Assembly (NCBI GenBank): GCA_944392255.1
Contig: CALXVY010000017.1
Span: 1 to 35,140 of the forward strand
Reading direction: 5' to 3'
Length of the DNA: 35,140 nt
Origin: an uncultured Alphaproteobacteria bacterium
GTDB taxonomy: Bacteria > Pseudomonadota > Alphaproteobacteria > RF32 > CAG-239
Position 1 is the first letter of the stretch. Every line of letters begins with the position of its first letter. Positions 1 to 35,140 of the stretch are shown here, piece by piece. The notes under the pieces are model-generated. The model made no database searches. It saw only the letters and a program-made list of their open reading frames with translations, and was not told the DNA's origin. Made by a program: the position numbers and the translations under genes.

Positions 1-36
1 CTTAAGGCACGGGAGAGTAGGTCGTTGCCAGATCTT
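1..36 (+). rRNA. rrf: 5S ribosomal RNA, 3' end (partial)
   Basis: The first bases contain the conserved 3' segment of bacterial 5S rRNA (GGGAGAGTAGGTCG followed by TGCCAGATCTT, the 3' strand of helix I). The 5' part lies outside the window. An intrinsic terminator follows about 45 nt later, as expected at the end of an rRNA operon. The exact 3' end is estimated. Confidence 0.85.
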
Positions 37-78
37 CTAACTGCATTGTTTCCCTTCTTGTTTATTGTTGTTTATATG

Positions 79-112
79 AAAAACCTCTTCCCTTATAGAA
101 GAGGTTTTTTTT
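79..112 (+). terminator. rRNA operon intrinsic terminator
   Basis: CCTCTTC (84-90) pairs with GAAGAGG (98-104) across a 7-nt loop. The stem is extended by A/T pairs and followed by eight T residues. It closes the 5S-containing transcript. Confidence 0.9.
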
Positions 113-120
113 GTGTCTGA

Positions 121-440
121 AAAGTTCTTATGTTCGGAAATACCTTCTTAAAAAAACTCCGCTTTAATGGTGGTTGAATATAAAGATGTTGGAACAACCA
201 CACTCCATGCCAACAAGCATCGTTTCCAGAAGGTTCGTAGCTGATTTAGTTCCTTGCTTTACCTAGGGATAGCTTTTATAAGTTAATTATATATTCCTTA
301 TCATTGCTCTATCAATTTCCTCTGCTCGGAATAAGTCTTTCTCTTCCTTGGTTAATATCTTTGTCTGCGCAATGAATATAGCTCAACTTAATGATAGAAA
401 TAAGAAGCAAGGAACAAAGGTTATTTGCAAAGCGATAAAT
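121..440. other. Intergenic region with no convincing gene
   Basis: About 320 nt between the rRNA terminator and the small minus-strand gene at 441. GTGGTTG and CAACCAC (about 172-213) could form a hairpin. On the minus strand a frame ending at 287 reads for about 30 codons (ending EEIDRAMIRNI) but is preceded by a stop and has no start codon or ribosome site. It may be a gene remnant. Nothing else stands out. Confidence 0.4.
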
Positions 441-584
441 TTATTTTGTGATATTTTTCTTAAGTTCTTCACGAGCTTTTTGTTGTTTTTTACGTTTTTC
501 CAAATTTTTTTGCAAAGCTTTTGCTTCACGTTCAAAACGAAGTTCAGAACGTTTTTTATTTTCTTTTTGTACTGGTTCTGTCAT
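441..584 (-). CDS. Small, highly charged basic protein of 47 aa
   Basis: This gene is read on the minus strand from ATG at 584 to TAA at 441, with a GGAGA ribosome site 6 nt upstream. The protein starts MTEPVQKENKKRSELRF and continues as an almost uninterrupted run of Lys, Arg, Glu and Gln (EREAKALQKNLEKRKKQQ in the middle), which predicts one long charged alpha-helix. It has no Cys, no signal peptide and no membrane segment. Short proteins of this style, with a LxxNLxxRKxQ pattern, are widespread hypotheticals in Alphaproteobacteria, and I recall them only as such. The function is unknown. The good ribosome site and biased composition support a real gene. Overlapping frames on the other strand lack these signals. 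Confidence 0.65.
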   Translation of the reverse strand: MTEPVQKENKKRSELRFEREAKALQKNLEKRKKQQKAREELKKNITK

Positions 585-647
585 TTATTTTCTCCAAATA
601 ACTCATAAACACAATATAAAAGGATATATTTAATAAATGGATAAGAA

Positions 648-675
648 TTGCAAGATTAAAAAAATATGTTAAAAT
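648..675 (+). promoter_or_regulatory. Putative sigma70-type promoter for the debranching-enzyme gene
   Basis: TTGCAA (648-653), a 16-nt spacer and TAAAAT (670-675) lie about 30 nt upstream of the start at 707. The call rests on consensus similarity in an AT-rich stretch, so it is tentative. Confidence 0.4.
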
Positions 676-706
676 AAAAGAATATAACGCATAAAAAGGA
701 GGTCTG

Positions 707-2812
707 ATGTCAAAATCACATTTGCTAGGCGCAGAATATTCTAAACACAGCACCCATTTTCGAGTGGCCTCCGAACACGCACAGAAAATAGAATTATGCC
801 TTTTTTCAGAAGATGAAAAAACAGAAACACGTATCCCGATGGAGCAAGAGGGTGACATTTGGCAAGTTGAAGTTGATAAAATCAAAGAAGGTCAAAAATA
901 CGGATACCGAGCCTATGGAGACTATAATCCAGAAGAAGGTTTATTTTTCAATCCGCATAAATTAGCAATGGATCCCTATGCATTGGAAGTTTCTACCAGC
1001 TTTAAGCATTGGCAATCAGAAGATTTGAGCGTTGAAAACGAAATCGACACGGCAAGATTGATGCCCAAAGCTGTGGTTATTGATAAAAGTAAAATTTTTA
1101 ATCAGGAAAAATATCCCTATCTTTTCCAAAAGCCAAAATTTAAAATTGGCAGCAATATTATTTATGAAACACATATTAAAAATTTTTCTTATTTAAATAC
1201 TAATATTTCGAAAGAAAAAAGAGGTCGATTGTCTGCTTTAGCAGATGATTGGACAATTGAATATTTGCAAAAAATTGGGGTGAATAATGTAGAATTAATG
1301 CCCATAAACCCAACATGTCCGGGGCGGCAAATTCCGGAAATTGATGGAAGATTTGATAGTTGGGGCTATAATCCTTATTGTTATTTTGCCATAGACCCGC
1401 GTTATGGAAATTTGCAAGATATGGTAGAAGCAATCAATAAGCTTCATCAAAACGGAATAAAAGTGACGGTTGATGCGGTTTTAAATCATACCGGAGAGCA
1501 TGCGGCTCGTGGCTACTGGAACCGAGCTTTATCTTTTAAATTGTTGGATAGTCCAAATTATTATAGGCCGGCAGGAAATAATAAAGCTGATTATATGAAT
1601 ACAACCGGCTGTCATAATAATTTTAATCTGGATTCAAAACTAGGACATAAGTTATTACACGATTATATCAATCACATGCATGCTTTGGGGTTTGATGGCA
1701 TTCGCTGGGATTTAGCCGGAGATAATGCATTAAATCAATATGGAGAATTCCAAGACAAAGGTGCTTTTGTTCAAGAATTGCATCGAGCTGTAAATGATTT
1801 AAAAATGGAAATATACGTGGAACCATGGAGTGCCATGGGCGGTAATTATACCGGACGTTTTTCTCGCTTGGTTCCGGGAATAAAAGAATGGAGTGACAAG
1901 CGTAGAGATTTTATGGCAGATTTTTTCAGCGCCAGAGAAAATATGGCGGGCGAATTTGGACGTCAAGTATCAGGCTCCGCAATTTCTGATAATCAGAAAC
2001 AAGAAACAGCTATGGTTGGTACAGCATTCACGCATGATGGTTTTAGCTTAGTTGGGGCATTTAAATATCATAAAGATACTACGGATAATGGAGAACAAGG
2101 GCGTGATGGAAGTGCTGATAATTATGCAAAATCCTACAATGAAGAAGAATTATATCGACGTTCGGCAACGGCAGCAGCCTTAAATATATTAAGTAAAGGC
2201 ATTCCGCTTATGAGAAACGGAGATGAGAGAAGCTATGGCAGCCCGAATAATAATCCATATTGTATAGATGATCATACAGTATGGTTGCAATGGAAAAATA
2301 TGAGCGAGAGTGAAAAGAAATTATTTAAACAAATTTGCCGCCTAAACGCTCTGCGGCAACAACATCCGATTTTTACAGATTTAAGCTTATTTACAGGAAA
2401 AGAAATTTCAGAAAACGGTGCCAAAGACATCACTTGGCTGCGTCCGGATGGTAATGAAATGACAGTTGCTGAATGGACATTGCCGTATCATAAAACCGGA
2501 GCATATATGCTTAACGGAGCGGCAACGGCCAATAGAGATTCTGATGATGATTTTTTAATTATGGTTTCTGGAGACAATTATCATACCATAAATTATAAAC
2601 TACCGACACCTCCGTCAGGAGGAAAATGGCAATTGCTGTTAGACACATCTGAAGGCGAATTTAGCAAAGAAGTTAGACAATTTGATGCCGGCAGCGAATA
2701 TGCACTAAAACCATATTCTTTTGTTATAATGACGAAGAAAAAATCAAAAACCAGAGTAAATCAGCGGGCATTGGCGGCCAGAATAGCTCAAAAAAACAGA
2801 AATCAAAGATAA
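707..2812 (+). CDS. glgX: Glycogen debranching enzyme / isoamylase-type GH13
   Basis: This 701-aa GH13 enzyme is expected to hydrolyse alpha-1,6 branches of glycogen or limit dextrins in the cytoplasm. The start ATG has a strong AAGGAGG site. An N-terminal CBM48/isoamylase-like domain spans roughly residues 5-100, followed by the (beta/alpha)8 barrel. The GH13 motifs are visible: DAVLNH (256-261), GFDGIRWDL with nucleophile Asp335, the acid/base Glu372 in YVEPWS, and THDG (His443-Asp444) as the transition-state pair. The tail is basic (KKKSKTR, KNRNQR), which is slightly unusual. No other glycogen genes are in the window, so its pathway partners must lie elsewhere. Length fits the GlgX/TreX family. 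The family assignment is secure; the exact substrate is inferred. Confidence 0.9.
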   Translation: MSKSHLLGAEYSKHSTHFRVASEHAQKIELCLFSEDEKTETRIPMEQEGDIWQVEVDKIKEGQKYGYRAYGDYNPEEGLFFNPHKLAMDPYALEVSTSFKHWQSEDLSVENEIDTARLMPKAVVIDKSKIFNQEKYPYLFQKPKFKIGSNIIYETHIKNFSYLNTNISKEKRGRLSALADDWTIEYLQKIGVNNVELMPINPTCPGRQIPEIDGRFDSWGYNPYCYFAIDPRYGNLQDMVEAINKLHQNGIKVTVDAVLNHTGEHAARGYWNRALSFKLLDSPNYYRPAGNNKADYMNTTGCHNNFNLDSKLGHKLLHDYINHMHALGFDGIRWDLAGDNALNQYGEFQDKGAFVQELHRAVNDLKMEIYVEPWSAMGGNYTGRFSRLVPGIKEWSDKRRDFMADFFSARENMAGEFGRQVSGSAISDNQKQETAMVGTAFTHDGFSLVGAFKYHKDTTDNGEQGRDGSADNYAKSYNEEELYRRSATAAALNILSKGIPLMRNGDERSYGSPNNNPYCIDDHTVWLQWKNMSESEKKLFKQICRLNALRQQHPIFTDLSLFTGKEISENGAKDITWLRPDGNEMTVAEWTLPYHKTGAYMLNGAATANRDSDDDFLIMVSGDNYHTINYKLPTPPSGGKWQLLLDTSEGEFSKEVRQFDAGSEYALKPYSFVIMTKKKSKTRVNQRALAARIAQKNRNQR

Positions 2813-2892
2813 AGTTTAGATTTGCAATAAAAAATTAAACTCTTTCTTTTATAAAAAACTACATATCTAATAATTTTATAAAGAGGAATAAA

Positions 2893-3192
2893 ATGAAAAA
2901 ATATTGCTTTATATTGGGAATGATTGCAGTTTTGAGCTGTTGTGCCGAGTTGGATAAATATATCAATGTTGGAGAAAATGCATCTGCACAAGAAAAATTC
3001 AGAGCTTGTGCGTTGGTCGAAGCTCAAGCAAAATTAAAAAATGGTACCTTGTTTGCTCAAGATATGACAACAACAAAAAATGAAATCGTCAATACTTGTT
3101 TGAAGAAGATGGCATTGCAAGCTGCCGGTATTGATTCTGAAGCCGAGAGTATTGCTTCAAGCATTATCAATGGGTTGAGAGCCGCACAATAG
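2893..3192 (+). CDS. Small predicted lipoprotein of unknown function
   Basis: A 99-aa protein with a basic MKKY start, a hydrophobic stretch and a lipobox-like VLSCC at residues 14-18, suggesting lipidation on the first Cys after signal peptidase II cleavage. The mature part is mostly helical and polar, with Cys near residues 39 and 69 that could form a disulfide. An AGAGGA ribosome site precedes the ATG. The next gene starts 27 nt downstream on the same strand, so the two may be cotranscribed. I do not recognise the family. Confidence 0.7.
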   Translation: MKKYCFILGMIAVLSCCAELDKYINVGENASAQEKFRACALVEAQAKLKNGTLFAQDMTTTKNEIVNTCLKKMALQAAGIDSEAESIASSIINGLRAAQ

Positions 3193-3219
3193 TTTAAGAA
3201 AAAGAAAATAGATTAATTA

Positions 3220-4638
3220 ATGCAAAAAAAGTTATCTTCTACAACTGTAATCAAACTTCTTTTGGCCATATTTATTGGCGGTTACAGCAGCTTGTCTTTA
3301 GAATTGATTGTTTTAAGACAGTTGAGTAGCTTTGTCGGTACCACTACCATAACGGTATCAATTGTAATGGGGTGCTTTTTGGCCTTTATGTCGATAGGAT
3401 ATTATCATGGCTCAATAATGAGCGTTAGAAATAATAGTATTCGCCAACAATCAAGCAAAGGTTTTTATCTTATTGCATTAATCTCCATCTTAGCTTCATC
3501 ATATATTTTGATGGATATATACTTTTTTTTGCTGAATGCATTAGGAATAAACATAAATGTAATTCAGACCGCAATCTATTCTTTAGTATTTTTATCCTAT
3601 GGTCCATATTTATTTGGCAAAATTACGGCACTGCTGAGTCGCTACCTCCATTATCGAGATAGAAATTATACAGGAAAAATCATGGCGGTAGATACGTTAG
3701 GATCCGTTTTGGGTTCGTTGCTTACTTCTTTATGCTTAATGCCGTTTATAGGGGTGAATTATAGCATATTAGTTTTGGTTGTGGCAAATGTCATTGGGGC
3801 GTTTTTAGTATCTCGAAAACATCAATATAACTATATTAACGCAATTATATTGATTACAATGACCTATATGTTAAATCGTAATGCCCTATTGCAAGATATA
3901 TATAATATTGTAGAGAATAATGCTGTTTCAACGATTAGTATTTATGATTATGATCAAGGAAAATCAAAAATCATGGAAATAAATCGTTCTTTATCATCAA
4001 AGATATCAGCCGAGCATGATTTAAATTTTCCATATATAAATTTTATAAATGATAATTTTGTATCTACAATTCCACAAGGAGAAAGGAAAGATATACTTGT
4101 TGTTGGCGCCGGAGGTTTTACGGTCGGACTAAATGATTTGAAGAACAATTATATATATGTAGATATAGATAAAGAATTGCAAAAAAGAGCAGAAGAAGAT
4201 TTTTTGCATAGAAAATTAAGTCCGAATAAAAAATTTATTGTCCAAGATGCCAACCAATTTTTTAAAGAAACAACTCAAAAATATGATTTAATAATTCTTG
4301 ATACATACTCATCACAAAGATATATTCCGCAAGAATTGATTACTAAAGAGTATTTCACGCGAGCCAAAAATGCTTTAAAAGACGGTGGAATATTAGTTCT
4401 AAATGCAATAGTTTCGGCCAATTTTGCCGACGATTTCAGTATGAATTTGGATAATACATTGAGATTAGTCTTCTTACACAATTTACGTTCTCAAACCGTA
4501 AGAAATTTTAATGCATGGTCAAAAAACGATAAAGCCAATCTGATGTACGTATATTATCATCATGCCAATCCGCAAAAGATATATAGCATAAACAAAAATG
4601 CTTCATTTTATGATTATGAAATGATAGATTTTGATTAA
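3220..4638 (+). CDS. Membrane protein fused to a spermidine-synthase-like domain
   Basis: A 472-aa protein whose first half (about residues 10-220) contains several hydrophobic segments typical of multi-pass membrane proteins. The second half is a Rossmann methyltransferase/spermidine synthase fold, with the glycine-rich VVGAGGFTVGL near residue 293, YVDID as the acidic strand-2 end, and a DLIILDTYS strand that aligns with the catalytic region of aminopropyltransferases. Such fused MFS/spermidine-synthase-like proteins are common in bacteria and their substrates are mostly unknown. Polyamine synthesis is possible but not shown. There is no strong ribosome site; a weak purine stretch precedes the ATG. 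It is convergent with the HD-domain gene, 9 nt apart. Confidence 0.75.
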   Translation: MQKKLSSTTVIKLLLAIFIGGYSSLSLELIVLRQLSSFVGTTTITVSIVMGCFLAFMSIGYYHGSIMSVRNNSIRQQSSKGFYLIALISILASSYILMDIYFFLLNALGININVIQTAIYSLVFLSYGPYLFGKITALLSRYLHYRDRNYTGKIMAVDTLGSVLGSLLTSLCLMPFIGVNYSILVLVVANVIGAFLVSRKHQYNYINAIILITMTYMLNRNALLQDIYNIVENNAVSTISIYDYDQGKSKIMEINRSLSSKISAEHDLNFPYINFINDNFVSTIPQGERKDILVVGAGGFTVGLNDLKNNYIYVDIDKELQKRAEEDFLHRKLSPNKKFIVQDANQFFKETTQKYDLIILDTYSSQRYIPQELITKEYFTRAKNALKDGGILVLNAIVSANFADDFSMNLDNTLRLVFLHNLRSQTVRNFNAWSKNDKANLMYVYYHHANPQKIYSINKNASFYDYEMIDFD

Positions 4639-4647
4639 GCAAATATG

Positions 4648-5577
4648 TTAACGTGTTAAGCCTTGACCGCTATTTCCGCCAAAAATAGGCGTAGTGGCAC
4701 GCATGGTTTCTAACAGACGCGCCATATATTTAATTTGTTCGCGGGAAGAAAGTTGAGCCAATTCTTGCCCTGTATAGGTGTTGGGTGTAAAACGCTGATG
4801 TCCGGACCATAACAAACGCATGCTGTCAGCATCTTGCAAACAATCCAAAACAGGGTTGTTTGCCGGACGCGAAGATGAATTATGAAAAACAACCGCTTCT
4901 ATAATCTGCTGTTGTTGTTCAGGAGATACCAAATCTTTATCAGGATAAGTTTTGAAAAAAGCTTCAGCAATAGGTTTGCAGTTAATCCCATGATTGACGT
5001 CTTTGCCATCTGTTGTGCGTGCGCAGTCATGCAAAGCTGCCGCTAATAAAATCGGCAAAGGGTTGCAGTTTTCTTTGAGGGCAATATCAATGGAGAGCAT
5101 CGCCACTTGCTCGGTGTGCCACAAACCATGATATTGTAGATTGTTCTTTTTTTGCCAAGAGATTTTTTCAATTTTGGGCATCAACATCTGGTTAAAATAT
5201 TTCATATAAATATTTTTCAGATATTCTTTATCAAAATTGCTCACATTTTCTTTGCCCAAAGCAATATTTTTGATATCCATTTTTTCAATTTGTCCGAGCA
5301 AGCAATATTGCTGATCTCTTTTATATCTGCGATATTGTTCGGTATAACGTGCAATATCGTTTTGGTGTAGGTTTTGATTAATTTGATAGATAATGAGTTT
5401 ACGCAAATCTGTGGTAGAAATTTTCAAATGTCCGTTATTGGCAAACTTAGGGTTTGCGCGCACATTATATTCCATATGGTGAGCCACGGCGCGACACTCT
5501 TCATCAGAAGGGAGATAGTGTGTTTTTTGAACAATGGCATTAAACACATCTTGATTAAAATCTTGCTGAGTATACAT
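4648..5577 (-). CDS. HD-domain phosphohydrolase
   Basis: A 309-aa cytoplasmic protein with an HD metal-dependent phosphohydrolase domain in the C-terminal half. The metal ligands are visible as HGLWH (about residues 150-154), the HD doublet in LHDCART (about 183-184), His about 196 in DVNHG, and an Asp in LQDADSM. HD proteins cleave phosphoester bonds of nucleotides or nucleotide second messengers; the substrate here is unknown. The N-terminal 140 residues are helical and not recognised. ATG at 5577 is chosen because AAGGAG lies 9 nt upstream; an adjacent TTG at 5580 is in frame but less likely. A terminator for the convergent upstream gene lies at 5634-5672. Confidence 0.8.
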   Translation of the reverse strand: MYTQQDFNQDVFNAIVQKTHYLPSDEECRAVAHHMEYNVRANPKFANNGHLKISTTDLRKLIIYQINQNLHQNDIARYTEQYRRYKRDQQYCLLGQIEKMDIKNIALGKENVSNFDKEYLKNIYMKYFNQMLMPKIEKISWQKKNNLQYHGLWHTEQVAMLSIDIALKENCNPLPILLAAALHDCARTTDGKDVNHGINCKPIAEAFFKTYPDKDLVSPEQQQQIIEAVVFHNSSSRPANNPVLDCLQDADSMRLLWSGHQRFTPNTYTGQELAQLSSREQIKYMARLLETMRATTPIFGGNSGQGLTR

Positions 5578-5633
5578 CAAAAAAATCTCCTTATGGCAAG
5601 ATTATAGCATATTTTTTTAGAAAGAACAATGAG

Positions 5634-5672
5634 GTAAAAAAAACACCCTGACCAAAAGCATGATCAGGGTGT
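5634..5672 (-). terminator. Intrinsic terminator of the 5694-6230 gene
   Basis: ACACCCTGA (5643-5651) pairs perfectly with TCAGGGTGT (5664-5672). On the minus strand the stem is followed by a run of U residues (complement of 5634-5642). Confidence 0.85.
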
Positions 5673-5693
5673 TTCGTTAGAAAAATCCAAAGA

Positions 5694-6230
5694 CTACGCT
5701 AAGTCTTTGATGTTTAGTATCCGTTTGCTTTCTTCCGGATGTTCTTTCACCCAAGAAGAAATCTCTTCAAACTTTTCAAAGTTTTGAAGAGCTTCCGGCA
5801 AGCGCTGGCGGAAGTTAAGATTAAAAGCAATGCCCAACATCTCTTCTGGCGTTTTATACCACCGGTTAAGGGTGGCAAGAAGCTGGTCCTTTTCCCAAAG
5901 GTCATTTTTGTGCTTATTAAAATCGGTGGCATAAAAATATTTAAGAGGAACTTTATATTCCTCTTTGTCCACAGTCACCAGCAGACTTTTTCTTTCATCT
6001 CCGCCGATCGCGCATAGTCCATCGGCTATGTTATCCCATTCTAAAAAGAGCGAGATAATAAGGCTCCTTCCGCTGAAAGAGGCGTTGACAATATTTTCCG
6101 TTTCGGTATCTGTGTCTATCACAGACCCGTTTGAATACCAACTGTAATCATCAAGTTTGGCATTATAAATTTCTTTTTCCTTTAAAGGGAAGAAAGAGAA
6201 AATATTTTCTGCTACATTGTTTTTAGCCAT
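5694..6230 (-). CDS. Hypothetical protein, 178 aa
   Basis: An acidic, soluble protein starting MAKNNVAENIFSFFPLKEK, with no signal peptide or membrane segment. The middle is rich in beta-type residues (SLIISLFLEWD, LLVTVDKEEYKVPL) and the C-terminal third is helical, ending in a WVKEHPEESKRIL helix. I see no catalytic motif and do not recognise the family. The ribosome site upstream of 6230 is weak. It is monocistronic and closed by the strong terminator at 5634-5672, which supports it being a real transcribed gene. Confidence 0.6.
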   Translation of the reverse strand: MAKNNVAENIFSFFPLKEKEIYNAKLDDYSWYSNGSVIDTDTETENIVNASFSGRSLIISLFLEWDNIADGLCAIGGDERKSLLVTVDKEEYKVPLKYFYATDFNKHKNDLWEKDQLLATLNRWYKTPEEMLGIAFNLNFRQRLPEALQNFEKFEEISSWVKEHPEESKRILNIKDLA

Positions 6231-6638
6231 AGCTTTACTTGTTTTTTACTTCTCAAAACATTTAATTAGATATTCTCACAAATTTTGCTGTTTTAGGGAT
6301 TATTTCAATTTTAAGTCATAACCTACTATCATCTTCAGTCATGGGGCGGTTTTGCAGAATGCCCGATGAAATAATGTAAAACCAAAATAAGCTATCTTTT
6401 CTAACAAGTTTGTAAAGAGAAGACACCGCAAATCCATTGAATGAACAATATCTTTGCGATTTATTATAATAATTATCTTAATTCTAAATTGAACAATTTT
6501 TAATATACCATATTTTTAGTATCTTGCAAATGACAAAATTCTGGACAGAAAATGACTTTGTATATTGGCAAAATCAATATTGATGTTTTGGAGAGGCTAT
6601 GCTAGTTTAAAAAAAACAATTTTGAGGGAATAAGAAAG
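6231..6638. promoter_or_regulatory. 408-nt intergenic region with a possible promoter
   Basis: This gap separates divergent genes. TTGAAC (6489-6494), a 16-nt spacer and TATTTT (6511-6516) form a plausible promoter for the mutarotase gene. An ATG at 6552 opens an 18-codon frame (reading MTLYIGKINIDVLERLC, stop ending 6605) that could be a leader peptide, but it has no clear ribosome site. No strong hairpin or conserved RNA was recognised. Confidence 0.3.
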
Positions 6639-7454
6639 ATGAATGATAATGGCTTTATTTGTTTAAGCAACGCCAAAGCAGAATGCAAAATCTCGCTCTG
6701 GGGCGGAAATTTGTTGTCTTATCGACCGCTGAACGAAGAATATGATGTTTTTTGGCTTGGCGATTTGAATAAGTTTGACAATGTGCAAGCCATTCGTGGT
6801 GGTATTCCGGTTTGTTGGCCGCGTTTTGCTGAAGAAGCGTTGAATAATCACTTGCCTCGTCATGGTTTTGCTCGTCTTTCCACTTGGGCTTTGCAAAATG
6901 TGAATGTGGATGAAAACAAAATGGAAGCCGAACTCTCTTTGACGCCCGATGTTAAATATAATCTCAATATATCGGCAAGACTTTTAATTAAAATCACCGA
7001 TAAATTGGAATATGCGCTGGAAACCACCAATTTGAGCGATGAAGGATTCACTTTCAGCGAAGCTCTGCACGCTTATTTTAATGTCAGTTCAGTGAATGAT
7101 ATTGAGATTAAAGGTTTGTCCGGTCATCAATATAAGAACTCGTTAGATGGCAAAATTTATACCTTGGATAAAGATTTGCAAATCGAAGGTGAGTTTGACT
7201 CCATTTTCTTAAATCAAGTTGAGCCGGTTAAAATCGTCGATAAAGCCTATAATCGCGAAATTGTTATGGAAAAACAAGGCTCCCAAACAACGGTGGTGTG
7301 GAATCCCGCCAAAGATTTAGCCGAGATGAGCCAAAAGCAATATAAAACCTTTGTTTGCGTAGAACCATCAAATGTGGGGGACTATTGCGTCAAACTCGCC
7401 CCCCATAGCAAACACACAATTGCAGCAACGATAAATGTACAAAAGCTGAAATAA
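6639..7454 (+). CDS. D-hexose-6-phosphate mutarotase (YeaD family)
   Basis: A 271-aa aldose-1-epimerase-superfamily enzyme, expected to interconvert the alpha and beta anomers of glucose-6-phosphate or related sugar phosphates in the cytoplasm. Family features are clear: the RGGIPVCWPRF block (53-63), RHGFAR with His75, EALHAYF with His144, and VCVEPSNV with Glu242 as the probable general base. Length matches the family. A GAGGGAA site precedes the ATG. It stands alone on its strand, convergent with the lipoprotein gene at 7474. Which hexose-phosphate it uses cannot be read from sequence. Confidence 0.85.
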   Translation: MNDNGFICLSNAKAECKISLWGGNLLSYRPLNEEYDVFWLGDLNKFDNVQAIRGGIPVCWPRFAEEALNNHLPRHGFARLSTWALQNVNVDENKMEAELSLTPDVKYNLNISARLLIKITDKLEYALETTNLSDEGFTFSEALHAYFNVSSVNDIEIKGLSGHQYKNSLDGKIYTLDKDLQIEGEFDSIFLNQVEPVKIVDKAYNREIVMEKQGSQTTVVWNPAKDLAEMSQKQYKTFVCVEPSNVGDYCVKLAPHSKHTIAATINVQKLK

Positions 7455-7473
7455 GCGGATAAAACTTATGGAC

Positions 7474-8244
7474 TTATTCTTTTTCTGTCAAAGTATAATT
7501 TAATTTGCTTTGAATTTCTTTCATGTCTTTATCAAGCATTATCAGTTTATTGCCTTGAGATAAAAAGTTCATTGTTTCTTCTTTATTGTTGAAAGGAACA
7601 AATTGGAGAATGGTTGCGTTTTTATCTTCGGCACTGCCTTTTAAGGTATATTGTCTGCCGGCAAAATCAAAAGACACATCTTTTCCTTGCTGTGCTTCTA
7701 AATATGTTAATTTGGCTTTGAATATACCGTCTCCACTGTTTTTGTAGCTGTATAAGGTAATATTATAAACAATTCCCGGATTTGAGGCGGCCGGCAAAGT
7801 CCCTTCAAACACGCGTGTTTGCAATTCACCGCAACCCTCAAATTTTTGCAATAAATTAGGCAAATCATTCAAATCTTGTATGTTGGGATTTTTATCCACG
7901 CGATAATAATCAACTTGATATTTCCTAAATTTTTCTAATTTCATAACATAAGGCGTAAGCTCTATAATATCCAGAGTATCGGTAAAATCAATCGTTTGCC
8001 CGTTTCCAATACTCATGCCATGCAAAATAAGTTGCTTATCTTTTTGTTCCCAGCTTTTGTATTTTAAGGTTTCCATGCCGATAGAAGAGGCGGTTCCGTC
8101 TGCATTTAAATTGATTCCTTGTACAATTTGTTTATTAACCGGCATGATTTCTACCCAATGCCCAACAAGCAAATTTTCTTGCTTATTCATATCGCAAGCA
8201 TTCAGTAAAAACATCAAAAAAAGCAGAGAATAAAATTTTTTCAT
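7474..8244 (-). CDS. Lipoprotein with lipocalin-like and NlpE-like domains
   Basis: A 256-aa predicted lipoprotein. The signal peptide ends in the lipobox LLNAC, with lipidated Cys17. Residues about 25-115 resemble a lipocalin-like barrel (LLVGHWVEI start, then LNADGTASS). The rest resembles the N-terminal domain of NlpE/CutF: VFEGTLPAASNPGI, then GNKLIMLDKDMKEIQ and a closing NYTL. NlpE proteins sense envelope or copper stress at the outer membrane. The NlpE CxxC is replaced by AASN here, so copper binding through that motif is unlikely. AAGGAG lies upstream of the ATG. Domain calls are by eye. Confidence 0.7.
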   Translation of the reverse strand: MKKFYSLLFLMFLLNACDMNKQENLLVGHWVEIMPVNKQIVQGINLNADGTASSIGMETLKYKSWEQKDKQLILHGMSIGNGQTIDFTDTLDIIELTPYVMKLEKFRKYQVDYYRVDKNPNIQDLNDLPNLLQKFEGCGELQTRVFEGTLPAASNPGIVYNITLYSYKNSGDGIFKAKLTYLEAQQGKDVSFDFAGRQYTLKGSAEDKNATILQFVPFNNKEETMNFLSQGNKLIMLDKDMKEIQSKLNYTLTEKE

Positions 8245-8413
8245 GAGATTACTCCTTTAACAATATTCATATCATTTGTTTTTATCTTTCGCTTGTCAAG
8301 GAAATTATATAATTAAAAAAGAAATTACGAGAAAGAAAATTCTTAAAAATGTTGTGTACGACTAAAGCAATTATCGGACTAATTTAACGAACCAATTACA
8401 GAAAAAGATAAAA

Positions 8414-8977
8414 CTATTCAGAGATAACTTTCCAAAGTTCAGGAAAGGTTGAGCCGATAGTGTTGTAAACAAAGTGTCCTTTATTTTCAAAAGAATATAT
8501 CTTAATATTTTTATAAAGGGATAAAATTTTATCTACGCTATCTAAAATCGACTTTTCATCATCGGTAGAATAAAATAGAGATACTTCTTTAATATTGTTT
8601 AAGGCTTCAACTTTCATTTGAAAATCTAAAAAATCGCCACATTCTTTTTCAATATCTAACCATGGAGCAACAAAAATAAGCTTGTCTAATTTAGTTTTAG
8701 GATTATGTTGCAACCATTTCAACATAAATCCAGCACCCGCACTGTGTCCGATAATGATTTTGACATCTTCATTATAAAAATTTTCAAATGTTTTGAGCCA
8801 TTCTTCATAGTTTGGATTATAAGGATTAGGCATTTCTGGTGTTTGGCACAAAAAATTATGGCGCAAAAATTGCTTTTGTAACCATGGAAACCAATGGGCG
8901 TTTGAGAGAGAGGGCATATTTTCATCAAAAAACTCCTCTTTGTCACAAGTTCCATGTAAGATTAGTACTTCTTTCAT
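8414..8977 (-). CDS. RBBP9/YdeN-family serine hydrolase
   Basis: A compact 187-aa alpha/beta hydrolase. The nucleophile elbow is GHSAGAG with Ser79, an acidic residue lies in YSTDDEK (Asp139/140), and the catalytic His is probably His168 in NKGHFV. The N-terminal VLILHGT strand-loop gives the oxyanion region. Size and layout match the RBBP9/YdeN group of small serine hydrolases, whose substrates are largely undefined. It is the last chromosomal gene before the tRNA-Thr insertion site, and its composition resembles its neighbours rather than the element. Confidence 0.8.
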   Translation of the reverse strand: MKEVLILHGTCDKEEFFDENMPSLSNAHWFPWLQKQFLRHNFLCQTPEMPNPYNPNYEEWLKTFENFYNEDVKIIIGHSAGAGFMLKWLQHNPKTKLDKLIFVAPWLDIEKECGDFLDFQMKVEALNNIKEVSLFYSTDDEKSILDSVDKILSLYKNIKIYSFENKGHFVYNTIGSTFPELWKVISE

Positions 8978-9131
8978 AACATTTATCTAACTATTATTTT
9001 TAGAAATTTATATAGTAATATTTCATATAAAATAAAAAATGTAAAGGAAACAAAAAGTCCGATAAATCATCAAAAATCGCCAATTTCAAAATCTATAAAA
9101 TCGGACTTTATGAAAGCCTTGGAATATATAC

Positions 9132-9154
9132 AAAAAAAGCACCTAATTCGGTGC
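9132..9154 (-). terminator. Original tRNA-Thr terminator, stranded outside the element
   Basis: On the minus strand GCACC pairs with GGTGC (9150-9154 with 9139-9143), followed by a run of seven U residues. It lies just beyond the att copy at 9165-9183. In the pre-insertion chromosome it would have begun about 10 nt after the tRNA-Thr 3' end, so it is best read as the displaced terminator of that tRNA. Confidence 0.7.
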
Positions 9155-9164
9155 ATTATCAAAA

Positions 9165-9183
9165 ATGGTGCCGCTGGCAAGAA
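9165..9183. repeat. attL: distal copy of the integration site
   Basis: ATGGTGCCGCTGGCAAGAA is identical to 16400-16418, which covers the 3' end of tRNA-Thr including its CCA. After one mismatch the next three bases also match (CGG). It lies 135 nt upstream of the integrase start. Confidence 0.88.
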
Positions 9184-9218
9184 GCGGCACTGGTACATGT
9201 GGTTCCAATTCTATATCT

Positions 9219-9247
9219 TTGAAAGGATTGAAAATATTGACTATTTA
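9219..9247 (+). promoter_or_regulatory. Putative integrase promoter
   Basis: TTGAAA (9219-9224), a 17-nt spacer and TATTTA (9242-9247). The 13-bp-period repeats at 9258-9289 lie directly downstream, between promoter and gene, so an integrase bound there could repress its own transcription (inference). Confidence 0.45.
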
Positions 9248-9257
9248 GCGAATCGGT

Positions 9258-9289
9258 AGTACATAAATTAGGTACAAACTATCGGTACA
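9258..9289 (+). repeat. Left arm-type repeats, three copies at 13-bp period
   Basis: AGTACA (9258), GGTACA (9271) and GGTACA (9284) recur at exactly 13 bp. A further GGTACA at 9192 lies beside attL, out of this phase. The same arrangement occurs at the right end (16317-16348). Position and symmetry fit integrase arm-type binding sites. Confidence 0.7.
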
Positions 9290-9317
9290 TGGTATTTTTT
9301 TTCAGAAGGAGTCGCTA

Positions 9318-11057
9318 ATGGTAACAAAAGTCCCTAATTATGTAGGTTTATATAGAACAACAACTGGTATATATATTATTAGAATAGCAGCCCCTAAAGA
9401 GCTCAGAAACAGCAGAAAGCAAGTAACAAGAGAGATTAAGCGTTCTTTAAAAACAAGAGATTGGGAAACAGCTAAAGCGGCATATCATGAGTTTATGAGA
9501 AATATCAATTTAGAAGTGGTTAATTGCAGGACTAAGCCATCTAGCGACCCATATCCTATAGATAAATTTAGGCTGGATGTTTTAGAAAAAGCTTATGATT
9601 ATTTTTATCAGTATAGCGAATACCTTATTCCTCAATTTTTACAGCAGATGACTTCTTCTTTTGATGACGGAAGAGAGCGTGCGGCTTCTATGGTTTTTGT
9701 CAAAAACTATATTAATGATAACATCAGAGCTCTTTCAGTAGAGTTAAACTCCAATGTATATTCAACCCAAAGCCATCAAATGGTAAAGAATTTTCTAAGT
9801 GGAAGATACAGCTTATCTCCAGACCAAGAAGAAATGGCTCTTAAGACCTTTGTAAAAGCCAAGCTGGAAGCTTTATTACATTATCAAGCAATCAATATAG
9901 ATTTTGAAAAGACAAAAGAAAGTTATAGTTATCGTTTCCCCATTATCAAAGAAGCTATAGAACATCACAAAAACTATGTCGCTTCTAAATTGAGAAAAAC
10001 TTCTAATAATCCAAAGAGTACCAGATTAGAGGATGTATTTTTGCGCTGGAGTAAAGAAGCAACCGGCATAGCTGAAAAGATTGCTAAAGTTAAGTCATTT
10101 ATAACAATTTTTCCAGAAAAGGATGACTTAAGTCAGATTAAAAGTAGTGATATTTGCGAGTGGAAAGAGATTTTAACTCAGCTTCCAGCCGGATATACTT
10201 TAAAAAAACAGTTCAAGGGTAAAAGCATTGAAGAAATCATAGAGATGGCAGATGAAAATGATTTATCAAGAATGAAAAAAATAACAATAAACGGCTATTT
10301 GGTTGCATTTTCGGTCTTTTATAAATGGGCAAAAAATAAAAATTTGGTTGGAGATAATGCCGTTAATCCGACTAAAGATATGCTTTATTCTAAGAAAGAA
10401 ACAGAGGCGGAAGCCGATAAACCAAAGGCATTTACACCTGAAAGCGTAAAAGTCTTTATAGATTATTGCAAAAAGCATTACAAAAACCAAGTTCCTGAGT
10501 TCTTTTGGTCTTCTATGATAATGCTATATTGTGGTTTGCGTCAAAAAGAGGCTTCTCAGCTCCTTATATCTGATATACAGACAAGAGATGGCTTGAGCTA
10601 TATTAGAGTACAAGCTGGTGATTCTCAAACTAAATCAGTTAAAAATAAGCACTCAATAAGGAGTATTCCAATACATCAGCAACTCATAGATTGGGGCTTT
10701 CTAGAATATGTAGAACAACGAAAGAAAGCATCCAGCAGTACAGATAGATTATTTCCAAGTATTATAATGAATGATAAAGGGAACGGGGAAAGATTCTCGG
10801 CTTCAAAATATCATAATAAGTATTTTAGCAAACTATTAGAGGATGTTAATCTCTCAGGACAAGGCTATAGTTCTTATTCTCTGCGCCATACATTTACAGA
10901 CTTTTTGAGAAGAGCCGGATATTCTGATGATGATATTTCATATGTTGTGGGTCATAGCTCACAAAATACCATGACATCTCATTATGGAGATTTTCATGAA
11001 ACGCCAACAAGGTTTTTAGAAAAAGCCAAAGCGATGATAGATATGGTTCAATATTAA
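9318..11057 (+). CDS. int: Tyrosine recombinase / integrase
   Basis: A 579-aa site-specific recombinase that would catalyse integration and excision at tRNA-Thr. The N-terminus (GLYRTTTGIYIIRIAAPKEL, then IKRSLKTRDWETAKAAY) resembles the short arm-binding-type domain common in large proteobacterial integrases (DUF6538-like). A core-binding SAM-like region covers about 235-345 and the catalytic domain about 370-579. Catalytic residues: Arg408 in CGLRQKEA, Lys near 444, Arg523 in YSLRHTF (the usual preceding His is Tyr520), His546 in VVGHSS, and nucleophile Tyr556 in SHYGD. AAGGAG lies 8 nt before the ATG. It sits next to attL and is followed 28 nt later by the Rep-like gene, probably in one transcript. 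Confidence 0.93.
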   Translation: MVTKVPNYVGLYRTTTGIYIIRIAAPKELRNSRKQVTREIKRSLKTRDWETAKAAYHEFMRNINLEVVNCRTKPSSDPYPIDKFRLDVLEKAYDYFYQYSEYLIPQFLQQMTSSFDDGRERAASMVFVKNYINDNIRALSVELNSNVYSTQSHQMVKNFLSGRYSLSPDQEEMALKTFVKAKLEALLHYQAINIDFEKTKESYSYRFPIIKEAIEHHKNYVASKLRKTSNNPKSTRLEDVFLRWSKEATGIAEKIAKVKSFITIFPEKDDLSQIKSSDICEWKEILTQLPAGYTLKKQFKGKSIEEIIEMADENDLSRMKKITINGYLVAFSVFYKWAKNKNLVGDNAVNPTKDMLYSKKETEAEADKPKAFTPESVKVFIDYCKKHYKNQVPEFFWSSMIMLYCGLRQKEASQLLISDIQTRDGLSYIRVQAGDSQTKSVKNKHSIRSIPIHQQLIDWGFLEYVEQRKKASSSTDRLFPSIIMNDKGNGERFSASKYHNKYFSKLLEDVNLSGQGYSSYSLRHTFTDFLRRAGYSDDDISYVVGHSSQNTMTSHYGDFHETPTRFLEKAKAMIDMVQY

Positions 11058-11085
11058 AAACATGCAAAAAAGGAGGAAAATTTCC

Positions 11086-12042
11086 ATGAAAGTAGTATCA
11101 CCTACAATCGCTCAATACGGCGGTCTATGGAGCTTAGCGGTTATTGAAGCAGGTAAAAAAGATTGTACCCCCTCTTTAGTATTAATAGATAGTATTAGAA
11201 GATATAGAAATATATTAAATAAGAAGAGTAAGACAAAAGAGGAAGAAGAGTTTATTAATACCCATAAAGAGTATTATGAGAATTTAAGAAAGCCTAAGTC
11301 ATGGAGATTGTTAACGGTAGAAGAGAAGCTAGACTTTTGCGCCGATTATGCTTTTAATCAAGCAATAAAAATGCCTTATGTTATTAAACAGTCTTGTCGT
11401 AATAAAAATTTGCTGGATATAAGCGTTAGAACTTATGATTTTGGCGATTATATAATAAAAGCTCAAGATGGAAGCGGAAAAGAGACACCTTTAAGGTCTT
11501 TAGCTTCTTTTGATTGTTGTGCGGTTACGCTTCAACTTGATAAAAAATTGATTGAGAATATTAAGACTAAGGGCAAAGGAAAGTATGCTGACTATGTCAG
11601 ACGGGTTATTTTTGATAAGCCATTGAGACAATTATCTAAGATATTCGGCAGAAAAATAAACTATACTTTTGTAGTTGAGAATAACAAAAACAATCCTGAG
11701 TTTCTACATATCCACGGAATATTTGACTTTACAGCAGAAGAACTGTCTTTAAAAATCAGAGATAGCGAAAGAAAAGTGATTGAAAATATTTTTCTAGAAG
11801 GTGTTTTAGGGAAAGAATATAACTCTCATCCTTTGGTTAAGACGGCAGTTGAAATAGATATGATTCACCATCCATTAGGTTGGGCAGATTATATGAGTAA
11901 AGACATAGATAATAGAGATAGGATTTATATTTCGCGTAAAGTTTTGCAAGAGGGAGCTATGCTTTATAATGAATATAGAAATGAGGTCATATCTTTAAAC
12001 GAAACATTATCGAACTTAAAGCGAAGTCCTAGAAAAGCTTAA
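11086..12042 (+). CDS. HUH-type Rep/nickase-like protein
   Basis: A 318-aa protein (an upstream ATG at 11062 is rejected because the strong AGGAGG site at 11071-11076 serves the ATG at 11086). It shows the three-part signature of HUH endonucleases: a hydrophobic strand FDCCAVTLQLD (about 142-152) as motif 1, LHIHGIF with His208 and His210 as the metal-binding HUH motif, and ADYMSKDI with Tyr269 and Lys272 as the YxxK catalytic motif. HUH enzymes nick one strand and form a 5'-phosphotyrosine link to start rolling-circle replication or transfer. The single Tyr suggests a replication initiator rather than a Y2 phage-type Rep. It follows the integrase and precedes the hairpin-rich region, a natural candidate for its origin. 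Function is inferred from motifs. Confidence 0.72.
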   Translation: MKVVSPTIAQYGGLWSLAVIEAGKKDCTPSLVLIDSIRRYRNILNKKSKTKEEEEFINTHKEYYENLRKPKSWRLLTVEEKLDFCADYAFNQAIKMPYVIKQSCRNKNLLDISVRTYDFGDYIIKAQDGSGKETPLRSLASFDCCAVTLQLDKKLIENIKTKGKGKYADYVRRVIFDKPLRQLSKIFGRKINYTFVVENNKNNPEFLHIHGIFDFTAEELSLKIRDSERKVIENIFLEGVLGKEYNSHPLVKTAVEIDMIHHPLGWADYMSKDIDNRDRIYISRKVLQEGAMLYNEYRNEVISLNETLSNLKRSPRKA

Positions 12043-12060
12043 ATAATATAAAGCCCTTGT

Positions 12061-12457
12061 TATATTCCTTGGTGCTGGAATATACCGGAAGTCCTTATAG
12101 TTAGGCTTCCTGTTTTTCTAACTATAAGACAAAGTGTTTTTAAGGATTAGAGCTTTTTCCTTTTAAAAACAAGGACATCCTTGAGGAAATATAAAAATAA
12201 TGAGTTTTCAATGGCTTGTATAAGGATTATGCTTTGGCGCTGGGTGGCTGTAATCTTGCTTTTTTTATGCGTTTTAAACGCGATTTTAAAGCCGTACAGA
12301 GGTTTTTGAGAAGCTTTGCTAATTCCCCTCTTATAAAGCTTGATTTGTTGAATGATGCGGCTCTTTTGAGCTTAATTTTTCTGAAAAAATTGCTTGTAAA
12401 TAAAGTTTGATTTGTTAAACTCAAACTGAATATTGCTCCTTCGAAAAGAGTAATATT
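12061..12457 (+). other. Array of strong hairpins in a non-coding region
   Basis: At least six inverted repeats are packed here: TATATTCC/GGAATATA (12061-12084), CTTATAGTTAG/CTAACTATAAG (12094-12128, 11 bp perfect), TGTTTTTAA..GGA with TCC..TTAAAAACA (12135-12171), AAGCTTT/AAAGCTT (12311-12341), AGTTTGA/TCAAACT (12404-12427), and AATATTGCTC/GAGTAATATT (12429-12457, 10 bp with one G-U). GGAAG/CTTCC (12087-12110), followed by T5, overlaps the 11-bp hairpin, so the two are mutually exclusive, like an attenuator. No frame here has an ATG with a ribosome site. It could be part of a large structured RNA or a replication origin. Confidence 0.6.
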
Positions 12458-12459
12458 TA

Positions 12460-12607
12460 GGGCGTCAGAAACCCTTATATAGAAGCAGTCGTGTGCACAC
12501 GACTTAAAATATCGTGCCGACTTCTGTCATGGACGGATGTCGGTGAATAAGGCTATGTGCTGAATAAGCCGAGCCGTTGCTTCTATACGGTTTCTGAACA
12601 TCCGCCC
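12460..12607 (+). ncRNA. Cloverleaf-like multi-arm structured RNA or cruciform DNA
   Basis: A closing stem forms from three consecutive blocks: GGGCG (12460-12464) with CGCCC (12603-12607), TCAGAAACC (12465-12473) with GGTTTCTGA (12589-12597), and TATAGAAGCA (12478-12487) with TGCTTCTATA (12578-12587). Inside are three arms: a perfect 18-nt palindrome AGTCGTGTGCACACGACT (12487-12504), a CCGAC..GTCGG hairpin with an inner CTGTC/GACGG stem (about 12517-12543), and GGCT/AGCC (about 12551-12569). An intrinsic terminator follows at once. I do not recognise an Rfam family. It may be a non-coding RNA or the Rep nicking origin. Confidence 0.6.
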
Positions 12608-12637
12608 GCCTTTGGTCAAAAGAGCGGGTTTTGTTTT
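12605..12637 (+). terminator. Intrinsic terminator after the structured region
   Basis: CCCGC (12605-12609) pairs with GCGGG (12624-12628), followed by TTTTGTTTT. It overlaps the 3' strand of the cloverleaf closing stem, so formation of the two may compete. Confidence 0.75.
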
Positions 12638-12664
12638 AATCATTAAACTAGGATGTGAAATCGT

Positions 12665-13861
12665 ATGAAAATAATCTTTTTTCTTCTTATATTATACGGA
12701 ATATTAAAGACTTTGTTTGAATATTGTCCAGTTGGAACATCCATTGGTGTTTTGTTATTTATTTGTTTACTTATATATCTTAAAGTAGATTCAATAGTAA
12801 AACAAAAACAGAGAACTCAAGAAAATCTTGAAAAAGAGAAGCTAAAAAAAATACAAAAGTATGACTTATTGTTAAAATATAAGCAAGATTCTTCAAAATT
12901 GATTAAAGAATTATATAAAAATGTAATCTTTCTTGTCTTACAAAATTTTAAAACGTTAGATATTAAATATCGTCAAAACGTTTTTAAGGATGATTATGGA
13001 AATGATACCCTAGATGCTTGGAATAAAGAAATTTCGTATTTTGTAGAAAAAGTGTTATTAGATAGACTTCCACGTCTTATGAAGGAGATGAACGGAACTT
13101 TTCTTCTTTTTTGTTCTGATATTCAGATGACTTTTACCTTTCCTCAAAAGGTAGATATAAATAATATAGATAAATATACTACTTGCTTTGAATTTAATTT
13201 TATCAGCAAAGACAAACAGGTAGTAAAAATGACCAAAAAATATATAGAAAGTCATATGGATGCTATGAATTTATGGGATATTGAATCTATCATAGAGACA
13301 ATACAAAATTGGTCAAAATTTAATTCAAATCCTCAAAAATATATAAAAAGTAAAGGAGCAGATTTTAGTCATAAAGCTTTAAAATTATTAAGTGATAGGG
13401 AAATCTTTGTTATAAATTATAATTTTTTAACCCAAAAAGAAAGTTTAGTTAAAATTGTTAATGATATATATATGCAAATTAAAGACCATGTTTTTTCTAG
13501 TGCTGATAACTTGAATATTTCAAACATTTCTCCCTATGATTTTGAAAAAAAGTGTGCTGAAATTTTGCAGAAAATGAGTTATGAAGTGCAAGTTACAAAG
13601 GGAAGTGGAGACCAAGGTGTAGATGTTATAGCGCAAAAAAAACATAAAGTTATTGCAATTCAATGTAAAAAGTATACCAAACCGGTTGGAAATAAAGCCG
13701 TTCAAGAAGTAATAGCTGGCAAGGATTATTATGGAGCCGATTATGCTGTGGTTGTGAGCAATGCTTCATATACACCTGCCGCCAGAAAATTAGCAAGCAA
13801 ATGTAATGTCCTGCTATTAAATATAAAACAATTAGAGTTTCTAGATGATTATTTACATTAG
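12665..13861 (+). CDS. Membrane-anchored Mrr-type restriction endonuclease
   Basis: A 398-aa protein with two predicted N-terminal membrane helices (about 2-19 and 24-40), a charged coiled segment (about 44-80), an unrecognised central region, and a C-terminal PD-(D/E)xK nuclease domain of the Mrr/DUF2034 type (about 288-398). Catalytic signature: YDFEKKCAEIL, then GDQGVDVIA with Asp316/Asp320, and IQCKKY with the Gln333-x-Lys335 pair. Mrr-type enzymes cut modified or otherwise marked foreign DNA. Membrane anchoring suggests action at the envelope, perhaps on entering DNA. The start has AGGAT 10 nt upstream. It lies behind a terminator, so it needs its own promoter or readthrough. The nuclease domain is secure; the defence role is inferred. 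Confidence 0.82.
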   Translation: MKIIFFLLILYGILKTLFEYCPVGTSIGVLLFICLLIYLKVDSIVKQKQRTQENLEKEKLKKIQKYDLLLKYKQDSSKLIKELYKNVIFLVLQNFKTLDIKYRQNVFKDDYGNDTLDAWNKEISYFVEKVLLDRLPRLMKEMNGTFLLFCSDIQMTFTFPQKVDINNIDKYTTCFEFNFISKDKQVVKMTKKYIESHMDAMNLWDIESIIETIQNWSKFNSNPQKYIKSKGADFSHKALKLLSDREIFVINYNFLTQKESLVKIVNDIYMQIKDHVFSSADNLNISNISPYDFEKKCAEILQKMSYEVQVTKGSGDQGVDVIAQKKHKVIAIQCKKYTKPVGNKAVQEVIAGKDYYGADYAVVVSNASYTPAARKLASKCNVLLLNIKQLEFLDDYLH

Positions 13862-13925
13862 AAGATTGTATATTTCTTTAAGATTCATGTCAAAACCAAC
13901 TACACTCTGATTTGACATCAAAAAA

Positions 13926-14015
13926 GTGTAAAAAGTAAGTGGAATATCCTTGGCTTTTTACACCTGTAAAGTATAATCTATAATATAGTTTATACAGATA
14001 GATTCGTTTTACAGG
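13926..14015 (+). promoter_or_regulatory. Dyad-rich promoter or res-like site of the serine recombinase
   Basis: GTGTAAAAAG (13926-13935) and CTTTTTACAC (13954-13963) form a perfect 10-bp inverted repeat. CCTGTAAA (13963-13970) and TTTACAGG (14008-14015) form a second, whose right half overlaps the AGGAG ribosome site. A promoter TTGGCT (13950-13955), 16-nt spacer, TATAAT (13972-13977) lies between them. Such nested dyads upstream of a resolvase gene fit recombinase crossover sites that also control its own expression (inference). Confidence 0.5.
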
Positions 14016-14024
14016 AGAAACAAG

Positions 14025-14576
14025 ATGATTTTCAATTATATCAGAGTAAGTACAGCTTTACAAAATATAGATAGACAGTTGGTCGGTATTGCTTGCGATA
14101 GAGAATATATGGACAAGCTATCCGGTAAAGATACAAATAGACCTCAACTTCAAGCCATGATTGATAATCTAAGAGAGGGAGATATTGTTAATGTCCACTC
14201 AATGGATAGACTTGCTCGTAATGTTCAAGACCTTTTAGCTTTGATTGATACAATAATTAATAAAGGCGCAAAGATAAAATTCCATAAAGAAAACCTAACT
14301 TTTGAAGCAAATAAGAAAACAGATGCTTTTCAAAAGCTCATGTTAACCTTATTAGGGGCTGTATCTGAATTTGAAAGAGAGATAATCTTAGAAAGACAAA
14401 GAGAAGGAATTGCTATAGCAAAGCAAAAGGGCAAGTATAAGGGTGGACAGAAAAAGCTATCAGAAGAACAAATAAAAGAAATCAAGGCGCAGGTAGAAGA
14501 AAACAAGCTGCCTATAACTGAAATAGCCAGACAATACAAAATTACTCGTCAGACGGTTTATAATCTGATTAGATAA
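14025..14576 (+). CDS. Serine recombinase (resolvase/invertase family)
   Basis: A 183-aa small serine recombinase. The catalytic domain carries Ser9 in YIRVST with Arg7, the MDRLARN block (about 65-71), a long E-helix (MLTLLGAVSEFEREIILERQREG), and a C-terminal helix-turn-helix (ITEIARQYKITRQTVYNLIR, 164-183). Enzymes of this size resolve cointegrates or multimers, or invert DNA. AGGAG precedes the ATG. The upstream dyads may be its target. It converges with the ATPase gene, three bases apart. With a Rep-like protein on the same element, multimer resolution after replication is a reasonable job (inference). Confidence 0.9.
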   Translation: MIFNYIRVSTALQNIDRQLVGIACDREYMDKLSGKDTNRPQLQAMIDNLREGDIVNVHSMDRLARNVQDLLALIDTIINKGAKIKFHKENLTFEANKKTDAFQKLMLTLLGAVSEFEREIILERQREGIAIAKQKGKYKGGQKKLSEEQIKEIKAQVEENKLPITEIARQYKITRQTVYNLIR

Positions 14577-14579
14577 TGT

Positions 14580-16151
14580 CTATTTTCTTTTTCTTTTTGC
14601 AAATAAAGGATGTAATATAAATACTATATCGTCATCAAAATCTAATTGAGATAGTTTGGGTTTATCGGCATTTGAATATAGTATTGTTCCGTCAGGAAAT
14701 TCTATTCCAATAACGCCAATAATAAATAATGTATTAATTAAATTTTTAATATTTACATTAACACAATTATTATCATTTATTTTGCATTCTAAAAAAGAAA
14801 CAATAAGAGGGTCATCTTGATTTTCGATATTTGAATTTAATAGCGTGTCAAGTAATGTTTTATAGTTTTCAAAAATATACTCATAATCAAAACGATTGCC
14901 CATTGACCTAATAGCTTTAATGTAACATTCAACATTGGGGTATAAGGTATACCATTCATGTTTTAATGCTGATAATCTCTCATCACAATACAGCTTCTCA
15001 GCATTAACTATATTTAACGGGGTTATATGCGTTTCCCCATCAGCTTGTTTAATACATAAATTTACAAAACTAATTACGTCTCGAGGGCGCATCATGGTTC
15101 TTTCAAGTATATAATTGTAACCTTCTGTTTCTGAAATAAAACAGTTAAAAATATGCTTAAACGAGACTTTTGTGTTTTTCTTATATTTAAATTCAAACAA
15201 ATATTGTAATCTTCTATCAATTAAGCTAGTTAGAGTATCTTTGCTCCAATTCAGTTTTATTGTATATGATTCATCCTTTTCATTTTGTCGATTTGAAGCT
15301 TCAACAGTTTTTGAGAGTAAATCATTTCTCATTGCTATTAAAATCTTAACATTTGGAATGCCTATAAAAAAACGGATTGTGTCTAAGAGTGAATTAATAA
15401 GTTTGTATTTAGATTCATCATCTGTCCAATTTTCATCAAGGTTATCAATAGTTACCAAAATTTTTTTCTGCTTATTATGTTCAAAGTATTCTTTTAAAAT
15501 GGAAATTAAATTCTTAAGTTGGTTTATTTGAGTTTTACTAACATATTGACTTGTTTTGGCTTGTATTTCTCTTTTTTGAGATTCCGTTAAAGAACTTGCA
15601 ATTTTTGCAAAATTTGTAAATCCCATTTCAGATTCTAACTTTGCTTCTAGTTGATTGGTGATTTTTTCTTTAGTTCCTTCTGCAAAAAAGACATCATCAT
15701 ACTGTTTGACATAATTTTTTAGTTGTCTAATGCGGTCAGCATCGTTACTAAATCCGCATAATTCTACTAAATAGTTCTTATTATAGTAGTTAAAATAATT
15801 TTTAACAATATTAGATACAATCTCATGTAGCCATAAGAATTTATAAAATACTTCAAGGTTGATTTTTTCTTCTTTAAGTTGCCTTATGAAAGGGACATTG
15901 TCGATATATTGTAATACAAAAATATTGGGTTTTATATCTACTACAACATCAGCTTCTTCTTTTGCTTTATTAAGAAGAGCCGTTTTTCCAGCTCCGGTTC
16001 GTCCAAGAATTATCATTTTTCTATTATCATAATCTTTTATCTCTTGGTATTCAGGAGTTTTTATAAAACAAGTATCAAGAAAAAATTGGTCTGCCTCGGC
16101 GCTTAAATTTCCAATTTCCATATCTCTGCGAAATACAATATCATCAGCCAT
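14580..16151 (-). CDS. P-loop ATPase, Sll1717/KAP-like
   Basis: A 523-aa soluble ATPase. Walker A is GRTGAGKT (50-57) and Walker B is ILVTIDNLDE (231-240, Asp236 and the acidic DE), followed by NVKILIAMRNDLL as a sensor-like strand and an arginine-rich MMRPRDVISFVN block (about 355) like the lid of KAP/STAND-type ATPases. The layout resembles the Sll1717-family P-loop proteins. Related ATPases are found in defence and mobile-element cargo. The C-terminal 150 residues look like a helical and winged-helix region. GAAGGATT lies about 8 nt before the ATG. No partner effector is fused to it; the nearby Mrr-type nuclease is the obvious candidate. Family by eye. Confidence 0.7.
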   Translation of the reverse strand: MADDIVFRRDMEIGNLSAEADQFFLDTCFIKTPEYQEIKDYDNRKMIILGRTGAGKTALLNKAKEEADVVVDIKPNIFVLQYIDNVPFIRQLKEEKINLEVFYKFLWLHEIVSNIVKNYFNYYNKNYLVELCGFSNDADRIRQLKNYVKQYDDVFFAEGTKEKITNQLEAKLESEMGFTNFAKIASSLTESQKREIQAKTSQYVSKTQINQLKNLISILKEYFEHNKQKKILVTIDNLDENWTDDESKYKLINSLLDTIRFFIGIPNVKILIAMRNDLLSKTVEASNRQNEKDESYTIKLNWSKDTLTSLIDRRLQYLFEFKYKKNTKVSFKHIFNCFISETEGYNYILERTMMRPRDVISFVNLCIKQADGETHITPLNIVNAEKLYCDERLSALKHEWYTLYPNVECYIKAIRSMGNRFDYEYIFENYKTLLDTLLNSNIENQDDPLIVSFLECKINDNNCVNVNIKNLINTLFIIGVIGIEFPDGTILYSNADKPKLSQLDFDDDIVFILHPLFAKRKRK

Positions 16152-16261
16152 GTTATGAATCCTTCAAAATTACTTCTATCGATGATACTAACAAAAAAAG
16201 AAATAATAAAGCAAAAAAAATTATTGGTGTATAATTTTTAACGCGATAAACCAATAGATGT

Positions 16262-16301
16262 AAAAGGCGTTAATCAAGCAGTTTATAATCTAATGAAATA
16301 A
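16262..16301 (+). pseudogene. Possible tail of a second serine recombinase
   Basis: One frame reads KGVNQAVYNLMK followed by a stop, which resembles the end of the intact recombinase (ITRQTVYNLIR, stop). The shared DNA includes GTTTATAATCT. No further coding sequence is visible upstream. It may be debris from an earlier recombinase gene or a duplication. The match is short, so chance is possible. Confidence 0.3.
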
Positions 16302-16316
16302 AGATGATTAAAAAAA

Positions 16317-16348
16317 GGTACACAGATTAGGTACAAAAACTAGGTACA
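16317..16348 (+). repeat. Right arm-type repeats, three copies at 13-bp period
   Basis: GGTACA begins at 16317, 16330 and 16343, exactly 13 bp apart, in the same orientation as the left set. In the excised circle the two sets would flank the joined att site. Confidence 0.72.
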
Positions 16349-16350
16349 GA

Positions 16351-16382
16351 AACAAAAAACGCGACTTTGTAAGTCGCTGTTT
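16351..16382. terminator. Element-borne bidirectional terminator for tRNA-Thr
   Basis: GCGACTT (16361-16367) and AAGTCGC (16371-16377) form a 7-bp stem, with an A run on the left and a T run on the right, so it can work in both directions. It lies about 25 nt beyond the tRNA-Thr 3' end and replaces the terminator displaced to 9132-9154. Confidence 0.75.
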
Positions 16383-16399
16383 TTGCATGATTTTTTAAG

Positions 16400-16418
16400 A
16401 TGGTGCCGCTGGCAAGAA
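16400..16418. repeat. attR: tRNA-proximal copy of the integration site
   Basis: Identical to 9165-9183. It covers the acceptor and T-arm 3' strand plus the CCA of tRNA-Thr, so the tRNA stays intact at this end. Confidence 0.88.
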
Positions 16419-16475
16419 TCGGACTTGCGACCCCGTCATTACCAATGACGTGCTCTACCACTGAGCTACAGCGGC
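16401..16475 (-). tRNA. thrT: tRNA-Thr (anticodon GGU), 75 nt with encoded CCA
   Basis: On the minus strand the acceptor GCCGCTG (5' end at 16475) pairs with CAGCGGC, followed by ACCA. The D arm contains GCTCAGTGGTAGAGC. The anticodon stem is CGTCA/TGACG with loop TTGGTAA, giving anticodon GGT (16441-16443) for ACC/ACU codons. The T arm contains GCAAGTCCGATTCTTGC. It is the integration target of the element. Confidence 0.95.
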
Positions 16476-16556
16476 GACAACGAAAGAAACATACAAACAA
16501 TTATCATAAAAATCAAGTATAATTTTTACCTTTTTGTAAAAAAATTTTTTTCATAA

Positions 16557-16583
16557 TAAAAAAAGCCCTCAAATGAGGGCTTT
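16557..16583 (-). terminator. trpS intrinsic terminator
   Basis: AAAGCCCTC (16562-16570) pairs with GAGGGCTTT (16575-16583) across a 4-nt loop, followed on the minus strand by a U run. Confidence 0.9.
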
Positions 16584-16592
16584 GTATAATTA

Positions 16593-17609
16593 TTATCTTC
16601 CAAAAACAGCATCTTTGAGGCGTTTTAAGGTTGCTTTGGCAACAGGTCTGGCTTTTTCAGCTCCTTCAAGCAACATTTCTTCCACTTCATTAAAGTGAGC
16701 CATATAGTAATTATATTTTTCTCTTGCAGCTTTGATTTCGTTTACAACGGCATCAAGCAACATATTTTTGATGTGACCGTAACCGAGTTTACCTTGACGC
16801 AAGCCATCGCCCATTTCTTGAAGTTGCTCAGGAGTGGCAATTGATTTATAAATTTCATAAACCAAAATTTCATCCGGATTTTTAGGTTCTTCCATCGGGC
16901 GAGAGTCGGTCTTAATTGAGAAAATGGCTTTTTTTATTGCTTTATCATCTTCGAACAAAGGAATAACGTTACCATAAGATTTGCTCATCTTGCGACCGTC
17001 AATACCGGCAACTACAGCCACATTTTCGTCAAAACGATAAGTTGGCAATTTTAAAAGCTCTTTGCCATAATGAGCATTGATGGCACCGGCAATGTCGCGT
17101 GCAATTTCCACATGTTGAACTTGGTCTTTACCAACGGGAACAATATCGGAATCATAAGCCAAAATATCCGCAGCCATCAGGGTTGGGTAGGTATAAAGTC
17201 CCATGTTGATACCATCATCATCAGGTTTGCCGGCTTCGCGATTTTTATCAACGGCAGCTTTATAGGCGTGAGCCTTATTCATAAAGCCTTTAGGCGTGTA
17301 GGCATATAAAATGGTGGTAATTTCTGGAATCTCGGGAATGTCAGATTGGCGATAAAAATAAGATTTTTTCGGATCCAAACCACAAGCTAAATAAATGCAG
17401 GCAATTTCTTTGGTCATCTCGTTCAAAACGGCAGGATTCTTTTCGGCATTAATAGCGTGATAATCGGCAATAAACATATAATGTTTGCCACCTTGCGCCA
17501 AAGCTTCTTTTCCCAGTTCAATTGCCGGTTTAATGGCACCGAGATAGTTGCCGAGATGCGGCTTTCCGGTGGGTTTGACACCGGTTAAAACAGTTTTATT
17601 TTCAAACAT
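16593..17609 (-). CDS. trpS: Tryptophanyl-tRNA synthetase
   Basis: A 338-aa class I aminoacyl-tRNA synthetase that charges tRNA-Trp. The start at 17609 is chosen because TGGAG lies 6 nt upstream; an in-frame ATG at 17630 would add seven residues before this ribosome site. The signature motifs are PTGKPHLGN (His18, the HIGH equivalent) and GRKMSKSYGN (KMSKS at about 207-211). The DIPEIPEITTILYAYTP and MGLYTYPTLMAADIL blocks are typical of bacterial TrpRS. Length is normal. It is a single-gene unit ending in a strong terminator, with tRNA-Thr downstream on the same strand. Confidence 0.96.
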   Translation of the reverse strand: MFENKTVLTGVKPTGKPHLGNYLGAIKPAIELGKEALAQGGKHYMFIADYHAINAEKNPAVLNEMTKEIACIYLACGLDPKKSYFYRQSDIPEIPEITTILYAYTPKGFMNKAHAYKAAVDKNREAGKPDDDGINMGLYTYPTLMAADILAYDSDIVPVGKDQVQHVEIARDIAGAINAHYGKELLKLPTYRFDENVAVVAGIDGRKMSKSYGNVIPLFEDDKAIKKAIFSIKTDSRPMEEPKNPDEILVYEIYKSIATPEQLQEMGDGLRQGKLGYGHIKNMLLDAVVNEIKAAREKYNYYMAHFNEVEEMLLEGAEKARPVAKATLKRLKDAVFGR

Positions 17610-17712
17610 AAAATTCTCCATATGTATCATCTTTACAAATTGGCACTAAAATAGCCTAAAGCACAAATAAAATCAAGAGATAAGGAAAGTAAAAGAAATT
17701 TTTTATTTAAGG

Positions 17713-17741
17713 TTGCTTAAGTGCTGAATATGTAGTATAAT
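17713..17741 (+). promoter_or_regulatory. Strong sigma70-type promoter for the acidic repeat protein
   Basis: TTGCTT (17713-17718), a 17-nt spacer and a perfect TATAAT (17736-17741) lie 43 nt upstream of the ATG at 17785. This argues that the odd downstream frame is really transcribed. Confidence 0.65.
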
Positions 17742-17784
17742 TTATCTTGTTAAAATAAATTACTAATTAATAATTATATAAATT

Positions 17785-18684
17785 ATGAATTGCGGGAAGA
17801 TTCAACAAGGCTATTGTCTAGCCTTTGGCAAGAAAGTGAGCTTTCTTCGCCGTAAAGGTTTTTGTCCATGTTCCAATGCCTTCGGATGGAATGGTAATGG
17901 CTATTTGGATGAAAATGACGAGCCAGTACAAAAACGTCAGGCATCGTCAGACGAAGATGGGTTCTTAGATGAAACCAAAGCGCATGATTATGAAGAATAT
18001 CATGCAGCGGAGGAACGTCGTTATCAAGAAGAATGTGAACGTAAAGAAGCTGAAGATGCTGCTAAGGCGCTTTATGAACCTGAGCCAGAACCTGAAACTG
18101 AGCCAGAACCTGAGCCAGAACCTGAGCCAGAACCTGAAACTGAGCCAGAACCGAACGAAGATTATCAAGACCAAGATAATCAATACCTTGGAGAAAATCC
18201 ATGGGACAATGATGACGATCAGAAAGGGTTGTTTGATGACGACAATGATGACGATCAGAAAGGGTTGTTTGATGACGACAATGATGACGATCAGAAAGGG
18301 TTGTTTGATGACGACAATGATGACGATCAGAAAGGGTTGTTTGATGACGACGATGATGACGATCAGAAAGGGTTGTTTGATGACGACAACGATGACGATC
18401 AGAAAGGGTTGTTTGATGACGACAACGATGATGATCAGAAAGGGTTGTTTGATGATGACGATGATGATCAGAAAGGGTTGTTTGATGATGACGATGATGA
18501 TCAGAAAGGGTTGTTTGATGATGACGATGATGACAACAATCATCAAGATCATGATGATCAATATCAGGATGATAATCGTGATGATGAGTATGATTATGAT
18601 CAAGATTATGATGATACTCCCGATGATGACGATTATGATGATGCTCCCGATGACGACGATGATGACGATGACTATGGCTGGTAA
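17785..18684 (+). CDS. Very acidic tandem-repeat protein
   Basis: A 299-aa protein in three parts. Residues 1-45 carry four Cys (3, 11, 27, 29) and basic residues and could bind metal or form a small folded head. About 95-125 is a Glu-Pro repeat. From about 143 there are nine tandem copies of a 12- or 11-residue unit, DDDQKGLFDDDN, then an Asp/His/Asn tail ending DDDYGW. No membrane segment or export signal is clear. QKGLF in every unit fits the loose QxxLF pattern of sliding-clamp-binding peptides. No good ribosome site is visible and there is no other internal Met, but a strong promoter precedes it and a strong terminator follows. Function unknown; probably intrinsically disordered. Confidence 0.7.
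   Translation: MNCGKIQQGYCLAFGKKVSFLRRKGFCPCSNAFGWNGNGYLDENDEPVQKRQASSDEDGFLDETKAHDYEEYHAAEERRYQEECERKEAEDAAKALYEPEPEPETEPEPEPEPEPEPETEPEPNEDYQDQDNQYLGENPWDNDDDQKGLFDDDNDDDQKGLFDDDNDDDQKGLFDDDNDDDQKGLFDDDDDDDQKGLFDDDNDDDQKGLFDDDNDDDQKGLFDDDDDDQKGLFDDDDDDQKGLFDDDDDDNNHQDHDDQYQDDNRDDEYDYDQDYDDTPDDDDYDDAPDDDDDDDDYGW
18211..18525 (+). repeat. Coding tandem repeat: six 36-bp then three 33-bp units
   Basis: Each unit contains the core CAGAAAGGGTTGTTTGATGA flanked by GAT/GAC codons. Units 1-6 are 36 bp and units 7-9 are 33 bp, all in frame. Synonymous GAT/GAC changes mark units of different age: the last three use GAT-rich spelling. Confidence 0.95.
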
Positions 18685-18695
18685 GCCTCAAAAAA

Positions 18696-18730
18696 CCTTT
18701 GACAGTTTGCAAGCTGTCAAAGGTTTTTCT
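18696..18730 (+). terminator. Intrinsic terminator of the acidic repeat gene
   Basis: CCTTTGACAG (18696-18705) pairs perfectly with CTGTCAAAGG (18714-18723), followed by T5, C, T. It is one of the strongest stems in the window. Confidence 0.93.
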
Positions 18731-18770
18731 GTTTTTTAAATGCAAATTTCTGTTGTTTTTATTTCAAAAA

Positions 18771-18799
18771 TTGATATTCTGAGCCTGTTTGAGTTAAAT
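18771..18799 (+). promoter_or_regulatory. Putative serS promoter
   Basis: TTGATA (18771-18776), a 17-nt spacer and TTAAAT (18794-18799) lie about 25 nt upstream of the serS start. Confidence 0.5.
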
Positions 18800-18824
18800 A
18801 ACAAAATAAATAGGACAGAAAATA

Positions 18825-20111
18825 ATGTTAGATATTAAATATATTGCCGAAAATCCGGATATCATTAAGGAAGGATTTGCCAAAAAAGGATACACTAAAG
18901 AAGATATTGATATTGATGCGTTGATTGCGCTTTACAAAGACATAAACAAATTAAAAACCTCATCACAAGCTCTGTCCGAAGAAAAAAACAAACTCAGTAA
19001 CTCAATCAAATCTGCTTCCGCTGAGGAGCGTCCGGCTATCATTGCCAAAAGTAAGCAAATTGGCGAAGAATTAAAAGTTGAACAAGAAAAACTGGCTGCC
19101 GAACAAGAAAAGTTTGATATGGTTATGTGGCGCATGCCCAATATGCCGAGCCCCGAAAGTCCGGTTGGTAAAGATGATTCAGAAAATGTGGTTCGCCGTC
19201 GTGTTGGTGAATTGCCTAAGTTTGACTTTACTCCGCGCGACCATATCGAATTGATGGAATTAAATGATTGGTCTGAAATGGAACGCATTGCCAAAGTTTC
19301 TGGCTCCCGTACCTATGCTATTAAAAATGATTTGGCAAAGTTAGAATTAGCAATGCATATGATGGTTTTGGATAAATTGCGCGCCAATGGCTTTACCGTA
19401 ATTACCGTTCCTTCCATTTCTAAAGAAAAACCTTTGTATGGTCAGGGTTATTTGCCGTTCTCTCGCGATGAAGTTTATTATATGCCGGCAGATGATTTAT
19501 ATTTGTCAGGTACAGCAGAATTGATTTTAAACTCTTTGCGCGCAGATGAAATTTTGCAAGAAAATGAATTGCCGATTCTCTATGCCGGATTTTCTCCTTG
19601 CTTTCGTCGTGAAGCCGGAGCTGCCGGAAAAGATACCAGAGGCTTGGTTCGCGTTCACCAATTTATGAAAACCGAACAATTTGTCATTTGCAAAAATGAT
19701 GTGGCCGAAAGTGAAAAATGGCACAAGAAATTGTTGCAAATTTCTGAAGAAGTTTTGCAAGATTTGGAATTGCCTTATCAAGTTTTGGAAGTTTGCACCG
19801 GTGATATGGGTGCTCCGAAATATCGTCAATATGACTTGGAAGCTTGGGTTCCATCTCAAAATTGTTATCGTGAAACCCACTCTTGCTCTAATATTACCGA
19901 ATGGCAAGCTCGTCGTACCAACTTGCGTTATCGTGACAATGCCGATGGCAAAGTTAAGTTTGTACATACTTTGAACAATACCGGAATTGCTACCCCGCGC
20001 GCATTGGTTCCGTTTATTGAAAATCACCAAAATGCCGATGGTACGGTTAATATTCCGGAAAAATTGCGCCCATATATGGGTGGTGTTGCCAAAATTGGTA
20101 AAAACGCATAA
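18825..20111 (+). CDS. serS: Seryl-tRNA synthetase
   Basis: A 428-aa class II synthetase that charges tRNA-Ser. It begins MLDIKYIAENPDIIKEG, the typical SerRS start, followed by the N-terminal coiled-coil tRNA-binding arm (about 30-110) rich in Lys/Glu. Class II motif 2 is visible in FSPCFRREAGAAGKDTRGLVRVHQF, and motif 3 includes the GIATPRALVPFIENHQ block. AGGACAG precedes the ATG. It is followed by an intrinsic terminator and then a HAD gene on the same strand. Length is normal. Confidence 0.96.
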   Translation: MLDIKYIAENPDIIKEGFAKKGYTKEDIDIDALIALYKDINKLKTSSQALSEEKNKLSNSIKSASAEERPAIIAKSKQIGEELKVEQEKLAAEQEKFDMVMWRMPNMPSPESPVGKDDSENVVRRRVGELPKFDFTPRDHIELMELNDWSEMERIAKVSGSRTYAIKNDLAKLELAMHMMVLDKLRANGFTVITVPSISKEKPLYGQGYLPFSRDEVYYMPADDLYLSGTAELILNSLRADEILQENELPILYAGFSPCFRREAGAAGKDTRGLVRVHQFMKTEQFVICKNDVAESEKWHKKLLQISEEVLQDLELPYQVLEVCTGDMGAPKYRQYDLEAWVPSQNCYRETHSCSNITEWQARRTNLRYRDNADGKVKFVHTLNNTGIATPRALVPFIENHQNADGTVNIPEKLRPYMGGVAKIGKNA

Positions 20112-20128
20112 TTGTTTTTTTACGGCAG

Positions 20129-20154
20129 AAAGCGTCCGCAAGGGCGCTTTTTTT
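20129..20154 (+). terminator. serS intrinsic terminator
   Basis: AAAGCGTCC (20129-20137) pairs with GGGCGCTTT (20142-20150), with one U-G pair and a GCAA loop, then T residues. Confidence 0.88.
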
Positions 20155-20175
20155 GCTATCATGAGAGAAAGAAAA

Positions 20176-20847
20176 ATGCTGAATTTGCAAGAAGTTGAAT
20201 ATATTTTATTTGATTGGGATAATACTTTAGCAGAAAGCAGGACTTGTCTTGTTGCAACCGTTAATGAAATATTGAAAAAATATAATTTACCGGACTGGGA
20301 ACATCAAAAAGCCAAACGCAATCCCAATTTATCTTTTCGCGACAATTTTCCTAATGTTTTTGGGAAAGAATTAGCCAAACAAGCTTATCAAGAATATGCA
20401 ACGTTGTATAAGAAAAATGTTGGACAGATGCTCACCTCTTTTCCCAAAGTGAAAGAAACGTTAGTGCTTTTTAAGAAGCTAGGTAAAAAAATTGTGGTTT
20501 TAACCAATAAGGACCGTCAACTACTTGATTTTGAGTTACCTTTGTTGTTTGATAAATCAATATTTGACCGCATTATTGCCGGTCATGAAGCGCCAAAAGA
20601 TAAGCCCTATCCGGAACAAGCTTGGTTTGCCTTAAAAGGTTGGCTTGAGCCGGAGGCTTTCACTCCTAAAAAAGTGTGGGTTGTTGGCGATAGTGATATG
20701 GATAGCGATTGTGCCTTATCTGCACATGCGCAAGCTATTCGTATTGGCAACGCCATTTGGGGAAATGACAAACCCTTGTCTTCACAAATTGTACATTTTG
20801 ATTCATTTGCAGAATTTTATAAAACACTGCAAAATTTATCAAATTAG
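20176..20847 (+). CDS. HAD-superfamily hydrolase (phosphoglycolate-phosphatase-like)
   Basis: A 223-aa HAD phosphatase. Motif I is LFDWDNTLAES with nucleophile and acid Asp pair, motif II is VVLTNKD, motif III is the Lys in APKDKPYPE, and motif IV is VVGDSDMDSDCA. The cap between motifs I and II is alpha-helical, as in the Gph-like class. The start at 20176 is preferred over 20161 because a GAGAGAAAG stretch precedes it and nothing precedes the earlier ATG. It follows serS after the terminator and is separated from the next gene by 56 nt. The physiological substrate is not evident. Confidence 0.82.
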   Translation: MLNLQEVEYILFDWDNTLAESRTCLVATVNEILKKYNLPDWEHQKAKRNPNLSFRDNFPNVFGKELAKQAYQEYATLYKKNVGQMLTSFPKVKETLVLFKKLGKKIVVLTNKDRQLLDFELPLLFDKSIFDRIIAGHEAPKDKPYPEQAWFALKGWLEPEAFTPKKVWVVGDSDMDSDCALSAHAQAIRIGNAIWGNDKPLSSQIVHFDSFAEFYKTLQNLSN

Positions 20848-20903
20848 GAAAAAGTTAAAGAGTCTGAAGTATAAAGGAAAAAGACAAAACTAAGGATTCG
20901 TTT

Positions 20904-22349
20904 ATGAGTAATGAAGATGATGAAATAGATGTCAAAAGCAAACTCAGCAACATTATTTTGATTATATTTTTGTTGCTTGCTTTGGGCTGGATAAATTATT
21001 TATATTTTTCTAAGCATATTTCATCAAATCCGGAGCGGATTAATAATTTTATTGCCATAGATAACAATATCAATAAATTTCGTATACCGGTCAGTGCTGT
21101 TTTCTTTTATCCTTATGGTAAAGGCGGCCGTAAAATTTTGGCCTCACAGACTAATCCGCGTATTTTTGTTGTTCCCTACGCCGGTTATCTATATTCAGAA
21201 ACAAATGTTGCCAAAGCCTATAATTGGTTGCGTCCATGGAAAGAAAAAATAAAAAATGTAATTTTGGTTGCTCAAAATCCGGATGCCGAATTTTCAGGCA
21301 TAATTTTAAGTCAAACAAACACAAAAACAGAAAAATTAACCATAAGCAACACATTAAATGAATTATTGCAACAAAACACCTCAAGCCATATAACACATAA
21401 AAACATAAATAAGATGTTGCCGATTGCGGCTCAACTGTCACAAATAAAAAAAATCTTTGGCAATGGTATAGATTTTACCGCATTGGTATATAGTTCGGAT
21501 AAAAAAACAGAAGCCACGCAGATGTTATTGCCTTTTGTGCAAGACAAACAAAGTTTGCTTATTTTCTCTGCAGATATGTCCGGTTATTATACCGAACTTG
21601 AAAACAAACAATCTTCTGAAAATATAGAATTAGTCATAAATTTGGCTCAGCAAGCACATCTTTATCCAAAAGTTTTTGATTTAGTCAATTTTGAAGACAT
21701 AGCAGAACAAAATTATCGTTTATCAGAATTGAAAAATGAACAGCCATTGAGTACGTTGGAACAAGAATATGAAAGCTTGAATTCTTTTGCTCAGCTTTAT
21801 GGTGTCGAATTATTAAAAATAGCCAAAGTTTCTTTAGATGAAGCTGTCGTAAATCATAAACATTTTAAGCCCGAAAGAGAAAACTTTGATGATGTTCTTT
21901 TCAATCGAGGTGCAGTTTTTGTCAGTTTGTATCAAGATGGAAAATTACGTGGACGTTCAGGCTCATTATTACCGACGCAAGCAGTAGCTTTCTCTGTTTC
22001 TCAAAATGCTTATGCGGCAGCTTTGGAAGATAAAAATTATACGCCGATTAGCAAAGAAGAACTTTCCAAAGTTAAAATAAAATTGGCGTTGCTTACAGGG
22101 TACGAACATATCGGTTATAAAAATGAAAAAGATTTGCTGAATAAATTGCAAGTAGGCAAAGACGGATTAGTGATTAGAGATGGTAACCGACAGGGAGTAT
22201 TTTTACCGTCGGAATGGCGCAATTATGCAAATCCGCAAGAATTTTTAAATAATTTAAAAATAAAAGCAGGAATGAGTCCGGCATACTGGTCCAATAAAAT
22301 TAAAGTATATCGTTTTAAAGCAGTGGAGATAACAAGAGATGAACATTGA
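20904..22349 (+). CDS. Membrane-anchored Memo-like / AMMECR1 fusion protein
   Basis: A 481-aa protein with one N-terminal membrane helix (about 17-34). A Memo-like domain (about 55-270) begins with IFVVPYAGYLYSETNVAKAY, and an AMMECR1 domain (about 315-475) includes RGAVFVSLYQDGKLRG, then GLVIRDGNRQGVFLPSEW and FLNNLKIKAGMSPAYW. In the AmmeMemoRadiSam set these two domains accompany a radical-SAM protein, not seen here. The usual Memo PHAGY His is Tyr92, and the AMMECR1 LRGCIG Cys is Arg, so the canonical active sites look altered. It overlaps the next gene by 11 nt, showing an operon with the peptidase and serine dehydratase. Role unknown. Confidence 0.75.
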   Translation: MSNEDDEIDVKSKLSNIILIIFLLLALGWINYLYFSKHISSNPERINNFIAIDNNINKFRIPVSAVFFYPYGKGGRKILASQTNPRIFVVPYAGYLYSETNVAKAYNWLRPWKEKIKNVILVAQNPDAEFSGIILSQTNTKTEKLTISNTLNELLQQNTSSHITHKNINKMLPIAAQLSQIKKIFGNGIDFTALVYSSDKKTEATQMLLPFVQDKQSLLIFSADMSGYYTELENKQSSENIELVINLAQQAHLYPKVFDLVNFEDIAEQNYRLSELKNEQPLSTLEQEYESLNSFAQLYGVELLKIAKVSLDEAVVNHKHFKPERENFDDVLFNRGAVFVSLYQDGKLRGRSGSLLPTQAVAFSVSQNAYAAALEDKNYTPISKEELSKVKIKLALLTGYEHIGYKNEKDLLNKLQVGKDGLVIRDGNRQGVFLPSEWRNYANPQEFLNNLKIKAGMSPAYWSNKIKVYRFKAVEITRDEH

Positions 22350-24051
22350 CGGATATGAATTAAATTTAAGTGAAGAAGAATTAGATGAAATCTTTGCCCA
22401 AAAGTTACGTCCGATAGAATTAATATCACCGGATTTTGACGGCTATAAAAATTTGCCCGAAAGTGAAAAAAAGGTTATCTCACATTTAGTTAAAGCGGCC
22501 GAAATTATGAATGATGTTTCATTAGAACAAGATCATCCGCTAAATTTGCGCTTAAAAAAAGCTTTAGAAAAAGCAGCTCCGCAAAATAGCCATGCCGCCA
22601 AAGCTTTACGCTTGTTCAATTGTTTTAACGGTGTTGCCGGATTGAATGGTTTAGATCCCAAGCCAATACAAATTTTTAAAAATGTAGGGGTCATTGCCGG
22701 ACGCAATTTTTATCCAGCTGATTTAAGTGTTGATGAATTTCATCATATTATCAAAAAAATGCTGCAAGTAGGAAAAATTGAAGAAGTGCGTCGAATTTTA
22801 AGTGCTCGCACCATGGTTAGAAGAAAAGGCGATGAACTTGAAGGTATTGACTATACCAAATATTTTGAAAAAGAGTTTTCAGCCATTGCTAATGAATTGG
22901 AAGTTGCGGCTCATTATACAACCGATGAAGCATTCAAAGATTATTTAGGCTGGCAGGCACAAGCCTTAATTCAAAATAATGAAGATATGGATATGTTAGC
23001 CGATAAGCATTGGGCGGTTTTGCAAAATTCACCGTTGGAATTTACAATTAGTCGTGAAAATTATGATGATGAAATGACCCCGACCATTTGCGATAATGCA
23101 GAGTTAAAATCTATGTTGGATAATTTGGGTATAGAAGTAAATTCCAAAGATATGCTAGGCGTTCGTGTCGGTATTGTTAACAAAAAAGGTACAGATTTGT
23201 TGCTGACTTTTAAAGAACAAATGAAAAACTTGGCCGGTTTAATGCCTTATGCCGATAAATATAAGCAAAACATTGCATCTGGCAATGATTTAAAACAAAC
23301 CATGGTCGATGTGGATTTGATTGCTTTAAAAGGTGATTATGCACAATGCCGCGGTGGAATAACCACAGCTCAAAACTTGCCCAATGATGATAAGCTCGCA
23401 ATCAAGACCGGTGGTGGCAGAAGAAATGTATATCATCGTCAGGTGAGAATGAGCCAAGACAAAGAACGAGCCAAAAAATTATTAAATGCGCTGGTTGCAG
23501 AAAATTTGCATCAATACTATAATCCCGAGGCAGAACATATTTTTGTTATCGGACATGAGAATGGTCACTCTTTGGGTCCCGACAGCAGCTTTAAAAATTC
23601 TTTGGGTTTATACAAACATACCATTGAAGAAAACAAAGCCGATGTCGTTTCCATAGCCATGATGCCACAATATGTCAAAGCTGGTATTATTGATGAAAAG
23701 ACCTTGAAAGAGGTTTATACCACATGGATTGTTCGTATTTTCTTGAAAGCCAAACCACAATTGATTCAACCACACCGCATGGGCGATTTAATCCATTTTA
23801 ACTATTTGTTGGAACATGGCGCAATAAGGTTCAATGGAGATAATAAATTAGAAATTGATTTTGCCAAATTGCCGGAAGTTATGAATAAAATTTTGGCCGA
23901 AACCATTGAGGTTCAGCTTTCAAAATCAGCCGCAAAAGCTAAGGAGTTTATTGATAAATATACCGAATGGAAAGACATTCACAATTATATCGCCAAAACT
24001 TTGCAAGAAATTGGCATTAAACCTTATATTGAAATCAGGACATATTTCTAA
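22339..24051 (+). CDS. M49-like zinc metallopeptidase (dipeptidyl-peptidase III-related)
   Basis: A 570-aa cytoplasmic protein with a zinc site: HENGH (406-410) supplies two His ligands and a Glu, and the downstream EENKADVVS (430-438) supplies the third ligand, as in the EECRAD motif of dipeptidyl-peptidase III. Classical DPP III has a six-residue HELLGH, so the five-residue HExxH here marks a divergent branch. The N-terminal half is helical. GGAGA precedes the ATG, which lies inside the end of the Memo-AMMECR1 gene, and its stop overlaps the serine dehydratase start by one base. Tight coupling suggests coordinated peptide and amino-acid catabolism. Substrate not known. Confidence 0.7.
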   Translation: MNIDGYELNLSEEELDEIFAQKLRPIELISPDFDGYKNLPESEKKVISHLVKAAEIMNDVSLEQDHPLNLRLKKALEKAAPQNSHAAKALRLFNCFNGVAGLNGLDPKPIQIFKNVGVIAGRNFYPADLSVDEFHHIIKKMLQVGKIEEVRRILSARTMVRRKGDELEGIDYTKYFEKEFSAIANELEVAAHYTTDEAFKDYLGWQAQALIQNNEDMDMLADKHWAVLQNSPLEFTISRENYDDEMTPTICDNAELKSMLDNLGIEVNSKDMLGVRVGIVNKKGTDLLLTFKEQMKNLAGLMPYADKYKQNIASGNDLKQTMVDVDLIALKGDYAQCRGGITTAQNLPNDDKLAIKTGGGRRNVYHRQVRMSQDKERAKKLLNALVAENLHQYYNPEAEHIFVIGHENGHSLGPDSSFKNSLGLYKHTIEENKADVVSIAMMPQYVKAGIIDEKTLKEVYTTWIVRIFLKAKPQLIQPHRMGDLIHFNYLLEHGAIRFNGDNKLEIDFAKLPEVMNKILAETIEVQLSKSAAKAKEFIDKYTEWKDIHNYIAKTLQEIGIKPYIEIRTYF

Positions 24052-25433
24052 TGTATTATAGTTTTTTTGAAATATTTTCGATTGGTATCGGCCCTTCAAG
24101 TTCACATACGGTCGGACCGATGCGTGCGGCCAAAAGATATATTAAAAATTTACGTGCAGTCGGAAAGTTTAATGATTTGGCAAAAATAGAAACAACATTA
24201 TATGGTTCCTTAGCCTTAACCGGTGTTGGACATGGAACAATCAAAGCAATCTGCTACGGATTGATGGGGCTTGAAGCCGATGAAATTAATCCCGAACATG
24301 CTTATATGCTGGCAATTGAACGAGATAAAACGTTGCAAGCAGACCATGAAAAAGTGATTCCTTTTGATATGGACAAAGACATCATTTTCAAAAAAGATAT
24401 CTTTTTGCCCGAACATTCCAACGGGATGACTTTTAAATCTTTTGATGCCAATGATAATTTGCTTCTTGAAGAAACCTATTTTTCGGTTGGCGGAGGAACA
24501 ATTGCCCGTAAAGATGAAATATCCAAACGCATTGAACGTGAGCCTTATAATGTACCATATAATTTTGATTCTTGCGCAGAATTAATTGAACTTTGTCAAA
24601 AAAATAATATGAGTATTGCTGAATTGGTTATGGCTAACGAATGCGCACTTCGCCCCAAAGAAGAAGTTGTTAATGGTATTCATAAAATCTATAGCATTAT
24701 GCAAAATTCCATTGACAGAGGCATGAAAACAAGCGGCATTCTCCCTGGAGGATTAAACATACCGCGCCGAGCACATGACATTTATTTGCGCTTGGAAGAA
24801 AAATTCCGCAACAATGACTATGACCCGCTATTGATGATAGATTGGATTAATTTGTGGGGATTTGCTGTCGCCGAAGAAAATGCCAGTGGTGGGCAGATTG
24901 TTACAGCCCCGACTATGGGATCAGCCGGAGTTATGCCATCAGTTTTGCGATATTATGAACGCTTTGCCGCCAATAAATCTAAGTTTAGTGTTGAAGAAGG
25001 ATTGCAAAACTTTATGCTGACAGCATCAGCCATTTGTAGTTTATATCGTAGTAATGCTTCCATTTCAGGGGCAGAAGTCGGCTGTCAAGGTGAAGTAGGC
25101 GTGGCTTGCTCTATGGCTGCTGCAGGATTGGCTGCAGCGATGGGAGGAACACCAAAACAAATAGAAAATGCCGCTGAAATTGCCATGGAACATAATTTAG
25201 GTTTGACATGTGATCCATTGTCCGGTTTGGTTCAGGTTCCCTGTATTGAGCGCAATGCTATGGGTGCGGTTAAGGCTGTTAATTCGGCACGTATAGCCAT
25301 GAAAGGTGATGGTCATCACTTGGTATCACTGGATAGTGTTATTAAAACCATGTTTGATACCGGACGTGATATGAATAATAAATATAAAGAAACCTCATTG
25401 GGTGGTTTGGCAGTAAATGTTGCCAATTGCTAA
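24051..25433 (+). CDS. sdaA: L-serine dehydratase, single-chain iron-sulfur type
   Basis: A 460-aa enzyme that converts L-serine to pyruvate and ammonia using a [4Fe-4S] cluster. The N-terminal [16 protein letters not shown] block is diagnostic. The cluster Cys are in the expected places: Cys345 in EVGCQGEVG, Cys387 in LTCDPLSG, Cys398 in VPCIERN. The catalytic Cys near the C-terminus is probably in the final VANC. The start overlaps the upstream stop as TAATG. An intrinsic terminator follows 8 nt after the stop, so it ends the three-gene operon. Confidence 0.95.
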
Positions 25434-25440
25434 ATAGCAA

Positions 25441-25472
25441 AAAGCCTGAGTTCAAAGACTTAGGCTTTTTTT
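25441..25472 (+). terminator. Intrinsic terminator after sdaA
   Basis: AAAGCCTGAGT (25441-25451) pairs with ACTTAGGCTTT (25458-25468), with one G-U pair, then T residues. Confidence 0.92.
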
Positions 25473-25554
25473 GTGCGCAAGACTACGGTTTTGCTTGCTA
25501 AAAGGCAAAAATTATAAGACTATTGGCATATCAATAACAAATAAGAGGAACAAA

Positions 25555-25923
25555 ATGTTTAAAAAACTTTTGAGCGGAGAGTTTGGTTTAGGCGAAACTT
25601 TTTGGAAGTTTGGAATATTTGGAGTTTTGGTCGTTCATTTCTTTGTCCGTATTTTTGAGTTTTTGTTACAAAAACAAATCGGCAATTTAAGAATTGTTGA
25701 TTATTATTTGCACTATTTTAATCCGATTAAATTTAACAGTTGGGCAATATTTTTTACCTTATGCTATATAGGATCCGTCATCTTTTTCTTATATTTCAGT
25801 ATTTGCGTTTGGTTAGGAACTTTACGCAGTTCAGCTAATTTTGAGCGTAGCAATATATTAAAGTTTTTATCAAAATTACTCATGGCTGCATTTTTAGCTA
25901 TTAATATTTGGTCAATTTTATAA
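25555..25923 (+). CDS. Small integral membrane protein, unknown function
   Basis: A 122-aa protein starting at 25555, where AGAGGAAC precedes the ATG; an open upstream extension to 25471 lacks such a site and overlaps the sdaA terminator. At least three hydrophobic segments are visible: FWKFGIFGVLVVHFFVRIF (about 16-34), WAIFFTLCYIGSVIFFLYF (about 63-82) and LLMAAFLAINIWSIL at the C-terminus. No motif is recognised. A small lipoprotein gene follows 16 nt later. Confidence 0.72.
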   Translation: MFKKLLSGEFGLGETFWKFGIFGVLVVHFFVRIFEFLLQKQIGNLRIVDYYLHYFNPIKFNSWAIFFTLCYIGSVIFFLYFSICVWLGTLRSSANFERSNILKFLSKLLMAAFLAINIWSIL

Positions 25924-25939
25924 CTACCGGAAAACAAAA

Positions 25940-26089
25940 ATGAAAAAGATAGTTTGTATTTTATTGGTATTGATAATAAGTGCATGTACAATCGGGGAGC
26001 TGAAGCCGGATCGCAAAAAGCTTTACGAAATGGGCAATGATATATGTGATACCAAACCGGAACGCTGCATCAACGGCATTCCATGGTAA
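25940..26089 (+). CDS. Small predicted lipoprotein, 49 aa
   Basis: The reading frame starts MKKIVCILLVLIISAC, a short signal peptide with lipobox ISAC and lipidated Cys16. The mature part is only about 34 residues and has two more Cys (NDICDTKPERC) that could form a disulfide; it ends NGIPW. It follows the membrane protein gene directly and ends just before a terminator. The ribosome site (GGAAAA) is modest. Function unknown. Confidence 0.7.
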   Translation: MKKIVCILLVLIISACTIGELKPDRKKLYEMGNDICDTKPERCINGIPW

Positions 26090-26096
26090 TAAAAAA

Positions 26097-26121
26097 AAGC
26101 TCCAGAAACGGAGCTTTTTTT
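26097..26121. terminator. Bidirectional terminator between convergent genes
   Basis: AAGCTCC (26097-26103) pairs with GGAGCTT (26110-26116), with an A run on the left and a T run on the right. It serves the lipoprotein gene (+) and the DEAD-box-like gene (-). Confidence 0.9.
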
Positions 26122-26140
26122 ATTTTTTGAATATGGCCAC

Positions 26141-27040
26141 TTAATACGGACTTGAAATTTTTGAATTATCCATGAAGCAAGAGCTACAATCTTTATCATC
26201 AGCCAAAATTCCTTTGTTTAATATAAATTCCGGCGTTTTACCATAAAATGAATTGAGCTTTTTTGCCAAATCAATAGCTTCTTTATCACGTTGCGGATTG
26301 GCCGAAGATAAACACTTAGCAGATTTTTTTGCTTCTGTTTTGGTTTTATTTTGAACTTTATTATCTTTTTTAGGCTCGCTAAGTTTTTTCTCAATAGATT
26401 TTTCTACGGGCTTATTTTGTTCAGCTTCCAATTCTTTTGTTTTATCAACTTTAATTTCTTCGGGAGCTTTGAGGATTTTTTCCAAAATAGATTGAGTTTC
26501 TTTGGAGCGGCGGTTTGTGTAAACAATATTCTGTTTATCTGCCGGTAAAATAGCTAAAACCTTTTCCAAATTTTCAAGTTGTTTATTTTTCTTAATCAGG
26601 TTTATATCATCAACAACCAAAATATTGGTTTTAGAAAAATCAAATTTACTATTTTCAATTAAATCCACGAGCAAATCAGGCGAGCCAATAACAACATTAG
26701 CCTCAGAGCTAATATCTTCGTCAGAGTCTTTTATTGTAGCTTCATTGATTTCATGATATTTGTTAAAAATAGACAATCTATCAGAAACCTGAACAGATTG
26801 TTCAGAATCCGGGGTTACAATCAAGATATTTTGCCCATTTTTATTACTGATAATATCAATCAAAGGAAAAACATAAGACATAGTTTTCCCACAACCGCTG
26901 GGGGCGATGGTAAATACATCTTTTCCGGCTAAAATGGAAGGAACAACATCGCATTGAACGGTTGTTGCTTCTTTAATTCCATATTCTTCAATAGCTTGAA
27001 CGGTTTTTTCACTTAATCCTAAATCACTAAAATTCATCAT
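26141..27040 (-). CDS. DEAD-box-like protein lacking the second helicase domain
   Basis: A 299-aa protein with only the first RecA-like domain of a DEAD-box helicase (residues 1-195). A Q-motif-like start (FSDLGLSEKTVQAIEEYG, then TTVQ), motif I APSGCGKT (46-53) and the IVTPDSEQ and GSPDLLVDL blocks are present. Motif II is DDIN (144-147) rather than DEAD, so ATP hydrolysis is doubtful. Instead of a helicase C-terminal domain there is a Lys/Glu-rich linker (about 200-250) and a short tail with a Cys pair (DCSSC). It cannot be a standard helicase; it may bind RNA or act as a regulator. Start at 27040 or the adjacent ATG at 27037. No frameshifted second half is visible downstream. Confidence 0.75.
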   Translation of the reverse strand: MMNFSDLGLSEKTVQAIEEYGIKEATTVQCDVVPSILAGKDVFTIAPSGCGKTMSYVFPLIDIISNKNGQNILIVTPDSEQSVQVSDRLSIFNKYHEINEATIKDSDEDISSEANVVIGSPDLLVDLIENSKFDFSKTNILVVDDINLIKKNKQLENLEKVLAILPADKQNIVYTNRRSKETQSILEKILKAPEEIKVDKTKELEAEQNKPVEKSIEKKLSEPKKDNKVQNKTKTEAKKSAKCLSSANPQRDKEAIDLAKKLNSFYGKTPEFILNKGILADDKDCSSCFMDNSKISSPY

Positions 27041-27071
27041 ATTTCTTCTAATTTTAAGGTTAAATTATTTA

Positions 27072-27100
27072 TTGCGAAGTATTATGTATTTTGTTAATAT
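27072..27100 (+). promoter_or_regulatory. Putative promoter of the isochorismatase-family gene
   Basis: TTGCGA (27072-27077), a 17-nt spacer and TAATAT (27095-27100) lie about 30 nt upstream of the ATG at 27132. Confidence 0.5.
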
Positions 27101-27131
27101 AGTCAATAACCTATTTAAAGAGGAGGGCGAA

Positions 27132-27677
27132 ATGTTGATGAACAAGAATGATTCCTTACTTTTAATTATAGACGTACAAGAACATTTGGCACCGGCGCAA
27201 GAAAGTCCGCGAGATGTAATTAATGGCTGTGCAGCTTTATTAGATATAGCAAAGAAACTCAATGTTCCGTTTATTGTCGCAGAACAAAATCATAATAGTT
27301 TTGGCCCCACAATGATAGACCTGCGAATTGTCTTAGGTGATGACGTAACTTATTATGAAAAAGATACATTTTCATGCTACAAAAATGATGAAATTCGCGA
27401 AAAAATAAAACAATCAGGAAAAAAACAAATTGTCATAGCCGGTTTGGAAACGCATTTATGTGTTTTGCAAACGGCATTGGATTTGCAAAAAGAAGGATAT
27501 GAAGTTTTTGTTGCCGCAGATGCCTGCTCTTCTCGCAATGCGATGCAAAGTGCTTTAGGTATACAACGTTTGTTGCACAACGGAGTAGATGTTGTGACCG
27601 TAGAGATGGCCATATTTGAATGGTTGGAAAATTCTCGCAGTTCAGAATTTAAGGAAGTTTGGGCGAAGAGGACATAA
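27132..27677 (+). CDS. Isochorismatase-family cysteine hydrolase
   Basis: A 181-aa hydrolase. ATG at 27132 is chosen because GAGGAGGG lies just upstream; the open frame extends further 5' without a ribosome site and through the promoter. The catalytic triad of the family is visible: Asp14 in IIDVQ, Lys77 in YYEKDTF, Cys110 in GLETHLCVLQTALDL. Members hydrolyse isochorismate, nicotinamide or other amides. The short form without extra domains resembles the YcaC/ribonuclease-like hydrolases of broad or unknown substrate. It is monocistronic, closed by a strong terminator. Confidence 0.85.
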   Translation: MLMNKNDSLLLIIDVQEHLAPAQESPRDVINGCAALLDIAKKLNVPFIVAEQNHNSFGPTMIDLRIVLGDDVTYYEKDTFSCYKNDEIREKIKQSGKKQIVIAGLETHLCVLQTALDLQKEGYEVFVAADACSSRNAMQSALGIQRLLHNGVDVVTVEMAIFEWLENSRSSEFKEVWAKRT

Positions 27678-27694
27678 AATTATTTTCAAGAAAA

Positions 27695-27732
27695 ATCCCC
27701 TTTGATAAATTTTTCAAAGGGGATTTTTTTTA
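27695..27732. terminator. Bidirectional terminator
   Basis: ATCCCCTTTGA (27695-27705) pairs perfectly with TCAAAGGGGAT (27714-27724). T8 follows on the right and an A run precedes on the left, so it serves both convergent genes. Confidence 0.93.
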
Positions 27733-28662
27733 TAAATCTTTTCCGGTTACTCGAACATAAGTCAAAAGTTCTTTCGCAACAGAGTATCTTTGTTTGTCTT
27801 TAACAGAGCCGATTCTGTTTAAGAAATCATTATGATATTTTTCTGGAATATTTAAGACCTGAAGTTGAGAAAACCAAAATCCCAACATTTTATCCATATC
27901 ACCTTTTAAGTATCCACCCACATCGTTCAAATTGTTTCTTTCTGCACCTGAAATAACTTTATGGATAATTTCGGTGCGATATTTAATTAAATCAGGGTCT
28001 TTAGAATGTTCAATGCGATAACTGTAAGCTCCAGGGATTAGTCCACGAGCTAAATAAAGAGGCGTATTAAACCCCTTTGTCTGATTAGAATTAATTCCTG
28101 GATGATCTTGTAAAAACGGCTGTAAGTCAATGATAAACATTCTATTATCAACGGCAGAATACAAAATATTTCCGGTATTGGTAAATAATCCGCCACCAAC
28201 GTCAATAGTATGCTTACGAGAAGAAAGAAAATGCAAATCATCATAAAGTTTATCAAAAGCATCATCAGGAAGATTTAAAATAGTTTCACTCAAAACCTTT
28301 GTGCGGATAAGAGCTTCTTCAGCATCAGGTTTGGGACGCCCACCTTTTTGCACTTCAATGGAAATTCCTGGGCAATATAAATTTATTGTTAACAAAGGCT
28401 GGTCCGGATTTTCCGGATTTTTCCAATAAGCCAACGTTTGAGCAAAATTACGTTCCCCGAAAATATTTTTTTGTTCAATCATCGGGGTTTCGTTGATAAT
28501 TTGCGCCAACTCATTAAGCGGCGGGCAATCCAAACTGACACGAGTTGTAAATTTCGGATTGGTATGAATTTTATAAACTTTTGCTTCAGCGCCTTGTCCA
28601 AGGGGTTGTTCGCTCATAGCAAAAAGAATTTCTTCTCTGCTTGGTAGAATGTGTTTAGTCAT
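27730..28662 (-). CDS. Protein-kinase-fold-like protein of unknown function
   Basis: A 310-aa soluble protein. ATG at 28662 is chosen because AAGGA lies 8 nt upstream; a TTG at 28689 is also in frame. Residues 21-31, LGQGAEAKVYK, look like the glycine-rich loop and following Val of a kinase fold. IDVGGGLFTNTGNILYS (153-169) and FIIDLQP (176-182) resemble the catalytic-loop Asn and metal-binding Asp strands of protein-kinase-like or aminoglycoside-phosphotransferase-like enzymes. A canonical HRD is not seen, so activity is uncertain. The C-terminal 100 residues are helical. I do not recognise a named family. It converges with the isochorismatase gene and shares its terminator. Confidence 0.6.
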   Translation of the reverse strand: MTKHILPSREEILFAMSEQPLGQGAEAKVYKIHTNPKFTTRVSLDCPPLNELAQIINETPMIEQKNIFGERNFAQTLAYWKNPENPDQPLLTINLYCPGISIEVQKGGRPKPDAEEALIRTKVLSETILNLPDDAFDKLYDDLHFLSSRKHTIDVGGGLFTNTGNILYSAVDNRMFIIDLQPFLQDHPGINSNQTKGFNTPLYLARGLIPGAYSYRIEHSKDPDLIKYRTEIIHKVISGAERNNLNDVGGYLKGDMDKMLGFWFSQLQVLNIPEKYHNDFLNRIGSVKDKQRYSVAKELLTYVRVTGKDL

Positions 28663-28749
28663 CGTAAATGTCCTTGAAAATTTCTTCAACTATATAGCCA
28701 AAAAAGAAAAAATCAAGGAAAAATTTGTCCATTTTGGAATCTTTTTTGC

Positions 28750-28782
28750 AAAAAAAAGAGTCGGTATTCAACCGGCTCTTTT
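28750..28782 (-). terminator. Terminator of the mannose-phosphate cupin gene
   Basis: AAGAGTCGG (28756-28764) pairs with CCGGCTCTT (28772-28780), with one U-G pair, and is followed on the minus strand by a U run. Confidence 0.85.
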
Positions 28783-28804
28783 AATAAGATACAAAAATTT
28801 ATGT

Positions 28805-29167
28805 TTAAGCGCGTCCGTAACTATCTTCAAAACGCACAATATCATTTTCATCCAAATTTTCACCGGTTTGAATTTCAATAAATTCCATATTTTCTTTAGT
28901 GTTATTTTGAATGCGATGTTTGGTCTCAGCCGGAATGTAAACGGCTTCATTAGCCTTTTTGATAAGTTTTTCTTCACCGAGCGTAACAACGGCTTCACCT
29001 TTAACAATAATCCAATGTTCGGCTCTGAAGTGGTGAAGTTGCAAAGATAAAATATTTCCCGGAGTAACGCAGATTCTTTTGACGCAAAAGCCGTCTCCGC
29101 TGTCCAAAACTTCCCAAGTTCCCCAAGGACGTGTATCTTTATCGCCTCTTTTATAGTTATTTGCCAT
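28805..29167 (-). CDS. Cupin domain of mannose-6-phosphate isomerase type
   Basis: A 120-aa stand-alone cupin like the C-terminal domain of bifunctional mannose-1-phosphate guanylyltransferase / mannose-6-phosphate isomerase. RPWGTWEVLD at the start, LSLQLHHFRAEHWIIVKGEAVVTLGEE (metal-site His and Glu), and VYIPAETKHRIQN are the characteristic blocks. It could isomerise fructose-6-P and mannose-6-P to feed GDP-mannose for envelope polysaccharide. AAGGAT lies before the ATG. The guanylyltransferase half is absent here. Confidence 0.88.
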   Translation of the reverse strand: MANNYKRGDKDTRPWGTWEVLDSGDGFCVKRICVTPGNILSLQLHHFRAEHWIIVKGEAVVTLGEEKLIKKANEAVYIPAETKHRIQNNTKENMEFIEIQTGENLDENDIVRFEDSYGRA

Positions 29168-29265
29168 ATTTTTTATCCTTTAATTTATAAAAATTAACTT
29201 GATGAAAGACAATATAAATAATATAAAGAAAAGCACAATAGAAAAAATTTTTGAGGTTGAAAACA

Positions 29266-31530
29266 ATGCAGTCTCCGGCAATAAACAAAGCAATGGAAAT
29301 TTTACAAAAACTCCGCACCGTGAGTGAGGGGCAAGATGCCATAGATGTAAAATTAAATAAAATTGTAAAAATGATTGCCGAACAAATGTCAGCAGATGCA
29401 GCCGCTTGTTACATTACCATTGGCGGCAATCGTTTGGTCTTGTTTGCCGCTCATCAAATGGCAGAAGATGCCTTAAATAAAGTTATTTTTCGTTTTGGGG
29501 AAGGGCTAACCGGAGAAGTGGCTCAGAACAGCCGCACCATAAGTGTTGCCGATGCGTGGAAACACCCAAAATTTGTACATAAACCTGAGTTAGGAGAAGA
29601 TGATTATAAATCTTATATAGGCGTACCGCTTATCAGATGGCATAGATCAATCGGGGTTTTAGCATTACAAAGCAAAGAAGTTCATGAATATACGGCTATG
29701 GATATCGAAATTTTAGAAACGGTAGCCATGGTTTTAAGTGAAATAGTTTCTTCAGACGAAATGTCGGAGTGGCGCAAAAACTTTGATAAAAATAATAATA
29801 TCAATGAAAGAGATAAGCTTAAAGGTGTAAGCTTAAGTAAAGGTTATGGCTTAGGCGTGGCTGTCGTCCACAGACGCAGACAGGTGGTTACAAAAATCTT
29901 TGCCGAAGATAAAGAAAAAGAATTACATCGTTTGGAAATAGCCTTTGGTCAAATGAATGCCGATTTGGATAAAAAATTGGCAGAAGCCAAACTCGGCATG
30001 GGAGAACATGTTGATATTTTAGATGCATATAGAATGTTTGCCAGTGACAAAGGTTGGTATAAAAAACTTTCCAATAACATACAAAGCGGCTTAACAGCAG
30101 AGGCTGCGGTTGAAAGAGCTTATGAAGATATGTGGAACCGTTTATCGGGAACCACAGATGTTTATTTGAAAGAACGATTGCATGATTTGCGTGATGTCTC
30201 AGATAGGTTGTCATCATATTTAAGTGGAGATTATGGCTCAATCAAAGGTGTCGATTCTGCCGATATAATTGTTGTTGCGCAAACTATGGGGCCGGCAGAT
30301 TTAATGGATTATGATTATACCAAGATTAGGGGTTTAATCATAGAAGACGGCACGCCGACAATGCATGTTGCAATTGTAGCTAAGGCTCTAAATATACCGG
30401 TTGTGGCTAAAATAAAAGGCATTTTCAGTGAAATCAAAACCGGAGAGCAGATAGCAGTTGATGGCATGGAAGGCTATGTTTACATTCGCCCATCAACATT
30501 GATACAGGAAAAATTTAAATCTAAAATCGCGGAGAGGCAAAAACTTCAAGCAAAGCTTGCTGAACTAAAGGAACTTCCAGCTCAAACCAAAGACGGCGTG
30601 AACATAAATTTATATTTGAATGTCGGCTTGGCTTTTGATTTGGATTATATAGAAAGTACAAATTGTGATGGAATTGGACTATATCGAACCGAAATTCCCT
30701 TTATGGCATCGGAAATGATGCCCGATGTAGATAGGCAAATTTCCTATTATCGAGAATTAATGGATAAATGCGGTGATAAAAAAGTTGTTTTCCGTAGCTT
30801 GGATGTAGGTTCAGATAAATTATTGCCATATTGGGGCAATGTCGGAGAAGAAAATCCGGCAATAGGTTGGCGTTCGATTCGCATAACCTTAGACAGAAGA
30901 GCTATATTAAGAAAACAGATTCGAGCATTTTTACGAGCTGCCGCCGGAAAAGAACTTAATGTAATGTTTCCGATGATAACCAACTTGTCTGAATTTGAAG
31001 AAGCCAAAGAAACGTTAATGTTGGAACTGGAAAAAGAAAAAAGAAAAAGTGATGCCGTTCCCTCAAAAGTAAATGTCGGATTAATGATAGAAGTACCGTC
31101 GGTAATTTTTCAGTTGGATTCTATTTTGGAACAAGCGGATTTTGTTTCAATCGGTACAAATGATTTAGCCCAATTTATTTTTGCTTGTGATCGAGGAAAT
31201 CCAAGGCTGACAGAACGTTATGATGTTTTATCATCACCATTTCTTTGTGTTATGAATGAAATTATAACCAAGGCCAATAAACATCATGTTTATTGCTCGG
31301 TTTGCGGAGAAATGGCGTCCAATCCGATAGAGGCAATGGCTTTAATTGGTTTAGGATATCGCAATTTATCCATGTCAGGATCAGCGTTTGGTAAAGTAAA
31401 GAGCATGGTGCGCAGTATTAATGTGGAAGAAGTGTCTGATTATGTGCATAATCTATTGAAATCAAACAAAAAAACATTGCGGCCACAATTAATTTCCTAT
31501 GCATATGACCATGGTATTGAAATCTATTAA
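29266..31530 (+). CDS. ptsP: Phosphoenolpyruvate-protein phosphotransferase PtsP (EI-Ntr)
   Basis: A 754-aa enzyme I of the nitrogen PTS, which takes phosphate from PEP and passes it to NPr. The start at 29266 has TGAGG 10 nt upstream; an in-frame TTG at 29251 precedes that site. An N-terminal GAF domain (about 10-160) senses small molecules (glutamine in studied homologues). The phosphohistidine is His367 in TPTMHVAIVA. The PEP-binding barrel has GLYRTEIPFM, GTNDLAQF and CGEMASNP (Cys about 680 as proton donor). The canonical TSH before the site is TMH here. The rodZ-like gene follows closely. Confidence 0.95.
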   Translation: MQSPAINKAMEILQKLRTVSEGQDAIDVKLNKIVKMIAEQMSADAAACYITIGGNRLVLFAAHQMAEDALNKVIFRFGEGLTGEVAQNSRTISVADAWKHPKFVHKPELGEDDYKSYIGVPLIRWHRSIGVLALQSKEVHEYTAMDIEILETVAMVLSEIVSSDEMSEWRKNFDKNNNINERDKLKGVSLSKGYGLGVAVVHRRRQVVTKIFAEDKEKELHRLEIAFGQMNADLDKKLAEAKLGMGEHVDILDAYRMFASDKGWYKKLSNNIQSGLTAEAAVERAYEDMWNRLSGTTDVYLKERLHDLRDVSDRLSSYLSGDYGSIKGVDSADIIVVAQTMGPADLMDYDYTKIRGLIIEDGTPTMHVAIVAKALNIPVVAKIKGIFSEIKTGEQIAVDGMEGYVYIRPSTLIQEKFKSKIAERQKLQAKLAELKELPAQTKDGVNINLYLNVGLAFDLDYIESTNCDGIGLYRTEIPFMASEMMPDVDRQISYYRELMDKCGDKKVVFRSLDVGSDKLLPYWGNVGEENPAIGWRSIRITLDRRAILRKQIRAFLRAAAGKELNVMFPMITNLSEFEEAKETLMLELEKEKRKSDAVPSKVNVGLMIEVPSVIFQLDSILEQADFVSIGTNDLAQFIFACDRGNPRLTERYDVLSSPFLCVMNEIITKANKHHVYCSVCGEMASNPIEAMALIGLGYRNLSMSGSAFGKVKSMVRSINVEEVSDYVHNLLKSNKKTLRPQLISYAYDHGIEIY

Positions 31531-31579
31531 AAAATGTGTAACAATCAAGCATCTAAAAAAATTCAAAGGGAAGAAGAAA

Positions 31580-32653
31580 GTGACAAAAGAAACCAAAAAA
31601 GTAAAAGAAGAAACTGTAGCAGAAACACTAGAAACTAAAGTTTCAACTGTTGAGGCAAAGCCTGCGAAAGAAGAAGTAAAAGCAGAGAAAAAAGAAGAAG
31701 GCAAAGTTGGTCTCTTGTTAAAAGAAATGCGCAACAAGCAAGGAAAAACTTTTGCAGAAGTCTCTCAAGATTTATGCATTCGCAGAAGCTATTTGGAGGC
31801 CATTGAAAATAGCGATTATAATAATATTCCCGAATATCCGTATGGAATAGGTTTTATTCGTTCTTATGCAGATTATTTGGGTTTGGATGGTAATAATATC
31901 GTTAAAATGTATAAAGAAGAAGCAGAAGCAGATTTTCGTAAAAATCATCCTTATTTTGTAATGGAGCCACAAGTAGAAGCAACTGTTCCCAACAGAAAAT
32001 ATTTACTGATAAGCCTTGTCGCTTTAATAGTTATTTATGGAATGTGGAGTGCTTATAATCAATTTTTAACTGCCCCGGCAGAAGATAACAACGAGCCGGA
32101 AAACGTTATTGTTGAAGATAGCAACATGAATTTTCCGCTGAAAGTGGAAGATTATAGCACCAATGTTGATAGCCAGTCGACAGAAGATATCGTAGATGTA
32201 GCTCAAAGCAACAATACGGAAGAAGCAATAAAAGTGGTCGATGTAACATCTTCTGATGAAAATACACAACAAGTTACAATGACCAATGAAAGTTTTGAGG
32301 AACCCAAAGCTGAAGAAAACGTTGCTTCAGAAGAAAAAAAAGTAGAAACACCGCAAGTTAAAGAAGATGTAAAACCGGCTGTAGAACCAGAAAAACCAAG
32401 CAAAAGCGGAATAACCTTAAACATATTGAAAGAAACATGGATTGAGGTTAAAAACGAAAAGACATTATATATCAGCAAAGTTTTGCAAGCCGGAGATAGT
32501 TATACTTTGCCAAAAGCCGAAAACTTAAAATTATCGGTAGGCAAAGCCGATGGTGTCGAAGTCATGTATAATGGTAAAAAGGTTTATGAAATTTCACCGA
32601 ACAAGAAAATGAATATTTCTGTAGATGAAATTATGAACAAAAAACAAGATTAG
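31580..32653 (+). CDS. RodZ-like HTH membrane protein
   Basis: A 357-aa bitopic protein. GTG at 31580 is preferred because AAGGGAAGAAG precedes it; in-frame ATGs from 31499 overlap ptsP and lack a ribosome site. After a Lys/Glu-rich N-terminus comes a helix-turn-helix of the RodZ type (LLLKEMRNKQGKTFAEVSQ, then RRSYLEAIEN, about 43-115), one membrane helix (about 142-162, YLLISLVALIVIYGMWSAY), an acidic periplasmic linker, and a C-terminal beta domain of DUF4115 type (LNILKETWIEVKNE). RodZ links MreB to the cell-wall machinery. Its place before ispG is common in Proteobacteria. Start uncertain. Confidence 0.82.
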   Translation: MTKETKKVKEETVAETLETKVSTVEAKPAKEEVKAEKKEEGKVGLLLKEMRNKQGKTFAEVSQDLCIRRSYLEAIENSDYNNIPEYPYGIGFIRSYADYLGLDGNNIVKMYKEEAEADFRKNHPYFVMEPQVEATVPNRKYLLISLVALIVIYGMWSAYNQFLTAPAEDNNEPENVIVEDSNMNFPLKVEDYSTNVDSQSTEDIVDVAQSNNTEEAIKVVDVTSSDENTQQVTMTNESFEEPKAEENVASEEKKVETPQVKEDVKPAVEPEKPSKSGITLNILKETWIEVKNEKTLYISKVLQAGDSYTLPKAENLKLSVGKADGVEVMYNGKKVYEISPNKKMNISVDEIMNKKQD

Positions 32654-32670
32654 CCATTAAGATATTGTAA

Positions 32671-32705
32671 GGAAAATAGCAGACATTTCTGCTATTTTCC
32701 TTTTA
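32671..32705 (+). terminator. Intrinsic terminator after the rodZ-like gene
   Basis: GGAAAATAGCAG (32671-32682) pairs perfectly with CTGCTATTTTCC (32689-32700), then TTTT. It separates the ptsP-rodZ unit from ispG. Confidence 0.9.
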
Positions 32706-32730
32706 CTGTACCAGAAAAAAGGATAGTAAA

Positions 32731-33807
32731 ATGGAAAAAATAATTCGTCGCAAGAGTCGTAAAATCATGGTCGGAAAGGTCGCAGTTGGAGGAGATGCTC
32801 CGATTAGCGTTCAATCTATGACCAATACCTTAACCTCAGATGCCAAAGCCACCATTGAGCAAATTCAAAGACAAGAAGCAGTTGGTTGCGATATTACACG
32901 TTGCTCTTGTCCGGATGAAGATTCAGCACGAGCCTTGAAAATAATTACCAAAGAGGTAAATATTCCGGTTGTCGCCGATATCCATTTTGATTATCGTTTG
33001 GGCATTTTAGCGGCAGAAAACGGAGCCGCTTGTTTGCGTATTAACCCCGGAAATATTGGTGGCGCCGATAGAGTAAAAGCGGTAGTTCAAGCCGCCAAAG
33101 ACCATGGCTGCTCGATTCGCATTGGTGTTAACGGTGGGTCGTTAGATAAAAGATTATTGGAAAAATATGGCGAACCCTGTGCCGATGCTTTGGTCGAAAG
33201 TGCTTTGGAACAAGCCAAAATGTTGGAAGACAATGATTTTAGAGAGTTCAAAATCAGCGTGAAGTCTTCTAACACATTAATGATGATTGATGCTTATAAA
33301 AAATTGGCTGCAGCTTGCGATTATCCTTTACACTTGGGTGTAACTGAGGCCGGTGGCTTGAGAACCGGAACCATTAAGTCCGCCATGGGAATTGGTGCTT
33401 TATTGATGGATGGTATCGGTGATACTTTGCGCGTTTCTTTAACGGCAGATGTTGAAGAAGAAGTCAAAGCCGGATACGAGATTTTGAAAGCGCTGGATTT
33501 AAGACACAGAGGCATTCGCATTGTTTCTTGCCCGACTTGTGCCAGAAGAGGGTATGATGTTCAAAAGACCATAGAGGCTTTGGAAGAAAGATTAGCGCAT
33601 ATCAATCAACCTCTGAGCTTGGCGGTTATGGGCTGCGTGGTCAATGGCCCCGGAGAAGCCGGACATACCGACTTTGGTGTTTGCGGCGGAAGAGGGGATG
33701 AAAACATGATTTTCATCGGCGGCAAGCCCGATCATAAAGTAAAAAATGAAAATATTGTTGACGAATTGGTTCGTTTGGTAGAAGAAAGAGTTAAAAAAAT
33801 AGGATAA
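32731..33807 (+). CDS. ispG: 4-hydroxy-3-methylbut-2-enyl diphosphate synthase (IspG)
   Basis: A 358-aa [4Fe-4S] enzyme of the MEP isoprenoid pathway, converting MEcPP to HMBPP. The cluster ligands are visible: Cys267 and Cys270 in SCPTCARRG, Cys302 in [10 protein letters not shown], and Glu309. The N-terminal TIM-barrel blocks ([28 protein letters not shown]) are typical. Length is that of the compact bacterial form. The gene is 18 nt from prfA, so the two are probably cotranscribed. Confidence 0.97.
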
Positions 33808-33825
33808 TAAGGAAAGAAAGAATAG

Positions 33826-34899
33826 ATGTCATTTGCAGAAAAGTTAAGTAATGTAGTCAATCGCCACGATGAAATTCAGGCATTGTTGTCTGAACCGAAT
33901 GTCAGTTCGGAAGACTTAGTGCGTATGAACAAAGAGTTGGCCGCTTTAACACCGGTTGTTGAAGCAGTTAATGAAATGCGCCATGCCGAACAGAATATGA
34001 ATGATGCCAAAGCCATGATGGAAGATGCAGAATTAGATAAAGAAATGCGTGAAATGGCAGAGGCTGAGTATTATGAACTTAAAGAAAAATTGCCTGAGTT
34101 GGAAAAGAAAGTTAAAATTCTTCTCCTTCCCAAAGATGAAGAAGATGAAAAGAACGCCATTTTGGAAGTCAGAGCCGGTACCGGTGGTGATGAAGCAGCA
34201 TTATTTGCCGCAGTTTTGTTTGAAATGTATCAACGTTATTCACAAAAAATGGGCTGGAAGTTTGAGGTCAATGATGTGACCGAAAACGAGTTGGGCGGTT
34301 ATAAAGAAGCCACGGCCAAAATTACCGGTAAAGATGTTTTTGCCAGACTGAAATTTGAATCAGGCGCACATCGTGTACAACGTGTTCCGGTAACAGAATC
34401 TCAAGGTCGTGTTCACACATCGGCGGCAACGGTTGCCGTTTTGCCTGAGATTGAAGAGGTAGATATGTACATCAATCCGGCAGATTTGAAAATTGATGTT
34501 TACCGTGCATCAGGTGCCGGTGGACAACACGTAAACAGAACCGAGTCTGCCGTACGTATTACCCACATTCCCACAGGTGTTGTTGTTCAATGCCAAGATG
34601 ACCGTTCGCAATATAAGAATAAAGAAAAGGCTATGAACCACTTGCGAGCCAAATTGTATGATATGCAAAAAGCAAGTATCGATTCGGCATATTCTGAGAA
34701 AAGAAAATTGCAAGTCGGCTCTGGTGACAGATCGGAGAGAATCAGAACCTATAACTATCCGCAAGGACGTGTGACCGATCACCGCATCAACTTAACCTTA
34801 TATAAATTAGATGAAGTTGTGTCGGGTGATGCTTTGGATGAGATTATAGATGCTTTGATAACCGAAGATCAGGCACAAAAGCTCTCCGAGTTAGATTAA
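33826..34899 (+). CDS. prfA: Peptide chain release factor 1
   Basis: A 357-aa class I release factor reading UAA and UAG. The GGQ catalytic tripeptide lies in [13 protein letters not shown] (232-234). The RF1-type stop-codon recognition tripeptide is PVT (188-190), in [10 protein letters not shown], where E. coli has PAT. The [15 protein letters not shown] block and coiled N-terminus are normal. AAGGAAAG lies upstream of the ATG. No programmed frameshift is present. The terminator downstream is shared with the convergent autotransporter gene. Confidence 0.97.
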
Positions 34900-34910
34900 A
34901 GAAAAATAAA

Positions 34911-34937
34911 AGCTCTCCGATTGGGGAGCTTTTTTTA
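34911..34937. terminator. Terminator after prfA, probably bidirectional
   Basis: AGCTCTCC (34911-34918) pairs with GGGGAGCT (34923-34930), with one U-G pair, followed by T7. An A-rich stretch precedes it, so it may also end the minus-strand gene. Confidence 0.88.
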
Positions 34938-34942
34938 GTGTC

Positions 34943-35140
34943 TTAGAAAGCATAATTCAAACCGGCGTTCAAGCTTAAGTTCGTATAATCAGAACCGAAT
35001 GTGTAAGCAGTGTTAGCATAGCCGCTCCATTGGTCATCGAAGTTCATACTTCCACCGACTTCTAAACGTCCAAGAGTAGAGTTCTCTAAGCCATCAACCT
35101 TACGCAGAGAGGTGACTTGAACATCGCCGCTGCCAATGTT
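34943..35140 (-). CDS. Autotransporter beta-barrel protein, C-terminus (partial)
   Basis: The last 65 codons of a gene that enters from the right edge. The end reads DQWSGYANTAYTFGSDYT, then LNAGLNYAF and stop, with alternating polar and hydrophobic or aromatic residues and a terminal Phe, the hallmark of outer-membrane barrels recognised by the BAM complex. The pattern is that of the final strands of an autotransporter domain. The passenger is outside the window. Confidence 0.78.
   Translation of the reverse strand, partial: NIGSGDVQVTSLRKVDGLENSTLGRLEVGGSMNFDDQWSGYANTAYTFGSDYTNLSLNAGLNYAF

Follow-up and report, generated by a model that had tools for sequence, protein, structure and literature searches.

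We propose that the structured region directly upstream of an Mrr-family nuclease gene in the window (the whole stretch of DNA analysed, 35,140 nt) is a C4-type antisense leader RNA of ~200 nt, a variant form that has come to serve envelope and defence genes; from sequence comparison we put the probability of this reading at about 0.8. The computed support consists of a conserved structure, a position 5' of genes, antisense complementarity, and homology to sRNA-Xcc1 that includes common upstream strands. Relative to C4, the new aspects would be a long pseudoknotted 5' domain, a terminator, a high copy number, envelope targets, and an account of sRNA-Xcc1, a widespread Rfam family for which we found no stated mechanism in the literature searched. 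Such RNAs are present in almost every genome of one gut bacterial family, before genes for lipoproteins, autotransporters, pilin-like proteins, and a membrane-anchored nuclease. This family-wide placement before surface-protein genes points to a regulatory device of phage origin that was co-opted to govern the cell surface. The features concerned are as follows.

9155-16422, no strand: integrative element, 7.2 kb, in a tRNA-Thr gene (direct repeats, tRNA, Pfam)
12043-12424, no strand: spacer from Rep-like gene to leader, with chance-level hairpins (fold z -0.8)
12426-12460, +: 5' hairpin P0 (inverted repeat 12426-12441/12445-12460)
12458-12632, +: conserved leader RNA core (covariance model R1, 179 bits)
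12465-12473, +: strand A5' (UCAGAAACC), partner 12589-12597
12478-12487, +: strand X5' (UAUAGAAGCA), partner 12578-12587
12487-12517, +: P2 hairpin and pseudoknot (stem 12487-12491/12500-12504; loop 12495-12498 with 12514-12517)
12531-12615, +: predicted C4/sRNA-Xcc1-like mature antisense RNA domain (full-length RF02221 match; opens with GGA)
12531-12607, +: helix B, counterpart of C4 P1 (12531-12540/12598-12607), enclosing P4 and P5
12540-12543/12569-12572, +: P4, within helix B
12573-12577/12587-12591, +: P5, within helix B
12584-12603, +: bipartite antisense strand (UAUACGGUUUC and ACAUCC), -20.1 kcal/mol duplex with the downstream ribosome-binding site (RBS)
12605-12637, +: intrinsic terminator, a covarying stem whose 5' arm is shared with the 3' end of helix B
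12651-12667, +: target GGATGTGAAATCGTATG, running from the Shine-Dalgarno to the start codon and able to pair with the antisense strand
12665-13861, +: Mrr-family restriction endonuclease, the putative controlled gene (PF04471 Mrr_cat, E 1.5e-28)

Extent of the structured RNA

The sequence-only reading had described the 622 nt from 12043 to 12664 as a hairpin-packed non-coding region. Folded as RNA this stretch gave a z of -6.3, and 12425-12637 alone lay far below the chance level (z -7.5). The hairpins of 12043-12424, singled out in that reading, proved unexceptional: on its own this part folded to -85.2 kcal/mol vs -81.3 +/- 5.0 kcal/mol in dinucleotide shuffles (z -0.8, with coding controls at -0.15 and -0.08), and in the related copy L032 the corresponding upstream stretch showed no sequence conservation. 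Since the 5' part is at the level of shuffles and unconserved in L032, the natural unit is about 12426-12637. This 3' part is a real structured RNA, with covariation, a terminator, and many homologues; a structured RNA is thus supported, while the size of ~600 nt is not, as the conserved RNA measures only about 200 nt. The target of the unit extends to the start codon at 12665. Within it we recovered the three-block closing stem that had been described (12460-12464/12603-12607, 12465-12473/12589-12597, and 12478-12487/12578-12587), the three arms inside that stem, and the intrinsic terminator, whose 12605-12609/12624-12628 stem is followed by TTTTGTTTT.

The spacer may be the site of the leader promoter, with TTGTAA (-35) and TAAACT (-10) as weak candidate boxes. 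Upstream of the leader, -10-like boxes were found within 20-34 nt in 42 of 62 copies vs 12 expected, and the score of the window copy scarcely exceeded that of shuffled sequence, making it a poor promoter. A hairpin of at least 6 bp occupies the P0 position in 87% of copies vs 10% of shuffles, and P0 probably lies near the transcript start. The spacer also holds two 20-nt direct repeats (ATAAAGYTTGATTTGTTRAA; 12333-12352 and 12400-12419, 67 nt apart), possibly promoter or Rep-binding repeats.

Covariation in the leader

Covariation among homologues, which the sequence-only reading had named as a check on its RNA, was strong both in 58 copies and in a second set of 61 copies left out of model building. 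In the 58 copies, 19 pairs contributed 232 cells changed on both sides, and the covariation score (0.252, vs 0.108 for shuffled and <=0.062 for slid alignments) exceeded all 500 shuffles and all slid versions. The strongest columns in this set belonged to helices X and A, P2 with its loop pseudoknot, P5, and the terminator. The main block of helix X had both-side changes at all 8 pairs, and this helix gave 200 double-change cells in the 61 new copies; helix A was paired in 98.5% of cells, with double changes at 3 pairs. The loop pair 12498-12514 was one of the strongest covarying pairs, and the terminator pair 12608-12625 appeared as G-C, A-U, or G-U across copies. Double changes were seen again in the 61 independent copies for the pseudoknot and P5, both of which lie outside the model.

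Helix B was nearly invariant with few double changes, and because it varies so little its support is mostly conservation together with those few changes. As A crosses B and X crosses P5, either pseudoknots or alternative states are implied. We place no weight on the alternative helix 12517-12521/12539-12543 and the outer stem 12460-12464/12603-12607, which pair well with almost no double changes.

Complementarity to the start of the downstream gene

The predicted duplex between the antisense strand and its target in the window (-20.1 kcal/mol) was the strongest of 109, spanning Shine-Dalgarno to start codon. Duplex energies were -13.6 kcal/mol for leaders with their own genes and -12.1 kcal/mol for swapped leader pairs (0/20,000), vs -7.2 +/- 2.5 kcal/mol with 392 other genes. 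Within the host family, the longest complement was likewise greater for own than for swapped pairs (0/20,000 permutations), a within-family test that may be inflated by RBS sequences common by descent among related leaders; complements of at least 8 nt occurred in 37.6% of own pairs vs 0.9% with the strand reversed. With start codons picked by a rule favouring a Shine-Dalgarno, GGAYGT was present at the gene start of 47 of 58 leader genes vs 23 of 804 other genes. Variants of strand and target co-vary, e.g., TTTTCTAAC with GTTAGAAAA, CGAACATCC with GGATGTTCG, and TTCTGAACA with TGTTCAGAA. That swapped pairs lie above background is what cross-regulation between copies would require, and relatedness predicts the same. 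At distant sRNA-Xcc1 loci the 3' strand also matched the RBS of the next gene better in own (6.27 nt) than in swapped pairs (4.91 nt; 0/20,000), examples being GTCTTGTTGC/GCAACAAGAC and CTTGTGTC/GACACAAG.

Homology to sRNA-Xcc1 and resemblance to C4

An Rfam search of the window at cut-off returned no family except a tRNA outside the RNA. Below cut-off, RF02221 (sRNA-Xcc1) matched 12531-12615 over its full length with 29.4 bits (E 0.005 in a 0.7-kb search); the gathering cut-off of 53 bits is missed by this copy and by the relatives searched (<=46.7 bits). Nearly every copy aligned to the complete model (positions 1-87), in agreement with the consensus structure. Matches above cut-off were present in 39 of 398 genomes of the phylum, and at 42 distant sRNA-Xcc1 places the upstream strand complemented its own 3' strand over 8.17 nt vs 5.59 nt when swapped (0/20,000), which indicates that the A and X strands, left out by the Rfam model, are common to these loci. 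On these alignments sRNA-Xcc1 appears to be the 3' portion, about half, of a longer leader that carries a strand antisense to the start of the next gene, which would offer a testable mechanism for the family and tie it to the C4 immunity RNA.

In Xanthomonas (X. campestris) sRNA-Xcc1 is a discrete RNA of 88 nt (PMC2996969), and it has been found in integron cassettes and upstream of symE in Xanthomonas integrons (PMC12444791). Genes following the distant loci include those for Bro-N, KilA-N, P22_AR_N, and Rha antirepressor-type proteins and SymE. The leader and sRNA-Xcc1 have in common a closing stem with two inner stem-loops, and genuine sRNA-Xcc1 loci, too, lie 5' of a gene with a complementary RBS and have upstream A/X strands; in contrast, the Rfam model has neither the pseudoknotted 5' domain nor the downstream terminator, and the leader targets here are envelope or defence genes. 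The genuine loci in Proteobacteria (L117-L154) have conserved 5' strands and a mid-positioned U-rich terminator-like hairpin.

RNase P cleaves C4 at a GGW at the base of the first stem, and C4 binds the target RBS through two segments (PMC5320573). Like C4 of phages P1/P7 and the Acinetobacter Group 1 sRNAs, the leader has three stem-loops with a long closing first stem (P1-P3 in C4; here B, P4, and P5), GG(W) opening that first stem (by sequence, GGA at 12531), and two segments antisense to the RBS region of a downstream gene in the same transcript. It differs from C4 in its extra pseudoknotted 5' domain, in the conserved terminator before the gene, and in having no tie here to an antirepressor, the target in the window being the Mrr nuclease. 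The C4 sequence model is also weakly matched: RF01695 reached at best 25.1 bits at other copies vs a cut-off of 45, with no match at E<=10 at the window copy; 6 of 7 weak matches within the family fall on leader copies, at the same segment as 12531-12615.

The kinship to ROOL or GOLLD suggested by the sequence-only reading found no backing in the Rfam search, at cut-off or relaxed; a mobile-element setting and ornate folding are common to all three, but both classes are far larger than the leader RNA. A relaxed match to TD-2 (E 0.018) extends over the spacer, P0, and the initial bases of the core.

Distribution and downstream genes

A DNA search of 88 genomes with the whole region found one further match, in the same genome (91%), whereas the 3' 200 nt matched in 36 of the 88, often in several copies each. 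Model R1 placed the leader in 121 of 136 genomes of the host family, at 1-20 copies each and six in the host genome. Named genomes recovered by a pattern scan were mostly uncultured Alphaproteobacteria, many from gut or rumen (deer, sheep, yak, buffalo, and others). Exact-pattern matches in seven IMG/VR contigs were rejected, as they represent a recurring phage sequence in which R1 finds no leader, and the plasmids searched gave no match. A phage-collection record, MT836653.1, contains the leader and an autotransporter gene; this unannotated faecal scaffold is probably bacterial rather than phage.

A codirectional gene begins just 3' of the RNA in nearly all copies, with upstream genes that vary in kind and strand. 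In the independent set such a gene lay directly downstream in 52 of 61 copies, and a simple rule assigned a lipobox, signal peptide, or hydrophobic segment to the start of 39 of these 52 genes. The usual product is a lipoprotein, autotransporter, or other envelope protein; representatives include an autotransporter, a PEGA-domain lipoprotein, an OMP beta-barrel protein, and a pilin-like protein, as well as an EcoRI-type methylase and a sialyltransferase-family protein. No Pfam match was obtained for several lipoprotein families encoded downstream of leaders (L029, L031, L036, L061, and others), among them one with LNLLPGFGNFYLASGNGGD and another with CATVMRDNSQ... The Mrr nuclease of the window, described here as membrane-anchored, has a hydrophobic N-terminus, and its nuclease part has PADLOC matches to ZorD, PDC-S02, and mREase_IV.

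Proposed mechanism and alternatives

In the mechanism we propose, a promoter of its own just before P0 would drive the RNA codirectionally with the next gene. The transcript could then adopt alternative folds, in which either the 5' strands (A, X) hold the antisense strand or the C4-like domain (B, P4, P5) forms. The 3' half with B, P4, and P5 would probably be released by RNase P at the GG opening helix B (12531), and would be the part known to Rfam as sRNA-Xcc1. Pairing of 12584-12603 with the RBS and start codon at 12651-12667, in cis or in trans, would block translation, and the upstream strands 12465-12487 would compete for the antisense strand and keep it off its target; strand A5' is a possible internal decoy. 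The terminator between RNA and gene would provide a second control point. More tentatively, and at somewhat under even odds, a phage-type antisense immunity switch may have multiplied in gut Alphaproteobacteria and come to regulate envelope genes genome-wide, with copies cross-regulating in trans and the same architecture in all Proteobacteria sRNA-Xcc1 RNAs; in that case the mature RNAs would cross-regulate because the antisense strand and the targets are common to the copies.

A cis riboswitch or protein-responsive attenuator, i.e., a pseudoknotted RNA that senses a ligand to set terminator against read-through, with the RBS complementarity as a local sequestering helix, would suit the pseudoknots and the invariant internal-loop sequences (GAAUAAGG...AAUAAGCC), and a strong terminator directly before the gene, with a 5' arm common to helix B, fits it equally. 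We consider this rather improbable, however, given that the invariant blocks map onto the sRNA-Xcc1/C4-like domain, which in Xanthomonas is a discrete 88-nt RNA (PMC2996969), that the downstream genes have no common metabolic theme, and that what co-varies with the gene is a locus-specific antisense to its RBS. The sequence-only reading had given equal weight to a rolling-circle replication origin, and this or another single-strand DNA site of a Rep element would agree with the location, 0.4 kb beyond the gene for a Rep-like, HIH-motif protein, and with a sequence that also folds as DNA. But the leader is in 121 of 136 family genomes, usually away from Rep, and the Rep gene is in 6 of 152, Rep beside leader being the exception, so the leader is not a replication origin; with copies also lying 5' of chromosomal lipoprotein and autotransporter genes and bearing a covarying terminator with a U-run, we regard the idea as scarcely credible. 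An origin could still lie in the 400 nt that separate Rep from the leader.

It is very unlikely that the RNA is a free-standing trans-acting sRNA with its neighbouring genes there by chance: sRNA-Xcc1 is reportedly called a trans-acting sRNA in the title of Chen et al. 2011, and the leader has its own promoter-like sequence and terminator, but it lies at a fixed short distance from a codirectional gene and its RBS complementarity is specific to that gene. Hardly conceivable, too, is an attC-like recombination site of gene cassettes; sRNA-Xcc1 does occur in integron cassettes (PMC12444791) and the cargo genes vary, but the copies are mostly single rather than arrayed, and promoter, terminator, and RBS antisense play no role in attC sites.

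The integrative element and its Rep-like gene

The element carrying the window copy is bounded by 33-nt direct repeats (9155-9187 and 16390-16422) whose sequence duplicates the 3' end of the tRNA-Thr gene (16401-16475, minus strand); inner repeats of 31 nt (9259-9289 and 16318-16348) are possible integrase arm sites. Its cargo comprises a tyrosine integrase, the Rep-like gene, the leader, the Mrr gene, a serine recombinase, and a KAP-type NTPase, of which the Mrr nuclease, the recombinase, and the NTPase are possibly defence genes. The Rep-like protein (11062-12042) has an HIH motif and hardly any Pfam signal (REP_ORF2-G2P, E 0.075), and the viral contigs searched contained no such protein. 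Immediately 5' of another leader copy (G000:C16, L040; also L044) a distant relative of this protein is encoded. Elsewhere in the window, the ORF at 17785-18684 (299 aa) is built mostly of acidic repeats (DDDDQKGLFDD...), and the opposite strand also has long open frames.
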